DNA from: an uncultured Synergistales bacterium
GTDB lineage: Bacteria; Synergistota; Synergistia; Synergistales; Aminobacteriaceae
Direction of reading: 5' to 3'
Assembly: GCA_905235735.1 (NCBI GenBank)
Contig: CAJOMU010000005.1
Coordinates: 62,001 to 126,000, forward strand
Length of the DNA stretch: 64,000 bases
The notes under the pieces: model-generated
Seen by the model: the letters and a program-made list of their open reading frames with translations, nothing else
What the model was told of the DNA's origin: nothing
The model's database searches: none
Program-made: the position numbers and the translations under genes
Shown here: piece after piece, positions 1 through 64,000 of the stretch
How positions within the stretch are numbered: the stretch's first letter is position 1
Layout of the letters: each line of letters opens with the position of its first letter

Positions 1-335
1 GGAAATCCGTAGACATCGGAATACGTCCGCAGCATGTGATGTATTCATTCAGCAAAGATGCTGGATACCGCGACTATCAGGTGTACAGCTATGAAAGCAT
101 CGGGAACAAGTCCGTAATCGAAGCATATCCTGCCGGACATAGCGGACGCGGAGATACTCATACACATGTCAGAATGATTGCGCCAAACGGTTTGACTATC
201 AAGATTGACCAGTTGATTTACATTGATTTCAAACTTGATCACACAATGTTCTTCGATGGCAGCAGCAAAGAATTTATCGGTTGTTACAACGAGGCTGGAA
301 TAAGGGCGTTATCAGCTGGAAAGGAGGAAGCATAA
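1..335 (+). CDS. ABC transporter ATP-binding protein, C-terminal part (partial)
   Basis: Truncated at the left window edge; the frame is open from base 3 and ends at the TAA at 333-335. The visible part holds the phrase DIGIRPQHV, which matches the TOBE (substrate/regulatory) domain at the C-terminus of MalK/UgpC-type ATPases that energise carbohydrate or glycerol-phosphate importers. The Walker motifs lie outside the window. A GTG at 36 is only an internal valine codon of this domain, not a start. It ends one base before a second ATPase of the same family, so the operon encodes two ATPases in tandem, as in glpS-glpT-like systems. Family placement is good; the substrate is inferred. Confidence 0.8.
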   Translation, partial: KSVDIGIRPQHVMYSFSKDAGYRDYQVYSYESIGNKSVIEAYPAGHSGRGDTHTHVRMIAPNGLTIKIDQLIYIDFKLDHTMFFDGSSKEFIGCYNEAGIRALSAGKEEA

Positions 336-336
336 C

Positions 337-1455
337 ATGGCAGGATTGAAGCTGGTACACCTCTACAAGAGGTATGAGAACAGCGGGAAGAAAAAGAGCA
401 TTCAGAATAACTATGCCGTGAACGATCTGAACCTTGAGTGCGCTCAGGGTGAATTTCTTGCACTGCTTGGGCCATCAGGCTGCGGTAAAACTACAACACT
501 GCGAATGACTGCGGGACTTGAGGACATTACGAAGGGCGATATTTATATCGGCGACACACGCGTCAATGATTTAGCTCCAAAGGATCGACACATCGGCCTC
601 GCTTTTGAGGACTACGCTATGTACCCTCCCATGACTGTCTACGAAAATATAGCGTTCAACCTCAGAGCTAAGAAAGTCGACAAGAATGAAATAGACCGCC
701 GTGTCAGAGAAATAGCACCATTGATGCAGGTTGAAGATATTCTCGACACAATGCCCGTGAAATTATCAGGCGGACAGAAACAGCGTGTAAACATTGCAAG
801 AGCTATTATCCGTCGTCCTGAACTCCTCCTCATGGATGAGCCTCTTTCACACCTTGACGGTAAGGCACGACAGGCAATGCGTGTTGAGATAAAGCGGTTG
901 ATAAACGAGATAAAATGCACCACAGTGTATGTTACACACGATCAGCTTGAGGCCATGTCTCTGGCTGACAGGATAGCGATCATTAACTTCGGTGTATTGC
1001 AGCAGGTTGGTACTCCGGCTGAAGTATACGACAACCCAGTTAATGAGTTCGTTGCTTCTTTCATTGGTGAACCGCCCATGAACATCATGGAGACAAAGAT
1101 CATCAAGAAAGATGGAAACTTCTTCTTCACGTTTGAAGGCTCTGACCTGAATATCCATGTGCCTGAACGTTATTACAGCGTTATCGAGGACGGCTTCAAA
1201 TGCAAAATGGGTGTGCGTCCTATGGATTTGCTAATCGGGGATGAGAATTCAAAAGGTACACCTGAAAGAATAGCCACATTCGAGAACTTAGGTGATGAAC
1301 GCCGTATCGGTATTCGCGTCGGCAATACACTGATGATGTTGATCACGGAAAACGAGAGACGTTACAAGAGCGGAGACATAATCAGGCTGGAAGTACGCGG
1401 AGAGAAGACACACCTGTTTGATTTAGAGACAGGCAACAGAATACGTGAGAAGTAA
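337..1455 (+). CDS. ABC transporter ATPase, UgpC/GlpT-like
   Basis: A 372-residue cytoplasmic ATPase subunit of a binding-protein-dependent importer. Walker A GPSGCGKT is near residue 45, the signature LSGGQKQR near 144, Walker B LLLMDEP near 164, and the H-loop VTHDQ follows; a C-terminal TOBE region contains MGVRPMDL. The Q-loop region reads AFEDYAMYPP rather than the usual FQxYALYP, a variant I associate with the second ATPase of paired glycerol-3-phosphate-type systems. An AAGGAGG ribosome site at 321-327 supports the ATG at 337. The preceding ATPase gene ends at 335, so the two are translationally close, and a terminator follows. Substrate (glycerol phosphate, polyol or sugar) cannot be fixed without the permease genes. 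Confidence 0.9.
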   Translation: MAGLKLVHLYKRYENSGKKKSIQNNYAVNDLNLECAQGEFLALLGPSGCGKTTTLRMTAGLEDITKGDIYIGDTRVNDLAPKDRHIGLAFEDYAMYPPMTVYENIAFNLRAKKVDKNEIDRRVREIAPLMQVEDILDTMPVKLSGGQKQRVNIARAIIRRPELLLMDEPLSHLDGKARQAMRVEIKRLINEIKCTTVYVTHDQLEAMSLADRIAIINFGVLQQVGTPAEVYDNPVNEFVASFIGEPPMNIMETKIIKKDGNFFFTFEGSDLNIHVPERYYSVIEDGFKCKMGVRPMDLLIGDENSKGTPERIATFENLGDERRIGIRVGNTLMMLITENERRYKSGDIIRLEVRGEKTHLFDLETGNRIREK

Positions 1456-1478
1456 CAATTCCCCAATCTACAAGAACG

Positions 1479-1513
1479 AAAGAGGAGGCTTGCGTTTTTG
1501 CAGGCCTCTTTTA
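1479..1513 (+). terminator. Rho-independent terminator after the ABC operon
   Basis: AAAGAGG at 1479-1485 pairs with CCTCTTT at 1505-1511, with weaker inner pairing, and the arm ends in a short T run. It lies between convergent genes and may serve both strands. Confidence 0.65.
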
Positions 1514-1849
1514 TCAGCATAATTTATCTCCGTCTTTCACTTCTTCGGGTTTATCGGGAACTGCTAATACGATTCCTTCTTTGCTGTCTGTTCCTAGCAC
1601 TAAGACTTCACTCATGAAATCTGCAATTTGTCTCGCAGGAAAATTAACGACCGCTAGAATCTTTTTGCCGGTTAAATCTTCCGGTTGATACAGCTTCGTT
1701 ATCTGTGCAGATGATTTCTTTATCCCGATTTCATCACCGAAATCTATTGTGAGTTTGTAGGCTGGCTTTCTTGCCTTCGGAAATGTTTCGGCCTTTATAA
1801 TTGTTCCTGCTCTTATGTCTAACTTTGCAAAGTCTTCATATACTGCCAT
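1514..1849 (-). CDS. csaA: CsaA-like tRNA-binding-domain protein
   Basis: A 111-residue single-domain protein with the OB-fold tRNA-binding domain of the CsaA/YgjH family. Typical phrases are [11 protein letters not shown] near the N-terminus, KKSSAQIT in the middle, VNFPARQI, and VLVLGTDS. The length equals the family norm. CsaA is described as a protein-secretion-associated chaperone, although the fold itself is that of the C-terminal domain of MetRS and of Trbp111. GGAGTGATT lies just upstream of the ATG on the minus strand. It is a single gene downstream of the flavoprotein gene but separated from it by a terminator. Confidence 0.92.
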
Positions 1850-1895
1850 AAAATGAAATCACTCCTTCGTCTTTCATGAATGAAATAATATATCG

Positions 1896-1942
1896 TAAAA
1901 AATAAACCGGGCTTCTCATTTGAATTCGAGAATCACCCGGTC
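1896..1942 (-). terminator. Terminator of the flavoprotein gene
   Basis: On the minus strand ACCGGG pairs with CCCGGT (1906-1911 with 1936-1941), extended by GAGAA/TTCTC inside, and is followed by a T-rich run. It closes the gene at 1958-3826. Confidence 0.75.
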
Positions 1943-1957
1943 TTGTTTCATCTTGAA

Positions 1958-3826
1958 CTAGAAATTTGCTGCACTATGTCCTGCAATACGTCCGAATATC
2001 ACGAAGTCAGCTACTGCATTTCCTCCTAAACGATTTCCTCCGTGAATTCCTCCTGTAACTTCCCCTGCCGCAAATAATCCAGGAATGACTGATCCATCAC
2101 CTTTGAGTACGCGAGCATTGGAATCAATCTTTAATCCGCCCATTGTGTGATGAACTCCTGCCGTAACCTTTATCGCATAGAACGGTGCCTTATCAAGTGG
2201 CTGTGCAAAACTCGTTCTTCCGAATTCAGGGTCTTTTCTTTCTGCAACACAGGCGTTCCATTTCTTCATTGTGTCTGCAAAAACGTCTGCGGGAATATCA
2301 ATCACCTTCGCAAGTTCCTCAAATGAATTTCCCTCTTTCGTATAGCCGTGCGAGATGTAACCCTTAATGACTGATGAAGCATCTGCCATTTTCGTATCAA
2401 CTATGAGCCATGAGAATGATCCGGGCTGTGCAATCTCAGCAGCACTCACTGCATCTCTCGTTGAAGTCTCATCTGTGAATCTCTTTCCCTCAGCATTAAC
2501 GAGAATCGCTCCGTCTCCGCGTAAACCTTCAGTGATCAGTGCGGCAGTATCAGCCTGTACCGTTGGGTGAATCTGAATCTGTTTCATGTCTACAGTTGCC
2601 GCTCCGAGTTCCTGTGCCATTACGATTCCTCCTCCGTCAATGCCGGGTGCGTTCGTCGTCATGAAGCCTTCAAGCTCTGGTTTCAGTCTCGCTACCATTT
2701 TCAGATTTGCTCCGAACCCTCCTGTCGCGAGTATCACTGCCTTAGCATTAACAGTAACCTTTGCTCCTTTGCTCTCAGCTTCAATTCCCGAAATCTTTCC
2801 GTCATCATCAGTCATGATTGATTTCGCAGTCGTCTCCATTAAGAGCGTGATATTCTTTCGGGCTTTCACTGCGGCTTCGAGTCTCGGAATCATGTAGCCT
2901 CCAACGGATACAACTTTCTTCTCTTCATTCAATGGTCTGTGTATTCGTTTCACTGACGCTCCTCCGAATGCACCTACAGATGACAAATCAATGTTAATTG
3001 TCTTCAGCCACGCTATTGCATCAGCGGCATTCTCTACGAATGTCTTCACGAGTTCGGGATCATTCAGGCCATGTCCGCCTACAATCGTATCAAGCTGCAT
3101 GAGTTCAACCGAATCGAAATAGCCTTTAGGAGTTGCTTTGTACTCTTCCCATTGTGCTGTTACTATAGCTGCTAATTCAGTGATTGCTTTGTTGTCTTTG
3201 AATCTCTCTGCGGACTTCAGTATTCTCTCAACTCCGGCTTCCTCAGTGAATGTATTCGCATCCTGTTCACTCGTTTTTGTAGCGTTCATTCCACCTGTTG
3301 CACGCACAGAGTTTCCTCCTGTCATGGCCTGCTTCTCAATTAACACAACCTTCTTGCCTTCATCTGCGGCTGTTATCGCGGCAATCATACCTGCACCGCC
3401 TGCACCGACTATCACAATGTCAGTATCATATGTTTTGTCTTCGGCTTTGAGTGCAGAGCTTCCTTTGAAGTCATTCGGATCAACTCCTGCGGCAATAAGT
3501 GCAAGTTCTGCGGCTTTCAGTATTCCATTTGAAGAGAATGTTGCTCCGCTCACACCGTCAACGTTAATGCTGTTGGCTTTCACCATTTCACCGGGCATTC
3601 TCTCAACTGCAACTGACCCTATGCCTTGTGTTTCCTTTGGGCCTGATGCATTAACCGATTCAATCTTTCCGTCTTTCAGTGAAATCGTAACGGTGATTGA
3701 ATCTTTTCCTCCGTAACCGTCAGCTGTAGCTGTACCTGTTTTGATGCTCTTGCTTTCCATTGAAGATGTGAAGATGATTACCGCGATGCATATCACAGAC
3801 AGCAATATAAAAACGCGTTTCTTCAT
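1958..3826 (-). CDS. Secreted flavocytochrome-type fumarate (or related enoate) reductase
   Basis: A 622-residue protein with an N-terminal hydrophobic signal or anchor segment (residues 4-20). Residues about 30-115 form an FMN-binding domain with the flavinylation motif DGVSGATFSSN, where a Ser/Thr is covalently linked to FMN. From about residue 135 follows an FAD_binding_2 domain: VIVGAGGAGM, later GGNSVRATGG, and near the C-terminus TAGVHHTMGG and GNRLGGNAV. This layout matches single-subunit periplasmic fumarate, urocanate or methacrylate reductases (UrdA, FccA without haem). It would act as an electron sink for anaerobic growth. No haem CXXCH motif is visible, so electrons must come from a quinol or flavin partner encoded elsewhere. 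The exact substrate is not readable from the sequence. Confidence 0.9.
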   Translation of the reverse strand: MKKRVFILLSVICIAVIIFTSSMESKSIKTGTATADGYGGKDSITVTISLKDGKIESVNASGPKETQGIGSVAVERMPGEMVKANSINVDGVSGATFSSNGILKAAELALIAAGVDPNDFKGSSALKAEDKTYDTDIVIVGAGGAGMIAAITAADEGKKVVLIEKQAMTGGNSVRATGGMNATKTSEQDANTFTEEAGVERILKSAERFKDNKAITELAAIVTAQWEEYKATPKGYFDSVELMQLDTIVGGHGLNDPELVKTFVENAADAIAWLKTINIDLSSVGAFGGASVKRIHRPLNEEKKVVSVGGYMIPRLEAAVKARKNITLLMETTAKSIMTDDDGKISGIEAESKGAKVTVNAKAVILATGGFGANLKMVARLKPELEGFMTTNAPGIDGGGIVMAQELGAATVDMKQIQIHPTVQADTAALITEGLRGDGAILVNAEGKRFTDETSTRDAVSAAEIAQPGSFSWLIVDTKMADASSVIKGYISHGYTKEGNSFEELAKVIDIPADVFADTMKKWNACVAERKDPEFGRTSFAQPLDKAPFYAIKVTAGVHHTMGGLKIDSNARVLKGDGSVIPGLFAAGEVTGGIHGGNRLGGNAVADFVIFGRIAGHSAANF

Positions 3827-3875
3827 GATGATATATAAACCTCTCTTTCAAATTTGTATATGTGATTTAAGTATA

Positions 3876-3887
3876 TTAACACGTTAA
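3876..3887. promoter_or_regulatory. Inverted repeat TTAAC-AC-GTTAA
   Basis: A perfect 5+5 bp inverted repeat with a 2-bp spacer sits between the divergent flavoprotein and clpB genes, 7 bp upstream of the clpB -35 box. The form suits a regulator dimer, but no regulator is identified. Confidence 0.3.
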
Positions 3888-3893
3888 GCATAT

Positions 3894-3921
3894 TTGACAC
3901 GGAAAAATTTTTTGTTATCAT
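3894..3921 (+). promoter_or_regulatory. Probable clpB promoter
   Basis: TTGACA at 3894-3899, a 16-bp spacer and TATCAT at 3916-3921 form a sigma-70-like promoter about 30 bp ahead of the ribosome site. No CIRCE element is visible. Confidence 0.55.
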
Positions 3922-3954
3922 TAGTCAAAATTAATCAAAGGGAGAATGTATAAT

Positions 3955-6567
3955 ATGGACATGAATAAATTTACGAGAAAGAGTCAGGAGGCAATGCAGA
4001 ACGCTCAATCAATAGCGAGTGAATATAATCATCAGCAGGTTGATGTTGAACATTTATTATCTGCATTACTGAAAGATTCTGAAGGATTAATAGTTCAGCT
4101 TTTAAAACGAATGGATATAAATACATCATCACTATCAAAAATGGTTACTGATGAATTATCGAAACTTCCACGCGTAATAGGAGGAGGAACTGAACAGGGG
4201 ACAGTATATGTTACTCAGAGATTGAACCGTATACTGAATTCCGCAGAAGACAGAGCAAAAGCACTCAAAGATGAATACGTTTCAGTTGAACATATCTTCT
4301 TGGCCATGATAGGAGAAGGGAATAACACTCCATGCGGAAAGATATTTGCACAATTTGGAATAACGGAAGAAAAATTCCTGAAGACATTGAATGATGTGCG
4401 AGGTTCACAAAGGGTACAGAGTGCAGACCCTGAAGCGACATATGAAGCACTCGAAAAATACGGACGTGATTTAGTAGAGGCAGCACGAAACAACAAGTTA
4501 GACCCTGTTATCGGACGAGACGAAGAAATACGCAGAGTTGTACGCATACTCTCACGTAAGACGAAGAATAATCCCGTTCTTATTGGAGATCCTGGTGTTG
4601 GAAAGACAGCAATAGTTGAAGGACTTGCACAGAGAATAGTACGCGGAGATGTTCCCGAAGGATTGAAAGACAGAACAGTTTTTGCTCTCGATATGGGATC
4701 ACTGATTGCGGGTGCGAAGTATCGCGGAGAATTTGAAGAGAGACTGAAGGCTGTACTAAATGAAATTCGGAACAGCGACGGAAGAATCATACTGTTCATT
4801 GATGAGCTTCATACGATTGTTGGAGCAGGAGCAGCAGAAGGTGCAGTTGATGCAGGTAACATGTTAAAGCCCATGCTTGCACGCGGTGAACTTCACTGCA
4901 TAGGCGCAACTACAGTTGATGAATATCGCAAGTATATCGAGAAGGACGCTGCACTTGCACGAAGATTTCAGCCTGTAGATGTTGAACAGCCGACAGTTGA
5001 GGATACGATTTCGATTCTCAGAGGCATTCGTGAAAAATTGCAGGTACATCACGGTGTAGTGATTCGGGATAACGCACTTGTGGCAGCAGCAGTGTTATCG
5101 AACAGGTACATAACGAATCGATTCCTTCCCGACAAGGCAATAGATTTAGTTGATGAAGCATGTGCAATGATACGGACTGAAATAGACTCTCAGCCTTCGG
5201 AACTTGATGCGGCAATGAGGAAAGTTATGCAGTTGAAGATTGAAGAAATATCATTGAAGCATGAAGATGATGAAGCCTCAAAGGAACGTTTGAAAGTATT
5301 GCAGAAGGAACTACAGGAAGCAGAATCGGAAGCAGATACACTAAGAACGCAATACGAGAATGAAAAGAAAGCTATCGGCGATATTCAGAGTTTCAGAAGA
5401 CAGATTGAGGATACGAAAGCAAAAATTGAGAGGGCACAGCTTGAAGGGAACTGGGAACTTGCATCGGAACTTCAGAACAGTGAACTCCCAAGATTGCAGA
5501 GAGTTCTTGCAGGACAGGAAGCAAAGAGGTCTGATATTCTCAAAGGGACTGAAGACAAGAAACTACTGCGTGAGGAAGTAACAGAGGATGAAATAGCTGA
5601 CATCGTAAGCCGATGGACAGGAATCCCTGTAACACGTCTTCTTGAAGGTGAACGCGAGAAACTCCTGAAACTTGATGAGATTCTTCACAGGCGTGTTGTA
5701 GGCCAAGATGAAGCAGTTAATCTAGTTGCTGATGCTGTACTCCGTGCAAGGAGCGGCATAAAAGACCCTAAACGTCCAATAGGCTCATTTATCTTTCTTG
5801 GCCCGACCGGCGTGGGAAAAACGGAACTTGCGAGGACATTAGCAGAGGCATTATTCGACAGTGAAGACAACATGATACGAATCGATATGAGCGAGTACAT
5901 GGAGAAACATTCAGTATCGCGTCTTGTTGGAGCACCTCCGGGATATGTTGGCTATGATGAAGGAGGACAGCTTACAGAGGCAGTTAGACGCAGACCGTAC
6001 AGCGTTATACTGTTCGATGAGATAGAGAAGGCACATTCTGATGTGTTCAACATACTGTTACAGGTACTCGATGACGGAAGAATAACTGATTCGCACGGAC
6101 GTGTTGTAGACTTCAAGAATACGGTAATCATTATGACGAGCAATATCGGTTCACAGTTCCTTATTGAGGGAAATATTGACGGACTAATACCATTAAGCGT
6201 TCGTGAAGAGGTCATGCAGTCATTGAGGGAATCATTCAGGCCGGAATTCTTGAATCGAGTTGATGATATTGTATTCTTCAAGCCATTAACGCAAGATGAA
6301 GTGAAAGACATCGTGAAGATTTTAATCTCTCATTTGCAGGAACGACTTGCAGATCGTCAGATTGAACTGAACTTCTCAGATGAGGCATTAGCTTTCATTG
6401 CTGAGGCAGGATATGATGCGGTGTATGGTGCACGTCCATTGAAGAGGTACATAACGCATAATGTAGAGACGAAACTAGCACGAGCGATGATTGCGGGAGG
6501 TGTTCATGAAAAGACACGTGTAGATGTGAATGTGAAAGCAGGCAATCTTGTTTTCTCGTTCATATAG
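3955..6567 (+). CDS. clpB: ATP-dependent disaggregase ClpB
   Basis: About 870 residues, the full ClpB length. A Clp_N double domain (about 1-145) is followed by AAA domain 1 with Walker A GDPGVGKT near residue 210 and Walker B LFIDELH. A long charged middle coiled coil, about 410-520, separates ClpB from ClpA and ClpC. AAA domain 2 has GPTGVGKT near 618 and ends with the ClpB D2 small domain. It is a cytoplasmic hexamer that, with DnaK, extracts proteins from aggregates. The AAGGGAGA site (3938-3945) abuts the ATG at 3946 but is 9 bases from the ATG at 3955, so the latter is preferred. Its terminator follows directly. Confidence 0.97.
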
Positions 6568-6582
6568 ACTTTGCGAATAACT

Positions 6583-6606
6583 TTGAGGGGCTTCGGCCTC
6601 TCTTTT
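6583..6606 (+). terminator. Terminator after clpB
   Basis: GAGGGGC, a TTCG tetraloop and GCCTCTC make a 7-bp stem with one G-U pair, followed by TTTT. Confidence 0.85.
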
Positions 6607-6725
6607 ATCAATAAACTAAAAGCAGTCTGATACAAAAACCTATTGAACGCAATGATGATAAGAGAAGAGCACCTGCTGTATAATCTGAAAAAGCAGCAAG
6701 TAAATACTCGAAAGGAGAACAGGCA

Positions 6726-6818
6726 CTGATAAGAAAAATATTCGGAGCAATATCTGAAGAATTCGGAAAAACTATTGCAGAGGCAGTTATCAAAACCACA
6801 GAGGAAAAGCTCAAATGA
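6726..6818 (+). CDS. Possible 30-residue peptide ahead of the radical SAM gene
   Basis: Thirty codons beginning at CTG (6726) end in a TGA that overlaps the ATG of the radical SAM gene (ATGA, 6815-6818), a classical coupled junction. A GGAG site lies 8 bases before the CTG. The peptide reads as a short amphipathic helix rich in Ala, Glu and Lys. No ATG, GTG or TTG is available in this frame after an in-frame TAA at 6681-6683, so it depends on a CTG start or is the remnant of a longer gene. A TATAAT at 6679-6684 could be its -10 box. I do not recognise the peptide. Confidence 0.3.
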   Translation: MIRKIFGAISEEFGKTIAEAVIKTTEEKLK

Positions 6819-8620
6819 ATCGTAACGTTCTCCTTATTGAACCTCCGTATAAGAATAAGTATCCTCCTATGGGATTAATGAAACTGGCTTCATATTTCAG
6901 AGGATGCAATGACAACGTAAGATTCTTCAAGGGAAATTTAAGAGAGTTTGCAGCGAAATTATTATGTGAGGAATTCTTTCACACTTACTGCGATAAATCT
7001 TTCGGACGCTACTTCAAGGCTTTCACTGAGTACATAAAAACAGGCAAACATTCACTGATAGCATCAATCCCGAACTTCTATAATTTCGTGAGAGAAAATG
7101 AGATCACGAATTATCGTCAGAGATTCAGAAACCATGATTACCCTAAGTTTGATATTATAGCAATCACTACGCTTTTCACATTCTGCTGGAAGGAAATTAT
7201 AGATACCATAAACGGAGCTGGAGAATTTATTGATTCATCAGGAAAAATTTTAGTCGGAGGTATAGCTGCTTCTCTTGTACCTGAGGAAATTCAGCATGAG
7301 ACAGGAATAACTCCCATAACAGGAATACTCAACAGACCATTCATGATAGATTCAGACAGCCCTGTGATAATAGACAGCTTGCCTTTAGACTACTCTATAC
7401 TTGAGGAGATTGATTATACATATCCTTCACATGATGCATATTTCGCTTACACTACTAGAGGGTGTATCAGGCGTTGCAACTTTTGTTCAGTTCCATTGCT
7501 TGAACCTAAGTATGAATCCTTCTTCAGTATTCACGAACAGATAGAATATATTGACAAGCATTTTGGACAGCGTAAAGATTTATTACTCATGGATAATAAT
7601 GTTCTGGCCTCTGAACGCTTCGATGAAATTATAGACGAGATAAAATTATGTGGATTCTCTAAAGGAGCATCATATATTCCTCCGAATGAATACGAGATTG
7701 CAATTAAGAACCTCCGTGATGAATATAACACTCGTGCATATGTCACTAGGATAATTGATCTGTATAACATGACAGCAAAGAGAATGACGGATAAAGAAGC
7801 CGAAGAATTTTACATTTACCGCGAGAAAAATTTTCTGCTCTACACAGAGACTGCATCACGCGAATCGATTCTTGAAGCTGATGAATATTTCAGACCGTTG
7901 TACGCAAAATACTTCAGGCCTGTTAGACGTTCAAGATATGTTGATTTCAATCAGGGAATAGATGCAAGACTGATTAACGATTCAAACATGAAGAGACTTG
8001 CGGAGATTAACATACGTCCATTGAGAATAGCATTCGATCATTACGAACAGAGAGAAATATATATAAAAGCTGTAAGGACAGCAGCAAGATGGGGAATAAC
8101 AGACCTGTCTAATTATATGCTGTATAACTTTCATGACATGCCTGATGAGTTGTATCACAGAATGAGAATCAACGTTGAACTTTGCGAGGAGTTAGACGTG
8201 AAGATATATTCATTCCCAATGAAGTATCATCCTGTGAAAGACCCTGAATATTTCAGGAATCGTGATTATATAGGCGAACATTGGAACAGGAAGTTTATAC
8301 GTGCGGTTCAGGCAGTAATGAATTCGACCAAAGGTAAAATCGGACGCGGAATTGAATTTTTCGGTGAGGCATTCGGCCATGACATAGATGAATTTCATGA
8401 CATACTGTATATGCCTGAGACATTTATAATCTACAGGTTCAAGTACAAGGATAATCTGACTGAAGAATGGCGGAAAAAATTTCATGCACTAACTGAAAAT
8501 GAATTGCGGGAAGCAAAAGCAATAATTGAAGCAAATATCTTCACAGATGAAGTGATTCGTAATGCGTCTAGTGAATTTGTTCGTGAAGTCCTGAGATATT
8601 ATTATCTTGAACGCGAATAA
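6815..8620 (+). CDS. Radical SAM protein with N-terminal B12-binding-like region
   Basis: A 601-residue protein. The start (NVLLIEPPY, then YPPMGLMKLASY) resembles the cobalamin-binding-like N-terminal domain of B12-type radical SAM enzymes, but I see no DxHxxG cobalamin motif. The [4Fe-4S]/SAM motif CIRRCNFC (CxxxCxxC) is near residue 216, preceded by YTTRG. The C-terminal half has repeated aromatic and charged stretches and no known accessory domain that I can name. The substrate is unknown. The start overlaps a short upstream frame by ATGA, and a promoter for the next operon begins directly after its stop. Confidence 0.8.
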   Translation: MNRNVLLIEPPYKNKYPPMGLMKLASYFRGCNDNVRFFKGNLREFAAKLLCEEFFHTYCDKSFGRYFKAFTEYIKTGKHSLIASIPNFYNFVRENEITNYRQRFRNHDYPKFDIIAITTLFTFCWKEIIDTINGAGEFIDSSGKILVGGIAASLVPEEIQHETGITPITGILNRPFMIDSDSPVIIDSLPLDYSILEEIDYTYPSHDAYFAYTTRGCIRRCNFCSVPLLEPKYESFFSIHEQIEYIDKHFGQRKDLLLMDNNVLASERFDEIIDEIKLCGFSKGASYIPPNEYEIAIKNLRDEYNTRAYVTRIIDLYNMTAKRMTDKEAEEFYIYREKNFLLYTETASRESILEADEYFRPLYAKYFRPVRRSRYVDFNQGIDARLINDSNMKRLAEINIRPLRIAFDHYEQREIYIKAVRTAARWGITDLSNYMLYNFHDMPDELYHRMRINVELCEELDVKIYSFPMKYHPVKDPEYFRNRDYIGEHWNRKFIRAVQAVMNSTKGKIGRGIEFFGEAFGHDIDEFHDILYMPETFIIYRFKYKDNLTEEWRKKFHALTENELREAKAIIEANIFTDEVIRNASSEFVREVLRYYYLERE

Positions 8621-8650
8621 TTGACATGTCTGCGTTCATTACAATATAAT
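8621..8650 (+). promoter_or_regulatory. Promoter of the TTT operon
   Basis: TTGACA at 8621-8626 and TATAAT at 8645-8650 with an 18-bp spacer: consensus boxes 58 bp upstream of the first TTT gene. Confidence 0.75.
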
Positions 8651-8707
8651 CTGAACATCGCAAAAATCTATTTATTCAATAACACAATATTTAAAGGAGG
8701 AACAGTT

Positions 8708-9688
8708 ATGAAAAAATTGTTTGCTGTCGTAATGTTTCTTATTCTCACGCTGAGTTCATCTTCAGCTATGGCCGCTTATCCTGAGAAATCACTCACGGCT
8801 ATATGTCCATGGGGTGCTGGAGGCGGAACTGATTCGTGTCTTCGTGCATTCTGTCAGGCATTGGAGAAGCAGTTGGGTCAGACGGTAATTGTCGACAACA
8901 AGACAGGTGCAGGTGGAGTAACAGGTCATGAGGCTATTGCTGATGCAGAACCTGACGGATATACATTCGGCATGGTAACGTTTGAATTCGTTACGTATCA
9001 TGCACTCGAAGTTTCCGATTACAAGTCCTACTTGAATTATGATCCTCTGTGCCGTCTGAATGCTGATCCAGCAGGAATAACAGTGAATAAGGCATGGGCA
9101 GAGAAGAACGGCATTAAGAACCTGAAGGACTTCATTGAATATTGCAAGAAGCACCCCGGTGAGGTTCGTATGGGCGGTTCATCAGCAAATTCTGTGTGGC
9201 ATATCGCGGGCGGTTACTTCATGAATGTTGCAGGCGTTGAGCTTAAAATGGTTACGTATCCTGACGGTGCAGCATCGGCAGTTCAGGCAGCAGCACAGGG
9301 CGTTGACATTGAAGGTGTAACAGTCTCACTTGCTGAAGCACGATCATTCATCGAGTCCGGCAATCTAATATGTCTTGGCCTGATGGCAGAAGAGAGAATC
9401 AACAATGAAGTCTTCGGTAAGATTCCGACATGCAAGGAGCAGGGGATAAATGCTTTCTATGCAACATGGAGAGGATTGGGACTTCCCAACGGTGTTGATG
9501 CTTCAATCAGAACAAAACTTGCAGATGCATGCAGAGCCGCAGTGAAAGATGCTGACTTCATAAAGTACATGACGAATGCAGGACTTGGCATAGCATATCT
9601 TGATTCTGCGGAGTTCAAAGCATTCCTTGAACAGCAGGAAGAAAAAGATGTTCCAGCGGCAATGAAAGCAGCCGGAATAGAACTGTAA
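8708..9688 (+). CDS. tctC: TTT-family solute-binding protein (TctC/Bug type)
   Basis: A periplasmic binding protein of the tripartite tricarboxylate transporter family, 326 residues. The ATG at 8708 follows AAAGGAGG and opens a signal peptide (MKKLF, hydrophobic core, cleavage near AMA-AYPEK). Upstream in-frame codons back to 8621 lie over the promoter and are not part of the gene. The family phrase ICPWGAGGGTD near residue 35 and the VDNKTGAGG segment are the typical Bug-protein ligand loops. It delivers a carboxylate or similar small anion to TctAB. The Bug family is broad, so citrate is only one possibility. Confidence 0.92.
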   Translation: MKKLFAVVMFLILTLSSSSAMAAYPEKSLTAICPWGAGGGTDSCLRAFCQALEKQLGQTVIVDNKTGAGGVTGHEAIADAEPDGYTFGMVTFEFVTYHALEVSDYKSYLNYDPLCRLNADPAGITVNKAWAEKNGIKNLKDFIEYCKKHPGEVRMGGSSANSVWHIAGGYFMNVAGVELKMVTYPDGAASAVQAAAQGVDIEGVTVSLAEARSFIESGNLICLGLMAEERINNEVFGKIPTCKEQGINAFYATWRGLGLPNGVDASIRTKLADACRAAVKDADFIKYMTNAGLGIAYLDSAEFKAFLEQQEEKDVPAAMKAAGIEL

Positions 9689-9763
9689 GCAATGATTCAT
9701 TAAAGATGTGGGCAGGATTATCCCTGTCCATTTTTTATATTCATATTAAGGATGTGAATTCTC

Positions 9764-10294
9764 TTGAAAAAAACACAGTCAAAGGCTTTTGCTAATCTGA
9801 TATGTTCACTGTTCCTTCTCGCTTTTGAGGTCTGGACTTATATCGAGACTACAGGGTTCAGAATTCATAAGCGTGCACATGTTCAGCCTGCGACATTTCC
9901 GCAGATTATGATTACTGGCATGTTCATTTTCACGGTGATATTATTCGTGCAGTCCCTTCTGAAAGTAACGCGTGGAATGAATGAATTTGATCCAGATAAT
10001 GAAATGTCCGCGAGCATAAACCCTTTCACACATAAAGGTGTTGCGGCTGCATTCTTCGTGATAATTCTGTGCATACTGTACACATACCTCTTTGACAGGC
10101 TCGGTTATGTTCTTGTCTCCGCATGTATAAGCATAATAATCATGTGGCTTATAGGCAAACGTAATTTTGTGATGATGATTCTGGTATCGTTCTTAGTGCC
10201 GTTAATCATGTGGTTCATATTCTACAAGCTGCTGACGGTTAATATTCCTATGGGAATGCTTCAGCCTTTGCGTGATTTTGTAGACAAACTTTAA
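9764..10294 (+). CDS. tctB: TTT small membrane subunit TctB
   Basis: 176 residues with four predicted membrane segments (about 10-28, 45-65, 88-112 and a hydrophobic block at 115-165). Size and position between a Bug-type binding protein and TctA identify it as the small subunit of the TTT carrier; TctB sequences are poorly conserved, so context carries much of the call. A TTG start is chosen because AAGGATG at 9748-9754 is 9 bases upstream and no ATG is suitably placed. TctA follows after 15 bases. Confidence 0.88.
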   Translation: MKKTQSKAFANLICSLFLLAFEVWTYIETTGFRIHKRAHVQPATFPQIMITGMFIFTVILFVQSLLKVTRGMNEFDPDNEMSASINPFTHKGVAAAFFVIILCILYTYLFDRLGYVLVSACISIIIMWLIGKRNFVMMILVSFLVPLIMWFIFYKLLTVNIPMGMLQPLRDFVDKL

Positions 10295-10309
10295 GGAGGG
10301 CATGAACAT

Positions 10310-11839
10310 ATGAACTGGGGTTTATTATTTGAGAGTTACGTTAATGTTTTCACAAGTGCTCAGGTAATCGGAATGACATTGCTCGGAGCATTAGGGGGAA
10401 TACTTTTAGGAGCAGTACCGGGCATGACCGCAACAATGGGAGTAGCATTGCTTATTCCATTTTCATTCGGAATGGATTTGATTCCTTCAATAGGTCTTCT
10501 GCTTGGAATTTACTGCGGAGGCATGTATGGCGGTTCAATCTCTGCGATTCTGATTCATGCTCCAGGTACACCTAGTGCGGCGGCAACATTATTAGACGGT
10601 TATCCAATGTGTCAGAAGGGACAGGCAGGAAAGGCGTTATCTATCGCTATGTTCTCATCATTCTGTGGGGGTGTATTAGGTGCACTGATTATGACGTTCT
10701 TATCACCTCTTGTTGCTCAGATGGCCATGAAGTTCACCAGTGCAGAAATGTTAATGCTAGCGTTCTTTGGTCTGTCAGTTATCGTATCAATCTCTGGGAA
10801 GTCAATTGCTAAAGGTTTAATCTCTGCGTTCTTTGGTCTTCTACTTGCGACAGTGGGCCAAGACCCTACATATGGAGCGAAGAGATTCGTTTTTGGTTTC
10901 AGACCTCTATTGTCAGGCTTCTCATTTATCCCAACGCTGATAGGCTTATTTGCGATTGCGGAAGTGATAGCGGGAGTTGAAAGAATAATCAGCGGCGAAG
11001 AGAAGCAGCAGAAATCCGAAGAGAAAATCACAAACGTACTTCCAGATTTCAAGACGATAAAACAGATATGGCTGAACATAATATCAGGAGGCATAATCGG
11101 GACATTCATTGGTGCTATTCCCGGTGCAGGCGGAGATATTGCTGTATTTGTTTCTTATGGTTTCAACAAGAGTGCATCGAAGCATCCTGAGCTTTGGGGA
11201 ACAGGAATTCCGAACGGAGTAGCTGCGACTGAATCTGCGAACAATGGCTGTTCAGGAGGGGCAATGATTCCGCTTCTCTCATTGGGAGTACCCGGTGATG
11301 CGGTTACTGCTGTTCTACTGGGAGCATTTATCATGAAGGGAATTCAGCCCGGCCCTATGATGTATGTGAATGAACTTCCGACAGTTTACCGTGTCTTTGC
11401 TGCTCTAATGCTTGCGAACCTGGCCATGCTCATTGTAGGATGTGCAGGAGTTCGTTTTTTTGCGAAGATAGTTTCAGTTGAGAAGAAGATGCTTTATCCC
11501 ATAATACTTGTAGTTTCACTTCTGGGAGCATTCTCGATCAACAAGAGCATATTTGATGTAGGTGTATGTGTTCTCTTCGGAGTGATCGGTTATCTCATGA
11601 ACAAGTATGAATTTCCTCTTTCACCTATTTTGCTTGCATTGATTCTAGGGCCTATGTGCGAACAGAATTTTGTGCGATTTGTTGATGTGAACAACGGGAA
11701 CTTCTGGGAAATTCTGAATCGTCCAATAGCTGTTGGGTTCTTTGTTGTATCAGTAGCGACGATACTTTTCTCGATATACAATCAGCATAAGATCAACAGA
11801 CGGGAAGCAGAGAACCGAAAGAAAGCAGATAATGCATAA
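10310..11839 (+). CDS. tctA: TTT large permease subunit TctA
   Basis: 509 residues with about ten or more membrane segments. The first conserved block reads GALGGILLGAVPGMTATMG, and a second inverted copy appears after residue 260 (IGAIPGAGGDIAVFVSYG), the duplicated signature of TctA permeases. It forms the channel-bearing subunit and probably uses a cation gradient. AAGGAGG lies 11 bases upstream of the ATG at 10310. It is the last gene of the operon and is followed by a strong hairpin. Confidence 0.95.
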   Translation: MNWGLLFESYVNVFTSAQVIGMTLLGALGGILLGAVPGMTATMGVALLIPFSFGMDLIPSIGLLLGIYCGGMYGGSISAILIHAPGTPSAAATLLDGYPMCQKGQAGKALSIAMFSSFCGGVLGALIMTFLSPLVAQMAMKFTSAEMLMLAFFGLSVIVSISGKSIAKGLISAFFGLLLATVGQDPTYGAKRFVFGFRPLLSGFSFIPTLIGLFAIAEVIAGVERIISGEEKQQKSEEKITNVLPDFKTIKQIWLNIISGGIIGTFIGAIPGAGGDIAVFVSYGFNKSASKHPELWGTGIPNGVAATESANNGCSGGAMIPLLSLGVPGDAVTAVLLGAFIMKGIQPGPMMYVNELPTVYRVFAALMLANLAMLIVGCAGVRFFAKIVSVEKKMLYPIILVVSLLGAFSINKSIFDVGVCVLFGVIGYLMNKYEFPLSPILLALILGPMCEQNFVRFVDVNNGNFWEILNRPIAVGFFVVSVATILFSIYNQHKINRREAENRKKADNA

Positions 11840-11850
11840 ATAAACATATA

Positions 11851-11904
11851 CAGTGAGAGGTAAGCTGTAGAATTGATGATAAATTCCTCTCACTGCAAAT
11901 TTTC
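11851..11904 (+). terminator. Terminator after the TTT operon
   Basis: CAGTGAGAGG (11851-11860) is perfectly complementary to CCTCTCACTG (11886-11895), with a 25-base loop, and is followed by a short T-rich stretch. It separates the operon from the opposing tRNA genes. Confidence 0.65.
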
Positions 11905-11967
11905 TGTGTTTAATGAAAATACATATTGAAGATTAAATCTTGTGAGTGATACTTAAAGGGTGAAATT

Positions 11968-12043
11968 TGGCGGTCCCAGCGGGATTCGAACCCGCGTCGC
12001 AGCCTTGAAAGGGCTGTGTCCTTGGCCTCTGGACGATGGGACC
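11968..12043 (-). tRNA. tRNA-Glu (TTC)
   Basis: Full cloverleaf on the minus strand: acceptor GGTCCCA pairs with TGGGACC, the anticodon loop is CTTTCAA (anticodon TTC), and the T arm holds GGTTCGAATCC. The 3' CCA is encoded (11968-11970). It lies downstream of tRNA-Lys and is probably cotranscribed with it. Confidence 0.97.
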
Positions 12044-12065
12044 ATTCTGGACTATTCTGCTGTTC

Positions 12066-12141
12066 TGGTGAATCGCGGGGGACTTGAACCCCCGACACCC
12101 GGATTAAAAGTCCGGTGCTCTACCGACTGAGCTAGCGATTC
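12066..12141 (-). tRNA. tRNA-Lys (TTT)
   Basis: Cloverleaf on the minus strand with acceptor GAATCGC/GCGATTC, anticodon loop CTTTTAA (anticodon TTT) and T arm GGTTCAAGTCC. The CCA end is encoded at 12066-12068. Confidence 0.97.
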
Positions 12142-12159
12142 GGAAAAGCAACGCGAGCT

Positions 12160-12188
12160 ATTATATTATCACTGCCCGAAAAATGCAA
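12160..12188 (-). promoter_or_regulatory. Promoter of the tRNA-Lys/Glu unit
   Basis: On the minus strand TTGCAT, a 17-bp spacer and TATAAT, followed at 12150-12157 by the GC-rich discriminator CTCGCGTT. The same octamer follows the -10-like box ahead of tRNA-Gln. GC-rich discriminators are known from stringently controlled stable-RNA promoters. Confidence 0.7.
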
Positions 12189-12238
12189 CTCACGTGCTAT
12201 CATTTAATCATATTCACACAAATTCATGGAGGGCTAAT

Positions 12239-13708
12239 ATGGAAGCTCTAATTGAAATAATTCTTGACGGCTTAAAGAAGTTCGGCGGCGAAATTATTGC
12301 GGCTATTTTGCTTGGTGCAGCGTTCTGGATGTTTCCGAGCCTACGAAAAATATTCAGGAAGAAGAACGCATCAGACGAAGAAGTGAAGCAGCAGCTTGAA
12401 CATATGCAAGAAGTTCTGAAGCAAACATTACAGCAAACTCGAACGAAAGATGATTCAGAGGAGGAAATTCAGAAACAGCTTGAGATTCTCCAGCAGGAAG
12501 AACAACAGCTATTGCGCCTCAAAGAAACTCTGAATCGTCATGACGCAGCATTACAGAATGTTCAGGCTCAGACGGAAGAGGAAAGGAAGCAGAAAGCAGA
12601 TTTACAGAAGCAGCTTGAAGAACAGCGCAGGGAAGAAGAGCGTGTCAAGGCAGAAATTGAACGCAAGCAGGAGGAATTGAGGCGTGAAGAAGCCCGCAAA
12701 GCTGAAGAGGCTCGGAAGAAAGCAGAATTAGAACGCCAGCGTCAGGAGAAGCTCAGGGAGGAAGCGCAGTTAAAGGCGGAGATTGAACGCAGGCAGAGGG
12801 AACTAGAGGAGGCTGAAGCCCGAAAAGCTGATGAAGCTAGGAAAAAAGCAGAGGCACAAAAACAGCTTGAGGAGCAACAGCGTAAAGTTCAGCACATATC
12901 ACAGCCTGCAACACAACTCTATGAACAGGGCAAGAAATATTATGATGCTATGAATTATGATGAGGCATTAAAGTATATTCGCCCAGCCGCTGAGCAGGGA
13001 GACGCTGAGGCACAATACTGGCTGGGAGTTATGTACTACTTCGGCGAGGGGGTCAGGCGGGACTTTTCAGAGGCGGTGAAATGGTATCACAAAGCCGCTG
13101 AGCAGGGACACGTTAAGGCACAATACGATCTGGGACATATGTACAACGCAGGCATAGGTGTCAGGCAGGACAAAGAAGAGGCAGAAAAATGGTATCGCAA
13201 GGCTTTCGAGCAGTATTGCAAAGCCGCTGAGCAGGGAGACGCTGAGGCACAATGCTGGCTGGGAAAGATGTACTACTACGGCTGGGGTGTCAGGCGGGAC
13301 AAAGAAGAGGCAGAAAAATGGTATCGCAAAGCCGCTGAACAGGGATACGCTGAGGCACAAAACAGTCTGGGAGAGATGTATCGCTACGGCGCTGGTGTAA
13401 GTGAGGACTACGGAGAGGCATTGAAATGGTGGAGCAAAGCCGCTAAACAGGGACACGCTAAGGCACAATGGTGGCTGGGATTTATGTACTACCGCGGCTA
13501 TGGTGTCAGGCATGACTACGGAGAGGCAGAGAAATGGTATCGCAAAGCCGCTGAACAGGAATACGTTCGGGCACAATACGATATGGGATATATGTACGAA
13601 TACGGCATGGGTGTAAGGCAGGACAAAGCAGAGGCTCGCAAGTGGTACGAGAAGGCCGCAGCTCAGGGAGATTACTTGGCAATGAAGGCACTAGGAGGCC
13701 TGAAATGA
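12239..13708 (+). CDS. Membrane-anchored coiled-coil protein with Sel1 repeats
   Basis: 489 residues from the ATG at 12239, chosen because GGAGGG stands 6 bases upstream; the 15 in-frame codons before it lack a ribosome site. A membrane segment lies at about 17-36, followed by a long Glu/Lys/Gln/Arg coiled coil (about 45-230) and six to seven Sel1-like repeats of about 36 residues (units like AEAQYWLGVMYYFGEGV, KWYHKAAEQG). Sel1 repeats are alpha/alpha protein-binding scaffolds. One repeat carries a small insertion (KAFEQYCKAAEQ), as expected from recent repeat duplication, and the repeat DNA is highly similar from unit to unit. The partner is unknown. It begins an accessory stretch next to two tRNA genes. 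Confidence 0.85.
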   Translation: MEALIEIILDGLKKFGGEIIAAILLGAAFWMFPSLRKIFRKKNASDEEVKQQLEHMQEVLKQTLQQTRTKDDSEEEIQKQLEILQQEEQQLLRLKETLNRHDAALQNVQAQTEEERKQKADLQKQLEEQRREEERVKAEIERKQEELRREEARKAEEARKKAELERQRQEKLREEAQLKAEIERRQRELEEAEARKADEARKKAEAQKQLEEQQRKVQHISQPATQLYEQGKKYYDAMNYDEALKYIRPAAEQGDAEAQYWLGVMYYFGEGVRRDFSEAVKWYHKAAEQGHVKAQYDLGHMYNAGIGVRQDKEEAEKWYRKAFEQYCKAAEQGDAEAQCWLGKMYYYGWGVRRDKEEAEKWYRKAAEQGYAEAQNSLGEMYRYGAGVSEDYGEALKWWSKAAKQGHAKAQWWLGFMYYRGYGVRHDYGEAEKWYRKAAEQEYVRAQYDMGYMYEYGMGVRQDKAEARKWYEKAAAQGDYLAMKALGGLK

Positions 13709-13801
13709 TTGCTCATAACTACAGATTGCCGCAAAAAATTCCTGATGTGATATTCTTTATATCATACAAAAATATTCATACAGAAGGCAGGCAGAAACTC
13801 T

Positions 13802-14719
13802 ATGTTCAGAAAAGCAGAAAGACGAAAAGCTAAATTACGTCTCGCACTCACTGGCCCGGCTGGCTCTGGCAAAACTTACGGCGCACTTCTAATCGCTCAA
13901 GGTCTGGGCGGAAAAATAGCTATGATTGATACAGAAAACGGAAGCGGCGATTTGTATGCTGACATTTGCGATTATGATATTGAAACTTTAACTGCTCCTT
14001 ATTCAATTCAGAAATACCTTGAGGCAATTCATGAGGCAGAAACATCAGGTTATGACATTCTCATAATCGATTCACTCTCTCACGCCTGGAGCGGTCAAGG
14101 TGGACTTCTCGATATGCATTCGCAGTTGACCAACAGCATGAAGAGCGGCAATAGTTATGCAGCATGGGGGAAAATTAGCCCATGGCAGAACAGATTGATT
14201 GAGACGATGCTTAGTTCAAACTGTCATATCATCTCAACAATGAGAAGCAAAACTGACTATGCTATGTTCCAGACGGATAAAGGCAGAACTGAAATTCGCA
14301 AGGTCGGACTCGCACCTGTTCAGCGCGACGGTATGGATTATGAGTTCACCATAGTATTCGACCTCAGCATGGAACATACTGTTACGGTCTCTAAGGACAG
14401 AACGAGTTTATTCGACAAACAGGTGTTCGAGATTACGCCGGAAACAGGGAAAATCCTTCGTCAATGGTTGGATTCAGGTGCAGAAGTTCAGCCCGATGCA
14501 AATGATATTCGTCTCTCAATCAACAGGTTATATCGCGGCTATCTTGAACTCTTCGGGAATGATTCAGCAGCAGCACAGTCAGCAATGCAGCTTGTAACTG
14601 ACGGACGAGCATCGCGTGAATGGACAGCAGATGACATGAAGAATTTATCTGAGGATTTAGCTTTACGTATGCAGAAGAAAGGTGTCATGGATGAAATGAA
14701 TCTTGATGCAATATCCTGA
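13802..14719 (+). CDS. Phage-type P-loop ATPase (AAA_24 / Sak4-like)
   Basis: 305 residues. Walker A GPAGSGKT is near residue 17, followed by the acidic MIDTENGSGDLYAD segment and a Walker B-like ILIIDSLSHAW near 95. This is the pattern of phage nucleotide-binding proteins of the AAA_24 group, RecA-like folds to which Sak4 single-strand annealing proteins belong. The C-terminal 80 residues are helical and not recognised. It probably assists DNA recombination or replication, by analogy with phages. No other phage gene is nearby, so it is either a prophage remnant or a captured gene. The ATG has only a weak upstream AGGCAGG. Confidence 0.75.
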   Translation: MFRKAERRKAKLRLALTGPAGSGKTYGALLIAQGLGGKIAMIDTENGSGDLYADICDYDIETLTAPYSIQKYLEAIHEAETSGYDILIIDSLSHAWSGQGGLLDMHSQLTNSMKSGNSYAAWGKISPWQNRLIETMLSSNCHIISTMRSKTDYAMFQTDKGRTEIRKVGLAPVQRDGMDYEFTIVFDLSMEHTVTVSKDRTSLFDKQVFEITPETGKILRQWLDSGAEVQPDANDIRLSINRLYRGYLELFGNDSAAAQSAMQLVTDGRASREWTADDMKNLSEDLALRMQKKGVMDEMNLDAIS

Positions 14720-14737
14720 AGTGTGAGTGAAAAACAG

Positions 14738-14767
14738 AGCCGGATTTGTGATTTATCTCCGGCCCTC
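14738..14767 (-). terminator. Hairpin between convergent genes
   Basis: GAG-CCGGA pairs with TCCGG-CC-CTC with a two-base bulge. On the minus strand it is followed by TGTTTTT, so it most likely terminates the secreted-protein gene at 14773-15648. Confidence 0.55.
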
Positions 14768-14772
14768 ATAAT

Positions 14773-15648
14773 TTATATTTGCGGTTCTGGTTCTGATTCG
14801 GTATCGTATTCTGTATTGTGCTTGATTCTGATTCGTCTTGCAGGAATCAAATTCGTATTTTCGTCCTCTGATACTATCTGCGGTTCTGGTTCTGCATTCG
14901 TGTTTCGCTGTCTTATTGCTCTGTCAGGTTCACGTGATGTTACAGGCTCATCGTTCATGTGAAGAACACTGTCATTCTCATTCACTGTCCTGTTTCGTAA
15001 TCTTCGGTATATGTCATCAATTGCATCAGCAGCAGCGTTTGAATCTCTCTTCTCTGATGTAGCCGGAGTGATCTCACGTTTAGGTTCTTCCTTCGTGCCT
15101 TTCATTCTAAGCAGGACATAGCAGAATTCAGGTTGATCATTGGGGTTAATATATTCCTGCAAAGAATCATCACCGTAATTCATTACTGTCTGTGAGAACT
15201 CAATATAGTAATGTCTGTATTCAGGACTGAGTGAAATCTCAACAGGAGTATTCTGACGTGTCCGAAGTGTATCCTTCATTACAGGATTTCCATTGCTGTC
15301 CAGAAGTCTCATTGAGTACACTCCTTCACCGCCCCAGTTCACTATTGAGAGTTTATCTCCTCTCACAATAATATCTACAGGTTCACCTGGATTCATCAGA
15401 GCATTTTTTTCTGAGGGAATGCTGCCATACATTACAGGACTGGTTGACCATACTGATTCAAGAACTGTGATTGATGATGCCGTTGTTCTGTCCGAAGGTG
15501 AATAGTCATCTGTCTGAACGAACACGGAATCATTGCCTCCCGTGATATTTATCACATTGCCGAGAACTATATGCGCTGGTTCACTGTCAGCATAAGCAGA
15601 GGACGAAAGCATAAACACAAATGCAAATGTCAAAAATATTTTCTTCAT
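14773..15648 (-). CDS. Secreted protein of unknown function
   Basis: 291 residues beginning with a clear signal peptide (MKKIFLTFAFVFML, cleavage near AYA-DSEP). The ATG at 15648 lies 11 bases after an AAGGAGG site, while another ATG three codons earlier is too close to it. Residues about 20-190 look like a beta-rich domain; the C-terminal third is low-complexity, rich in Arg, Asn and Glu, and contains the hexapeptide EPEPQI twice, encoded by a 15-base direct repeat (14781-14795 and 14880-14894). I do not recognise the family. It is downstream of the J-domain gene by 31 bases and probably cotranscribed with it. Confidence 0.7.
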   Translation of the reverse strand: MKKIFLTFAFVFMLSSSAYADSEPAHIVLGNVINITGGNDSVFVQTDDYSPSDRTTASSITVLESVWSTSPVMYGSIPSEKNALMNPGEPVDIIVRGDKLSIVNWGGEGVYSMRLLDSNGNPVMKDTLRTRQNTPVEISLSPEYRHYYIEFSQTVMNYGDDSLQEYINPNDQPEFCYVLLRMKGTKEEPKREITPATSEKRDSNAAADAIDDIYRRLRNRTVNENDSVLHMNDEPVTSREPDRAIRQRNTNAEPEPQIVSEDENTNLIPARRIRIKHNTEYDTESEPEPQI

Positions 15649-15679
15649 GTGAATCATGACCTCCTTTTTGTGAATCATA

Positions 15680-16582
15680 CTATAAATGCGATAACTTTTT
15701 TGCCCATGCACGAACTGCCGCTGTCGAATGGCTTTCAAGTTCAGATAATCTCTTTTTGTTCTGAAGTGCTGCTTTCGGAAAATGATCTTTCATTGCTCCG
15801 AGTAAAGGCACAAGAACTCTCGCATCATCACTGGCAAGAAGGAAACGTAAAACTGTCATGCTCATAGTTTTTCCTGAAGGCCAGCGACGCAGAATCATTG
15901 CAGCATCTTCGGGCTTAACATGCATAAGGAAACTTTCAATTGCATCTGTATCTGAACCTGTGAGACTGATGATTAAACCTCCAGGAAGGTTAGCGGCATT
16001 GTCGGCAGAATCGAGAGCGATTAACTTTCTGGTCATGTCATCAAATGAGAGTGAGGCGATAATATTCGCAGTTGATTCATCAATATCTGGTCGTCTGATA
16101 ATTTCCGTAACTGCTCTTCTGAATTCAACGCGCTTCACTAAATGTCCTGAATGTCTGAGTGCTGCATTTATCACTTTTGGATTCTCTGACTTTAACCTGA
16201 AGACTATTGCACTGATGTCAGGTTTATCACCTCCTGAAGGATTTGCATAATAATTTCTGAATTCCTGTTCATAATGTTCAAGAATGCCGTCTATTTTCTG
16301 TGATAATTTTTCGGCTTCTTCTTTGCGTGCCTTCTCTGCTTTGTATTCGGTGATGCTGATATTGCGTTCCTGTGCAAGTGATGCAAGTTCTTCGGGATTG
16401 ATATTCTTCAACGCGCTGTATGCTCCTGTTATCTGCTTGAACTTGAAATCACTTTTGGAGCCTGTTACATCAGGATGAAACTCGCGAGCTAACTTTCTGA
16501 AAGCCGAATGAATATCATCTATTTCCGCACCGACATCGAGGCCAAGAATTTTAAGATTAGTGATTATTTCTGAGCTGTCTAT
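15680..16582 (-). CDS. J-domain protein with an apparent ATA start
   Basis: About 300 residues. The first 55 form a J domain: an amphipathic first helix (LKILGLDVGAEIDDI), a basic helix II (FRKLAREF), the diagnostic HPD at residues 36-38, and a closing helix. J domains stimulate the DnaK ATPase. The rest (about 60-300) is a helical region resembling a HEAT-like scaffold and is not assigned. In this frame the only codon placed for initiation is ATA at 16582-16580, 5 bases after GGAGGAG; the first ATG/GTG/TTG-type codon, a TTG at 16411, would remove the J domain and has no ribosome site. An upstream in-frame TAA excludes a longer form. Either ATA is used or a start codon has mutated. Confidence 0.72.
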   Translation of the reverse strand: MDSSEIITNLKILGLDVGAEIDDIHSAFRKLAREFHPDVTGSKSDFKFKQITGAYSALKNINPEELASLAQERNISITEYKAEKARKEEAEKLSQKIDGILEHYEQEFRNYYANPSGGDKPDISAIVFRLKSENPKVINAALRHSGHLVKRVEFRRAVTEIIRRPDIDESTANIIASLSFDDMTRKLIALDSADNAANLPGGLIISLTGSDTDAIESFLMHVKPEDAAMILRRWPSGKTMSMTVLRFLLASDDARVLVPLLGAMKDHFPKAALQNKKRLSELESHSTAAVRAWAKKLSHL

Positions 16583-16627
16583 GTGAACTCCTCCTGACTG
16601 AAGAAAAAATTAGTCTGCTAATTATAA

Positions 16628-16719
16628 TTGACAGTCCATGAAAGAAATATGCTGTTCGGTTTCATGTTTCAATTTAGGATTGATTTAATCGTTTCCATGA
16701 ACTAAAATTTGACAGTCCA
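16628..16719 (+). promoter_or_regulatory. Spaced direct repeats TTGACAGTCCA upstream of feoAB
   Basis: The 11-mer TTGACAGTCCA occurs at 16628-16638 and again at 16709-16719, 81 bp apart, in the gap between the divergent J-domain and Feo genes. Each copy contains a TTGACA -35-like box. They may be twin promoters or regulator sites; I cannot match them to a Fur box. Confidence 0.35.
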
Positions 16720-16747
16720 AACAATAATTAAGAATGGAGATTGAGAC

Positions 16748-19105
16748 ATGACACTTGAAGAGCTTGAAATAGGAAAACTTGTAGTCATTGATTCTGTTGG
16801 TGGACATGGAAGTTTACGTCAGCATTTGTTGGATATGGGGATAATACCCGGCGCAAGAGTGAAGATGATTCGACGCGCTCCTATGGGTGATCCAATAGAG
16901 ATTCGTATTCATGATTACGAACTCACTCTCAGAACAGAAGATGCAGGACATATCACCGTTAAGCCTGCAAAAGATACCGAGAATGCAGAGAGATTCATTG
17001 ATGCACTTCATGATGTGAATGGCGTTGAAAGAATTGAACATCCAGGTTTAGGTGAAGAAGGAAAATATCACATCGAAGGAGAAAGTGAAGCATTGCCAGA
17101 CGGAACAATTTTAACGTTTGCACTCGCAGGTAATCAGAATTCAGGAAAAACTACGCTCTTCAATCAGCTCACAGGTTCTAATCAGAGAATCGGAAATTTT
17201 CCCGGTGTTACTGTAGACCGTAAAGACGGAAGCATCAAAGGTTATCCCGATACACTCATAACGGATTTGCCCGGCATATATTCAATGTCCCCTTACAGCG
17301 GAGAAGAAAGAGTTTCGAGGAATTTCATTCTCGATGAGAAACCCAAAGCAATCATCAATATCATTGACGCTACGAACATTGAACGCAATATGTATCTCAC
17401 AATTCAGCTTTTAGAGATGCAAATTCCAACTGTTGCGGCATTAAACATGATGGACGAATTAAGCGGCAACGGAGGAACTATCGACATCAATAGAATGGAA
17501 GGTATGTTAGGCGTTCCCGTTATACCAATATCGGCACTCAAGAATGAAGGCGTTGATGAGCTTGTTCGTCATGCAGTTCATATCGCAAAGTATCAGGAGA
17601 AACCTAAACGTTATGACTTCTGTGATGAGAATGACCACGACGGAGCAGTTCACAGATGTCTTCACGCAATATCGCATTTGATTCAGGATCACGCTGAACG
17701 TGCAGGTATTCCGTTACGATTCGCGGCAAGCAAAGTCATCGAGAATGATCATCTTGTACTTGAAGCATTGAGGCTTGAAGATAATGAACGTGAAATGCTC
17801 GAACATATTATCATTCAAATGGAAAAGGAACGAGGTTTAGACCGTAATGCTGCAATGGCTGATATGAGATTCAAATTCATTCAGAAGGTATGTTCCCAGT
17901 GCGTCGTTAAACCCAAAGAAAGCAAAGAACATTTACGCTCTCAGAAACTCGACAGGATTCTCACGGGAAAATACACGGCTATTCCTGTCTTCATTGCTGT
18001 AATGACTGCTGTGTTCTGGCTCACGTTTAATGTCATAGGTGCATACTTTCAGGATATTCTCGAAGGATTGATTGAAGCATTCACGGAATCAACGGACGCA
18101 TTCATGACCTCAATGGGAGTTAATGATGTCCTTCATGGCCTCATAACAGGAGGAATATTCGAGGGACTTGGGAGCGTGTTATCATTCCTGCCGATAATAA
18201 TTACGCTGTTCTTCTTTCTGTCTATTCTTGAGGATTCAGGCTACACTGCAAGAGTTGCTTTCTTCATGGATAAACTGCTCCGCAAGATTGGACTCTCTGG
18301 CCGAAGTATCGTACCCATGTTAATTGGATTCGGCTGCACTGTTCCTGCTGTAATGTCAACGCGTACCCTTCCAAGTGAACGCGACAGACGAATGACCATA
18401 CTCTTAACGCCATTCATGAGCTGTACTGCAAAACTTCCGATATATGCATTCTTCGTTGATGCTTTCTTCCCAAAGAACGGAGGACTAATCATGACAGGGT
18501 TATATGTTCTCGGAATAGTCTTCGGGATTATCATCGCAATTCTCTACAAGAATACGCTGTTCAGAGGTGAGGCAGTTCCATTCGTAATGGAGCTTCCGAA
18601 TTACAGAATGCCAGCCGCAAAGAACGTTATTATGCTGATGTGGGAGAAGGCAAAAGATTTTCTTCAGCGTGCATTTTCGGTGATATTCATCGCATGTATT
18701 GTGATATGGTTCCTTCAGAGTTTCGATTTGCATTTACACTTCACATCAAGTTCTGACGAGAGCATTCTTGCATACGCGGCAGGGTTAATCGTTCCGTTGT
18801 TCCGTCCTCTTGGGCTTGGCGACTGGAGGATATGCACATCATTAATCACGGGAATACTTGCAAAAGAAAGTGTTGTATCAAGTCTCGAAGTTCTATTCAC
18901 AAATCCCGTCAGTACCGTAATATCTCCTGTTGCTGCTGCATCTCTCTTGGTCTTCAGTCTGTTGTACACTCCATGCATAGCGGCGGTTGCATCGATAAAG
19001 CGTGAATTAGGATCATCATGGGCAGTCGGTGTCGTAGTATGGCAGTGCGTAATAGCGTGGATTGCGGCATTACTAACGAGAATGATTATGCTGATGCTAA
19101 TATAA
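16748..19105 (+). CDS. feoB: Ferrous iron transporter, FeoA-FeoB fusion
   Basis: 785 residues. Residues 1-75 are a FeoA (SH3-like) domain, LRQHLLDMGIIPG; after a linker comes the FeoB G domain with G1 GNQNSGKT near residue 129, the G3 DLPG and NMMD as G4. The C-terminal 400 residues contain the FeoB core membrane segments, including the Cys-containing GFGCTVPAVMSTRTL and the second gate MSCTAKLPIYAFF. It imports Fe2+ across the inner membrane under anaerobic conditions. FeoA is usually separate, so the fusion is notable but known from other anaerobes. A GGAGATTGAG site precedes the ATG. The uridine phosphorylase gene follows with an 18-base gap. Confidence 0.96.
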   Translation: MTLEELEIGKLVVIDSVGGHGSLRQHLLDMGIIPGARVKMIRRAPMGDPIEIRIHDYELTLRTEDAGHITVKPAKDTENAERFIDALHDVNGVERIEHPGLGEEGKYHIEGESEALPDGTILTFALAGNQNSGKTTLFNQLTGSNQRIGNFPGVTVDRKDGSIKGYPDTLITDLPGIYSMSPYSGEERVSRNFILDEKPKAIINIIDATNIERNMYLTIQLLEMQIPTVAALNMMDELSGNGGTIDINRMEGMLGVPVIPISALKNEGVDELVRHAVHIAKYQEKPKRYDFCDENDHDGAVHRCLHAISHLIQDHAERAGIPLRFAASKVIENDHLVLEALRLEDNEREMLEHIIIQMEKERGLDRNAAMADMRFKFIQKVCSQCVVKPKESKEHLRSQKLDRILTGKYTAIPVFIAVMTAVFWLTFNVIGAYFQDILEGLIEAFTESTDAFMTSMGVNDVLHGLITGGIFEGLGSVLSFLPIIITLFFFLSILEDSGYTARVAFFMDKLLRKIGLSGRSIVPMLIGFGCTVPAVMSTRTLPSERDRRMTILLTPFMSCTAKLPIYAFFVDAFFPKNGGLIMTGLYVLGIVFGIIIAILYKNTLFRGEAVPFVMELPNYRMPAAKNVIMLMWEKAKDFLQRAFSVIFIACIVIWFLQSFDLHLHFTSSSDESILAYAAGLIVPLFRPLGLGDWRICTSLITGILAKESVVSSLEVLFTNPVSTVISPVAAASLLVFSLLYTPCIAAVASIKRELGSSWAVGVVVWQCVIAWIAALLTRMIMLMLI

Positions 19106-19123
19106 TGCCTGGAGGTGAATCAC

Positions 19124-19870
19124 ATGAAACAGTATCATATTAACCTTGATGAGAATGATTCAGCGAAGTACTGCATACTTCCAGGCGATCCTGGACGATG
19201 TGAGAAGATTGCAAAGTATCTTGATGAACCGAAATTCATCGCGTCAAATCGAGAATATACAACGTGGTCAGGAAGCATAAAGGGAAAAAGAGTTCTCGTA
19301 ACATCAACAGGTATAGGCGGGCCAAGTGCGGCTATAGCGATGGAAGAATTATGTGCAATAGGCGTTGATACATTCATACGCGTTGGGACTTGCGGAGGAA
19401 TTAATCTCAACGTGAAAAGCTCTGATGTCGTCATTGCAACTGCGGCAATACGTCATGAAGGTACAAGCAGGGAATACGCACCGATAGAATATCCGGCGGC
19501 GGCAGATTTTGAGATTGTGAGGGCACTTGTTGATTCAGCAGTTGAACTCGGAGAACGGTGGCACACAGGAGTTGTTCAGAGCAAGGATTCGTTTTATGGT
19601 CAGCATAGCCCTCATAGAATGCCCGTTCACGATGAGCTGTTGATGAAATGGGATGCATGGAAGAAACTCGGAGTTCTCGCCAGTGAAATGGAATCGGCAG
19701 CATTATTTGTTGTTGCGTCATCACTGGGAGTGAAATGCGGAACTATCTTTAATGTCGTATGGAATCAGGAACGCAAAGCAGCAGGATATGATGAACCTGA
19801 TAATTTCGACACGGACAGAGGGATTAAAGTAGCAGTAAGAGCAATATCAAAGCTAATCGAGAGGGAATAA
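19124..19870 (+). CDS. udp: Uridine phosphorylase
   Basis: 248 residues of the nucleoside phosphorylase I (PNP/UDP) family. Phosphate-binding motifs are [10 protein letters not shown] near the N-terminus and VGTCGGI in the middle; the base/ribose motif EMESAAL lies near residue 190. The lack of a Lys/His-type purine motif and overall similarity to Udp point to uridine rather than purines. It cleaves uridine to uracil and ribose-1-phosphate for salvage. GGAGG overlaps a GTG at 19115 and stands 8 bases before the ATG at 19124, so the ATG is the start. Confidence 0.9.
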
Positions 19871-19884
19871 ATTGTCATTCATAT

Positions 19885-19898
19885 TTTGATGCATCAAA
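19885..19898. promoter_or_regulatory. 14-bp palindrome TTTGATGCATCAAA
   Basis: A perfect palindrome 15 bp after udp and 12 bp before the -35 box of the tRNA-Gly promoter. The form fits a dimeric operator, but there is no T tract to make it a terminator. Confidence 0.3.
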
Positions 19899-19909
19899 TC
19901 CTGTAAACC

Positions 19910-19938
19910 TTGCGGAAAAATTAATCATGCGATAAAAT
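19910..19938 (+). promoter_or_regulatory. tRNA-Gly promoter
   Basis: TTGCGG, a 17-bp spacer and TAAAAT, 27 bp ahead of the tRNA. Confidence 0.55.
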
Positions 19939-19965
19939 TACTATCATCATGTTAATACCTCTATC

Positions 19966-20037
<72 letters not shown>

Positions 20038-20056
20038 CAATAACACGAACACGTCC

Positions 20057-20096
20057 AAAGGCTCTGTAAATAGCTAGCAGGGTCTTTGTTTTTATC
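20057..20096 (+). terminator. Terminator after tRNA-Gly
   Basis: AAAGGCTCTG pairs along its whole length with CAGGGTCTTT (two G-U pairs), followed by GTTTTT. The rest of the gap up to secG at 20191 shows no gene. Confidence 0.8.
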
Positions 20097-20190
20097 ATCG
20101 CAATCTTGCAGGTAATCTTGTAACTGAAAGCGTCAATGTATTATACTAACCACTGTTGTAGTAAATTCAAATAGGAAGGAAAAATTTTTC

Positions 20191-20412
20191 ATGCGTGTAT
20201 TATTATCACTCGTGCACATAATCGTAGCTGTTCTCATGATTGCAGTCATACTTCTTCAGCAGCGCAAACAGGGAGGCTTCTCAGGAGTATTCGGAGGAGG
20301 AACTCAGGCAGATTCAGGACAGTGGCAGAGGTTCACGGGCTTAACGAAAATCACAATTGGTCTTGCAGTCATCTTCATGATAACCTCATTCTTTCTCGTG
20401 TATCTCAGCTAA
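20191..20412 (+). CDS. secG: Protein translocase subunit SecG
   Basis: 73 residues with two membrane segments (about 3-22 and 50-71) joined by a glycine-rich loop with the family phrase LLQQRKQGGFSGVFGGG. SecG is the small subunit of the SecYEG channel. AGGAAGG precedes the ATG. Length and topology are canonical. Confidence 0.93.
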   Translation: MRVLLSLVHIIVAVLMIAVILLQQRKQGGFSGVFGGGTQADSGQWQRFTGLTKITIGLAVIFMITSFFLVYLS

Positions 20413-20439
20413 GAAATCATAAGAAGGAGAAGAAATACA

Positions 20440-21468
20440 TTGCTGAATTCCCTTAAGGAAGTAACAGACCTTAACGTAAATCCAGATCGTTTTTTCAGTG
20501 CTTCCCACGAAGAAATTAAATCAGGTTTAACGACTGATATATACTTCGTGAACACAAAAGATGTTCTGCGTTCGGTGAATAGGCTCGACACTCCTGTAAC
20601 CGCAGAGATATTCACCCGCACGACAGGAATGTTCGCAGGTCTCGATGAAATTCGTGCACTCTTCAAAGATGTACCCGTCTCAATCGAAGCATTGCCGGAA
20701 GGAGAATATTTCTCACCCAAAGAAGTCGTGATGAGAATCAGAGGCTCATATGGTGCATTCGGAATCTATGAGACGACATTGCTCGGAATTCTATCGAGTT
20801 CATGTGCATGGGCAACTGCTGCACGTGAATGCGTTGAAGCAGCACAGGGAAAACCCGTTCTCGTCTTCGGTGCAAGACATCTTCACCCTGCAATCGCTCC
20901 CGTAATGGAGGCCGTATCCGTGAAGTTCGGAGGATGCACTGCGGCTTCATGTATTCTTGGTGCGAAACTATGCGGGCGTGAACCCTCTGGTACAGTTCCT
21001 CATGCGGCGATTCTAATCATGGGAGATACCCTGAAACTCGCAGAAGCATATGATGCCTCACTGCCTCCTGAAATAGGCAGGACATTTCTCGTTGATACTT
21101 TTCATGATGAATGTGAAGAAGCATTAACACTTGCGCGTTCAATGGGAAGAAGGCTCGGTGCAGTCAGACTTGATACTCCCAGTGAGAGAGGCGGAGTTAC
21201 GGTTGAACTCGTGAAGGAATTGCGTTACAGATTGAATCATGAAGGATTCGATTACGTGAAGATTGTCGTCTCTGGTGGACTTAACCCCGAAAGAATCAGA
21301 ACACTCTCTGAAGCTGGTGCAGACATTTTCGGTGTTGGAAGCTATATCGCTCATGCCGTGCCTATGGATATGACTATGGACTTGAAAGAAGTTGACGGTC
21401 AACCAGTCGCAAAACGAGGAAGACTGCCCGGCGTACTTGAAAACAAGAGGCTCATTGCGATAAAATAA
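20440..21468 (+). CDS. Nicotinate phosphoribosyltransferase (short form)
   Basis: 342 residues. This is the short, archaeal-like NAPRTase type of the quinolinate/nicotinate phosphoribosyltransferase fold. Key stretches are DIYFVNTKDVL, FARHLHP-like VFGARHLHPAIAP in the middle (the conserved Arg-His pair), VDTFHDE and VSGGLNPERI near the C-terminus, which bind PRPP. It converts nicotinate to NaMN for NAD salvage. The TTG start at 20440 is supported by AAGGAGA at 20424-20430; no ATG fits. It lies 27 bases after secG and just before rplM, probably in one unit. Confidence 0.88.
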   Translation: MLNSLKEVTDLNVNPDRFFSASHEEIKSGLTTDIYFVNTKDVLRSVNRLDTPVTAEIFTRTTGMFAGLDEIRALFKDVPVSIEALPEGEYFSPKEVVMRIRGSYGAFGIYETTLLGILSSSCAWATAARECVEAAQGKPVLVFGARHLHPAIAPVMEAVSVKFGGCTAASCILGAKLCGREPSGTVPHAAILIMGDTLKLAEAYDASLPPEIGRTFLVDTFHDECEEALTLARSMGRRLGAVRLDTPSERGGVTVELVKELRYRLNHEGFDYVKIVVSGGLNPERIRTLSEAGADIFGVGSYIAHAVPMDMTMDLKEVDGQPVAKRGRLPGVLENKRLIAIK

Positions 21469-21531
21469 ATTTTCATGTGAACAAGCCCCCGTTCGCAGTA
21501 ACGACAAATACACAGGAGGAAGAATTATATT

Positions 21532-21963
21532 ATGACGGGCAGCAGCTCATACTTGGCGAAACCCGGCCAAGTGAATCGAAAATGGTACGTCATTGATGCC
21601 AAAGATAGATCATTAGGTCGTCTTGCGGCAGTCATCTCAAGAATATTAACGGGCAAGAACAAGCCCACATATACACCTCATGTTGATACTGGAGATTATG
21701 TAGTCGTGATCAATGCGGAGAAAGTGAAACTGACAGGCAAGAAAGCATCGCAATCAACGTGGCATTATCATTCAGGTCATCCAGGCGGATACAAGTCAAC
21801 AAACTGGGGAATTCTGTTGAAGACTAAACCCGAAGCACTGTTTCATCATGTCGTAAAGGGAATGCTTCCAAGAAACAGATTGAAGTATGCGAGCAAGCTC
21901 AAAGTCTACGCAGGGCCTTCACACCCTCACGAGGCACAGAATCCCATTGCACTTGAAATATAG
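21532..21963 (+). CDS. rplM: Ribosomal protein L13
   Basis: 143 residues, the usual length. Recognised from [31 protein letters not shown] and VKGMLPRN. It is a large-subunit assembly protein, paired with rpsI as in most bacteria. CAGGAGG stands 13 bases before the ATG. Confidence 0.98.
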
Positions 21964-21972
21964 AGGAGATGA

Positions 21973-22374
21973 ATGACAATGGCAGACGATAAATACATAT
22001 GGGGAACAGGCAGAAGAAAGAATGCATTAGCCCGCGTGAGAATTTGTGCAGGGAACGGCGAGATTAAGATTAATGACCGTACAGTTGAGGATTATTTTCC
22101 AAGATTAGTATGGCAGGCACAGGTTTATCATGCATTGAGAACAGCAGGCGTTGAAGGACGCGTTGATGTCTTCGTGAATGCATCAGGCGGCGGTTTAACG
22201 GGTCAGGCAGGTGCAGTGAAACTCGGAATCGCAAGAGCACTCATAAAGATGAATGAAGATTTGCGTCCTGCACTCAAGAAGGAAGGATTGCTTACGAGAG
22301 ATCCGAGAATGGTCGAAAGGAAAAAATTCGGTCAGAAGGGTGCAAGAGGAAAGAGACAGTTCTCAAAGCGTTAA
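21973..22374 (+). CDS. rpsI: Ribosomal protein S9
   Basis: 133 residues ending in the basic tail KRQFSKR that reaches the P-site tRNA. The core GTGRRKNALARVRI and NASGGGLTGQAGAVKLGIARAL are diagnostic. ATGs at 21973 and 21979 are both possible; GAGGAG at 21963-21968 fits the second slightly better. Translationally close to rplM (9-base gap). Confidence 0.98.
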   Translation: MTMADDKYIWGTGRRKNALARVRICAGNGEIKINDRTVEDYFPRLVWQAQVYHALRTAGVEGRVDVFVNASGGGLTGQAGAVKLGIARALIKMNEDLRPALKKEGLLTRDPRMVERKKFGQKGARGKRQFSKR

Positions 22375-22397
22375 TAGGATTAAAGAATCAAAAAAAT

Positions 22398-22436
22398 TAT
22401 TCCCCCGCTCGTTATTGGGCAGGGGATTTTTATTTG
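22398..22436 (+). terminator. Terminator of the rplM-rpsI unit
   Basis: TCCCC-CGCTC pairs with GGGC-A-GGGGA imperfectly and is followed by TTTTTATTT. It also faces the convergent DUF4230-like gene. Confidence 0.75.
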
Positions 22437-22443
22437 TGCGTTA

Positions 22444-23100
22444 TTATTTGCTTTCTCCGGCTTCAAGCTGAGGTGCTGAACTCCCCGATTCAAGCGTATG
22501 TTCATCATCGAATTCTATATCTGCCTGAATGCCTGCACGTAATGCGATCGGTGTTATGACGGACGAAACAATTTCTTTAACGTTCTTATCTGCGAGTTCA
22601 AGTATGCCGTCATTAATCTTGCCTTCTTTTACATGCTCAAGGTCAGCAATGATTTCCGTGTTCTGGTCTGTTGGTTTTACGCTAGTGAATATCCCTGAAT
22701 TATCATGCATTCGTATGCTCTGAAAGTCCGCATATATATCAAGAACTTCACTTCTCGGAAGCGTAATCTTTGCTCTGTTAGTCCCTTCATCATAGACAAC
22801 TTTAATCTTCTTCAAATCACACCCGCATTTAATCGTTCCGTTGTATTGAAGCATGAACTTTCTCTGTGTACCAGGAATGCCTATGCCGAGAAATTTTTCT
22901 TTGTCCGATGAGTACTCTATCATTGACTGAAAGCTGCTCTTCACTGTTGAGAGTTCACTTACGTTCTGTATGCCTTCCATTATCACGGAACGCACTGCCT
23001 GTACGGTTGGTCTGCTGTTTTTATCTTTTCTGTTTACGAGAATGAATGTAATCACTGCGGTGCATATCATGAGTGTGACGACTAATACTAATGAAGTCAA
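22444..23100 (-). CDS. DUF4230-like membrane-anchored protein
   Basis: 218 residues with an N-terminal membrane anchor (about 2-22) and an extracytoplasmic domain. The order NVSELSTVKSSFQSMIEY, then a strand-rich middle with KITLPRSEVLDIYADFQ, then a helical C-terminal segment, corresponds to the DUF4230 family, whose function is unknown. The TTG start at 23100 is set by GGGAGG 8 bases before it; no ATG fits. Convergent with rpsI, divergent from the MscS gene. Confidence 0.7.
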   Translation of the reverse strand: MTSLVLVVTLMICTAVITFILVNRKDKNSRPTVQAVRSVIMEGIQNVSELSTVKSSFQSMIEYSSDKEKFLGIGIPGTQRKFMLQYNGTIKCGCDLKKIKVVYDEGTNRAKITLPRSEVLDIYADFQSIRMHDNSGIFTSVKPTDQNTEIIADLEHVKEGKINDGILELADKNVKEIVSSVITPIALRAGIQADIEFDDEHTLESGSSAPQLEAGESK

Positions 23101-23214
23101 AATTTATGCCTCCCTGAATAATTTTACTTTGAGATGATAACATAAGTTGCATTCCTTGTTATAATCCACGCAGAAAAAATTTTACACAACACTTAAAGGA
23201 GAAATACTCATCGC

Positions 23215-25476
23215 ATGACTCATAAAAAATTTTTATCACACTCAATCATTATATGTATATTGATTCTCATATCAGCATTTGAAGCCTTCGGTGCAGAGAC
23301 GCAGGACATGGCCGCAGATTATGTTACGCGCATTCAAAACGAAATCAGCGCAGATATTTCTCGTCTCAGAGTATCAGTTGAGAAGGAACTTGAAGGTTTT
23401 ACACTCGCAAGTTCAGACATATCCCGAAGAATTGAAGAACTCACAGCATTGTCCGAAAGAGCTTCCGATGATGCAGCATCATGGGGCTACACTGATGACG
23501 AAAGAGATCATTATTCGCACACACTCTCGGAAATGATTACGACATATTCATCTTATACGGCAATCATTCAGGGTCATACGATAACGCAGACTGCATCAAT
23601 AGATATATCAACACTGCAGAACATACAATCGCCGGATATAAATACAAGCGATAATCTGAGGCAGGAGATTTCAAGAGTTTCACGCAACCTTGATGTTCAG
23701 GTATTTTATTTGCAGTCGAAAATAGGCAAACTCAAACTTGAACTCGGAGAAGCCTCGCTGCTTCAGAAACAGCTAAAGGCAGCCCAAGAAGGAGGAGAAG
23801 CAATAAAACGTCCGCGTATGCATATTCTGAGTCTCGAAAATGCGCGGATCAATGCAGCTCTTACACGTCTTCAGGTTCTCGAACAGAAGAAAATTTTTGA
23901 TGAGAACGTTCTGACCATTCAGAGACTGAGAAGGCAGCTTGCGGATATTCAGAACAGGCTTTTATTCACCCCTGAGATTTTAGCGTCAAACATTGAGGCA
24001 CTTAATGCGCGTCTTAAAGAGATTAGTACAGAAATGAAAGCTGCAAGGAAGGCACTTGAGTCTGCAAATTCAGCCTTAAGACGAGCGAGAAATTCACTTA
24101 CTTCTGCTGATCTGAACGGCGAACTCACCAATGCTTCAAGTTTATTCACGTACAGAAGATCCCGCGTAACATACTGGGAATACATGCTTACCCTTCTGAA
24201 TGACGAAGGAGATTTAGTGCGTGAGATTCAAGATGTATGGCAGAAAAGATATGACCTCTTCCATGATACGACTGCAGGCAATGAAATCTGGAAGATACGG
24301 GATGAAACACAGGTCAGAATCACAGAATTACAGCGTCAGTTAGAAAGTGCGCGCTCAATGGAAGACTCTACAATACACGAGATAAATTCTGCACAGTCCT
24401 TAGCAGATTCAGAAGAAGTTCCGGTTGAGATTAAGCAGAATCTTCTCCGGACGATAAGCAGCAGACAGAAAATTATTTCAGACATTGTAGACCGCTACGA
24501 AACACTGATACCGAATTCAGTGTTTTATCAGCGCAGACTGAACTCTGAAGCAAACGATAGCTTAACTACATTGCGTCTGGCGGAAAAAGTCAGCTCATTC
24601 AGCAAAGAAACCGTGATGAATTTCCTTGACACAGAATTATGGCAGGGCGAAGGATATTCGGTAACAGTCAGCAAGTTAGTCATTGCAATTCTGGTTTTCC
24701 TGTCGAGCTTCTTCCTGAGTTCGCTGGGCAGCAACTGGATAAAGCGCAAAATGATTAAACGCGAAAAAACCAGTATAACGGCAATCAATGCAATTCAGCG
24801 CATAACGTTCTATATATTATGGGTAACATTCGCTCTAATTGCACTGAACATAGTCAAAATACCATTAACGGCATTTGCATTCATGGGCGGTGCATTTGCA
24901 GTCGGTATAGGTTTCGGAATGCAGAATATCTTCAACAACTTCATCAGCGGATTCATCGTGATATTCTCTCGTCCGTTCAAAGTTGATGACATAATTGACG
25001 TTGCAGGCACACAGGGAAAGGTTCAGGATATAGGCTCGCGTTCAACGACCATAAAGACATGGGACGGTTTCGATGTCATTCTTCCGAACAGATATTTCCT
25101 TGAGAACACGGTAACTAACTGGACGAAATCAGATCCGAAGAAGCGCGAAGTTCTGAAAGTCGGAGTATCTTATGATTCGGACAGCAGAAAAGTTGAAAAA
25201 TTATTGATGGAAGTTGTGAAGGATCATTCAAAAGTTCTCAACGACCCTGCACCTTTCGTGATATTCAGGGATTTCGGTGATGATTCCCTCGAATTTGAAG
25301 TGTACTACTGGTTTGACCTGCGCACAGCATCAGGGGTAAAAATATCAAGCGACATCAGGCATCATATTCTGGCTGTATTCAACCGTGAGGGCATTAACAT
25401 TCCGTATCCTCAGAGGGACGTACACATCATCGAATCAAAATGCGATAACGAATCGAAAAGTGAGAATAAAGCATGA
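23215..25476 (+). CDS. Large MscS-family mechanosensitive channel
   Basis: 753 residues: a signal peptide (about 1-27), then a long periplasmic alpha-helical coiled-coil region (about 30-470) as in KefA/MscK or YbdG-type channels, then three or so membrane segments (about 485-600). The pore-lining TM3 contains FMGGAFAVGIGFGMQNIFNNFISG, shown here only by its core GGAFAVGIGFGMQN. The beta domain (DIIDVAGTQGKVQDIG) and the C-terminal MscS cytoplasmic domain follow. It opens under membrane tension to release osmolytes. It ends 50 bases before the TAXI binding protein. Confidence 0.9.
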   Translation: MTHKKFLSHSIIICILILISAFEAFGAETQDMAADYVTRIQNEISADISRLRVSVEKELEGFTLASSDISRRIEELTALSERASDDAASWGYTDDERDHYSHTLSEMITTYSSYTAIIQGHTITQTASIDISTLQNIQSPDINTSDNLRQEISRVSRNLDVQVFYLQSKIGKLKLELGEASLLQKQLKAAQEGGEAIKRPRMHILSLENARINAALTRLQVLEQKKIFDENVLTIQRLRRQLADIQNRLLFTPEILASNIEALNARLKEISTEMKAARKALESANSALRRARNSLTSADLNGELTNASSLFTYRRSRVTYWEYMLTLLNDEGDLVREIQDVWQKRYDLFHDTTAGNEIWKIRDETQVRITELQRQLESARSMEDSTIHEINSAQSLADSEEVPVEIKQNLLRTISSRQKIISDIVDRYETLIPNSVFYQRRLNSEANDSLTTLRLAEKVSSFSKETVMNFLDTELWQGEGYSVTVSKLVIAILVFLSSFFLSSLGSNWIKRKMIKREKTSITAINAIQRITFYILWVTFALIALNIVKIPLTAFAFMGGAFAVGIGFGMQNIFNNFISGFIVIFSRPFKVDDIIDVAGTQGKVQDIGSRSTTIKTWDGFDVILPNRYFLENTVTNWTKSDPKKREVLKVGVSYDSDSRKVEKLLMEVVKDHSKVLNDPAPFVIFRDFGDDSLEFEVYYWFDLRTASGVKISSDIRHHILAVFNREGINIPYPQRDVHIIESKCDNESKSENKA

Positions 25477-25526
25477 TAAAATATTTAGGCAATTCAAAAT
25501 TATAATCAGGAGGCTGAAATCTCATC

Positions 25527-26486
25527 ATGAAGAAAATATTTTCTCTCGCGTTAGTTATCGTTATGATCTTCGCATTCTCTGCATTCGCTGAACCTATGCC
25601 CGGCGGAACAAAATTAATCTTCTCGACAGGCGGAGCACAGGGTACGTATTTCGGTTTCGGTGGAGTTCTCGCAGGCAAAGTAAGTGAGAAGACATCAACA
25701 ACTGTAACTGCGATCACATCAGGAGGCTCAAAGGCCAATATCGAGGCCATGCAGGACGAAGATGCACAGTTAGGATTCGTTCAGACGGACGTAGGGGCAT
25801 ATGCCTACAAGGGAACGAGATTATTCGATGAAAAAATAACGGACTTCTCAACGGTAGCAAATCTCTACATGGAACAGGTGCAGATAGTAACGCTTGACCC
25901 TTCCATAAAGACAGTAGCAGATCTCAGAGGAAAGAACGTATCAGTCGGAGCGGCAGGTTCAGGCGTGTACTTCAATGCAGTTGACTTGCTGAGCGTCTAC
26001 GGAATCGACATCGACAAGGACATTAAGCCGACGTACCAGTCATTCGGTGATTCAGTTGAAGCACTTCAGGACGGAAAGATTGATGCGGCATTCATAGTTG
26101 CAGGTGCACCGACGACAGCAGTAACATCACTTGCGACAACAAAGAAGGTATATCTTGTCGGTGTAGATGATGAACACATACTCGCTCTGCGCGGAACTTC
26201 ACCATATTACAGCACGTATGTTATCCCGAAATCATTCTATGGAACTGATGAAGACGTTACGACTGTTGCAGTAGGTGCGGTAGTGATTGCACGCGATGAT
26301 GTGAGTGAAGCAGACGTATACAACTTCCTTTACGGAGTGTTCGAGAATAAGGACGAGATTACAGCGGCACATGCGAAAGGTGCAGAACTGAATCTTGAGT
26401 TTGCGGCATCATATTCGGCAGTACCTTATCACAAGGGAGCGATTAAGTATTTCAGTGAGAAGGGAATCAAAGTCAGCGGCAAGTAA
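25527..26486 (+). CDS. TAXI-family TRAP solute-binding protein
   Basis: 319 residues with a signal peptide (MKKIFSLALVIVMIF, cleavage near AFA-EP). The phrases FSTGGAQGTYFGFGGVLA and VGAAGSGVYFNA, and the C-terminal YHKGAIKYF, are hallmarks of the TAXI (TRAP-associated extracytoplasmic immunogenic) protein family. These proteins capture glutamate, aspartate or other carboxylates; the exact ligand is not readable. CAGGAGG at 25507-25513 precedes the ATG. The fused permease gene follows after an intervening hairpin. Confidence 0.93.
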   Translation: MKKIFSLALVIVMIFAFSAFAEPMPGGTKLIFSTGGAQGTYFGFGGVLAGKVSEKTSTTVTAITSGGSKANIEAMQDEDAQLGFVQTDVGAYAYKGTRLFDEKITDFSTVANLYMEQVQIVTLDPSIKTVADLRGKNVSVGAAGSGVYFNAVDLLSVYGIDIDKDIKPTYQSFGDSVEALQDGKIDAAFIVAGAPTTAVTSLATTKKVYLVGVDDEHILALRGTSPYYSTYVIPKSFYGTDEDVTTVAVGAVVIARDDVSEADVYNFLYGVFENKDEITAAHAKGAELNLEFAASYSAVPYHKGAIKYFSEKGIKVSGK

Positions 26487-26517
26487 AAAATTTTCAGGAA
26501 GGTAACAGGAAAATTTA

Positions 26518-26552
26518 CCGGCGGCTGTGATTAAATTCATGGCCGTTTTTTA
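26518..26552 (+). terminator. Attenuator-like hairpin within the TAXI operon
   Basis: CGGC pairs with GCCG (with a short TGA/TCA inner stem), followed by TTTTTT. Placed between binding protein and permease, it would lower expression of the permease relative to the binding protein, a common arrangement. Confidence 0.55.
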
Positions 26553-26570
26553 ATTTAAGGAGTGATAAAT

Positions 26571-28553
26571 GTGATTGACGACAGAGAAATAAAAGAAGAC
26601 CTTGAAGAAGTAATGAAGAAATATGACCGTGAATCCAACGTGAGAATCTGGGAAGGAACTCCCGCAGTGATTGTACGCTGGGTATCTGCATTGTTCTCAC
26701 TGTACTGCATATACGTTACGCTATTCAGCACAGCAATGCCTGAAGTGAGACTGAATATGTTTCTTGGCCTGATACTTATCATAGGCTACCTTCATTACCC
26801 AATACGAAAGACGACACAGAGAGTGAATCATATTCCCATATACGACATAATAATAATGCTTGCAGGAGTTATACCGTTCTTCTATTTTGCGTTCAATGCC
26901 GAGAGCATAATCAAACTTGCACTGAGAGTAACAAGCCCCCGAAACCCGAACTATCATATGATGATAACGATGGCAGTGCTTGCAATTCTCTCGACAATGG
27001 AATTATGCCGCCGCTGTGTTGGGATTCCGATATTATGTGTAGTGAGTTTACTGATGATTTATGCGTTCTCTACAGTTAGATTCGGAAAGGTTCTTTATGA
27101 TCTCTTCTATTCAACAGGAGACGGACTGAGAAGCGTACCGATAGAAGTATGTGCGAAATATATTGTAGTGTTCATTATATTCGGAGCATTTCTTGAACGT
27201 ACAGGAATATCATCGTTCTTCATCAATTTGGCAAATGCAATCGCAGGAGCAAGTGCAGGAGGCCCGGCAAAAGTTGCGGTAATATCATCTGCATTATGCG
27301 GAATGGTCTCAGGTTCGAGTGTGGGCAATACGGTTACGACAGGTTCAGTTACGATTCCGATGATGAAACGCACAGGATATAAGCCGGAATTTGCTGGAGC
27401 AGTCGAAGCGGCAGCATCAACAGGAGGACAGATAATGCCGCCTATAATGGGAGCAGCAGCTTTCTTAATGGCTGAATACATGGGCATTCCGTATTCACAG
27501 GTTGCGTTGAAAGCGATATTGCCTGCTGTGTTATATTTTGCGGGGATATATATTGCGGTTCATCTTGAGGCGAAGAAACTCGGACTCAAAGGAATTCCGA
27601 AAGAAGAACTTCCCCGAATAATACATCTGCTTCCGAAAATATATCTTTTGCTTCCTCTGGTCATACTCGTTATCATGGTCTCAACGAACATGTACACGAT
27701 GCAATTCTCTGCGGCAGTAGCGATAGGCATATCGATTCTTGTTGGACTGTTCAATTCTGATGAGAGGCTGACGTTCAGGAAGATAATTGATGCGTTAGAG
27801 GCAGGCGGGAGAGGAACGATAACGGTAGCTGTAGCGTGTGCAATGGCAGGACTGGTTGCGGGGTGCATAACGTCAACGGGACTTGCGAGCGAACTCATCA
27901 CAATGGTCGTGAATGTCTCAGGAGGTCATGCATTCATTGCGTTGGTCTTAACGATGATATGTTGCATCATTCTGGGAATGGGAGTTCCTACGACAGCGAA
28001 CTATTGCATAATGGCGGCGACATGTGCACCGATATTAATGGCACCAGCAATAGGAATAGAGAAAGTATGCGCACATTTCTTTGTGTTCTATTTCGGAATA
28101 GTTGCGGACATTACGCCTCCTGTAGCACTTGCGGCATATGCAGGTTCAGCAATAGCGAAAGCCTCGCCGATGAAGACAGCGTTTAATGCCACGAGACTGG
28201 CAATAGCGGCGTTCATTGTGCCGTATATTTTTGCGTTTACACCTGCGATGTTATTTGAGAATGTTGAACCCGTAATCGAGATTGCGAATGCCGGGCCATT
28301 ACTCACGAACATACTGATTGCACTTGAGATTGCGGTTATCTGTGCGACTTCATTGCTTGGGATATTTGGTGTAGCTGCTGCGCTGAATGGATATTTATTC
28401 GGACAAATGAATATTCTTATGAGAGTAATAATTTGTGCTGGAGGATTATGCATGATGATTCCGGGACTTATGAGTGATGTGATAGGACTTGTGCTTGTCG
28501 GATTAGTTTATGCAGTTCAGTACATGAGACGTGATTTGAATCCTTCACTATGA
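26571..28553 (+). CDS. TRAP permease, fused DctQ-DctM (TAXI type)
   Basis: About 660 residues. The first 170 hold four membrane segments equal to the small DctQ subunit, and the remainder holds the twelve-helix DctM subunit with AGASAGGPAKVAVISSALCG, SVGNTVTTGSVTIPMMK and GMGVPTTANYCIMA. This 4+12 fusion is standard for TAXI-dependent TRAP carriers. It moves its substrate with a sodium gradient, by analogy to the family. The GTG at 26571 is chosen: AAGGAG ends 8 bases before it, while an in-frame GTG at 26562 overlaps that site. Confidence 0.94.
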   Translation: MIDDREIKEDLEEVMKKYDRESNVRIWEGTPAVIVRWVSALFSLYCIYVTLFSTAMPEVRLNMFLGLILIIGYLHYPIRKTTQRVNHIPIYDIIIMLAGVIPFFYFAFNAESIIKLALRVTSPRNPNYHMMITMAVLAILSTMELCRRCVGIPILCVVSLLMIYAFSTVRFGKVLYDLFYSTGDGLRSVPIEVCAKYIVVFIIFGAFLERTGISSFFINLANAIAGASAGGPAKVAVISSALCGMVSGSSVGNTVTTGSVTIPMMKRTGYKPEFAGAVEAAASTGGQIMPPIMGAAAFLMAEYMGIPYSQVALKAILPAVLYFAGIYIAVHLEAKKLGLKGIPKEELPRIIHLLPKIYLLLPLVILVIMVSTNMYTMQFSAAVAIGISILVGLFNSDERLTFRKIIDALEAGGRGTITVAVACAMAGLVAGCITSTGLASELITMVVNVSGGHAFIALVLTMICCIILGMGVPTTANYCIMAATCAPILMAPAIGIEKVCAHFFVFYFGIVADITPPVALAAYAGSAIAKASPMKTAFNATRLAIAAFIVPYIFAFTPAMLFENVEPVIEIANAGPLLTNILIALEIAVICATSLLGIFGVAAALNGYLFGQMNILMRVIICAGGLCMMIPGLMSDVIGLVLVGLVYAVQYMRRDLNPSL

Positions 28554-28611
28554 TATGAAAGAGTGTGCTATAATAACTCAAATTTCACAAATCATAAATT
28601 CAGAAGGGAGC

Positions 28612-28639
28612 TTGACAAAATGATTGGACGTTGTATAAT
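28612..28639 (+). promoter_or_regulatory. Promoter with repeat-bearing start region
   Basis: TTGACA (28612-28617), 16-bp spacer, TATAAT (28634-28639): both boxes are consensus. Transcription should begin inside the pentanucleotide repeat that follows. Confidence 0.75.
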
Positions 28640-28640
28640 G

Positions 28641-28665
28641 GTCAAGTCAAGTCAAGTCAAGTCAA
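28641..28665 (+). repeat. Five tandem GTCAA units
   Basis: Perfect (GTCAA)x5 starting one base after the -10 box. Such short tandem repeats can change copy number by slippage; here this would change the start site region and leader length, not a reading frame. Confidence 0.9.
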
Positions 28666-28719
28666 CTATTGTCTTTTAACAGGCATTAATAATCAGCACA
28701 AGATAGACAGAGAAGATAA

Positions 28720-28757
28720 GTGCTCCGTTTGCTTTTATGCATTCGGGGCATTTTTGC
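28720..28757 (+). terminator. Terminator-like hairpin in the leader of the glycan operon
   Basis: TGCTCCG (28721-28727) pairs with CGGGGCA (28744-28750), seven pairs with one G-U, followed by TTTTT. It lies between the promoter and the gene at 28774, so it either attenuates that operon or ends a short RNA of about 110 nt. Confidence 0.55.
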
Positions 28758-28773
28758 GTTCGGGGGCAGTGCT

Positions 28774-29784
28774 ATGACCCTGAAGGAACTCAAAGACAGG
28801 CTCAAGAATAAGCCATTTATGCGTCCTGTTGTATATATCTGGAAAGTAATACGACATCCCAGAAGATTTGTGCGATATGTCATGGCTAGGTTCTTTTTCG
28901 GCGGAATGCTGAAGGCAAAGAAGGATAATGAAGTTTACTTGTTGCTTGGCGGAGCTATAGGAGACAATGTATATGGCCTTGCGTATCTTGATGAGCTTAG
29001 AAAGAAATTCCCTGATAAAAAAATAACGGCATTCAGTACACCATTGAACTCACGCATTCTGAGTACCTATAGAGAGATTGATGACGTAAATCTGTCTGAT
29101 GAAGTTCATGAAAATCTTTGTAAACTTTTGCATCCTGGTATGCCTGCGAATGTGTTATGGCAGTATTCAGCATTTAATATGTTCATACCTATTCCTGCTT
29201 TTTATAGTGATGTTTGGAAGTCTTCAAGGAAAGCTACTCTCTTCAACATGAGACGCATATTTAACCTCACAAATGATGCAGAAATCACATATCACAATCT
29301 CCCCAAAATGCCGGTAAAAGCAATAAAAGACTTTGAACACATCAAGAACAGGGTCGTTATCATTCATCCTTATCCACATTACAGACAGGAATATCATGAA
29401 GATATATATGGCCCAATATGCGAAGAACTAAATCGGAGAAGCTACATTATTTTCACAAACGTTATCAGGGAACAGAAACCCGTAAAAGGTACAGAGGCTT
29501 TACGCTGCAGCATTGAGGAATTATACAGCATAGCTTGTGATGTCCCGCTGATTGTAGGGGGAAGAGGTGGAATACTCGATCTGTTGATACCATCAGGTAT
29601 AAACATGTTTGCTATTTATGAAAGTCATAGTGAATTTGAGTTTTTCCCGTTATATGAATGGAAGAGCAAAGGCAAAATTGAAGAAGTGAAAGTGAAAGTT
29701 TCGGATGAAGATTCGCTGAAATCCTTTTATGAAAGATTCAGATCCTTCCTTGACGAACTCAAACAGGAGGGACGCATATCATGA
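28774..29784 (+). CDS. Glycosyltransferase family 9-like protein
   Basis: 336 residues. The segment LLGGAIGDNVYGLAYLDELRKKFP near residue 55 (core GGAIGDNVYGLAYLDEL) resembles the first Rossmann strand and helix of heptosyltransferases of family GT9, and GGRGGILDLL near 270 resembles their nucleotide-sugar loop. It probably transfers a sugar to an LPS or glycan acceptor at the inner membrane face. The ATG at 28774 follows a weak GGGGGC; a GTG at 28720 lies in the terminator hairpin and is disfavoured. It overlaps the next gene by ATGA, so the two are translationally coupled. Confidence 0.65.
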   Translation: MTLKELKDRLKNKPFMRPVVYIWKVIRHPRRFVRYVMARFFFGGMLKAKKDNEVYLLLGGAIGDNVYGLAYLDELRKKFPDKKITAFSTPLNSRILSTYREIDDVNLSDEVHENLCKLLHPGMPANVLWQYSAFNMFIPIPAFYSDVWKSSRKATLFNMRRIFNLTNDAEITYHNLPKMPVKAIKDFEHIKNRVVIIHPYPHYRQEYHEDIYGPICEELNRRSYIIFTNVIREQKPVKGTEALRCSIEELYSIACDVPLIVGGRGGILDLLIPSGINMFAIYESHSEFEFFPLYEWKSKGKIEEVKVKVSDEDSLKSFYERFRSFLDELKQEGRIS

Positions 29785-31301
29785 ATCACATTATCATTCA
29801 GGCAGGCGGAAGAGGTTCTCGTATGGACAGACTCACCCGCAATAAACCTAAGCCCCTCGTACCAGTGAATAACCTTCCGATCATGTTTCACCTGTTCAGA
29901 AAGTATCCGAACGCAGAATATGCAATCATCGCAGACTACAAAGCTGATGTTCTCGAAAAGTATCTGCATGAATTCGCACCTTCAGAACTGAAATATACAC
30001 TCATTCGCAGTACAGGCAGAAAAGGAACGTGTTCAGGAATTCATGATGCATTAGACACATTGCCGGATAAAATTCCCTTCATGCTCATCTGGTGCGATCT
30101 GATTCTCCCTCCTGAATATGAACTCCCAGATTTGAATCTTCATGAACGTAACATAATCGGTATCTCAAAAGATTTCCCGTGCAGATGGAAATACGAACAT
30201 GATATTTTCTCTGAAGAACGAAGCGAATCACAAGGTGTTGCAGGACACTTCATATTTCATGATAAAGCATGTCTCTCTGATGTTCCACTTGAAGGCGAAT
30301 TCGTGAAATGGCTTCAGGAAAAAAATTTCGTCTTCGATGAACAGCCGCTCTATAAGACCCGTGAATATGGATTATACAGCGAATGGGAAAAACTGCCGAA
30401 GTCAAGATGCAGACCGTTCAACCGAATCACTTTCGACGGAGATAAACTCATCAAAGAAGGAATTGATTCACAGGGACTAGCTTTAGCTGAACGAGAAGTA
30501 AAATGGTACAGACAGATTCAGGGACATCACTTCACGAATATTCCAGAGATATATAACTTCAAGCCCTTAGTAATGGAACGCATTAACGGCAGGAATATTT
30601 ATGAGTACACTGACATTGAAAACAAGAAGAAACGCGAGATACTGAATCAAATTGTCTCATGCCTAAAGCATGTTCACGAACTCGGAAGCATTGAGTCGGA
30701 CATGGCCAGCTATTATGATGCGTATCTTGGGAAGACGTATGACAGGCTCAAGAAGGTACGTAATCTTGTTCCCTTTGCCAATGATGAGCTAATCACAATC
30801 AACGGAATATCTTGCAGGAATATATTTTACTGTCAGGACATCACAGAACGAATCATAATGAGCTATTTTCCGAAACGCTTCGTATTCCTTCATGGTGATT
30901 GCACGTTCAGCAACATGATGCTCCGTGAGAATTCAGAACCTGTTCTTATTGACCCAAGAGGTTACTTCGGAAAGACTGAGATATTCGGAGACCCTGCATA
31001 TGACTGGGTGAAATTATATTATTCGCTCGTCAGCAATTACGATCAGTTCAACCTGAAACGCTTTGACCTCTTCATCAATGATGATAATGTTAAACTCAAC
31101 ATCGATTCAAACAAATGGGAAGGACTTGAAGATTATTTCTTTGAGCTTCTTGACGGTGAGGTTACACGTGCTCAAATGAAAATACTGCTTGCTGTCATTT
31201 GGTTATCACTCACTACATATGCATGGGAAGATTATGATTCTATATGCGGTGCGTTCTATAACGGATTGCTTTATCTTGAGGAAGCACTAAATCTCGCATA
31301 A
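29781..31301 (+). CDS. Nucleotidyltransferase-kinase fusion (LicC/LicA-like layout)
   Basis: 506 residues. Residues 1 to about 220 are a sugar-nucleotide or choline-phosphate type nucleotidyltransferase: QAGGRGSRMDRLT then NKPKPLVPVNNLP. Residues about 225-506 are an aminoglycoside/choline kinase fold: the catalytic loop HGDCTFSNMM near 371 and the metal-binding LIDPRG near 391. One polypeptide could therefore phosphorylate a small alcohol or sugar and then activate it with NTP, as separate LicA and LicC do for choline. The true substrate is unknown. It is coupled by ATGA to the upstream glycosyltransferase, which supports a role in surface-glycan decoration. Confidence 0.75.
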   Translation: MNHIIIQAGGRGSRMDRLTRNKPKPLVPVNNLPIMFHLFRKYPNAEYAIIADYKADVLEKYLHEFAPSELKYTLIRSTGRKGTCSGIHDALDTLPDKIPFMLIWCDLILPPEYELPDLNLHERNIIGISKDFPCRWKYEHDIFSEERSESQGVAGHFIFHDKACLSDVPLEGEFVKWLQEKNFVFDEQPLYKTREYGLYSEWEKLPKSRCRPFNRITFDGDKLIKEGIDSQGLALAEREVKWYRQIQGHHFTNIPEIYNFKPLVMERINGRNIYEYTDIENKKKREILNQIVSCLKHVHELGSIESDMASYYDAYLGKTYDRLKKVRNLVPFANDELITINGISCRNIFYCQDITERIIMSYFPKRFVFLHGDCTFSNMMLRENSEPVLIDPRGYFGKTEIFGDPAYDWVKLYYSLVSNYDQFNLKRFDLFINDDNVKLNIDSNKWEGLEDYFFELLDGEVTRAQMKILLAVIWLSLTTYAWEDYDSICGAFYNGLLYLEEALNLA

Positions 31302-31303
31302 AC

Positions 31304-31337
31304 AAAAATGCAGGTCATGAGTTCTTCACGGCCTGCA
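31304..31337 (-). terminator. Terminator of the ftsH-glmU-prs strand
   Basis: On the minus strand TGCAGGCCGTG pairs with CATGACCTGCA (10 of 11 positions) and is followed by TTTTTG. It lies between convergent genes. Confidence 0.8.
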
Positions 31338-31362
31338 CAATCTATTCTTCATATTCTTATTC

Positions 31363-32319
31363 TTAATCTGACATGTTGCTTATCGATTCTTCATCGTGTA
31401 CCCGTCTTATTGCCTCCGCAAATATCGGCGCAATCGTTAGCTGTAATATCTTATCCGTCATCTTCTCCTTCGGAATCGGAATCGTGTCCGAGAATATTAA
31501 CTTCTCAATCGATGACTTGCTGATGTTCTCCATCGCATTTCCCGACAGCACTGCATGTGTCGCACACGCATACACACGTTCGCATCCCCTCTCAACTAAA
31601 CCGTCTGCTGCATGGCATATCGTACCTGCCGTATCGATAATATCATCAACGAGAACCGCAACACGTCCCTTAACATTTCCGACAATGTCCATTACCTGAG
31701 ACTGATTCGCTACGTCATATGAACGTCTCTTATCGACAATCGCTATGTCTGTGTCCAGCATCACCGCAAACTTTCTAGCCCTCGATACTCCTCCTACATC
31801 TGGCGATACCACAACAACACGCTTCTCTTTCAGGTCTTCCGCAAGAAAACTCTTCATGTACAATTTCATTCCCGTTAGATGATCTACTGGAATGTCAAAG
31901 AAGCCCTGAATCTGTCCTGTGTGAAGGTCAGCAGTAATCACTCGGTCAATTCCTCCGTGAGTGATTAGATTCGCTACCAGCTTGGCCGTAATTGGTTCTC
32001 TCGGTTTCGCTTTTCTGTCCTGACGTGCATATCCGAAATACGGAATCACTGCATTAACATAATGAGCTGATGCCCGTCTCATTGCATCGGCCATGATGAG
32101 AAGCTCCATGATATTTTCATTCGTTGGATCACATGTCGGCTGTATCAGGAACACATCTGATCCTCGTACCGCCTCATTCAGTGATACCCCTATTTCTCCG
32201 TCTGAGAATCTAAATATCTTCATGTCTGACAATGGAACATTGAGTGATTTGCTTATGCGTTCTGAAAATTCACGATGTGCTGTGCCGGAAAATATTTTCA
32301 AACTGTTTCCTCTGGACAA
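31363..32319 (-). CDS. prs: Ribose-phosphate pyrophosphokinase
   Basis: 318 residues, full length. It makes PRPP from ribose-5-phosphate and ATP for nucleotide, His and NAD synthesis. Diagnostic stretches: FSDGEIGVSLNEAVRG, the catalytic flap ARQDRKAKPREPITAK, DLHTGQIQGFFDIPVDHL, and the PRPP loop VLVDDIIDTAGT. A TTG start at 32319 is supported by GAGGAGG 8 bases ahead. It follows glmU on the same strand, a frequent bacterial pair. Confidence 0.97.
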   Translation of the reverse strand: MSRGNSLKIFSGTAHREFSERISKSLNVPLSDMKIFRFSDGEIGVSLNEAVRGSDVFLIQPTCDPTNENIMELLIMADAMRRASAHYVNAVIPYFGYARQDRKAKPREPITAKLVANLITHGGIDRVITADLHTGQIQGFFDIPVDHLTGMKLYMKSFLAEDLKEKRVVVVSPDVGGVSRARKFAVMLDTDIAIVDKRRSYDVANQSQVMDIVGNVKGRVAVLVDDIIDTAGTICHAADGLVERGCERVYACATHAVLSGNAMENISKSSIEKLIFSDTIPIPKEKMTDKILQLTIAPIFAEAIRRVHDEESISNMSD

Positions 32320-32339
32320 GATTATTCCTCCTCAGGTTA

Positions 32340-33725
32340 TTATTGTTGTGATGACTTGATAATACGCTTCCTTAATGACCAATCCGCAATATTCTTCTGT
32401 CGTGCCCTGCCTACTCCTAATGCGTTTTCAGGGACTACTTGCGTTATTACGGAACCTGCCGCCGTTGCTGCTCCGTCTTCAACTTCAACAGGTGCTACGA
32501 ACATCGTATTTGATCCTATGAAACAGTTATTGCCGATATGAGTTTTGTTCTTATGCTCGCCGTCATAATTGCACGTTATGCTTCCTGCTCCTATGTTTAC
32601 ATCATGGCCGAGCGTCGCATCTCCCATGTATGAAAGGTGCGGTACTTTTGAGCCTTCACCGATTGATGAATTTTTAAGTTCAACGAATTTCCCAGCGTAT
32701 GCATTCCTCTCAAGGCATGAACCATCACGAATGTACACGAATGCTCCGACCTTTGAGCCTTCTTTGAGTTCACTGTTCTCAATCACTGCATATGCCGTTA
32801 TCCGAACATTATCGCCTATGATTGCATTCGTCAAAATTGAACCTGAACCTATGTATGCATTTGAACCTATCACACTTTCACCGTATATCTGAACATTCGG
32901 CATAATGACAGCATCACTAGACAGCTTTACGTCAGAGCCGATATATACGCTCGATGTGTCAGGAATACGAACTCCTTCATTCAGCCAGTGAGATATTATT
33001 CTCTCACGCATTACACATGATACGTCAGAGAGTTCACGCTGTGTATTCACGCCTAACATATCGCCTTCAGGCATAATGAACGCTCCTGTAGACATACCTG
33101 CATCATTCATCAGGCCAAGTGAATCGGTTATATAGTATTCTTTCTGTGAGTTGTTATTCGTTATGTTGTATATTATCTTTTCGAGGGATTTCACTTTGAA
33201 TGCATAGCACCCTGCGTTGACTTCATGAATCTCTTTTTGTTCGGGCGATGCGTCTTTGAATTCTATTATGCTTACTGAATTATCTTTGCGTATTATCCTT
33301 CCGTATGAGGCCGGATCTTTTGCATTGAACGTGATTACTGTGCAGTCGTTCTTACCGCATGATTCGATTAATTCTTTCAGGCTTTCAGTCTGCATTAAAG
33401 GCAGGTCTCCGTTCAGAACTATCAGATCGTCATAGTCCTTCCAGAATTCCCGCGCTGTCTTCACTGCATGGCCTGTACCTAATTGTTCACGCTGCCATAA
33501 CACTTTTACTGAATGAAATTTTTTCCTGACGTGTTCTTCGACTAATTCACCGCCTGAACCAACAAGTACACATACATTTTCGGGATTTATTCCTACTGAT
33601 AGGGCGTTCTGAATCACATAATCTATCACTGGTTTATCCAGAACAGGCTGTAACACTTTGGGTAATGCGCTCTTCATTCGTGTGCCCTTTCCGGCTGCCA
33701 TGATGAGAACGCACAGCTTATTCAT
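32340..33725 (-). CDS. glmU: Bifunctional GlmU (UDP-GlcNAc synthesis)
   Basis: 461 residues. The N-terminal pyrophosphorylase domain opens with LIMAAGKGTRMKSALPKVLQP; the C-terminal half is a left-handed beta-helix of hexapeptide repeats with the acetyltransferase residues in a HIGNNCFIGSN-type region. It acetylates glucosamine-1-phosphate and forms UDP-GlcNAc for peptidoglycan and lipid A. The ATG at 33725 is preferred since GAGGTGA lies about 9 bases before it; the GTG and ATG just upstream overlap the ribosome site. tRNA-Gln is immediately upstream on the same strand. Confidence 0.96.
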   Translation of the reverse strand: MNKLCVLIMAAGKGTRMKSALPKVLQPVLDKPVIDYVIQNALSVGINPENVCVLVGSGGELVEEHVRKKFHSVKVLWQREQLGTGHAVKTAREFWKDYDDLIVLNGDLPLMQTESLKELIESCGKNDCTVITFNAKDPASYGRIIRKDNSVSIIEFKDASPEQKEIHEVNAGCYAFKVKSLEKIIYNITNNNSQKEYYITDSLGLMNDAGMSTGAFIMPEGDMLGVNTQRELSDVSCVMRERIISHWLNEGVRIPDTSSVYIGSDVKLSSDAVIMPNVQIYGESVIGSNAYIGSGSILTNAIIGDNVRITAYAVIENSELKEGSKVGAFVYIRDGSCLERNAYAGKFVELKNSSIGEGSKVPHLSYMGDATLGHDVNIGAGSITCNYDGEHKNKTHIGNNCFIGSNTMFVAPVEVEDGAATAAGSVITQVVPENALGVGRARQKNIADWSLRKRIIKSSQQ

Positions 33726-33751
33726 GACTTGCATCACCTCTGATATTCACG

Positions 33752-33825
33752 TGGCTGGGATGGATGGATTCGAACCATCATTACGGGATCCAAAGTCCAG
33801 CGTCCTGCCATTGGACGACATCCCA
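33752..33825 (-). tRNA. tRNA-Gln (TTG)
   Basis: Cloverleaf on the minus strand with acceptor TGGGATG/CATCCCA, anticodon loop CTTTGGA (anticodon TTG), T arm GGTTCGAATCC and encoded CCA. The anticodon stem CTGGA/TCCCG has one T-C mismatch. A TATAAT (33841-33846 complement) followed by CTCGCGTT lies upstream, inside the intergenic space after ftsH. Confidence 0.93.
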
Positions 33826-33857
33826 ACTCAAACGCGAGTAATTATATCACGTACTCT

Positions 33858-35765
33858 CTATGCAAGAAAATCTTTGCTGCCTGTTTCAGGAAGTGAATCG
33901 ATTCTTGTCTTTGGGAGTTCAGGTTTCGATTCGTTCGCTTCTTCTTCGTTCATGAGCTTCTCGAATTCTTCCGCATCAATAACTTCACGTTCAAGGAGTA
34001 CATTCGCAATCTTATCCATTAATTCGCGTCTTGATGTGAGAATTTCTTTTGCAGTCTCGTAACATGAATCGATTATCGCTTTAACCTCTTTATCGATTGA
34101 GTATGCAATCTCCTCGCTGTAATTCCTGTCCTCCGAAATATCCCGTCCTAAGAATATTTCTTCGCGTTTGTTCCCAAGTTTAACGAGGCCAAGTGTCTCA
34201 CTCATTCCCAGTTGCGTAACCATTTGTCTTGCTGTCTGAGTCGCACGTTCAAGGTCATTTGCCGCACCGCTCGTTACGTCATTGAACACTATCTCTTCGG
34301 ATACACGTCCACTGAGTAAAACTGAGATTCGATTCATGAGTTCAGACTTCGAGATTAGGAATCTGTCTTCTTCAGGGACTTGCAATGTATATCCTAGTGC
34401 CGCATGTCCTCTCGGTATGATTGATATTTTGTGTACTGGGTCTGAACCCGGAAGTATCTTCGCGACTATTGCATGACCTGTTTCATGATATGCGATAATC
34501 TTTTTCTCATGGTCATTAATGAGCCTGCTCTTACGTTCAGGGCCTGCCATAACTCGTTCAATTCCTTCTTCGAGTTCCTCCATTCCGATTTTTTCCTTGT
34601 CATGACGTGCCGCTAACAGTGCCGCTTCATTCACGAGGTTCTCTAAGTCTGCTCCAACCATACCTGGAGTACTGCGTGCGAGTATGCTGACGTTCACATC
34701 ATCTGCAAACTGTTTATCCTTCATGTGAACCTTCAGAATTTCCTCACGCCCTTTCACATCAGGACGATCTACGGTTATGTGTCTGTCAAAGCGTCCGGGA
34801 CGTAAGAGTGCAGGGTCTAAAATGTCAGGTCTGTTAGTGGCGGCAATAAGAATCGTACTGCTCGTATCATCAAATCCGTCAAGCTCAACAAGCAATTGAT
34901 TTAATGTCTGTTCTCGTTCATCATGGCCTCCCCCTAAACCTGCTCCTCTGTGTCTTCCTACTGCGTCCATTTCATCGATGAAGATTATGCAGGGCTGATA
35001 TTTCTTGGCCTGTTCAAAGAGGTCTCTCACTCTCGCAGCACCAACACCTACGAACATTTCAACGAAGTCTGAACCCGACACACTGAAGAATGGTACATCA
35101 GCTTCACCAGCAGCAGCACGTGCAAGCAAAGTCTTTCCTGTTCCGGGAGGGCCTACAAGCAATACGCCTTTTGGAACTCTTGCACCTAACTTGCGAAACT
35201 TTTCGGGATTCTTGAGGAAATGAATCACTTCCTGAAGTTCTTCTTTCGATTCCTCACAGCCAGCTACATCATTGAATGTAACTTTAGGTTTGTTGTCGAG
35301 GAATAATTTTGCTTTGCTTCGACCAAATGACATGATTCGCCCTCCGCCTCCCTGCATGTTGTAGAGGAAGTATATCCATACGCCGATGAGTAACAGCGTT
35401 GGGAATAACGATGTCATCAAACTCATCCACCACGTATTTTTCTGCGGGGCTTCAACCGTAACTGTTATTCCCTTTGCTATGGCTCTGTCTGCTATGCCTG
35501 TAACATCAAGCCCGTATGTTAAGAACCTCTGACCGTCAACAAGTTCTCCCTGAAACGTTGCAGATGTCGATTCACCTGGCACTGTGTTATTCCGAATCTG
35601 AAGAACGCGTACATGTCCTGCGTCTAACTCCTTGAGAAACTCACTGTAAGCTATCTCGTCATATTGTTTCTGAACTTCTTCGGGCGTTAAGAACGTGTTC
35701 ACCATCGTAATCACTACGAGAACGAGCACAAGATAAAGTCCGAGATTTTTCACGACCTTATTCAA
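33858..35765 (-). CDS. ftsH: Membrane AAA+ metalloprotease FtsH
   Basis: About 635 residues. Two membrane segments flank a small periplasmic domain (about 6-24 and 95-115). The AAA domain carries GPPGTGKT, Walker B IIFIDEMD, and the second region of homology [18 protein letters not shown] (core [11 protein letters not shown]). The zinc protease motif HETGH lies in the C-terminal third. It degrades membrane and regulatory proteins such as LpxC in LPS-bearing bacteria. The TTG at 35765 is preferred because GGAGGG is 11 bases ahead; an ATG 14 codons earlier lies before this site. Confidence 0.97.
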
Positions 35766-35845
35766 GATAGATAGTTCCCTCCATTTGATGATATATAATG
35801 AAATCAAAGAATATCAAGCATTATAACAGAGGGGGATAAAAATTT

Positions 35846-36871
35846 ATGAGTGATATTGACGCTTTAGAACTCACACTAAATGACTGGTACATTCTCTTTG
35901 CGGACTGGAAAGAACAGAAGTTCAGGGCAAATCAGATATGCCAATGGATATATGCAAAGAAGACTTTTAACTATCATGACATGAGTAATTTATCGAAAGA
36001 CCTTCGCACAAGATTAAGTGAGAATGTATTGATGACACTTCCGATTCTGATTCGTCAGCAGAACTCGAAAGACGGAACGAAAAAATTTCTCTGGCAGTTG
36101 AATGACGGTTCACGAATTGAATCTGTACTCCTCAATCACGGAGGACATAAGACAGCTTGCATTTCATCACAGGCAGGTTGTCCATTAGGGTGCATTTTCT
36201 GTGAGACGGGAGCAAACGGTTACAGAAGGAATTTGACGCGAGGAGAGATACTCGGACAGTTTTTGCTTATGGAGAAGATGAACGGAGATGATATAAACAA
36301 CATCGTCTTCATGGGAATGGGTGAACCGTTACTCAATGAAGATGCAGTATTCTCATCAATACGATCACTGAATGATAAGAACATGCGCAATTTAGGTGCG
36401 AGACATATAACAATATCGACATCAGGAATAGTTCCGGGCATTGAAGACCTTGCAGACTTTGAGATTCCGATTCGATTATCAGTATCACTTCACGCATCGA
36501 ATGATGAACTTCGGAATAAGCTCATGCCCATAAACCGAACGTATTCATTGCAGAGACTCATTGATTCACTGAGACGATACAGAGACAGAACCGGCGAGCG
36601 AATCACATTTGAATATGCACTGATTGACCGCGTAAATGATTCAGCAGAATATGCGTATGAAATTGCGGCATTGCTTGACGGATTAGAACCGTATATCAAT
36701 CTGATTCCTTTCAATGCGATTCCTTCACACCCTGAGCTTAAACGTTCTGAACCTTCGAGGGTAAAAGATTTTTGCAGAGCACTTGATGAGCTGAAGATTC
36801 AGTTTGAGTTGCGGAAGGAAAAAGGCAGCGATATATCTGCGGCATGTGGACAACTGGCAGGCAGTCTATGA
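35846..36871 (+). CDS. rlmN: 23S rRNA/tRNA (adenine-C2)-methyltransferase RlmN
   Basis: 341 residues. The radical SAM cluster motif is CPLGCIFC (CxxxCxxC) in SSQAGCPLGC, and the two catalytic cysteines of the family lie in the C-terminal AACGQL and in the cluster region. It methylates A2503 of 23S rRNA and A37 of some tRNAs. A GAGGGGG site precedes the ATG. The stop codon overlaps the start of queH (ATGA), coupling two RNA-modification genes. Confidence 0.97.
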   Translation: MSDIDALELTLNDWYILFADWKEQKFRANQICQWIYAKKTFNYHDMSNLSKDLRTRLSENVLMTLPILIRQQNSKDGTKKFLWQLNDGSRIESVLLNHGGHKTACISSQAGCPLGCIFCETGANGYRRNLTRGEILGQFLLMEKMNGDDINNIVFMGMGEPLLNEDAVFSSIRSLNDKNMRNLGARHITISTSGIVPGIEDLADFEIPIRLSVSLHASNDELRNKLMPINRTYSLQRLIDSLRRYRDRTGERITFEYALIDRVNDSAEYAYEIAALLDGLEPYINLIPFNAIPSHPELKRSEPSRVKDFCRALDELKIQFELRKEKGSDISAACGQLAGSL

Positions 36872-37422
36872 GAGATTTGCTTCTTCACATTTGCTGTGCA
36901 CCTGATGCAAGCGTACCCATTCCTGAGTTGCTCAATGAGGGCTGGAATGTTCGAGGCTATTTCTATGGCTCAAATATTCACCCGTATGATGAGTATCTGA
37001 AACGTCTTGAGGCATTGAGAATCTTAACGGCTCATTACGGAATTGAATGCGAGATTGAAGACTATGAACCAGATGAATGGCTTGAAGGTATTCGAGGTCT
37101 TGAATGCGAACCTGAATGCGGAAAAAGATGCACGAGATGTTTTGAGATTCAGCTTGAGAGATGTGCAGAGAAGGCAGAAAGATTCGGATATGAAAATTTC
37201 TGCACAACTCTCACTATTAGCCCTCATAAGAACGTTACAATCATTAACAGCATTGGTGATTCTGTCTCTGGTCTTCATGGCCTCATCTGGCAAAATCGAA
37301 TCTGGCGTAAGAACAATGGCTTTCTTCGTTCAGTGAGAGCATCAAAGGAACTCGGACTATACAGACAGAATTACTGCGGTTGTGTGTTCAGTCAACGCCA
37401 TTTGAACGGAGGCTCTGTGTAA
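36868..37422 (+). CDS. queH: Epoxyqueuosine reductase QueH (variant N-terminal motif)
   Basis: 184 residues. It catalyses the last step of queuosine formation in tRNA. The family pattern is visible as LLLHICCAP, YGSNIHPYDEY, CGKRCTRCF and YRQNYCGC. The first block usually reads CCAPC; here the last cysteine is replaced by Asp (CCAPD), which could alter metal binding. The ATG at 36868 overlaps the rlmN stop; an in-frame GTG 8 codons earlier lies within rlmN and is unlikely. Its 3' end overlaps the convergent dipeptidase gene by 31 bases. Confidence 0.9.
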   Translation: MRDLLLHICCAPDASVPIPELLNEGWNVRGYFYGSNIHPYDEYLKRLEALRILTAHYGIECEIEDYEPDEWLEGIRGLECEPECGKRCTRCFEIQLERCAEKAERFGYENFCTTLTISPHKNVTIINSIGDSVSGLHGLIWQNRIWRKNNGFLRSVRASKELGLYRQNYCGCVFSQRHLNGGSV

Positions 37423-38039
37423 CCGTAAAATGCATTCTCAGCTTTCGTTCTCTCTGCCCATCCTCTATTACCGTAATCGAAATGCCACCATTCATTTGGG
37501 TAATTGCTGAACCCTGCACTCTCCATGATACGCACTAAAAGCCTTCTGTTGTTCCTCGCGATTATGTTTCCTCTGTCGGGATTCTCATAGTACCATGTAT
37601 GCGAATGTTCTTCTGTCTCATCGAAACTTCCGCCCATGTTCAGATAATGACCCCGAACATCTGCAAGTGTTATATCAACTGCTCCTCCAGTTAAATGACC
37701 TGATACTGTCTCTGGTTCTTTCGATGGAACCGCAACAAATATACTCGCGTGTTCATGAGCTTCATCTCCTGTTATATCTTTCTTCTTCAGACGGTCAAGC
37801 ATCCTCTTGAACAGAAAGCTCTGAAGATCATATGACCTCCAGCCGTCCCAAATGACGAGCCTCAACCCTTCAGGAAGTGATTCAGCCGCAATCAACAGCT
37901 TCTCATAGACTGTCTCACGTACCCACACTTCAGGGTAACTTCCCGGAAGACGTTCAAAGAAGTACCAGCTCTTCGTCAGAATCTTTTCGGGATAAAGACC
38001 TGCATGTACTAACGGTTCATTGTTCTCTATAAGCGTCAT
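37392..38039 (-). CDS. D-Ala-D-Ala dipeptidase (VanX/DdpX family, M15D)
   Basis: 215 residues. The zinc motif SGHLTGGAVD (SxHxxGxAxD) near residue 115 and EWWHFDY near 182 (catalytic Glu and third zinc ligand) identify the M15D family. Members cleave D-Ala-D-Ala, either for vancomycin resistance (VanX) or to use the dipeptide as food (DdpX, PcgL). No vanH or vanA lies nearby, and it follows dctM by 19 bases in a TRAP operon, so a nutritional or recycling role is more likely. I see no convincing signal peptide, which agrees with action on imported dipeptide. Confidence 0.9.
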   Translation of the reverse strand: MTLIENNEPLVHAGLYPEKILTKSWYFFERLPGSYPEVWVRETVYEKLLIAAESLPEGLRLVIWDGWRSYDLQSFLFKRMLDRLKKKDITGDEAHEHASIFVAVPSKEPETVSGHLTGGAVDITLADVRGHYLNMGGSFDETEEHSHTWYYENPDRGNIIARNNRRLLVRIMESAGFSNYPNEWWHFDYGNRGWAERTKAENAFYGYTEPPFKWR

Positions 38040-38058
38040 GTTATATCCTCCTTCGTTA

Positions 38059-39351
38059 TCATAGTCTCATAATTGACGGAATTATAGCGGTAAGAGACGG
38101 AAACATTATTATGATGATCAGTACTGCAAGTGCAACCATAATGAATGGCCATATCTCACGGAATAATTCTCCAATCGGAACATGGCCTAATGCCGCAACG
38201 ATATAATTGCATGCTCCTACAGGCGGAGTGATTAACGCAATCGTAACATTGAGGGTCATCACTACTCCGAACTGAAACGGATTTATTCCCGCACGCATTG
38301 CAAGAGGATAGAAGACAGGTGTTAAGAGAGTGAGAACAGCAACCTCTTCCATGAACATGCCAATCACGAAGACTATCGCACTTAGCACTAGCATTAACAG
38401 AAACGGGTGATTCATTAGACCTGAATTTATGATTACCGAACTGAATGCCTGAGTTACACGTTCATACTTCAAGTACCACCCCACAACCGAAGCTGCTCCC
38501 ATTATTAGAAATACTGCCGCTGTACTTCTTATCGTCTCATATAGTGATATGCATAACGTCTTCAGTGTGAGTTCACGCGTGAAGAAGAAACCCGCAATTA
38601 TGCAGTACAAACATGCAAGTGCTCCTGACTCCGTTGGTGTAACGATGCCTATAATGATTCCTCCCATGATGATTAACGGTGCGATTAAGGCCATGACTGA
38701 ACGACGAAGAATTTCCCATTTCGCTTTGTACACTTCTTCTGTGTTAGTAACAGGGACATTATATTTTCGTGAATAGTGCCAGTTCATTATCATGTATGCG
38801 AGGCCAAGTACAAGACCAGGAAGAAAACCTGCCGCGAATAATCCGCCGATTGAAGTGTTAGTGAGTGATGCATAGATTATCATGAAGATACTCGGAGGGA
38901 TTATAGGCCCAATCATTGAAGTTGCCGCAGTAATACCCGCAGAATATGCCGCAGGAAATCCTTCTTTCACCATTGCATGAATCAAAATCGATCCCAATGC
39001 TGAAGCATCAGCCGCCGCACTTCCATTCACACCCGCAAACACTACACTTCCGACAACATTCACGTAACCTAATCCGCCTCTCACACGTCCGACAATGAGC
39101 CTGCTGAAATCTATCAGTCTGTCAGTCAGTCCTGAACGATTCATGAGATTGCCCGTTAAGATGAAAAAGGGTAATGCCATTAACGTGAAGCTATCCATTC
39201 CTCCATAGAACTGCTGAGGGATTATGCGTAAGAGCGTAAGGTTTCCTGTTCCGATTATGCCCAGTAAGCTCGTCATTAAGAGTGATGCATATAACGGAAC
39301 GCCGATTAACATCTGAAGAATGAATCCAATGAATAATATTATGCCGTACAT
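38059..39351 (-). CDS. dctM: TRAP transporter large permease DctM
   Basis: 430 residues with about twelve membrane segments. Family landmarks are LMALPFFILTGNLMN, VNGSAAADASALGSIL, GPIIPPSIFMIIY and, near the end, ITPPVGACNYIVA. It is the translocating subunit of a sodium-coupled TRAP carrier. It starts two bases after dctQ, and the dipeptidase gene follows. Confidence 0.96.
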   Translation of the reverse strand: MYGIILFIGFILQMLIGVPLYASLLMTSLLGIIGTGNLTLLRIIPQQFYGGMDSFTLMALPFFILTGNLMNRSGLTDRLIDFSRLIVGRVRGGLGYVNVVGSVVFAGVNGSAAADASALGSILIHAMVKEGFPAAYSAGITAATSMIGPIIPPSIFMIIYASLTNTSIGGLFAAGFLPGLVLGLAYMIMNWHYSRKYNVPVTNTEEVYKAKWEILRRSVMALIAPLIIMGGIIIGIVTPTESGALACLYCIIAGFFFTRELTLKTLCISLYETIRSTAAVFLIMGAASVVGWYLKYERVTQAFSSVIINSGLMNHPFLLMLVLSAIVFVIGMFMEEVAVLTLLTPVFYPLAMRAGINPFQFGVVMTLNVTIALITPPVGACNYIVAALGHVPIGELFREIWPFIMVALAVLIIIIMFPSLTAIIPSIMRL

Positions 39352-39353
39352 GT

Positions 39354-39809
39354 TCAGTCTGCCTTAGTGAAAAATTTTGAGATTAAGACTGTCAGAAACA
39401 AACTCATTCCGACTGGAACGGACATTAACGGAATTGCACGGGGGATATGAAGTGCCATAGATCTCATTGTCCACCCTCCCATTACGTTCTGCGAGCCGTA
39501 ATATATCAGAACTCCGAGAACTGTTGCCTCAATCATGAACGCAATAACCCTGCATAACTTCTTCAGTCCGTCAGGAAGAATACGAACCACAAAATCAACT
39601 GACATGTTATCTCCCTCATAGAACGCTGAAGATGCACCAAACATTACGCACCACACAAGAGATATTCTCGCAAGTTCCTCTGTCCATGTTATCGATGCTG
39701 AGAACTGACGAGAGATTACACCTGTGAGAATGTCTATGATATTTATGATGAGAAATATGCAGGATATTACGCCGCAGAATAATGCAATGAATCTACTTAG
39801 CTTTTGCAT
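39354..39809 (-). CDS. dctQ: TRAP transporter small permease DctQ
   Basis: 151 residues with four membrane segments and the DctQ landmark SITWTEELARISLVWCVMFGA (core WTEELARISLVW). It partners DctM. It overlaps the 3' end of the binding-protein gene by 17 bases. Confidence 0.93.
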   Translation of the reverse strand: MQKLSRFIALFCGVISCIFLIINIIDILTGVISRQFSASITWTEELARISLVWCVMFGASSAFYEGDNMSVDFVVRILPDGLKKLCRVIAFMIEATVLGVLIYYGSQNVMGGWTMRSMALHIPRAIPLMSVPVGMSLFLTVLISKFFTKAD

Positions 39810-40824
39810 TTGAAGTTTCAGAATCCCTCAGTGCCATATCAAGCCAGCGTGGATCTTTAAGTCTGGTCTTCAGCCATTCAATATATTTGGGCTGACCAAT
39901 TGTACGGAATTCCTTCATCTCTTCAGCGTTAGGTGCGTAAACTTTCATGCCTCTTCGTCTGCATTCTTCAACCTGTTCACTGTCTTGTGCTTCAATGCGT
40001 TTACGTGTGAGTTCATTTGCTTCACGTGATGCTTCGGTCAATGCTTTGCGTTCTGATTCACTGAGTGAGTCGAAGAGGTCTCCGTTGATGATTAAGAACT
40101 GGTCGCTGTATTGAATGTTTGCGAGCGTCATATACTTCTGAACTTCGGGTAAACTTCCAAGCAGAATGTAAAACGCAGGGTTCATTTGTCCGTCAACTAC
40201 ACCAGTCTTCAAGGCCATGTATAACTCTCCCCAAGGAATTGGTGTTCCTGATGCACCGAATGCTTTGAAGATTGCAATCTGTCCTTCATCCATTCCTCTG
40301 AACTTCAAGCCCGCAAAATCTTTCGGACTACGAAGCTCTCTCTTTGAGTTCGTGAATGCTAAGAACCCGCCTTCCTCTACAACTTCGAGCATTACACAGC
40401 CAGTTCTATCACGGAATAACTTTTTGAGTTCAGTCATGTATTCACTCGTATCAAAGAAGATGTGTGCTGACTCATACGAATTGAACATGAAAGGTATCGC
40501 TGAAGGATAGAGTTCAGGCAATACAGTTCCAAGTGCATTGAATGACGATATATCTGCAACAGGCTGATTCAGTCCGTCTTTTATGATTAACTCCATTCTC
40601 TGCTCCTCTGAACCAAGCTGTTCATCTGGGTAAATCTCAAACTTAACTGTTCCGTTTGTCTTCTTCTCTGCTCTCTCTGTGAATTCCTTCACAAAGTAAC
40701 TCTGAATGTTCACCTCTGGGTCTCCTGTTCCCTGATGAGAGATTTTGATTACGGTTTCAGCGAATGAAGACGATGATAGTAACATAACGAAAACCAATGA
40801 ACACGCGAATAATTTTCGTGTCAT
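39793..40824 (-). CDS. dctP: TRAP solute-binding protein DctP
   Basis: 343 residues with a signal peptide (MTRKLFACSLVFVML, cleavage near SFA-ETV). The DctP family marks are the YPDEQLGSEEQ segment, KFRGMDEGQIA, and VDGQMNPAFYIL containing the region of the conserved ligand Arg/Asn residues. It binds an organic anion in the periplasm. The ATG at 40824 is 9 bases from AGGAGG, whereas an in-frame TTG at 40833 abuts it. Confidence 0.94.
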   Translation of the reverse strand: MTRKLFACSLVFVMLLSSSSFAETVIKISHQGTGDPEVNIQSYFVKEFTERAEKKTNGTVKFEIYPDEQLGSEEQRMELIIKDGLNQPVADISSFNALGTVLPELYPSAIPFMFNSYESAHIFFDTSEYMTELKKLFRDRTGCVMLEVVEEGGFLAFTNSKRELRSPKDFAGLKFRGMDEGQIAIFKAFGASGTPIPWGELYMALKTGVVDGQMNPAFYILLGSLPEVQKYMTLANIQYSDQFLIINGDLFDSLSESERKALTEASREANELTRKRIEAQDSEQVEECRRRGMKVYAPNAEEMKEFRTIGQPKYIEWLKTRLKDPRWLDMALRDSETSNAKAK

Positions 40825-40858
40825 GAATAACAACCTCCTGTGAAAAAATTATCTGAAG

Positions 40859-40873
40859 ATTATACGCTATAAT
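40859..40873. promoter_or_regulatory. Overlapping divergent -10 boxes (dctP / HIT gene)
   Basis: ATTATACGCTATAAT holds TATAAT on both strands: 40868-40873 plus and 40864-40859 minus. The -35 regions are not clear. Confidence 0.45.
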
Positions 40874-40906
40874 TTCAATATCAACATTTCAAAGGAGGAA
40901 TCTTAA

Positions 40907-41395
40907 TTGCAGCAGCTATATGCAACATGGAGAATGAGTTATATCGAAGCTCCAAAGCATGAAGGGTGCATATTCTGTGATTTCCCAAACGAACATAAAG
41001 ATGATGAACACTTTATCGTTCACAGAGGCAAATCATGTTTCGTCATCATGAATCTATATCCCTATAATCCAGGTCATATGATGGTCATTCCGTACAGACA
41101 TACGAACGTCTACGAGACATTAACCGAAGATGAAGTACTCGAATTACATTCACTGACTGCACAGGCAATCCGCGTATTGAAACACGTAATGCATCCTGAC
41201 GGTTTCAACATGGGAATCAATTTAGGTCAGACAGCAGGAGCAGGTGTAGCGGGTCATTTGCACAGGCACATAGTACCACGCTGGAACGGTGATAATAACT
41301 TCATGCCCGTACTCAGTGATACACGCGTTCTGTCTGATGCAATCGCAAATTCATGGCGCAAAATTAAAGACGCATGGAATGAATGCATATCTTGA
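40907..41395 (+). CDS. HIT-family nucleotide hydrolase/phosphorylase
   Basis: 162 residues. The histidine triad is HLHRHIVPR near residue 107. The N-terminal CIFCDF with the later H residues suggests the zinc-binding Ap4A phosphorylase-like branch. It probably hydrolyses or phosphorolyses dinucleoside polyphosphates. The TTG at 40907 follows AAAGGAGG; no ATG fits. It overlaps the start of the next gene by 17 bases. Confidence 0.92.
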   Translation: MQQLYATWRMSYIEAPKHEGCIFCDFPNEHKDDEHFIVHRGKSCFVIMNLYPYNPGHMMVIPYRHTNVYETLTEDEVLELHSLTAQAIRVLKHVMHPDGFNMGINLGQTAGAGVAGHLHRHIVPRWNGDNNFMPVLSDTRVLSDAIANSWRKIKDAWNECIS

Positions 41396-41963
41396 ACCTG
41401 CAAATCCTGTAACATATGAGGAGAAGATAAAACGCTCGGTATTCATTGCGAATGTTTGTGCGTGTCGTAACGAGGAGGAAGCGAAAACTTTCCTGAATCG
41501 AATCACATCTGAACATCACAATGCAACTCATAACTGCCGGGCGTATATTATCGGTGAGACTGAATACTCATCAGATGACGGTGAACCTTCAGGTACAGCA
41601 GGAAGACCTATACTGAATGCGATTAAACGTTCAGGTCTCGTGAATGTCATGGTGATAGTTACGCGTTACTTCGGAGGGGTGAAGCTCGGTGTTCGAGGTC
41701 TCATTGATGCATACGGAGGAGTTGCTGAACATGCATTGAGCTTGGCCGGAAGTGTTGAGCGTATCATGACGAAGGAGTTCAGTGTGTCTCTTGAATATCC
41801 TTCAATGGGAATCGTATCGAAACTGCTTGATGCTTTCAGTCCCAAATGGAATTACGGCGAACATGTAAGTGTATCTGCAAGCGTACCTGTAGATGAAAGT
41901 GAAAGAGTATCACGTGAACTTGAAGAATTGAAAGCCAGAAGAATAATACTATCGTGGGAATGA
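41379..41963 (+). CDS. yigZ: YigZ/IMPACT family protein
   Basis: 194 residues. Typical phrases are KRSVFIANVC (SxFIA), AYIIGETEYSSDDGEPSGTAG and VTRYFGGVKLGVRGL. The C-terminal portion is the DUF1949 ferredoxin-like domain. The precise role of bacterial YigZ is unclear; homologues of eukaryotic IMPACT influence translation control. The ATG at 41379 sits inside the end of the HIT gene; an upstream in-frame start would run deep into that gene. It overlaps the decayed gene after it by ATGA. Confidence 0.92.
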   Translation: MNAYLEPANPVTYEEKIKRSVFIANVCACRNEEEAKTFLNRITSEHHNATHNCRAYIIGETEYSSDDGEPSGTAGRPILNAIKRSGLVNVMVIVTRYFGGVKLGVRGLIDAYGGVAEHALSLAGSVERIMTKEFSVSLEYPSMGIVSKLLDAFSPKWNYGEHVSVSASVPVDESERVSRELEELKARRIILSWE

Positions 41964-42366
41964 AAATCACTATGCTCGGAACTGGTAACGCTTTCGTAAC
42001 TGAATGCTATAACACATGCTTCATTCTCTCACATAATGATGATAACCTTTACTGCCGTATCAGTTTGAATTCATTAACAGATGCATTCATCTCATCACGA
42101 TTCAGAATGATAAGACCAGAAACATAATAGGCCAAGACATAAAATTTTTCGATATTCATTCGGAACGCACAAAGCAATTCGGATTCAGTCTCGCGAATCA
42201 CAAACTAACCTTCTGCGGAGATGAACCTTGTCATCAATCATGCTAGCATTACGTTTCATGCAGTGAGTGGCTGATTCATGAATCATTCTGTCTTCACTCT
42301 CAGGCAGATCACTTCAAGCCATACAAGAAACATCATTCGACCGTAAAACAAAAATCTGAAGAATAA
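41960..42366 (+). pseudogene. Decayed metallo-beta-lactamase-fold gene (RNase Z-like)
   Basis: The ATG at 41960 overlaps the yigZ stop and opens KITMLGTGNAFVTECYNTCF, the N-terminus of a known MBL-fold type. After about 55 codons this frame ends at 42125-42127. The frame then shifts: from 42127 a second stretch reads FFDIHSERTKQFGFSLA, FCGDEPCH and SEWLIHESFC, equal to the C-terminal part of the same family, with an in-frame TAG and a final TAA at 42364-42366. The central half, with the HxHxDH zinc motif, is deleted. At least three lesions make it a clear pseudogene. It accounts for the apparent gene gap between yigZ and rubrerythrin. Confidence 0.85.
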
Positions 42367-42418
42367 TGCATGATATAATACACAAATAAATTCAATCAAT
42401 CAAAGGGGGATAATAAAA

Positions 42419-42958
42419 ATGGCGAACAAGTACGCTGGAACACAGACAGAGAAGAATCTTCAGGCGGCTTTTGCAGGTGAGTCGCAGGCACGCAACAAGT
42501 ATACATATTTTGCATCGAAGGCCAAGAAAGAAGGCTTTGAGCAAATTTCCGCAATCTTCCTTCAGACAGCAGCAAATGAAAAGGAACATGCAGAGATATG
42601 GTTCAAGGAGCTTGACGGGATCGGCGACACAGCAGCTAACCTTAAAGCAGCGGCAGAAGGTGAGAACTACGAGTGGACAGATATGTACGAAGGTTTTGCG
42701 AAGACGGCAGAAGAAGAAGGCTTCAAGGCGTTGGCGGCAAAATTCAGAATGGTAGCGGCAATTGAGAAAAAGCATGAGGAACGCTATCGTGCACTTCTCC
42801 ATAATGTAGAGGCTCAGGAAGTGTTCGCGAAGAGTGAAGTCAAAGTGTGGGAGTGCAGGAACTGCGGACATATCGTAGTTGGAACTAAAGCACCTGAGAT
42901 TTGTCCTGTATGTGCACATCCGAAGGCATATTTTGAGGTTCACGCAGAGAACTATTAA
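42419..42958 (+). CDS. rbr: Rubrerythrin
   Basis: 179 residues. A four-helix diiron domain with the paired E..ExxH motifs ([32 protein letters not shown]) is followed by a C-terminal rubredoxin-like domain with two CxxC knuckles, CRNCGH and CPVCAH. It reduces hydrogen peroxide in anaerobes with electrons from rubredoxin or NADH. GGGGGAT stands ahead of the ATG, and a TATAAT at 42374-42379 is a likely -10 box. It is monocistronic, with a terminator. Confidence 0.97.
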
Positions 42959-42993
42959 GCGTTAGTATCAATATCAGTATTGAATTGAAATCA

Positions 42994-43029
42994 CTTCCCC
43001 TTGTCTGAGATACGGCAGGGGGAATTATT
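42994..43029 (+). terminator. Terminator after rubrerythrin
   Basis: TTCCCCTTG-type arm pairs with CAGGGGGAA across a 14-base loop; only a weak T run (TTATTATA) follows. Confidence 0.6.
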
Positions 43030-43047
43030 ATAGGGAGGCTATGAATT

Positions 43048-43296
43048 ATGACACTGAAAGAAGAAGCATATGCATTGATTGAGAAGCTGCCAGATAAAGT
43101 TATGGCAGATGTTGTGCAGATGCTGAAGAGGAAAGCAGAAAGCCCGCTTACATGGAAGACACCAGAACAGGACAGAATGAGAAAAATGGAAGCTCTTCGT
43201 GAGATTCAACAACTGAGAAGGGACGCAAGACGATTCGGTTCTATGGATTATGCAACAGCACGGGAAGAAGCAATGTTTGAGAAGTATGGAGTGTAA
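43048..43296 (+). CDS. Probable antitoxin of the PIN toxin pair
   Basis: 82 residues, charged and helical, starting TLKEEAYALIEKLPDKVM, which resembles the DUF2281/VapB-like small antitoxins. The rest is rich in Arg, Glu and Met. It should bind and neutralise the PIN nuclease encoded 3 bases downstream and may autoregulate the pair. The ATG at 43048 is 9 bases from GGGAGG; the ATG at 43041 is too close. Confidence 0.75.
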   Translation: MTLKEEAYALIEKLPDKVMADVVQMLKRKAESPLTWKTPEQDRMRKMEALREIQQLRRDARRFGSMDYATAREEAMFEKYGV

Positions 43297-43299
43297 GAT

Positions 43300-43719
43300 A
43301 TGAGAATACTTGTTGATACGAACGTTATAATTAACTACCTTTCCGGCAGAGAAGATACATATTCAGAAGCATCAGACCAGATTATGATAATGTGCGCACA
43401 GAATCAGCTTGAAGGCTACGTAGCTTTTCATTCGCTGTCTACAATATGGTACTGGTCAAGAAGATACCCTGAAGTATCTCGCAGGAATTGGATGAAGCGT
43501 ATATGCAGTATACTCACTATTGCGAGTGCAGATAATGCTTCAGTGCTTGAAGCCGTAGAAAATATGCAGTTCCGGGACTTCGAAGATAACCTACAAGATT
43601 GTTGTGCAGTAAATGCCGGCGCAGATTACATTGTTACGGTCAACACGAAAGATTTCGAACACAGCAATGTGAAAGCAGTAACACCTGAGGAACTTGTGAA
43701 AATTGTGAATGGTATCTGA
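43300..43719 (+). CDS. PIN-domain toxin (VapC-like)
   Basis: 139 residues. The N-terminal strand RILVDTNVIINYL carries the first catalytic Asp. The later acidic positions are in FRDFEDNLQDCCA and the final VNTKDF, as in the PIN_3 group. Such toxins cleave RNA (tRNA, rRNA or mRNA) with Mg2+. The three-base spacing from the antitoxin gene fits a two-gene type II module. Confidence 0.85.
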   Translation: MRILVDTNVIINYLSGREDTYSEASDQIMIMCAQNQLEGYVAFHSLSTIWYWSRRYPEVSRRNWMKRICSILTIASADNASVLEAVENMQFRDFEDNLQDCCAVNAGADYIVTVNTKDFEHSNVKAVTPEELVKIVNGI

Positions 43720-43727
43720 GAATTAAA

Positions 43728-43749
43728 TCCCCTCGATAACAAGAGGGGA
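43728..43749. terminator. Bidirectional terminator between toxin and manA
   Basis: TCCCCTC and GAGGGGA form a perfect 7-bp stem with an 8-base loop, AT-rich on both sides, between convergent genes. Confidence 0.7.
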
Positions 43750-43754
43750 CAAAT

Positions 43755-44681
43755 TTATTCTGACGTAATCAGGAATTCACCATTGCCGTCAATCGCAAAT
43801 TCATTCTCACAGTCTGAAGGCACAAATACATTTCCTCCCTTGCGAAGCCCATAGCTCACATCACTGCACCTGAACTCACACTCACCTTCAATGCACAGAA
43901 TGAATCTGAACCCTTCATTGTTCATCTTACAGCTATACGGAGCATGTATCCTCTCAACACGAAATTCATTGCATTCAACGATAACATTTCCTGATTGAGC
44001 GGGCTTTATGTTCACGGGATTCAGACTCGCGACATCAAGAGCTTTTGCTATGTGCAGCTCACGAGGTTTACCGTCAGCACCAACACGTCCGTAATCGTAG
44101 ACTCTGTATGTAAGATTTGAATTCTCCTGAATCTCAGCGAGTGTTACACCTTCACCTATCGCGTGAATTGTCCCTGCAGGAATGAAAAATGTATCTCCGT
44201 CCTCAACGTAAATTTTGTTCAGTATGTCAGTCAGAGTGTTATTCATGATTGCGTCTTTAAGTTCCGAACGTGTTATGCTGTGTTTCAGGCCAAGATATAT
44301 GTATGCTCCTTCTTCATGATTCAGAATGTACCATGATTCGACTTTCCCTATACTGTGCTCGTGAATCATTGCATACTTGTTATCCGGATGAACTTGAACC
44401 GACAGAGGCAATTGCGAATCAATCAGCTTCACCATTAACGGGAATGTGTCTTCAGGTTTGAATGAGGGTGATACTATTTCAGGATGAACTTTCACTGCCT
44501 CAGAGAGTTTCATGTTCTTACATGGCCCATCAAGAATGATATTATCTCCGTCCTTATGCGATGCTAATTCCCAGCTCTCAGCTAATGTTTCTGTTCCCGA
44601 ATCTTTACCCCATGAAGCAATTAAATTCTTTCCGCCCCAAAGATAATTTTTATACACAGGCTTCAGTCTGAACGGCAGCAT
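43755..44681 (-). CDS. manA: Mannose-6-phosphate isomerase, class I
   Basis: 308 residues, the short class I form. The zinc site is visible as LSVQVHPDN and later FFIPAGTIHAIGEGV, with ENSNLTYRVYDYGR. It interconverts fructose-6-phosphate and mannose-6-phosphate, feeding mannose-type nucleotide sugars for glycans. Its ATG follows the alr stop with no spacing, so it is coupled to alr. Confidence 0.94.
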   Translation of the reverse strand: MLPFRLKPVYKNYLWGGKNLIASWGKDSGTETLAESWELASHKDGDNIILDGPCKNMKLSEAVKVHPEIVSPSFKPEDTFPLMVKLIDSQLPLSVQVHPDNKYAMIHEHSIGKVESWYILNHEEGAYIYLGLKHSITRSELKDAIMNNTLTDILNKIYVEDGDTFFIPAGTIHAIGEGVTLAEIQENSNLTYRVYDYGRVGADGKPRELHIAKALDVASLNPVNIKPAQSGNVIVECNEFRVERIHAPYSCKMNNEGFRFILCIEGECEFRCSDVSYGLRKGGNVFVPSDCENEFAIDGNGEFLITSE

Positions 44682-45845
44682 TTACATCGATACCTTCTCA
44701 TTATTGATATACACTCTCGGAACTCTCACTGAAGGATCGCATACAATCTCATGAATGATTGTTCCTGAATTCTTTGCGGCAAGAGGCACAAGTTCACCGT
44801 CAAACACAGTCGCAATATCTCCTGCCTTCACACCTTCAACATCAGTAACATCTGCCATCGTCATATCCATGCATATGCGGCCAAGTACAGGACATTTCAC
44901 ATCATGAATTTTGACCTGAAAATTATTTGACAGCAATCGGGGAAGACCATCAGCATAACCAATCGGGAGAACAGCAATTATTGAATCGCGTTTGAGAGTG
45001 TATGTTCGTCCGTAGCTTATCGTTGTGCCTTCTGGGAGATGACGTACTGCGGTGATTCTGCTCTTCATGGACATCACAGGGTGAAGGTCAATCGTACTGC
45101 CTTCATTGCCGTTGTCGGTTGACGCGTAGCCATAGAGTACGAGACCGAAGCGTCCCATGTTCAGATGTGCCTCAGGGTAATTCAGGACTCCCACGCTTGC
45201 GGCTGCATGTGAAATCTCGAAATCAATTCCGAGTTCATGCATGTGTGATTGTACATCAAGGAAGCGTTTCAACTGTGAACGTGTGAATTCAGGATCATCA
45301 TCTGCAATTGCGAAGTGAGTGAATAAACCTTCAGGATAAAGTCCAGGAAGACAGCAAAGATTCAAAATCTCGTTTGATGTTTTCACTTTGAGTTCATGAT
45401 TCGATTCAGGCCAGTAGAATCCCGTTCTGCTCATACCAGTATCAACCTTCACATGAATACGAAGCTTTTTGTTCACACTCTCTGCATAATCCGATAATGC
45501 TTTTCCGTTCTCATAATCTCCGACTGCCTGAGTGATATTGTATTTGCACATCAATTCGGCCATGTGGGTATCTGCCTGACCGAGACATAGAATCGGCAAA
45601 GTTATTCCGTTCTTTCTGAGTTCAATTCCTTCTGTTACTGCTGCAACTGCTAGCCAATCTGCTCCGCATTCCTGGAGTTTACGTGCACACATTACGCTTC
45701 CGTGTCCGTATGCATTAGCTTTAACGACACCGAGAAATTTTGCTTGAGGGTTTAATAGTTTTCGGAGAGTTTTGATGTTATGTTCGAGTTCATCAAGATT
45801 AATTTCTGCCCATGTTCTTGACATTGCAATATCCAAATCTGTCAT
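44682..45845 (-). CDS. alr: Alanine racemase
   Basis: 387 residues. The PLP lysine is in VVKANAYGHG near residue 42; the C-terminal domain contains the catalytic Tyr region (ISYGRTYTLKRDS) and GRICMDMTMADVT. It makes D-Ala for peptidoglycan. AGGAGG precedes the ATG. Neighbours are hicBA upstream (17 bases) and manA downstream, on one strand. Confidence 0.97.
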   Translation of the reverse strand: MTDLDIAMSRTWAEINLDELEHNIKTLRKLLNPQAKFLGVVKANAYGHGSVMCARKLQECGADWLAVAAVTEGIELRKNGITLPILCLGQADTHMAELMCKYNITQAVGDYENGKALSDYAESVNKKLRIHVKVDTGMSRTGFYWPESNHELKVKTSNEILNLCCLPGLYPEGLFTHFAIADDDPEFTRSQLKRFLDVQSHMHELGIDFEISHAAASVGVLNYPEAHLNMGRFGLVLYGYASTDNGNEGSTIDLHPVMSMKSRITAVRHLPEGTTISYGRTYTLKRDSIIAVLPIGYADGLPRLLSNNFQVKIHDVKCPVLGRICMDMTMADVTDVEGVKAGDIATVFDGELVPLAAKNSGTIIHEIVCDPSVRVPRVYINNEKVSM

Positions 45846-45862
45846 TATTCTTCCTCCTGTGA

Positions 45863-46069
45863 TTATTTAAGTCCTTCGTTGAACTCTTCCTGATTGATAC
45901 CGAGCTGATGTTTCAGAATATCTCTCCATGTATTTCTGTCGATTTCTCCGCTGCCTCTGGAGACTCTGATTCTCTTGCCGTTGTAGAAATAGACATCATG
46001 ATTTCCGCCGTGTCTTATGAATACAGCATTACGATCCAGGAATCTTATGAGATCCTTCCATCTAGGCAT
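45863..46069 (-). CDS. hicA: HicA-family toxin
   Basis: 68 residues. It has the double-stranded-RNA-binding-like HicA fold: a first helix KDLIRFLDRN, then IRHGGNHDVYFY with the catalytic His after GGN, then IDRNTWRDILKHQLGI. HicA toxins cleave mRNA. GGAGGAG lies 8 bases before the ATG at 46069. The gene overlaps the end of hicB by 25 bases. Toxin-second order is the common HicBA variant. Confidence 0.8.
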   Translation of the reverse strand: MPRWKDLIRFLDRNAVFIRHGGNHDVYFYNGKRIRVSRGSGEIDRNTWRDILKHQLGINQEEFNEGLK

Positions 46070-46380
46070 TTCTTCAGCTCCTCCTTTGAACTCATCAAGA
46101 TTTTCGCAAGCCATTCCACAGATATATCATCTTCCGGCAAATTCTCCTCATAGATGCAATCTGCAATTTCCTTCAGCGCGTCAACATAATCATCAACAGC
46201 TTCATCGAAAGTTGTTCCCACTCCATAAGTTTGAATCGTTCCCGGAATATCGTGCTTAGTCCAGCAGCTCCAGTGTCCGTTATCTTCCCTGACGTATTCA
46301 ACTGGAATAGTTATGCTCCTGACAGCTGTTAAGAATGCTGCTAAAGGTATTGTTCCGTATTCAGAAGTCCGCTGTTCCAT
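46045..46380 (-). CDS. hicB: HicB-family antitoxin
   Basis: 111 residues. The core GHWSCWTKHDIPGTIQTYG followed by TFDEAVDDYVDALKEIA matches the partial RNase H-like fold of HicB. No DNA-binding domain is obvious; the C-terminus is a short helix. It precedes and overlaps hicA, and it should inhibit it. GGAGTGA stands ahead of the ATG. Confidence 0.78.
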   Translation of the reverse strand: MEQRTSEYGTIPLAAFLTAVRSITIPVEYVREDNGHWSCWTKHDIPGTIQTYGVGTTFDEAVDDYVDALKEIADCIYEENLPEDDISVEWLAKILMSSKEELKKCLDGRIS

Positions 46381-46433
46381 AAATAAATCACTCCATTCAT
46401 TGGGATAATGGGTATTCTATCATTCAGTAAGGA

Positions 46434-46467
46434 TAAAAAAACAGACCGATAAATTTTACCGGCCTGC
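46434..46467 (-). terminator. Terminator of the secreted Sel1 gene
   Basis: On the minus strand CAGGCCG pairs with CGGTCTG (one G-U), followed by a run of seven T. It isolates hicBA from the upstream gene. Confidence 0.85.
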
Positions 46468-46485
46468 TTTATGGTGTTTACTTTA

Positions 46486-47097
46486 TTATTTGATTCCTTT
46501 TTTCTTTCTGATTTCCTCAAACATTTTCTCGGCTTCTGCACGCCCTTCTTTTCTCTCCTCTTCGGGTATTGGTGTACTTCCGAATCCCCAAAGCGTAGGC
46601 TCTTCCCAAATATCAACGTTGTACTTTGTGTATTCATTTCTGTCGAGAAGGTATGCCAGGTAGAAATATTTGTATGTATTGCGGTCTTTGCGCAGCTCTA
46701 CAACATTAATTGTTAATATTCCCAACACAGCGGCCGCCTCAGAGTCTCCCTCATCAACAGCTCTCTTCATCCATTCTATTCCTTTTTGCATTCTTTCATT
46801 ATTGGGCAACTCACTTCCAATTACATTCTGAAGATACATCATTCCAAGTTCAAATTGTGCATCAATGTTCCCATTATCAGCACGCTTTGTAAGCTCTTCA
46901 ACTGTAAGTAACTTAAAATCTTCACGGGGTTTGCTGAATACAACCTTTGGTCCTTTTCCTCCTATTTTCTCACCAAGCCACGTATCAAACTCAAATAGTG
47001 TATCAATCCACCCAGCATGACACACATCTGTACCCAGCACGAAGAACATCATCACAGCAAAAAGAGCGCATAAATACTTCTGCCTGAATTTGAACAT
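46486..47097 (-). CDS. Secreted Sel1-repeat protein
   Basis: 203 residues with a signal peptide (core LCALFAVMMFFVL, cleavage near CHA-GW). Two Sel1-like units are visible: NIDAQFELGMMYLQN and DSEAAAVLGILTIN, with a charged C-terminal tail. The function is unknown, possibly a protein-binding scaffold in the periplasm. An AGGGAGG stretch precedes the ATG. It is monocistronic. Confidence 0.75.
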   Translation of the reverse strand: MFKFRQKYLCALFAVMMFFVLGTDVCHAGWIDTLFEFDTWLGEKIGGKGPKVVFSKPREDFKLLTVEELTKRADNGNIDAQFELGMMYLQNVIGSELPNNERMQKGIEWMKRAVDEGDSEAAAVLGILTINVVELRKDRNTYKYFYLAYLLDRNEYTKYNVDIWEEPTLWGFGSTPIPEEERKEGRAEAEKMFEEIRKKKGIK

Positions 47098-47172
47098 AAC
47101 TTATTACCTCCCTGAAAATTTTCTTAGTAAAAATATATATGCACGACCAACAATTAACCCTTCACTCTATGC

Positions 47173-47178
47173 TATAAT
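47173..47178 (+). promoter_or_regulatory. -10 box of the candidate small RNA
   Basis: TATAAT 12 bp before the first helix of the structured element. No good -35 box is seen. Confidence 0.45.
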
Positions 47179-47184
47179 TAGAAA

Positions 47185-47275
47185 CAATAAGCAAGGGAGC
47201 GGTCAACCAAAACTGACCGTGCAAAATATCCATACTAGACTGAAGGTATTTTAGCATAATTCTCTTGCTTTTTCA
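47185..47275 (+). ncRNA. Candidate structured small RNA (three-helix junction)
   Basis: Between the divergent Sel1 gene and fba. P1: AGCAAGGG (47190-47197) with CTCTTGCT (47262-47269), eight pairs. P2: CGGTCA (47200-47205) with TGACCG (47214-47219), six pairs. P3: bases 47220-47231 with 47245-47256, eleven pairs with two single-base bulges. P2 and P3 abut without linker, so the three helices could stack. P1 runs into TTTTT, which gives a terminator-like end, and a TATAAT lies just upstream. This suggests an independent RNA of about 90 nt. It matches no RNA family that I recognise. The remainder of the gap to 47415 holds only a TATAAT at 47370-47375, the likely fba -10 box. Confidence 0.55.
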
Positions 47276-47415
47276 TTTTGTCTTCATGTTTGCAAACAAA
47301 ATCACACTAAGGATTTTCGTACATGATTATTCTGTAATTTATCCCCGTCAATTAGTTCACCAAATGCTATATAATTACCCTATCCATAAATTTTATTCAG
47401 GAGGGTAATTCAAGC

Positions 47416-48279
47416 ATGTTAGCAAACGCAAAAGAAATGCTCACAAAAGCAAAAGCCGGACATTATGCAGTCGGTCAGTTCAACATCAATAACCTCGAAT
47501 GGACAAAGGCTGTCCTTCAGGTCGCAGAAGAACTCAAAGCACCCGTCATTCTCGGCGTATCAGAAGGCGCAGGGAAATATATGGGCGGATTCAGAACAGT
47601 TCAGGCAATGGTCGAAGCAATGGATAAGGAACTCAAGATTTCCGTCCCCGTATGCACACACCTGGATCACGGAACGTATGAAGGTGCATACAAGTGCATC
47701 AAGGCAGGCTTCACGTCAATCATGTTCGACGGTTCACATTTCCCCATTGATGAGAACGTAGCGAAGACCATAGAACTTGTTCACGTTGCACACAATCTCG
47801 GAATGACAATCGAAGCAGAAGTAGGAGCAATCGGCGGAGAAGAAGACGGCGTTATCGGAATGGGCGAATGTGCAGACCCCAACGAATGCAAGAGAGTTGC
47901 GGATCTCGGAGTTGATATGCTCGCGGCAGGTATCGGCAACATTCACGGAAAGTATCCCGCAAACTGGAAGGGCTTATCATTCGAGACACTTGCGGCTATT
48001 CAGGAGAAAACTGGAATCATGCCGTTAGTCCTTCACGGCGGATCAGGAATTCCCGATGAAATGGTGAAGAAGGCAATCACTCTCGGAGTGTCAAAGGTCA
48101 ACGTCAACACTGAATGCCAGTTATCATTTGCGGCGGCAACAAGAAAATACATCGAAGCAGGCAAAGACAACGAAGGCAAAGGCTATGACCCAAGAAAATT
48201 ACTCGCACCCGGCGTTGAAGCAATCAAGGAGACAGTGCGCGAGAAAATTAAACTCTTCGGTTCGGACGGCAAAGCATAA
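47416..48279 (+). CDS. fba: Fructose-bisphosphate aldolase, class II
   Basis: 287 residues. The zinc ligands are in CTHLDHGTYE, AEVGAIGGEED and LHGGSGIPDE, and the phosphate loop is VSKVNVNTECQ. It cleaves or forms fructose-1,6-bisphosphate in glycolysis and gluconeogenesis. CAGGAGG lies ahead of the ATG. kdsA begins two bases after its stop, so central carbon and Kdo genes share a transcript. Confidence 0.97.
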   Translation: MLANAKEMLTKAKAGHYAVGQFNINNLEWTKAVLQVAEELKAPVILGVSEGAGKYMGGFRTVQAMVEAMDKELKISVPVCTHLDHGTYEGAYKCIKAGFTSIMFDGSHFPIDENVAKTIELVHVAHNLGMTIEAEVGAIGGEEDGVIGMGECADPNECKRVADLGVDMLAAGIGNIHGKYPANWKGLSFETLAAIQEKTGIMPLVLHGGSGIPDEMVKKAITLGVSKVNVNTECQLSFAAATRKYIEAGKDNEGKGYDPRKLLAPGVEAIKETVREKIKLFGSDGKA

Positions 48280-48280
48280 A

Positions 48281-49126
48281 TTGAGCGTGAAGAAATATTA
48301 TCTTGACGGAAAATTTATCGGTGATGGGAGCCTCGCTGTTATTGCGGGGCCTTGCTCACTTGAAAGTTCGGAAATTGCTTTACGTGTCGCACGATGCATG
48401 AAACGTCTATGCGATGAACGTAACCTGCTCTACATCTTCAAGGCATCATTCGATAAAGCTAACAGAACTTCCGTACATGCATGGCGAGGGCCGGGTCTCG
48501 AAAAAGGTCTTGAACAGCTCGCTGAAATCAAACGCATGATGAATGTCCCAGTCATAACTGACATACACGAAAGCTATCAGGCTGCTCCAGTCGGAGAGGT
48601 CGCAGATATAATTCAGATACCAGCATTCTTATGCAGACAGACAGATTTGCTCACTGCCGCCGCTAAGACAGGAAGAATCATTAATATCAAAAAGGCACAG
48701 TTCCTCGCACCTGAAGACATGATATATACTGCCGCTAAATGCCGTGAAGCAGGAAATGATAACGTAATATTCTGTGAGAGAGGCACGTTCATGGGTTATC
48801 ACAGACTAGTTGTCGATATGACCAGCTTAATCACTATGAGAGAGTTCGGTTATCCTGTCATGTTCGATGCGACACATTCAGCACAGAAGCCCGGAGGTTT
48901 AGGAGGAATGAGCGGAGGAGATTACAGATTCGCATTCCCGTTAGCGAGGGCAGCTGCGGCTGTAGGAATTGATGCAGTATTCGCTGAAACTCACCCGAAC
49001 CCTAAAGAGGCATTAAGCGACGGGCCTAACATGATTCCTCTCGACCAGATGAGCAGATTTCTCGATGAAGTATTAGCAGTTCACAATACAACGCAGACTT
49101 TCATGAAAGAAGACATAACTGAATAA
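48281..49126 (+). CDS. kdsA: 3-deoxy-8-phosphooctulonate synthase KdsA
   Basis: About 281 residues. It condenses PEP with arabinose-5-phosphate to make Kdo-8-phosphate. Landmarks: AVIAGPCSLES, FKASFDKANRTS, ITDIHE, CERGTFMGYH and FDATHSAQKPGG. The start is a TTG at 48281 or GTG at 48287; both stand directly after the fba stop and codons farther upstream would overlap fba. The Cys of CERG and overall pattern suggest attention to the metal-dependent versus independent class, which I do not assign. Confidence 0.95.
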   Translation: MSVKKYYLDGKFIGDGSLAVIAGPCSLESSEIALRVARCMKRLCDERNLLYIFKASFDKANRTSVHAWRGPGLEKGLEQLAEIKRMMNVPVITDIHESYQAAPVGEVADIIQIPAFLCRQTDLLTAAAKTGRIINIKKAQFLAPEDMIYTAAKCREAGNDNVIFCERGTFMGYHRLVVDMTSLITMREFGYPVMFDATHSAQKPGGLGGMSGGDYRFAFPLARAAAAVGIDAVFAETHPNPKEALSDGPNMIPLDQMSRFLDEVLAVHNTTQTFMKEDITE

Positions 49127-49130
49127 TAAT

Positions 49131-50108
49131 ATGATGTTCACAGATGAAGAATTATTGAACTCAGCACGCAGTTTAATGCGCACGGAAGCAAACGAGATTT
49201 TAAGTTCAGCAGATAATCTCACTACAGAAATAGTAACAGCATCAAGATTGATTCATTCATGCACAGGAAGAGTTGTAGTTGTAGGATTGGGAAAGTCAGG
49301 CCATGTAGGACGTAAAATTTCCGCAACTCTTGCCTCTCTTGGAACACCTTCATTCTTTCTTCATGCGGCAGAAGCAGTACACGGTGATTTAGGCATGGTC
49401 AGACATGAAGACGTTGGTCTGTTCATTTCAAACAGCGGAGCATCATCTGAAATCGTATCTTTAATTCCGCATTTCAGGAGACTAGGCGCAAAGATGATAG
49501 CAATTACGGGCAATATGTCTTCAATGTTAGCTGAACACTCTGACATTGTGATTAATGCTCACGTTGATTCAGAAGGTGATCCTTTACAGCTTGCACCGAT
49601 GAGCAGTGCGACATTAGAACTCGTTATCGGTGATGCAATTGCTGTTATAGTTACGATACTTCGAGGTCTCACGCGCGAAGATTTTGCTCTCTATCATCCA
49701 GGTGGTGCACTTGGCCGAAAGTTACTGACCAAAGTACGCGATATTATGTCGGCTGGTGAACGTGTGCCTATCGTGAAGGAAGGAGTTTCTGTGAGGGATG
49801 CATTGTTCGTGATTACAGGCAAGGGTTACGGAACTGCATGTGTAGTTGATGATAATGGAATGCTCACGGGAGTATTCACTGACGGAGACCTACGCAGGCT
49901 CATGGAACGTGTTGGTGTTGATGCGTTCAGTGTGAAGATTGAAGACGCAATGACACATAACCCGAAGGTAATTAGCCCTGACGCTTTAGCCGCAGAAGCA
50001 GTGAAGATAATTGAACAGTATGAAATAAGTGTATTAATTGCAGTTGAGAAACACAAACCTGTAGGGATAATTCACATTCACGATTTACTGAAGGCAGGTA
50101 TAGCGTAA
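49131..50108 (+). CDS. kdsD: Arabinose-5-phosphate isomerase KdsD
   Basis: 325 residues: an N-terminal SIS domain (VVGLGKSGHVGRKISATLAS core GLGKSGHVGRK, then FISNSGASSE) and two CBS domains after residue 200. It converts ribulose-5-phosphate to arabinose-5-phosphate for KdsA. It follows kdsA by 4 bases and precedes kdsB by one base. Confidence 0.96.
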   Translation: MMFTDEELLNSARSLMRTEANEILSSADNLTTEIVTASRLIHSCTGRVVVVGLGKSGHVGRKISATLASLGTPSFFLHAAEAVHGDLGMVRHEDVGLFISNSGASSEIVSLIPHFRRLGAKMIAITGNMSSMLAEHSDIVINAHVDSEGDPLQLAPMSSATLELVIGDAIAVIVTILRGLTREDFALYHPGGALGRKLLTKVRDIMSAGERVPIVKEGVSVRDALFVITGKGYGTACVVDDNGMLTGVFTDGDLRRLMERVGVDAFSVKIEDAMTHNPKVISPDALAAEAVKIIEQYEISVLIAVEKHKPVGIIHIHDLLKAGIA

Positions 50109-50109
50109 C

Positions 50110-50862
50110 ATGAAGATTATAGGAATAATACCGGCAAGATTCGCGTCTACGAGATTTCCTGGTAAACCATTGGCTGATATTTTAGGAAAGCCTATGATAC
50201 AGCATGTGTATGAACGTGCAATGAAGGCAGAAGGATTATGTGATGTTCTGGTTGCAACTGATGACACGAGAATTTATGACTGCGTGAAGAGTTTCGGAGG
50301 CCATGCTGTTATGACAGGTTCAGATTTACCGAATGGTACTGCAAGATGTGAAGAGGCAGTTAGACTTTATGATGATGCTTCAATTAATGCAGTGATAAAT
50401 ATTCAGGGTGATGAACCTCTCATGAATCCCATTATGATTGATGAAGTCGCAGAATGCCTGCGCGATAATGAATGCGTAACGTTATGCAGAGAATTAGAAA
50501 GTGATTTTGAGAATCCCAATGTCGTTAAGGTAGTCATGTCTCAGGATAACAATGCATTGTACTTCTCGCGTTCACTGATTCCATATAAGCGCAATAAATC
50601 GAGTTTACCTGTCTATCAGCACATTGGGATATACGGTTACACAGTGAAATTCCTGAAAGGATATGTATCTCTAAGCAATACCCCTTTGAGTGATGCAGAG
50701 TCTCTCGAACAATTGAAGATTCTCGAACATGGCCGGAAGATTTATGTTAAGGTTACACAGTGCAAAGATGAAAACGTTGGAGTAGATACACCAGAAGATT
50801 TAGATGAAGTGAGGCGGATAATGAAAGATGCCGGAATTCAAGCATGTGGTAGTAGTCAGTGA
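50110..50862 (+). CDS. kdsB: CMP-Kdo synthetase KdsB
   Basis: 250 residues. The nucleotide motif IIPARFASTRFPGKPL opens the protein, followed by VATDD, MTGSDLPNGTARC and NIQGDEPL. It activates Kdo with CTP. Its last 35 bases overlap the next gene, so the four genes are translated as one unit. Confidence 0.97.
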   Translation: MKIIGIIPARFASTRFPGKPLADILGKPMIQHVYERAMKAEGLCDVLVATDDTRIYDCVKSFGGHAVMTGSDLPNGTARCEEAVRLYDDASINAVINIQGDEPLMNPIMIDEVAECLRDNECVTLCRELESDFENPNVVKVVMSQDNNALYFSRSLIPYKRNKSSLPVYQHIGIYGYTVKFLKGYVSLSNTPLSDAESLEQLKILEHGRKIYVKVTQCKDENVGVDTPEDLDEVRRIMKDAGIQACGSSQ

Positions 50863-51892
50863 CGGCATAAGAGGACACTATCACCAGTCAAGCGGTATTG
50901 CCGAATGGATAAATAGACTGAGCGGAGCAAAATTTGAGGATACAATAAATATTCCGAAGTTCTCAGGTCTGAAAAAGATAACTGCATTGAAACTATCTGC
51001 ACATAAGCTCAAAACAGGAGACAAAACAGCCGCACGTGATTGGCTTCAAAATCTGAAAATAGATTTTAATGCTGACCTTGATACACTATTCATATCTGCT
51101 GGAAGTTCAGCAGCACCTTTCTGTCTAGCAATGGCACGTGCAACAGACAATAAATGTGCAGTCATAATGACACCTTCAATGCTTGGAACGAAACCTTTCG
51201 ATTATGCGATTATTCCTGAACATGACCCTCATGACCCGTTAGACCCGAAGATATTCACTACTTTAGGTGCACCGAATCACATTTACATTCCGGACATAAA
51301 GGACGTAGGCAGAACATTTTTTTCTGGAAAGAATTTTATGACCGAGAAGATAGTTGCTCTGCTCATAGGAGGGACTGACGCGAATTATAATCCCAATGCT
51401 GAATGGGCAAAAAAAGTTCTCTTGTATCTCGCTAATGTTAAGGACATTACGATTCTGCTAACGACATCAAGACGAACAAGTGAAGCCCTCGATGATGAAA
51501 TCATAAAGATGTTCGGTAAAAATACTTCTGTGGGATATATGGCGATAATGTCAAAGTGTCCTGAAACTAATTCTCTAACGGCCATGCTTGGAACTGCAAC
51601 TCATGTTATCGTTACGGAAGATTCTGTTTCAATGGTTTCTGAGGCAGCGACGGCAGGTTTCAAGGTTGGATTAATGCGCGTTCCCAGAATCACGAATCCG
51701 ATTAAGAACATGACGGGTTACGGGGCACAACGTTTTGATGAACTCTTTGCGAAAATGGCGAATCAAGGTCTCATTGAGGATTTAGGCAACGATCCGAACT
51801 TCATAAAATTCCTTGAACCATATGAACAGAAACACGGAAAAGATTTCAACGAGGCCAAGAGAGCCGCACAATGGATACTCGAAAGCAAATAA
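50828..51892 (+). CDS. ELM1-like (DUF1022) protein of the Kdo cluster
   Basis: 354 residues. The start VVVVSDGIRGHYHQSSGIAEW, with the core SDGIRGHYHQS, and the middle VALLIGGTDANYN correspond to the mitochondrial-fission ELM1-like family (DUF1022), which has a glycosyltransferase-B-like fold. Bacterial members are not well characterised; they occur near LPS genes. The position behind kdsABD suggests Kdo or lipid A-core processing. It overlaps kdsB by 35 bases. A hairpin follows. Confidence 0.75.
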   Translation: MPEFKHVVVVSDGIRGHYHQSSGIAEWINRLSGAKFEDTINIPKFSGLKKITALKLSAHKLKTGDKTAARDWLQNLKIDFNADLDTLFISAGSSAAPFCLAMARATDNKCAVIMTPSMLGTKPFDYAIIPEHDPHDPLDPKIFTTLGAPNHIYIPDIKDVGRTFFSGKNFMTEKIVALLIGGTDANYNPNAEWAKKVLLYLANVKDITILLTTSRRTSEALDDEIIKMFGKNTSVGYMAIMSKCPETNSLTAMLGTATHVIVTEDSVSMVSEAATAGFKVGLMRVPRITNPIKNMTGYGAQRFDELFAKMANQGLIEDLGNDPNFIKFLEPYEQKHGKDFNEAKRAAQWILESK

Positions 51893-51899
51893 TATCATT

Positions 51900-51937
51900 C
51901 ATGCCTCCTTCGTATTATGTCTCTGAATAGAGGCATG
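51900..51937 (+). terminator. Hairpin between the Kdo operon and the GT4 gene
   Basis: CATGCCTC (51900-51907) pairs perfectly with GAGGCATG (51930-51937) across a 22-base loop. No strong T run, so termination is likely but not certain. Confidence 0.55.
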
Positions 51938-51943
51938 ATGATT

Positions 51944-52942
51944 TCAATTCAATATCCTCTTGTAAAAATCTTCTGTCCTCTGTGCTGTCTCCTCGAACAT
52001 AATTAACTTCTCAGATGAAAGCGGGCTTGCTGATCCTCCATTGATTACGCGTTCAATTGCTTCAGTCCACGCAGAAACATCATCATGCGGAATCAGACTT
52101 CCATATGAAAACTGCCTTAGAGGCTCAAGGTCAGATGCGAGTACAGGAAGACCAGCAGCTAATGCTTCTGCAACAACGAGACCGAAGCCTTCAGAATGAG
52201 ACGGGAATAACAAACATGCAGACTTGCTCATGAATTCATCAGTATCATCACGGAAGCCATAGAACTTTATGCGTTCACTTATACCTAATGATTCAGCAAG
52301 TGATTCTAATTCGTGTCTTTGTGAACCGTCTCCTACAACATCAAGTGTCCAGTCATAATTTTTCAGTTGTCCTAATGCATTAAACGCTGTATCGAGACCT
52401 TTGCGTCTTGCTAAATATCCGACATAGAGAAATTTTTTGTTCTCAGGAAAATATTTGCCTTGCCATAAAACCGAAGGCTTTCTTATTCCGTTAGGTATGG
52501 TGATAGTGTTCTCAGGCAGATAACCTTTGAGTTCCTCCTGAACTGATTCAGATACGCATATAACACCGTCAGCATGTCTAAAGGGTAATATTCCGATGTT
52601 CAATGAGTACGGTGCGTGTGCAGTCATAATCCATTTAGTTTTTGTGATGACCGATGTCCTCCATGCAACCCATGCAGGCACTCTTGAATGTGCGTGAATA
52701 ATGTCCCAGTCATTAATCTTTGCGAGATATTTTGCGCTGTATAATCCCGTGAATATGTTCTTTCGCTGAACTGGCAGATGAATGACACGCATATTATGTT
52801 TAGGCAGAAATCTTTCGAGTTTTCCTCCTGCTGTTGCAAGTGTAACATGATGTCCATGCTTCACTTGTTCATGACATAACTGCAAAACATAACGTTCAAC
52901 TCCGCCTTCTTCAAATTCCGGGACTATGTGAAGTATTCTCAT
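51944..52942 (-). CDS. Glycosyltransferase family 4
   Basis: 332 residues with a GT-B fold: an N-terminal EEGGVERYVLQL loop and a C-terminal domain with KFLYVGYLARRKGLDT and the donor-binding SHSEGFGLVVAEALAAG (EX7E). It transfers an activated sugar in LPS or capsule assembly. GGAGAAATT stands ahead of the ATG. It is divergent from the SDR/cytidylyltransferase locus. Confidence 0.92.
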   Translation of the reverse strand: MRILHIVPEFEEGGVERYVLQLCHEQVKHGHHVTLATAGGKLERFLPKHNMRVIHLPVQRKNIFTGLYSAKYLAKINDWDIIHAHSRVPAWVAWRTSVITKTKWIMTAHAPYSLNIGILPFRHADGVICVSESVQEELKGYLPENTITIPNGIRKPSVLWQGKYFPENKKFLYVGYLARRKGLDTAFNALGQLKNYDWTLDVVGDGSQRHELESLAESLGISERIKFYGFRDDTDEFMSKSACLLFPSHSEGFGLVVAEALAAGLPVLASDLEPLRQFSYGSLIPHDDVSAWTEAIERVINGGSASPLSSEKLIMFEETAQRTEDFYKRILN

Positions 52943-53034
52943 GTTTTAATTTCTCCGTATCAATATATAATTCAACTAAGATATTATAGACGCACATGTT
53001 AAAATAAAAATACATCAACGAAGGAGTGATGTAC

Positions 53035-53508
53035 ATGGCGATAAAGACAGCAGTAGTAATAGGAGGCAGCAACGGAATCGGTCTTGCGGTTTCACGTAAA
53101 TTTATCGACAGAGGATATGCCGTAAAGATTCTCGGAATTCATGAGCCAGACAGAAATGTGATTCATGGATCTGAATGTGAGTATGTGTATCATGATCTGC
53201 GTTACCCAAATGAAGAATATCTGAAATCTCTTGCACAGGATGAAAACATCGACGTGTTGTTCATTTCATCAGGCATAGGAAGGTTTTCTGATTTTCAGTA
53301 TTTTCATACGGCAGAGATTGAGAAAACATTTCTGATTGATACGGTCTCGCCAGTAAAAATCATAAGAGAATTTTTCTCCATAACACATAACACGTACAAA
53401 CTTTTACTGCGGTGTTATGGGATCAATCACAGGACTAATAACTACACCTTCGGGAGCTTTATATTCAGCGGCAAAAGCAGGAATATGCAGATTCATCGAG
53501 AGCGTTAA
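53035..53508 (+). pseudogene. N-terminal part of a frameshifted SDR/cytidylyltransferase gene
   Basis: From the ATG at 53035 (AAGGAG 8 bases ahead; two earlier in-frame starts are too close) the frame encodes the start of a short-chain dehydrogenase: AVVIGGSNGIG cofactor loop and VLFISSGIG. Similarity stops near 53395, where the homologous sequence continues in the +1 frame as FYCGVMGSITG. The remaining 35 codons in the original frame are not SDR-like and end at 53508. One missing or extra base near 53370-53405 explains this. Confidence 0.75.
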
Positions 53509-54205
53509 CATTGAACTTGAAGCCAACGGAAGCCAGAACAGAATTTTATGTGTTGCACCTGGTTTCATTGACGGAACGAAATTTTATGATCCGTCAGCAG
53601 AAAATAACCTCAGCAAGACATTACCAATCGCAGAAGAAATTATAACGCATCTTTTGAATCATGATACACTTTACATTCCCTTCTACAACGATACATACAA
53701 GAGCGTAATCGAACGCTATCACAAAGACCCTCACGAATTCGGACTATCAAGCTACGAATACAAGAAGAACACAGGACGAATCAGAAATGAAAGCAGAATC
53801 GTAATCGGTTACATGTCAGGAACGTTTGACCTCTTCCACATAGGACATTTGAATCTCATCAGACGAGCAAAAGCTCAATGCGATTATCTTGTTGTAGGAG
53901 TTCATGCAAGCGGTGCCAGAAAAGGCAAAGAGACATTCATTCCTCTCGAAGAACGCAAGACTATGGTTGAATCATGCAGATACGTCGATAAAGTCATAGA
54001 TGCGCCTGCAGAAGACTCTGACGCATGGCCTGAATGGCATTACAAGAAGCTGTTCGTTGGAAGTGACTACAAAGGCTCAGAGAGGTTCAACAGATACGAG
54101 GAGATATTCAAGAATACAGATGTTGAGATAGTATATTTCCCATATACGAAGAATACCAGCAGTACACAGATTCGCAAGGCAATCAACGCAATAATAAATT
54201 CGTGA
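53417..54205 (+). CDS. SDR C-terminal part fused to a TagD-like cytidylyltransferase
   Basis: 262 residues from the ATG at 53417. The first 120 are the C-terminal half of the SDR with the catalytic YSAAK; they belong with the preceding fragment. After about residue 135 comes a nucleotidyltransferase of the glycerol-3-phosphate cytidylyltransferase group: GTFDLFHIGH, RKTMVESCRYVDKV and STQIRKA. The nucleotidyltransferase part is intact and may still be produced from an internal start. The original bifunctional protein would reduce a keto-sugar or polyol precursor and activate the product with CTP, as TarJ and TarI do with opposite order. hisB follows. Confidence 0.72.
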   Translation: MGSITGLITTPSGALYSAAKAGICRFIESVNIELEANGSQNRILCVAPGFIDGTKFYDPSAENNLSKTLPIAEEIITHLLNHDTLYIPFYNDTYKSVIERYHKDPHEFGLSSYEYKKNTGRIRNESRIVIGYMSGTFDLFHIGHLNLIRRAKAQCDYLVVGVHASGARKGKETFIPLEERKTMVESCRYVDKVIDAPAEDSDAWPEWHYKKLFVGSDYKGSERFNRYEEIFKNTDVEIVYFPYTKNTSSTQIRKAINAIINS

Positions 54206-54239
54206 TAATATCATTATTAATGAGGATGTGATTTTTATC

Positions 54240-54833
54240 ATGGAAACAAGAACAGCAACTATAAATCGTGTAACAAAGGAAACGGATATAGCTCTCACTC
54301 TGAATCTCGACGGAAGCGGAATAACTCACATTGAGACAGGAATAGAATTCTTTGATCACATGCTTAACGGTTTTGCAAGGCACGGACTCTTTGATCTGAA
54401 TCTCGTGTGTCATGGCGATACAGGAGTAGATTCACATCACACAATCGAGGACTGCGGAATAGTATTAGGTGAGGCGATAAGGCAGGCAGTAGGCGACAAG
54501 AAAGCAATCAAACGTTACGGCAGTTCAATTCTTCCTATGGATGACGCTTTGATACTCTGTGCTGTAGATTTATCAGGCAGACCATATTTGTATCATGACG
54601 CAGAGTATAGTGTTCCGAAACTTGGTGAACTCGATACTGAAATGATTCATGATTTCTTCTATGCTGTGTCATATTCGGCAATGATGAACCTTCACATAAA
54701 ACTGATTCACGGTTTTAATAATCATCATATTGCAGAGGGGAGCTTCAAGGCATTCGCTAAGGCGTTGGACATGGCCACAATGTATGAAGAGCGTCTTAAT
54801 GGGAGTGTATGGTCAACAAAGGGAGTTCTGTAG
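54240..54833 (+). CDS. hisB: Imidazoleglycerol-phosphate dehydratase
   Basis: 197 residues. The manganese-binding histidine motifs are FFDHMLNGFARHG, DSHHTIEDCG and FNNHHIAEGSFKAFAKAL. It carries out the sixth step of histidine synthesis. No other his gene lies in the window, so hisB is isolated from its pathway here. The ATG at 54240 fits better than the GTG at 54228, which is only two bases after GAGG. Confidence 0.96.
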   Translation: METRTATINRVTKETDIALTLNLDGSGITHIETGIEFFDHMLNGFARHGLFDLNLVCHGDTGVDSHHTIEDCGIVLGEAIRQAVGDKKAIKRYGSSILPMDDALILCAVDLSGRPYLYHDAEYSVPKLGELDTEMIHDFFYAVSYSAMMNLHIKLIHGFNNHHIAEGSFKAFAKALDMATMYEERLNGSVWSTKGVL

Positions 54834-54841
54834 AAATCAAA

Positions 54842-54873
54842 TCCTCCCCTGTAACATTGAGGGAGGAATTTTT
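54842..54873. terminator. Bidirectional terminator, hisB / M20 peptidase
   Basis: TCCTCCC and GGGAGGA form a 7-bp stem, followed by TTTTTT on the plus strand and a moderately T-rich tract on the minus strand. Confidence 0.85.
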
Positions 54874-54885
54874 TGCTCATCTGTA

Positions 54886-56109
54886 TTAACCCATCATCAT
54901 CAGCGCAAAGACCTTTGCATTGTTCACGATGTACTTTATCTCTGTGAATTCATCAGGCTGATGTGCCGCGTCTTCATATTCCTGGCTCCATACAACTGCT
55001 GGTATATTTTTACGCCTGAAGAGTGCCGCGAATGTTCCTCCTCCGATACCGCCTGTTACAGGTTCAACATTAAGGACATCATGAACGCATTTAGTCAGCA
55101 ATTTCACGACATCACTGCCAGGACTCGTTACAGGTGCGGCATCTGTTCTATCGATTTCAACATCAATCTTTGCACCCGTCTTCGCTTCGACATCACGTGA
55201 AATCTTCATGACAATATCAATCACATCATCAAGATTAACTTCAGGAAGAACTCTGCAATCAAAATCGAATCTCTCACGTCCCGGAACAATATTAACTGCC
55301 GGAACGTTAGCAAATCTTCTTGTAGGTTCAAACGTTGAGAACGGATAAGTAAACATGTTATTTTCTTCGGTAAATGCCTTGTGTAACGCTTCATCAACTT
55401 CATATGCTAACATGTTGGCCGCTCTGCATGCGTTCACTCCCTTGTGAGGCGTTGATGCATGTACCTGCTTTCCTGTAACTGTGAATGCGAGTTTCAGCAT
55501 GGCCTTCTCTGCGGCTTCAATGAAATCTCCCCTGTCATTTCCTGCATCAGGAACAACAACTAAGTCATCATTCCTGAAAATATTTCTCTCAAGCAAAGGT
55601 TCAAGTCCGAAATGACTTCCCATTTCCTCATCAGCAACGAACGCAAGCAATACCGTATACTCTGGTTCAAGTCCAGAATCGAGAATTGCTTTCAGTGCGA
55701 AGAGTGATGCCACTAAACATGCTCCGTTATCGCTCACACCTCGACCGTAAAGCCTTGAACCCTTCACGATTGGGTCAAAGGGGTCATGAGTCCATGATGA
55801 TAAATCGCCTTCGGGAACGACATCAATGTGTGTGAGAATGCAGAGCCTTCTTGACCGTCTGCCGGGATATTCAAGGAACATTGAGGAACGACAGCCTGAC
55901 GGAGATTTTGAATCTTCAACGCGTTCAATCTTTATGGTTGCCTTTGACATTCCGAGTTCATGAATAATTTTCTCAAGTTCAGAAATTTTTGCGTCTTCAC
56001 CTGTTCCGCCGTTATGGGGAGATACTGCCGGGATTCTGCATAGACGTGCGAGAGTTTCTGTCATGAGGGTTTCAAGTTTTTCTGCCGCTGATAGAATTTT
56101 ATCGTGCAA
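54886..56109 (-). CDS. M20-family metallopeptidase / deacylase
   Basis: 407 residues. Zinc ligands and catalytic residues: LTHIDVVPEG, GRGVSDNG (Asp bridging), VADEEMGSH, VVPDAG, and a C-terminal HQPDE. A dimerisation (lid) domain is in the middle. The family includes DapE-type succinyl-diaminopimelate desuccinylase, ArgE and PepV-type dipeptidases; in an amino-acid-fermenting bacterium a peptidase is plausible. The exact substrate is open. The TTG at 56109 follows AAAGGCG. Confidence 0.88.
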   Translation of the reverse strand: MHDKILSAAEKLETLMTETLARLCRIPAVSPHNGGTGEDAKISELEKIIHELGMSKATIKIERVEDSKSPSGCRSSMFLEYPGRRSRRLCILTHIDVVPEGDLSSWTHDPFDPIVKGSRLYGRGVSDNGACLVASLFALKAILDSGLEPEYTVLLAFVADEEMGSHFGLEPLLERNIFRNDDLVVVPDAGNDRGDFIEAAEKAMLKLAFTVTGKQVHASTPHKGVNACRAANMLAYEVDEALHKAFTEENNMFTYPFSTFEPTRRFANVPAVNIVPGRERFDFDCRVLPEVNLDDVIDIVMKISRDVEAKTGAKIDVEIDRTDAAPVTSPGSDVVKLLTKCVHDVLNVEPVTGGIGGGTFAALFRRKNIPAVVWSQEYEDAAHQPDEFTEIKYIVNNAKVFALMMMG

Positions 56110-56136
56110 GTTAATTCACGCCTTTCATTTTTGCTC

Positions 56137-57222
56137 CTATTCTACACCGTCAGAATCCTCACGCATCATTTCAATCAACGTTTTTCCAGTTGAAGCTAAT
56201 GGCCATGTATTATATGCTCCAAGAACTGCCTTCATTTGCACGTCATTTTCTCCGCCTGTAACATTTGAACGCCACAGTGCTACTTCCTGCGAACCATATA
56301 TCATAAAGCCTGGCACACCTGAACCAGGAACATTCCTATGAGAAACAAGCACTGTCTTCGTATCATTCAGAATCCCCATGATTCTCAGCCATATATCATC
56401 GTTTCTGAATGATAATTTTTTCATGGCCTCAAGGTTGAACACTTCATCATTCACACTGTGAGGGGGATACAATACACCGCTTACTCCTGAAGCCATGTAT
56501 CGATGTGAAGCATGTCCTATAATACCGCCGTTATAATTGAATGTATTACATGGTGCCATTGTTCCATCGGGCATAAATTTAATCTCCTCAACACGCATTG
56601 CATGAACACAATCTGGCTTCCTCTGATAAGAATCGTACAAACATTCAATAACATCACTATCATATATCCAGTCATCATCGAACGTGATCACAAGATCTTC
56701 AGGATACTCTTTGAATGCATAGAAATATTTCGTGTGTGGGCCTAAATCTTCACGGAATTCAATATCAACTCCGCAGGCCTTCACTTCATCAAACATATCA
56801 GGCAGCTTCTTGTCGGGGAATTTTTCAGTCCCCAGCCACAAAACAATTTTATCCGGCTTCATCGTCTGATTCAGAATCGAGGCAATAACATACGGGACAA
56901 TATTTATTCTCGCAGGATAACTCGTTAATGATGCAATGATTCTTCGGTCTCTGTGTTCTGTCGTGTTCAATCCACAACGATTGAACCTCACGAAGTGCTT
57001 ATACCTCTGCCACCTTACGAATAATACAAATTCTCTCACTACTCTTAATAGCCAATGAAGTACTCTTAATACCCAATGAACAGGATAATATATGAACGCC
57101 TTACTCTTAGCCCATGCTTTTAAACGCGCAATTATGGGCTGTTTGCTGTTTGCTGTTTGCTGTTTGCTGTTTGCTGTTTGCTGTTTGCTGTTTGCTGTTT
57201 GCATTATGATTCGATTTTTCAC
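56137..57222 (-). CDS. Glycosyltransferase with heptanucleotide repeat at its start
   Basis: About 361 residues. The enzyme domain starts near residue 85: IIASLTSYPARI, later VIASILNQTMKP and the metal-binding VITFDDDWIYD, as in GT-A transferases of LPS or capsule clusters. Residues before this are a basic amphipathic region. At the very start the coding DNA has nine tandem 7-bp units, encoding three repeats of QTANSKQ. Since 7 is not a multiple of 3, loss or gain of a unit would shift the frame. GTG at 57222 fits AAAGGA best; TTG at 57231 and ATG at 57204 are alternatives. The gene is 25 bases downstream of rho and likely cotranscribed with it. In its present copy number the frame is open. 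Confidence 0.8.
   Translation of the reverse strand: MKNRIIMQTANSKQQTANSKQQTANSKQPIIARLKAWAKSKAFIYYPVHWVLRVLHWLLRVVREFVLFVRWQRYKHFVRFNRCGLNTTEHRDRRIIASLTSYPARINIVPYVIASILNQTMKPDKIVLWLGTEKFPDKKLPDMFDEVKACGVDIEFREDLGPHTKYFYAFKEYPEDLVITFDDDWIYDSDVIECLYDSYQRKPDCVHAMRVEEIKFMPDGTMAPCNTFNYNGGIIGHASHRYMASGVSGVLYPPHSVNDEVFNLEAMKKLSFRNDDIWLRIMGILNDTKTVLVSHRNVPGSGVPGFMIYGSQEVALWRSNVTGGENDVQMKAVLGAYNTWPLASTGKTLIEMMREDSDGVE
57138..57203 (-). repeat. Nine tandem GCTGTTT units
   Basis: Perfect (GCTGTTT)x9 from 57138 to 57200 plus a partial GC (plus-strand notation), inside the first codons of the glycosyltransferase gene. Typical of slipped-strand contingency loci. Confidence 0.97.
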
Positions 57223-57247
57223 TTCTGTCAAGTCCTTTCTGCTGATT

Positions 57248-58861
57248 TTATGCCAATTTAATTGAGTTCAGAAATTCAGCGTTATTATCTGTCTGCTTCA
57301 GCTTATCGAGAATCAGATTCAATGCACCTGCCTCATCAACTCCTGCAATACGTTTCCGCAATATCCATAAGCGTTTGAGATCATCATCGGGCATCAATAA
57401 CTCTTCGCGTCTCGTTCCCGATTTCGTGATGTCAATCGCAGGGAATATTCTCTGTTCCGCAAGTTTACGCGACAGATGAAGCTCCATATTGCCCGTGCCT
57501 TTGAACTCCTCATAAATCACATCGTCCATTCGTGAACCTGTATCAGTCAGTGCAGTCCCGATTATAGTCAGACTTCCGCCCTCCTCAAAATTTCTCGCAG
57601 CACCGAAAAATCTCTTTGGGAAATACAATCCTGAAGGGTCAAGTCCTCCCGATAATGTTCTTCCTGAAGGCGGAACAGTCAAGTTTGACGCTCTTGCAAG
57701 CCTCGTTATTGAATCCAAAAGAATCACTACATCACGCTTGGCCTCAACAAGTCTCTTTGCTTTCTCAAGTGCAAGATTCGCAACACGTATATGTTCATCT
57801 GCCGGCCTGTCGAATGTCGATGCAATAACCTCACCGTCAATTGAACGCGCAATATCAGTAACTTCTTCGGGACGTTCATCAATCAGAAGTGCCATTATGA
57901 TAATGTCGGGTGAATTCGATGCTATTGCCTGTGCTATGCGTTTCAGGAGGGTAGTCTTTCCTGCCTTCGGAGGCGATACGATTAATGCCCTCTGACCGAA
58001 TCCAATCGGAGCGAACATGTCTACAAGTCTCGTTGCTATGTCTTTTGTATCATATTCGAGGCTCAATCTTCTGTCAGGGAATATCGGTGTCAATTGTGCG
58101 AACATTGGCCTTCGTCTTGAGTGTTCAGGGTCAGTGAAATTCACCGTCTCAACTCTAAGCAATGCCTCGTAATGTTCCTGATCTCGCGGCGGACGAATCA
58201 ATCCCCAAATCACATCGCCGTTGCGTAATCCGAACCTCCGTATCTGTGATGATGAAAGATATACATCACTGTCAGTCGGCAGCATTCCCTTCGGACGCAG
58301 AAAACCAAAGTTCTCCGGCAATATCTCAAGAGTTCCTCCTCCAAAACGGTAATTCATACTCTCTGCCTGTGCACGCAGCAATGAGATTATGAGATCATCC
58401 TTGCGCATTGTTACTGGGGCATTCACATTGAGTTCTTTTGCCAGTCTACGCAGGTCAGGTGCACTCTTCGTTGATAGCATTGCATAAGTGTATTTAGGTT
58501 TCGGGTGCTGAATCATTTCACGTCTGCCTGAACGAAGATTATGCGGTACAGTTCTTATCTCTTCATCTTCCTGTTCTGATTCTGGGTCAAGCTCTACATC
58601 TGCATACTCTGAATCGTCATTCATATTCACGTCAGGTTTATCGCGTCCTGTATTCTGTATCTTTTCAATTTCCTCGCGCATTTTCTCTCTCACTTCTTCC
58701 GGTTCTGGCTGAAGCATAATCTCTTCAGGTTCTGCCGAATTTCGTTTTACTGCCGTCTTTTGGGTAGTTGCTGTTGTCTTACGTGTACGTGTCTTCTTTT
58801 GTACTTCCTGTTTCATTGATTCTGTTTCTGATTCTATTTCTGATGCTTTTCTTCTTGGCAT
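57248..58861 (-). CDS. rho: Transcription termination factor Rho
   Basis: 537 residues, longer than the usual 420 because of an acidic/basic low-complexity N-terminal extension (about 1-115). Then come the Rho N-terminal helical domain, the RNA-binding cold-shock domain (YRFGGGTLEILPENFGFLR core EILPENFGFLR) and the RecA-like ATPase with SPPKAGKTTLLKRIA and LLIDERPEEVTD, and the R-loop. It terminates transcription as a hexamer. Extended N-termini of Rho are known from several phyla. It shares its strand with the repeat-bearing glycosyltransferase gene just downstream. Confidence 0.97.
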   Translation of the reverse strand: MPRRKASEIESETESMKQEVQKKTRTRKTTATTQKTAVKRNSAEPEEIMLQPEPEEVREKMREEIEKIQNTGRDKPDVNMNDDSEYADVELDPESEQEDEEIRTVPHNLRSGRREMIQHPKPKYTYAMLSTKSAPDLRRLAKELNVNAPVTMRKDDLIISLLRAQAESMNYRFGGGTLEILPENFGFLRPKGMLPTDSDVYLSSSQIRRFGLRNGDVIWGLIRPPRDQEHYEALLRVETVNFTDPEHSRRRPMFAQLTPIFPDRRLSLEYDTKDIATRLVDMFAPIGFGQRALIVSPPKAGKTTLLKRIAQAIASNSPDIIIMALLIDERPEEVTDIARSIDGEVIASTFDRPADEHIRVANLALEKAKRLVEAKRDVVILLDSITRLARASNLTVPPSGRTLSGGLDPSGLYFPKRFFGAARNFEEGGSLTIIGTALTDTGSRMDDVIYEEFKGTGNMELHLSRKLAEQRIFPAIDITKSGTRREELLMPDDDLKRLWILRKRIAGVDEAGALNLILDKLKQTDNNAEFLNSIKLA

Positions 58862-58919
58862 GTATTAACTTTCCTTAATGTAAAAATGTAAATTTATGAT
58901 ATTTTTTTTGTGATGGGAA

Positions 58920-58951
58920 CGGGGAGCAGATGATATGAATTATACTCCCCG
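58920..58951. terminator. Hairpin between rho and pfkA
   Basis: CGGGGAG pairs with CTCCCCG, seven pairs with an 18-base loop. It would end the pfkA transcript before rho; the T tract is weak. Confidence 0.6.
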
Positions 58952-58962
58952 CTTTGATGCAA

Positions 58963-59928
58963 TTAATTCATTTTATTGATTAGGCTCAGCATCTCCGGGC
59001 TTAATGATTTATGTTCACTCCATGCTCTTTCTAACGGACTGAGCACGAGCTTATGATTGATATTGCCTACCATCATTCCAGATTTCCCGATGAGAAGATT
59101 CTCCGTTGCGAACGCTCCCATTCTCGTGGCAAGCACGATGTCAAACGATGTTGGTGAACCTCCGCGCTGAATGTATCCCAGAACCGTAACCCTCGCATCA
59201 TATCCGCCGCTGTCCTGTAACTGTTCTCTCATCTCTGCCGCAGTCATTACGCCCTCAGCAAGAATGATAAGCGTATGGCTTCTGTGTTCCGCGTATGAAC
59301 TCTTGAGTCTCTTCGTGAGTTCTCCGATACTCAACGGCAGTTCAGGAACAACAACGTATTCTGCTCCTGATGCTACTGCAACTTCAAGCGCGAGAAATCC
59401 TGCGTTGCGTCCCATGACCTCAACTATGAATAACCTCTGATGACTTGATGCTGTATCGCGTAACTTCATGATTGCCTCAAGTGCAGTATTAACTGCCGTG
59501 TCGAATCCAATCGTCTCATCAGTGCCGGTGATGTCATTGTCGATTGTTCCGGGAATTCCCATTGTCGGAAATCCCAAATCGTGAAGTGCCTTTGCTCCGT
59601 GAAATGATCCGTCTCCACCGATAACTACGAGTCCGTCAATTCCTGCCTTTTTCATTTGTTCAAGAGCTTCCTCGCGTCCTTCAGGTGTTCTGAAACGTTC
59701 ACTTCTTGCTGTCTTCAGAATCGTTCCGCCTCTGTGAATGATGCCGCCTACTGCTGCACGGTCAAGAGGAATGAAATCCCCTTCGATTAAACCTTCATAG
59801 CCGCGCATTACTCCGATGCACTCCTTATCGTTAAACATACATGTGCGGGCTACTGCTCTCACTGCCGCGTTCATTCCTGGCGAGTCTCCTCCGCTTGTAA
59901 GTACAGCGATACGGTCCATCTTAATCAT
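58963..59928 (-). CDS. pfkA: ATP-dependent 6-phosphofructokinase
   Basis: 321 residues. The ATP and fructose-6-phosphate sites are LTSGGDSPGMNAAVRA, VIGGDGSFHGA, and PGTIDNDITGTDETIGFDTA (core GTIDNDITGTD). The Gly after GGDG indicates ATP rather than PPi as donor. It commits fructose-6-phosphate to glycolysis. AAGGAAGAG precedes ATGs at 59928 and 59919; both are possible. Confidence 0.96.
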   Translation of the reverse strand: MIKMDRIAVLTSGGDSPGMNAAVRAVARTCMFNDKECIGVMRGYEGLIEGDFIPLDRAAVGGIIHRGGTILKTARSERFRTPEGREEALEQMKKAGIDGLVVIGGDGSFHGAKALHDLGFPTMGIPGTIDNDITGTDETIGFDTAVNTALEAIMKLRDTASSHQRLFIVEVMGRNAGFLALEVAVASGAEYVVVPELPLSIGELTKRLKSSYAEHRSHTLIILAEGVMTAAEMREQLQDSGGYDARVTVLGYIQRGGSPTSFDIVLATRMGAFATENLLIGKSGMMVGNINHKLVLSPLERAWSEHKSLSPEMLSLINKMN

Positions 59929-59987
59929 AATAACAACTCTCTTCCTTTCATCTGCTTGCTGAATTGTGAAATGCCTTAATATTTTAA

Positions 59988-60743
59988 CTATTGAGATTGC
60001 AATTCGTCTATGCGTGAATTCACTTCATTATATTCCTTGTCGATTGCATCAATCTGTCTTCTTAATGCTGCTCTGTCCTCGTCTAATTTGTTCATGCGCT
60101 TAATCAGACGATCTATTTCAAGCCTTGTTGCTGCTTTTCCTCCTCCTACTTTCCCTCTGTCTTTTGCGAGATCCCATACCCAAGTTACATCTCCTCTTGA
60201 TGATAATGCTATGCTCGGTGCACTGTCGAATACGAGCCTGACATCACGTGCTCCTGCAAGAACTTCTTTTCCTGTCTTCTCGTCATAGCGTGGGAAGAAT
60301 ACCATTCCGTCCCTTGTACCCAGTAACTTGAAGTTGAAGCGTTTCTCATAATCAATCGGTGAGTATTTCTTTCGGCCTATCATCATTGTGATGTGCTTAT
60401 CGAATGGCTGAAGGTACATAGGAATTCCTCTGACTGTAATTGAAATATGAAACGGAATTGATTCTGCGAGATTCAAATTTTTCAGGAGAGTGTACTTGTA
60501 ATTTTCCATTTCGTCGGCTGTCCATAAATTTTTTTCTGCCTCTGATGCTACGAGTGCTTCAACATATTCGTTTGAATAATACGTAGCTATTAATACGACT
60601 TCCTGATCTCCTTCCTTCGTTATTGCTGTGGTCTTATGAGTCCACCGTTTGAGAATTTCTTCACCGTTGCTGGCCGCGAAAGAAGCTGTGCATAAGGTGA
60701 GAGAAAATAGAATGAATGACGCAATAAGTTTTTTATTGAGCAT
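59988..60743 (-). CDS. Secreted coiled-coil protein of unknown function
   Basis: 251 residues with a signal peptide (core LIASFILFSLTL, cleavage near SFA-AS). The middle is a strand-rich domain; the last 55 residues are a charged coiled coil (LEIDRLIKRMNKLDEDR, then IDELQSQ). I do not recognise the family. The ATG at 60743 is 10 bases from GGAAGGA; earlier in-frame codons lie before this site. It is upstream of pfkA by 60 bases on the same strand. Confidence 0.7.
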   Translation of the reverse strand: MLNKKLIASFILFSLTLCTASFAASNGEEILKRWTHKTTAITKEGDQEVVLIATYYSNEYVEALVASEAEKNLWTADEMENYKYTLLKNLNLAESIPFHISITVRGIPMYLQPFDKHITMMIGRKKYSPIDYEKRFNFKLLGTRDGMVFFPRYDEKTGKEVLAGARDVRLVFDSAPSIALSSRGDVTWVWDLAKDRGKVGGGKAATRLEIDRLIKRMNKLDEDRAALRRQIDAIDKEYNEVNSRIDELQSQ

Positions 60744-60964
60744 TTGAAAATTTTCCTTCCGATTTTGATTTTGCATTTTGATTTGCATAATGGGATTGAA
60801 AGTTTATGAGCTAAATTTTTTGAGTATTATACAACAAGTTCTAAAGCTGTCCATAATTCATGTATGCATAAAATTTTATGAGCATCACCCAGTCAAAGTA
60901 AATCTTTGCAACGAATTAGCTAATATGATATTCTAACTTACATTCAAAAATTTTTTACCATAAC

Positions 60965-61368
60965 GCGCAAGAAGACACCCACCTCTTTAGGTGGGAGATG
61001 AATTGCGCCAATATAATTTAAGTGTAGTATAATCTCTTCAATGCTCACGTAAACCAGATATACGGGGCGGCACGTGAAGAAAATATTTGGGCTGAGCAGA
61101 AACAGCCAAGAGAGTAACACAAAAAGATACCACTGAGTCAGCAAGGAAATTGACGCTTCTGGAGATGCCCGGAAAACCGCAAGCCAGCCGCTAGGACAGC
61201 AGAACGCTCCATCGCTGAAGGAAGAAAGCACTCAACAAGAAAAAATACCTATGGGACGTAGGAAATTAACGCCTTTGGAGAGGACGTAAGACAACTTAAG
61301 TCGTAAGATTTGAGTCGCAACCTCGATGAATTAGGAAGCTCCTGCTTCTATAAGCGGGAGTAGTTCAC
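60965..61368 (+). mobile_element. Shrunken IS200/IS605-type element (non-autonomous)
   Basis: A 400-bp block without an intact gene. The left end has a nested hairpin: GCGCAA/TTGCGC outside and CCCACCT-CTTT-AGGTGGG inside (60965-61008). The right end has CTCCTGC (61339-61345) with GCGGGAG (61354-61360), followed by TAGTTCAC, the form seen at right ends of IS200/IS605 elements. Between them lies a degraded tail of a tnpB-like gene. Such ends are single-strand-transposed by the Y1 TnpA, which is absent here, so the element would need a helper in trans. Boundaries are estimates. The flanking stretch 60744-60964 shows no gene. Confidence 0.65.
61137..61289 (+). pseudogene. tnpB: C-terminal remnant of a TnpB-like protein
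   Basis: Fifty open codons reading KEIDASGDARKTASQPLG and APSLKEESTQQEKIP. The pattern EIxAxGD followed by a KEES-type tail is common at the C-terminus of OrfB/TnpB proteins. A second, similar block (EINAFGEDVR) appears in another frame at 61269-61298, so the segment may contain a partial duplication. No RuvC-like domain remains. In intact elements the guide RNA comes from this 3' region. Confidence 0.5.
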
Positions 61369-61398
61369 ACACTCATAAAAAGGAGGAGCTTGTCGGAT

Positions 61399-62958
61399 AT
61401 GGGATTTCGTACAATTGAAGAGCTATGTGCCGAGCTTGAAGAAAAACGGACATCTGCACTTGAAGGCGGCGGAAAAGAAGCTGTCGAAAAACAGAAGTCC
61501 AAAGGCAAAGGTACAGCCAGAGAACGAATCGCACAACTGCTTGACCCTGATTCATTCGTAGAGATTGACGAGTTCGTAACGCATCGCTGCAATAACTTCG
61601 GACTTGAAGAGAGAAAGCCCTTAGGGGACGGAGTAGTAACAGGATTCGGGACGATTGAAGGCAGGAAAGTATTTGTGTACAGTCAGGACTTCACAGTTTT
61701 CGGAGGCTCATTAGGCGAAAAGCACGCGGATAAGATCTGCAAGGTTATGGACATGGCCATGCAAATGGGATGCCCTGTGATAGGGATCAATGATTCAGGT
61801 GGAGCGAGAATTCAGGAGGCACTTGATTCACTCAACGGTTACGGGAAAGTCTTCAAGCGCAATGTCATGGCCAGCGGAGTGATTCCGCAGTTCAGCGTAA
61901 TCATGGGGCCTACAGCAGGAGGAGCAGTATATAGTCCTGCACTTACGGATTATATCTTCATGGTAGACGGTGAAAGCATAATGCACATAACCGGGCCTGA
62001 AGTCATCAAGGCAGTAACGGGTGAAGCAATAACGAGTGAAGATTTAGGCGGAGCAGAAGCACATAACACGAAGAGCGGAGTTGCACACTTTGAAGCAAAA
62101 GATGAAGCTGAATGTTTCGCTCAGGTTCGTAAAGTTCTCTCGTATCTCCCATTGAACAACTTAGACGATGCACCCTTCAAAGCTACGGCTGATGATGTGA
62201 ACCGTGCAGATGTTTCATTGCGTGAATTAGTCCCAGTGAATCCCAACAAGAGTTATGATGTTCATGAAGTTATCACGCGTGTAGTTGATGACGGAGAGTT
62301 CACGGAAGTACAGGCCGGATTTGCGAAGAATATCGTTACAGGTTATGCTCGCATAGGCGGACGCTCAGTAGGAATCGTAGCGAATAATGCAGATGTTCTT
62401 GCAGGATGCCTCGACATTGATGCGTCAGATAAACTTTCGAGATTCGTGCGTCATTGTGATGCGTTTAACCTTCCTGTTGTAACGTTCGTTGATGTACCCG
62501 GATATTTGCCAGGAGCAGATCAGGAACATAACGGTATAATCCGTAAGGGAGCAAAGATTCTTTATGCGTACAGTGAAGCAACTGTGCCGCTTGTAACGGT
62601 GATAATGCGGAAGGCTTACGGCGGAGCATATATCGCAATGGGAAGCAAAGTTCTCGGAGCTGATGTTGTACTTGCATGGCCACAGGCAGAGATCGCTGTT
62701 ATGGGTGCGGAAGGTGCGGCTAATATCGTGTTCAGGAAAGAGATTGAAGCAGCAGATGATCCGAGTGCAAAGCGTCTTGAGAAAATTGACGAGTACCGTG
62801 ATGCATTCGCGAACCCATACAGAGCAGCAGAGAGAGGTTATGTTGACTGCGTAATAATGCCCGAAGAAACACGCAAGGCAGTTGCACAAGCATTGAACGC
62901 AATGGAAAGCAAACGTGAAGGAAGACCCAGCAAGAAACATGGAGTAATCCCTCACTAA
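61399..62958 (+). CDS. mmdA: Acyl-CoA decarboxylase/carboxylase carboxyltransferase subunit (MmdA)
   Basis: About 519 residues of the carboxyltransferase family shared by methylmalonyl-CoA decarboxylase alpha and propionyl-CoA carboxylase beta. Typical are KGKGTARERIAQLLDP, GINDSGGARIQEALDS, GPTAGGAVYSPALTD and, near the end, the oxyanion-hole KAYGGAYIAMGSK. It transfers the carboxyl from methylmalonyl-CoA (or a related CoA ester) to biotin. GGAGGAG lies 10 bases before the ATG at 61399; a TTG at 61390 is too near. With the OadG-like and biotin-carrier genes behind it, a sodium-pumping decarboxylase is more likely than a biosynthetic carboxylase. Confidence 0.93.
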   Translation: MGFRTIEELCAELEEKRTSALEGGGKEAVEKQKSKGKGTARERIAQLLDPDSFVEIDEFVTHRCNNFGLEERKPLGDGVVTGFGTIEGRKVFVYSQDFTVFGGSLGEKHADKICKVMDMAMQMGCPVIGINDSGGARIQEALDSLNGYGKVFKRNVMASGVIPQFSVIMGPTAGGAVYSPALTDYIFMVDGESIMHITGPEVIKAVTGEAITSEDLGGAEAHNTKSGVAHFEAKDEAECFAQVRKVLSYLPLNNLDDAPFKATADDVNRADVSLRELVPVNPNKSYDVHEVITRVVDDGEFTEVQAGFAKNIVTGYARIGGRSVGIVANNADVLAGCLDIDASDKLSRFVRHCDAFNLPVVTFVDVPGYLPGADQEHNGIIRKGAKILYAYSEATVPLVTVIMRKAYGGAYIAMGSKVLGADVVLAWPQAEIAVMGAEGAANIVFRKEIEAADDPSAKRLEKIDEYRDAFANPYRAAERGYVDCVIMPEETRKAVAQALNAMESKREGRPSKKHGVIPH

Positions 62959-62985
62959 GAGATAAAAGACAGGAGGAAAGAATAA

Positions 62986-63393
62986 ATGCATTTTGAAGGA
63001 ATTGCAGGGGCAGTAAATGTCAGCATAGTAGCATTCTCGATAGTGTTCGGAGTACTGTTAGTGCTCACGGGAATGATATTTGCAATGAGGCTTTTTGCAG
63101 GTTCAGGCGACGAAAAAAAAAATGATGTAGCCCCGCAGAAACCATCGCCTGCTCCAGTGAAAGCAGCTCCTGTTCAGGCTGTGAATGCTGCTGTTCCTGC
63201 TTCAGACACGAAGAAGATAGTAGCGGCAATTACGGCGGCAATAGTGGAGTTCACCGGCAGTTCTGATTTCAGAATCTTATCGGTACAGCAGGAAGGCAAT
63301 GCAGGAATGCCCGGTGATTACTGGACAAGCAGATGGAAGACGGCGGGAATGCTTGCGTTGAATTCCAACAGATTAAACCGCAAGTGGCATTAA
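62986..63393 (+). CDS. mmdD: OadG-like small membrane subunit (MmdD type)
   Basis: 135 residues with one membrane segment (about 13-35), followed by a Pro/Ala-rich linker and a short C-terminal domain with VAAITAAIVEF. This is the layout of the gamma (OadG) or delta (MmdD) chains that hold sodium-pump decarboxylases together. AGGAGGAAAG stands ahead of the ATG. It is between the carboxyltransferase and the biotin carrier, as in known mmd operons. Confidence 0.85.
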   Translation: MHFEGIAGAVNVSIVAFSIVFGVLLVLTGMIFAMRLFAGSGDEKKNDVAPQKPSPAPVKAAPVQAVNAAVPASDTKKIVAAITAAIVEFTGSSDFRILSVQQEGNAGMPGDYWTSRWKTAGMLALNSNRLNRKWH

Positions 63394-63418
63394 GAATAAC
63401 GAAAGGAGAAAATGAATC

Positions 63419-63841
63419 GTGAGTAATAAATACAGAGTAATAGTTGATGGTACTGCATACACCGTTGAAGTTGAAAGTCTCGGCGCGGGAAGTGCTGCTC
63501 CTGTGGCGGCTGCACCTGCACCTGTTGCTGCACCTGCGGCACCTGCACCAGCTCCGGCACCTGCTCCTGCTGCTGCACCTGCACCGGCTGCTCCAGCACC
63601 TGCGGCACCTGCTCCTGTTGCAGAAGATGCAATGACAGTTACGGCACCGATGCCCGGAAAGATTCTGAGCATTAAGGTCAACGTTGGAGACAGCGTGAAC
63701 AGCGGAGATTTAGTGCTGCTTCTTGAGGCCATGAAGATGGAGAATGAAGTCTTTGCTACGGCATCAGGAAAGGTAACACAGATTCGAGTGAAGTCAGGAG
63801 ACAGCGTGAACACGGGCGATGTATTGATGGTGATTGCGTAA
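63419..63841 (+). CDS. mmdC: Biotin carrier subunit (MmdC type)
   Basis: 140 residues. A short N-terminal strand region is followed by an extreme Ala/Pro linker (about 25-68), and then by a biotinyl domain with EAMKMENE; the biotinylated lysine is K106. The linker swings biotin between the carboxyltransferase and the membrane decarboxylase. The GTG at 63419 follows AAAGGAG. The membrane beta subunit (mmdB) is not in the window. Confidence 0.95.
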   Translation: MSNKYRVIVDGTAYTVEVESLGAGSAAPVAAAPAPVAAPAAPAPAPAPAPAAAPAPAAPAPAAPAPVAEDAMTVTAPMPGKILSIKVNVGDSVNSGDLVLLLEAMKMENEVFATASGKVTQIRVKSGDSVNTGDVLMVIA

Positions 63842-63869
63842 GACAGACAGAAGAAGTAAATTAATTATT

Positions 63870-63903
63870 CCCTCCTGTGAAGAGATTTGCAGGAGGGTTT
63901 TTG
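63870..63903 (+). terminator. Terminator of the mmd cluster
   Basis: CCCTCCTG (63870-63877) pairs perfectly with CAGGAGGG (63890-63897), followed by TTTTTT. It also faces a convergent gene. Confidence 0.9.
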
Positions 63904-63905
63904 AT

Positions 63906-64000
63906 TCATATTTTCAAACTCTCAAGTTCACGCACTGCCGATTCAATTTCTCTTCGTGCATTCTCCCTGACCTGCGCTACTGGAGCAATGAAACTCTCTG
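63906..64000 (-). CDS. C-terminal end of an unidentified gene (partial)
   Basis: Thirty codons are open on the minus strand from the window edge to a TGA at 63908-63906. The visible residues form a charged helix (VRENARREIESAVREL). Too little is seen to name the product; its position after the terminator and its amphipathic composition support a real gene. Confidence 0.5.
   Translation of the reverse strand, partial: ESFIAPVAQVRENARREIESAVRELESLKI

Follow-up and report, generated by a model that had tools for sequence, protein, structure and literature searches.

A heptanucleotide array in a glycosyltransferase gene behind rho very probably acts as a frame-switching contingency locus and belongs to a genus-wide cassette family

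Nine tandem copies of a 7-bp unit lie in the first codons of a glycosyltransferase gene in the window, by which we mean the whole stretch of 64,000 nucleotides analysed here. We asked whether this array switches the gene on and off through the reading frame, what the promoter-like element superimposed on the start of the gene contributes, and whether the locus stands alone. On the minus strand, the end of rho at 57248 is followed by the Shine-Dalgarno sequence (SD), TTGACA, GTG, CATAAT, the array and the body of the glycosyltransferase gene down to 56137:

57248-58861, minus strand: rho, directly upstream of the glycosyltransferase gene and the presumed source of a read-through transcript
57233-57238, minus strand: SD AAAGGA of the glycosyltransferase gene, in the same place at other arrays
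57226-57231, minus strand: TTGACA, the -35 element of P2, the promoter superimposed on the gene start
57220-57222, minus strand: likely start codon GTG (ATG at the equivalent site in homologous cassettes)
57203-57208, minus strand: -10 element CATAAT of P2, 17 bp past TTGACA and immediately 5' of the array
57138-57200, minus strand: tandem array (AAACAGC)x9, reading (GCTGTTT) on the plus strand and translated as QTANSKQ repeats
56137-57222, minus strand: glycosyltransferase of 361 aa with a predicted KfiA-like GT-A fold, presently in frame (ON)

All nine AAACAGC units, from 57200 to 57138, are perfect, and TRF reported a period of 7 with 9.3 copies and 100% matches at 57138-57202. The first-pass annotation, which had placed nine units directly after the possible starts of a gene behind rho, with TTGACA and CATAAT at a 17-bp spacing overlapping the start, described the locus correctly in each of these respects. 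The GTG at 57222 shares its frame with two further possible starts, a TTG at 57231 and an ATG where the -10 box ends, and the next in-frame start lies approximately 34 codons downstream. In an unbiased scan of 464 kb of the genome, pure tandem repeats numbered only 12, of which 9 had a period of 5 or 7, and the window array is beyond chance.

Within the open reading frame, the array is a pure tandem repeat located at the 5' end, downstream of the start codon; its unit is not divisible by 3, and the other two frames have early stops. In silico, nine units gave an open frame of 361 aa from the GTG, eight units led to a stop at 27 aa and ten units to a stop at 40 aa, which bears out the earlier claims that a change of one unit shifts the frame and that nine units represent the ON state. 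In the wider range, 6 and 12 units also gave the full protein while 5, 7, 8, 10, 11 and 13 units resulted in a stop after 20-47 residues. Because only 6, 9 and 12 units leave the frame open among the 5-13 tested, the present nine-unit state is ON. The orthologous rho-glycosyltransferase locus carries no array in G032 (L010), G028 (L014) and G010 (L015), which counts against the model in so far as the gene can do without the switch; the copies in G028 and G010 contain internal stops.

The window protein had no Pfam match above the cut-off, with GT2 at E=0.013. Its family profile matches KfiA with E=6e-4, and its AlphaFold model (pLDDT 86.5) has its best PDB match in 5z8b (KfiA, E=8.5e-9), the structure matches being KfiA, heparosan synthase and SpsA. 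An Asp triad, DDD (D176-D178), is invariant, and the protein thus combines a GT-A fold with an acidic metal-binding motif. The protein is, as its model indicates, a GT-A glycosyltransferase, in agreement with the identity first proposed for it. It shares the GT-A fold and the invariant triad with the heparosan N-acetylglucosaminyltransferase KfiA, its best match by both profile and structure, but the two proteins have only 17% identity, extra N-terminal helices are found in the window protein, and the likeness is one of fold, not of assigned substrate. The N-terminal QTANSKQ repeat lies outside the conserved glycosyltransferase domain and has low model confidence.

The best evidence for the frame-shift switch that the first-pass annotation proposed came from outside the window. 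A search for the layout AAAGGA N1-4 TTGACA N0-4 RTG, which specified neither the array nor the -10 element, returned 163 matches in 43 genomes of the genus compared with 4 for the reversed pattern. The genus is a group of Fretibacterium-like Synergistaceae, with Fretibacterium sp. and Synergistaceae MAGs as named relatives, and several related MAGs originate from goat, red deer and roe deer. The homologous cassettes have a common layout of SD, TTGACA, ATG or GTG, TATAAT and array, with other 7-bp units, such as AACCAGC, GAACAGC, CGACAGC and AACGCCA, in the same place. The fetched regions contained 139 distinct cassettes, of which 97 carry an array of 2.9 or more units. The period is 7 in 63 arrays, 5 in 27, 8 in 5 and 4 in 2, and none is divisible by 3 (chance 8e-18). 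The 49 distinct units contain no sense-strand stop triplet in any register, whereas antisense stops occur in 31 of the 97 arrays; the stop-free sense units are explained by the need for ribosomes to read the arrays in this direction in all three frames. Immediately after the array, an AT-rich motif, CCATAATTRTGC, is found at 89 cassettes (at 57137-57122 on the minus strand in the window) and occurs in all three frames; it is real but modest, with 6.9 bits versus approximately 4.2 bits in shuffles. Elsewhere in the order the cassette was found near chance level, the one exception being genome G138 from a different genus within the family. Its two loci L236 and L238 have SD-TTGACA-ATG, a poor -10 and then long tetranucleotide arrays, and may be a sister form of the cassette.

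The 89 downstream genes included GT2 (11), GT1/GT4 (9), acyltransferase 3 (7), GT8 (5), pyruvyl transferase (5), GT11 (4), MBOAT (4), DUF4422 (3), bacterial sugar transferase (3) and LicD (2), and, by these assignments, the targets are enzymes that assemble and decorate surface polysaccharides. In G029, a GT8 and a GT2 gene have identical cassettes in front of them (L080, L085), and so do a DUF4422 and an unrelated gene (L087, L081); in G036, one cassette is found before both pyruvyltransferases and a GT11 gene. These cases suggest that cassette modules move between genes, but shared k-mers causing chimeric assembly could also explain the identical cassettes. At one locus (L224, G000:C4:20001-40000), two tandem GT4-like genes have a cassette each, with arrays at 5856-5892 (5.3 units, OFF) and 7142-7164 (3.3 units, ON).

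Two wirings connect the array to its gene. In the fused class (n = 64), the array runs directly into an intact reading frame of at least 100 codons; 26 of these genes are ON and 38 are out of frame with the start. Past the array, the median distance to a stop is 5 and 10.5 codons in the two other frames, the first internal start lies a median of 29 codons into the gene, and therefore the OFF state should be tight. In the leader class (n = 27), a short open frame follows the array, and a separate start for the gene is mostly found 46-234 nt further on. The one long frame of the leader stops between -15 and +20 nt of the gene start in 24 of the 27 loci, often as ATGA or TGATG, compared with 1 of 27 for the second-longest frame, and the leader is in this coupling frame (ON) at 6 of the 27. 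The general feature of the class is a folded gene start, with a mean minimum free energy of -16.7 versus -8.3 kcal/mol for 120 ordinary starts in the same genome (p=3e-11). Transcription attenuation was considered as the general leader mechanism and rejected, because terminator-like hairpins with T runs are found at some leader-class loci only. Such a leader would constitute a second, coupled route to a phase-variable gene, one that leaves the protein unaltered.

The window has one cassette of each wiring, the fused one at 57138-57222 and a leader cassette at 28602-28774. The latter, like the genus-wide system, had been missed by the first-pass annotation, for all that it was right about the locus behind rho. 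The features of this second cassette are:

28602-28640, plus strand: SD AGAAGGGAG, TTGACA at 28613, ATG at 28620 and TATAAT at 28634
28641-28665, plus strand: (GTCAA)x5 array in a short leader reading frame, in the OFF register, with the leader stop after 19 aa
28718-28755, plus strand: terminator-like hairpin with a T run, between leader and gene
28774-29784, plus strand: leader-coupled gene, glycosyltransferase-like by inspection, with no Pfam match

In the OFF state, with five units, 94 nt separate the end of the leader from the gene. With four or seven units, in silico, the leader crosses the terminator-like hairpin and its TGA overlaps the ATG of the gene (ATGA).

Taking both classes together, 32 of 91 genes (35%) are ON and 59 OFF, which is not different from one third and is the fraction that random switching would predict. 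ON and OFF registers are both found with intact coding sequence, across relatives and paralogues. A homologous 8-bp array (GGCTTCAG) before acyltransferases of relatives has 3 or 9 units where the gene is ON and 4, 4, 5 or 7 units where it is OFF, and one copy has decayed until a single unit is left. Between the paralogous loci L079 (4.3 units) and L089 (5.3 units), whose local cassettes are identical, the difference is one unit, although ancestry and gene conversion, rather than ongoing slippage, could account for part of such differences among paralogues. All length comparisons are among relatives and paralogues, with one genome per species; genome contig searches for a second strain of the same species gave relatives, and a flank search of viral contigs gave no match. 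By our own tally, approximately 14 cassettes have a contig end no more than approximately 70 nt away, in every case on the side of the array, as expected if assemblies break at length-variable or repeated arrays. Both mutS and mutL are present in the genus. Loops of 5-8 nt are generally poor substrates of mismatch repair, and their evasion of repair would account for the unit lengths that are preferred.

The case for frame-switching phase variation is strong. The window array is very probably a contingency switch that turns its gene on and off through the frame, as one copy of a genus-wide cassette family with two wirings, in which SD, TTGACA, start codon and TATAAT precede an array of 5-, 7- or 8-bp units. 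Slipped-strand mispairing would add or remove 7-bp units in the cell, and a ribosome starting at the GTG or ATG 5' of the array would be moved into or out of the glycosyltransferase frame, so that the enzyme, and presumably the surface glycan it builds, would switch at random. In the fused wiring, as at the window glycosyltransferase, the array is predicted to form part of the protein. In the leader wiring, as at 28602-28774, the leader would be translated up to the hairpin-masked gene start in one frame only, and we infer that the leader ribosome opens this start. Anatomy, frame logic, recurrence in the genus, stop-free units, an ON fraction of about one third, folded gene starts and target classes are established at the level of sequence.

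The model of a contingency switch gives P2 no role, which we count against it. In the window, TTGACA-N17-CATAAT overlaps the start of the glycosyltransferase gene. All nine arrays of period 5 or 7 in the 464 kb begin 0-1 nt past a TTGACA-N16-18-TATAAT element with 9-12 of 12 matches, and the three other pure repeats are without one. When arrays were chosen only by a 5-bp unit, 22 of 23 had an exact TTGACA and at least 10 of 12 matches (0.8% at random), and the array starts 0-3 nt past a near-consensus -10 in 77 of the 97 cassettes. The same 464 kb contain 18 near-consensus promoters with an exact TTGACA; 8 of these are followed by an array, all with an SD and a start codon, while among the other 10 an SD and start codon are present at only one, itself a decayed array. 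Predicted P2 transcripts would start inside the array and carry no start codon. A start codon beyond the array for these transcripts was rejected because of the distance to the first internal start given above. The likelier source of translatable mRNA is an extended -10 (TGNTATAAT), found 20-40 nt before the SD in about half of the cassettes; behind rho, read-through can serve this purpose. A transcript starting inside the repeat had been put forward as an alternative to the frame switch. The promoter is indeed conserved with the arrays, but its transcript would lack a start codon for the gene, and the choice is not an either/or one.

Candidate roles of P2 are a mutator promoter, level control, or an inherited part of a copied module. 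The first would be an add-on to the frame switch, in which slippage increases when RNA polymerase opens the array at P2, so that transcription start and switching are linked. The almost invariable co-occurrence of P2 and array, though P2 cannot express the fused genes, points in this direction, as does the pilE G4 promoter, where an RNA start inside an unstable element is required for pilin variation (PMC3547852). However, copy number shows no correlation with the quality of the -10 match (rho=-0.03) and the G036 lineage keeps long arrays despite a decayed -10, and we regard the proposal as less likely than not. Somewhat doubtful, likewise, is the broader idea of a transferable cassette, in which a near-consensus promoter lies over the ribosome-binding site and start, RNA polymerase opens the array and drives slippage, and the same module has been copied before unrelated surface-glycan genes across the genus.

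Level control would make P2 a working promoter with the array in the 5' end of its transcript, the repeat number tuning transcript level or stability rather than the frame. The tight abutment of array and -10 and the presence of P2 at all nine 5- and 7-bp arrays would fit such a rheostat, and the P2 promoter of hmw likewise abuts a heptanucleotide array (PMC8262952). A rheostat, however, would need neither periods that avoid multiples of 3 nor units free of stops on one strand, and in the fused genes its transcript would have no start codon until well into the protein; this explanation is improbable. That the array is a harmless low-complexity N-terminal extension, growing and shrinking without function, is barely credible: the position of the QTANSKQ stretch outside the conserved domain and its low model confidence would allow it, but frame-selected coding repeats should have periods divisible by 3, as 0 of 97 do, 65% are out of frame with the genes intact, and the array-bearing genes are surface-glycan genes.

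In principle the proposed switch is a familiar one; the phylum is new, and the module, with its two wirings, is unusual and highly uniform. The lipopolysaccharide genes lic2A, lgtC and lic3A of H. influenzae carry tetranucleotide repeats (PMC2651432) and share with the present cassettes pure short repeats at the 5' end of surface-glycan genes, a unit not divisible by 3, and frame switching. In contrast to them, the units here measure 5, 7 or 8 bp, almost every locus has a unit of its own (49 distinct), a near-consensus promoter lies over the start codon before each array, a leader class exists, and the phylum is Synergistota. With hmw1A and hmw2A of H. influenzae, the cassettes share the position of a 7-bp array immediately past a -10 box (that of P2 in hmw); there, however, the array sits in the 5' untranslated region, with the ribosome-binding site after it, and its length works as a rheostat (PMC8262952), whereas here the ribosome-binding site and start precede the array and the frame matters, and the window array has no in-frame start close behind it. 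The promoter of the G4-associated small RNA at pilE of N. gonorrhoeae likewise has its start site inside a variable, unstable DNA element, but it acts in gene conversion via a G-quadruplex, as demonstrated experimentally (PMC3547852), while the start site here is deduced from position and has no quadruplex. Among the papers searched, none joined Fretibacterium with phase variation.

Extrapolation from 9 arrays in 464 kb gives roughly 40 independent switches per genome, with which a clonal population could present very many surface glycans; such diversity bears on escape from phages, on host immunity and on how strains coexist in the rumen and gut. The uniform design with a promoter over the start codon makes it possible to test whether transcription initiation inside a repeat sets the switching rate.

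Two further observations concern other parts of the window. At 53026-54205 (plus strand), a frame encoding a short-chain dehydrogenase and a cytidylyltransferase is split by a frameshift near 53417-53500, as a broken gene or an assembly error. At 12593-13635, imperfect 108-bp tandem repeats apparently encode Sel1-like protein repeats.
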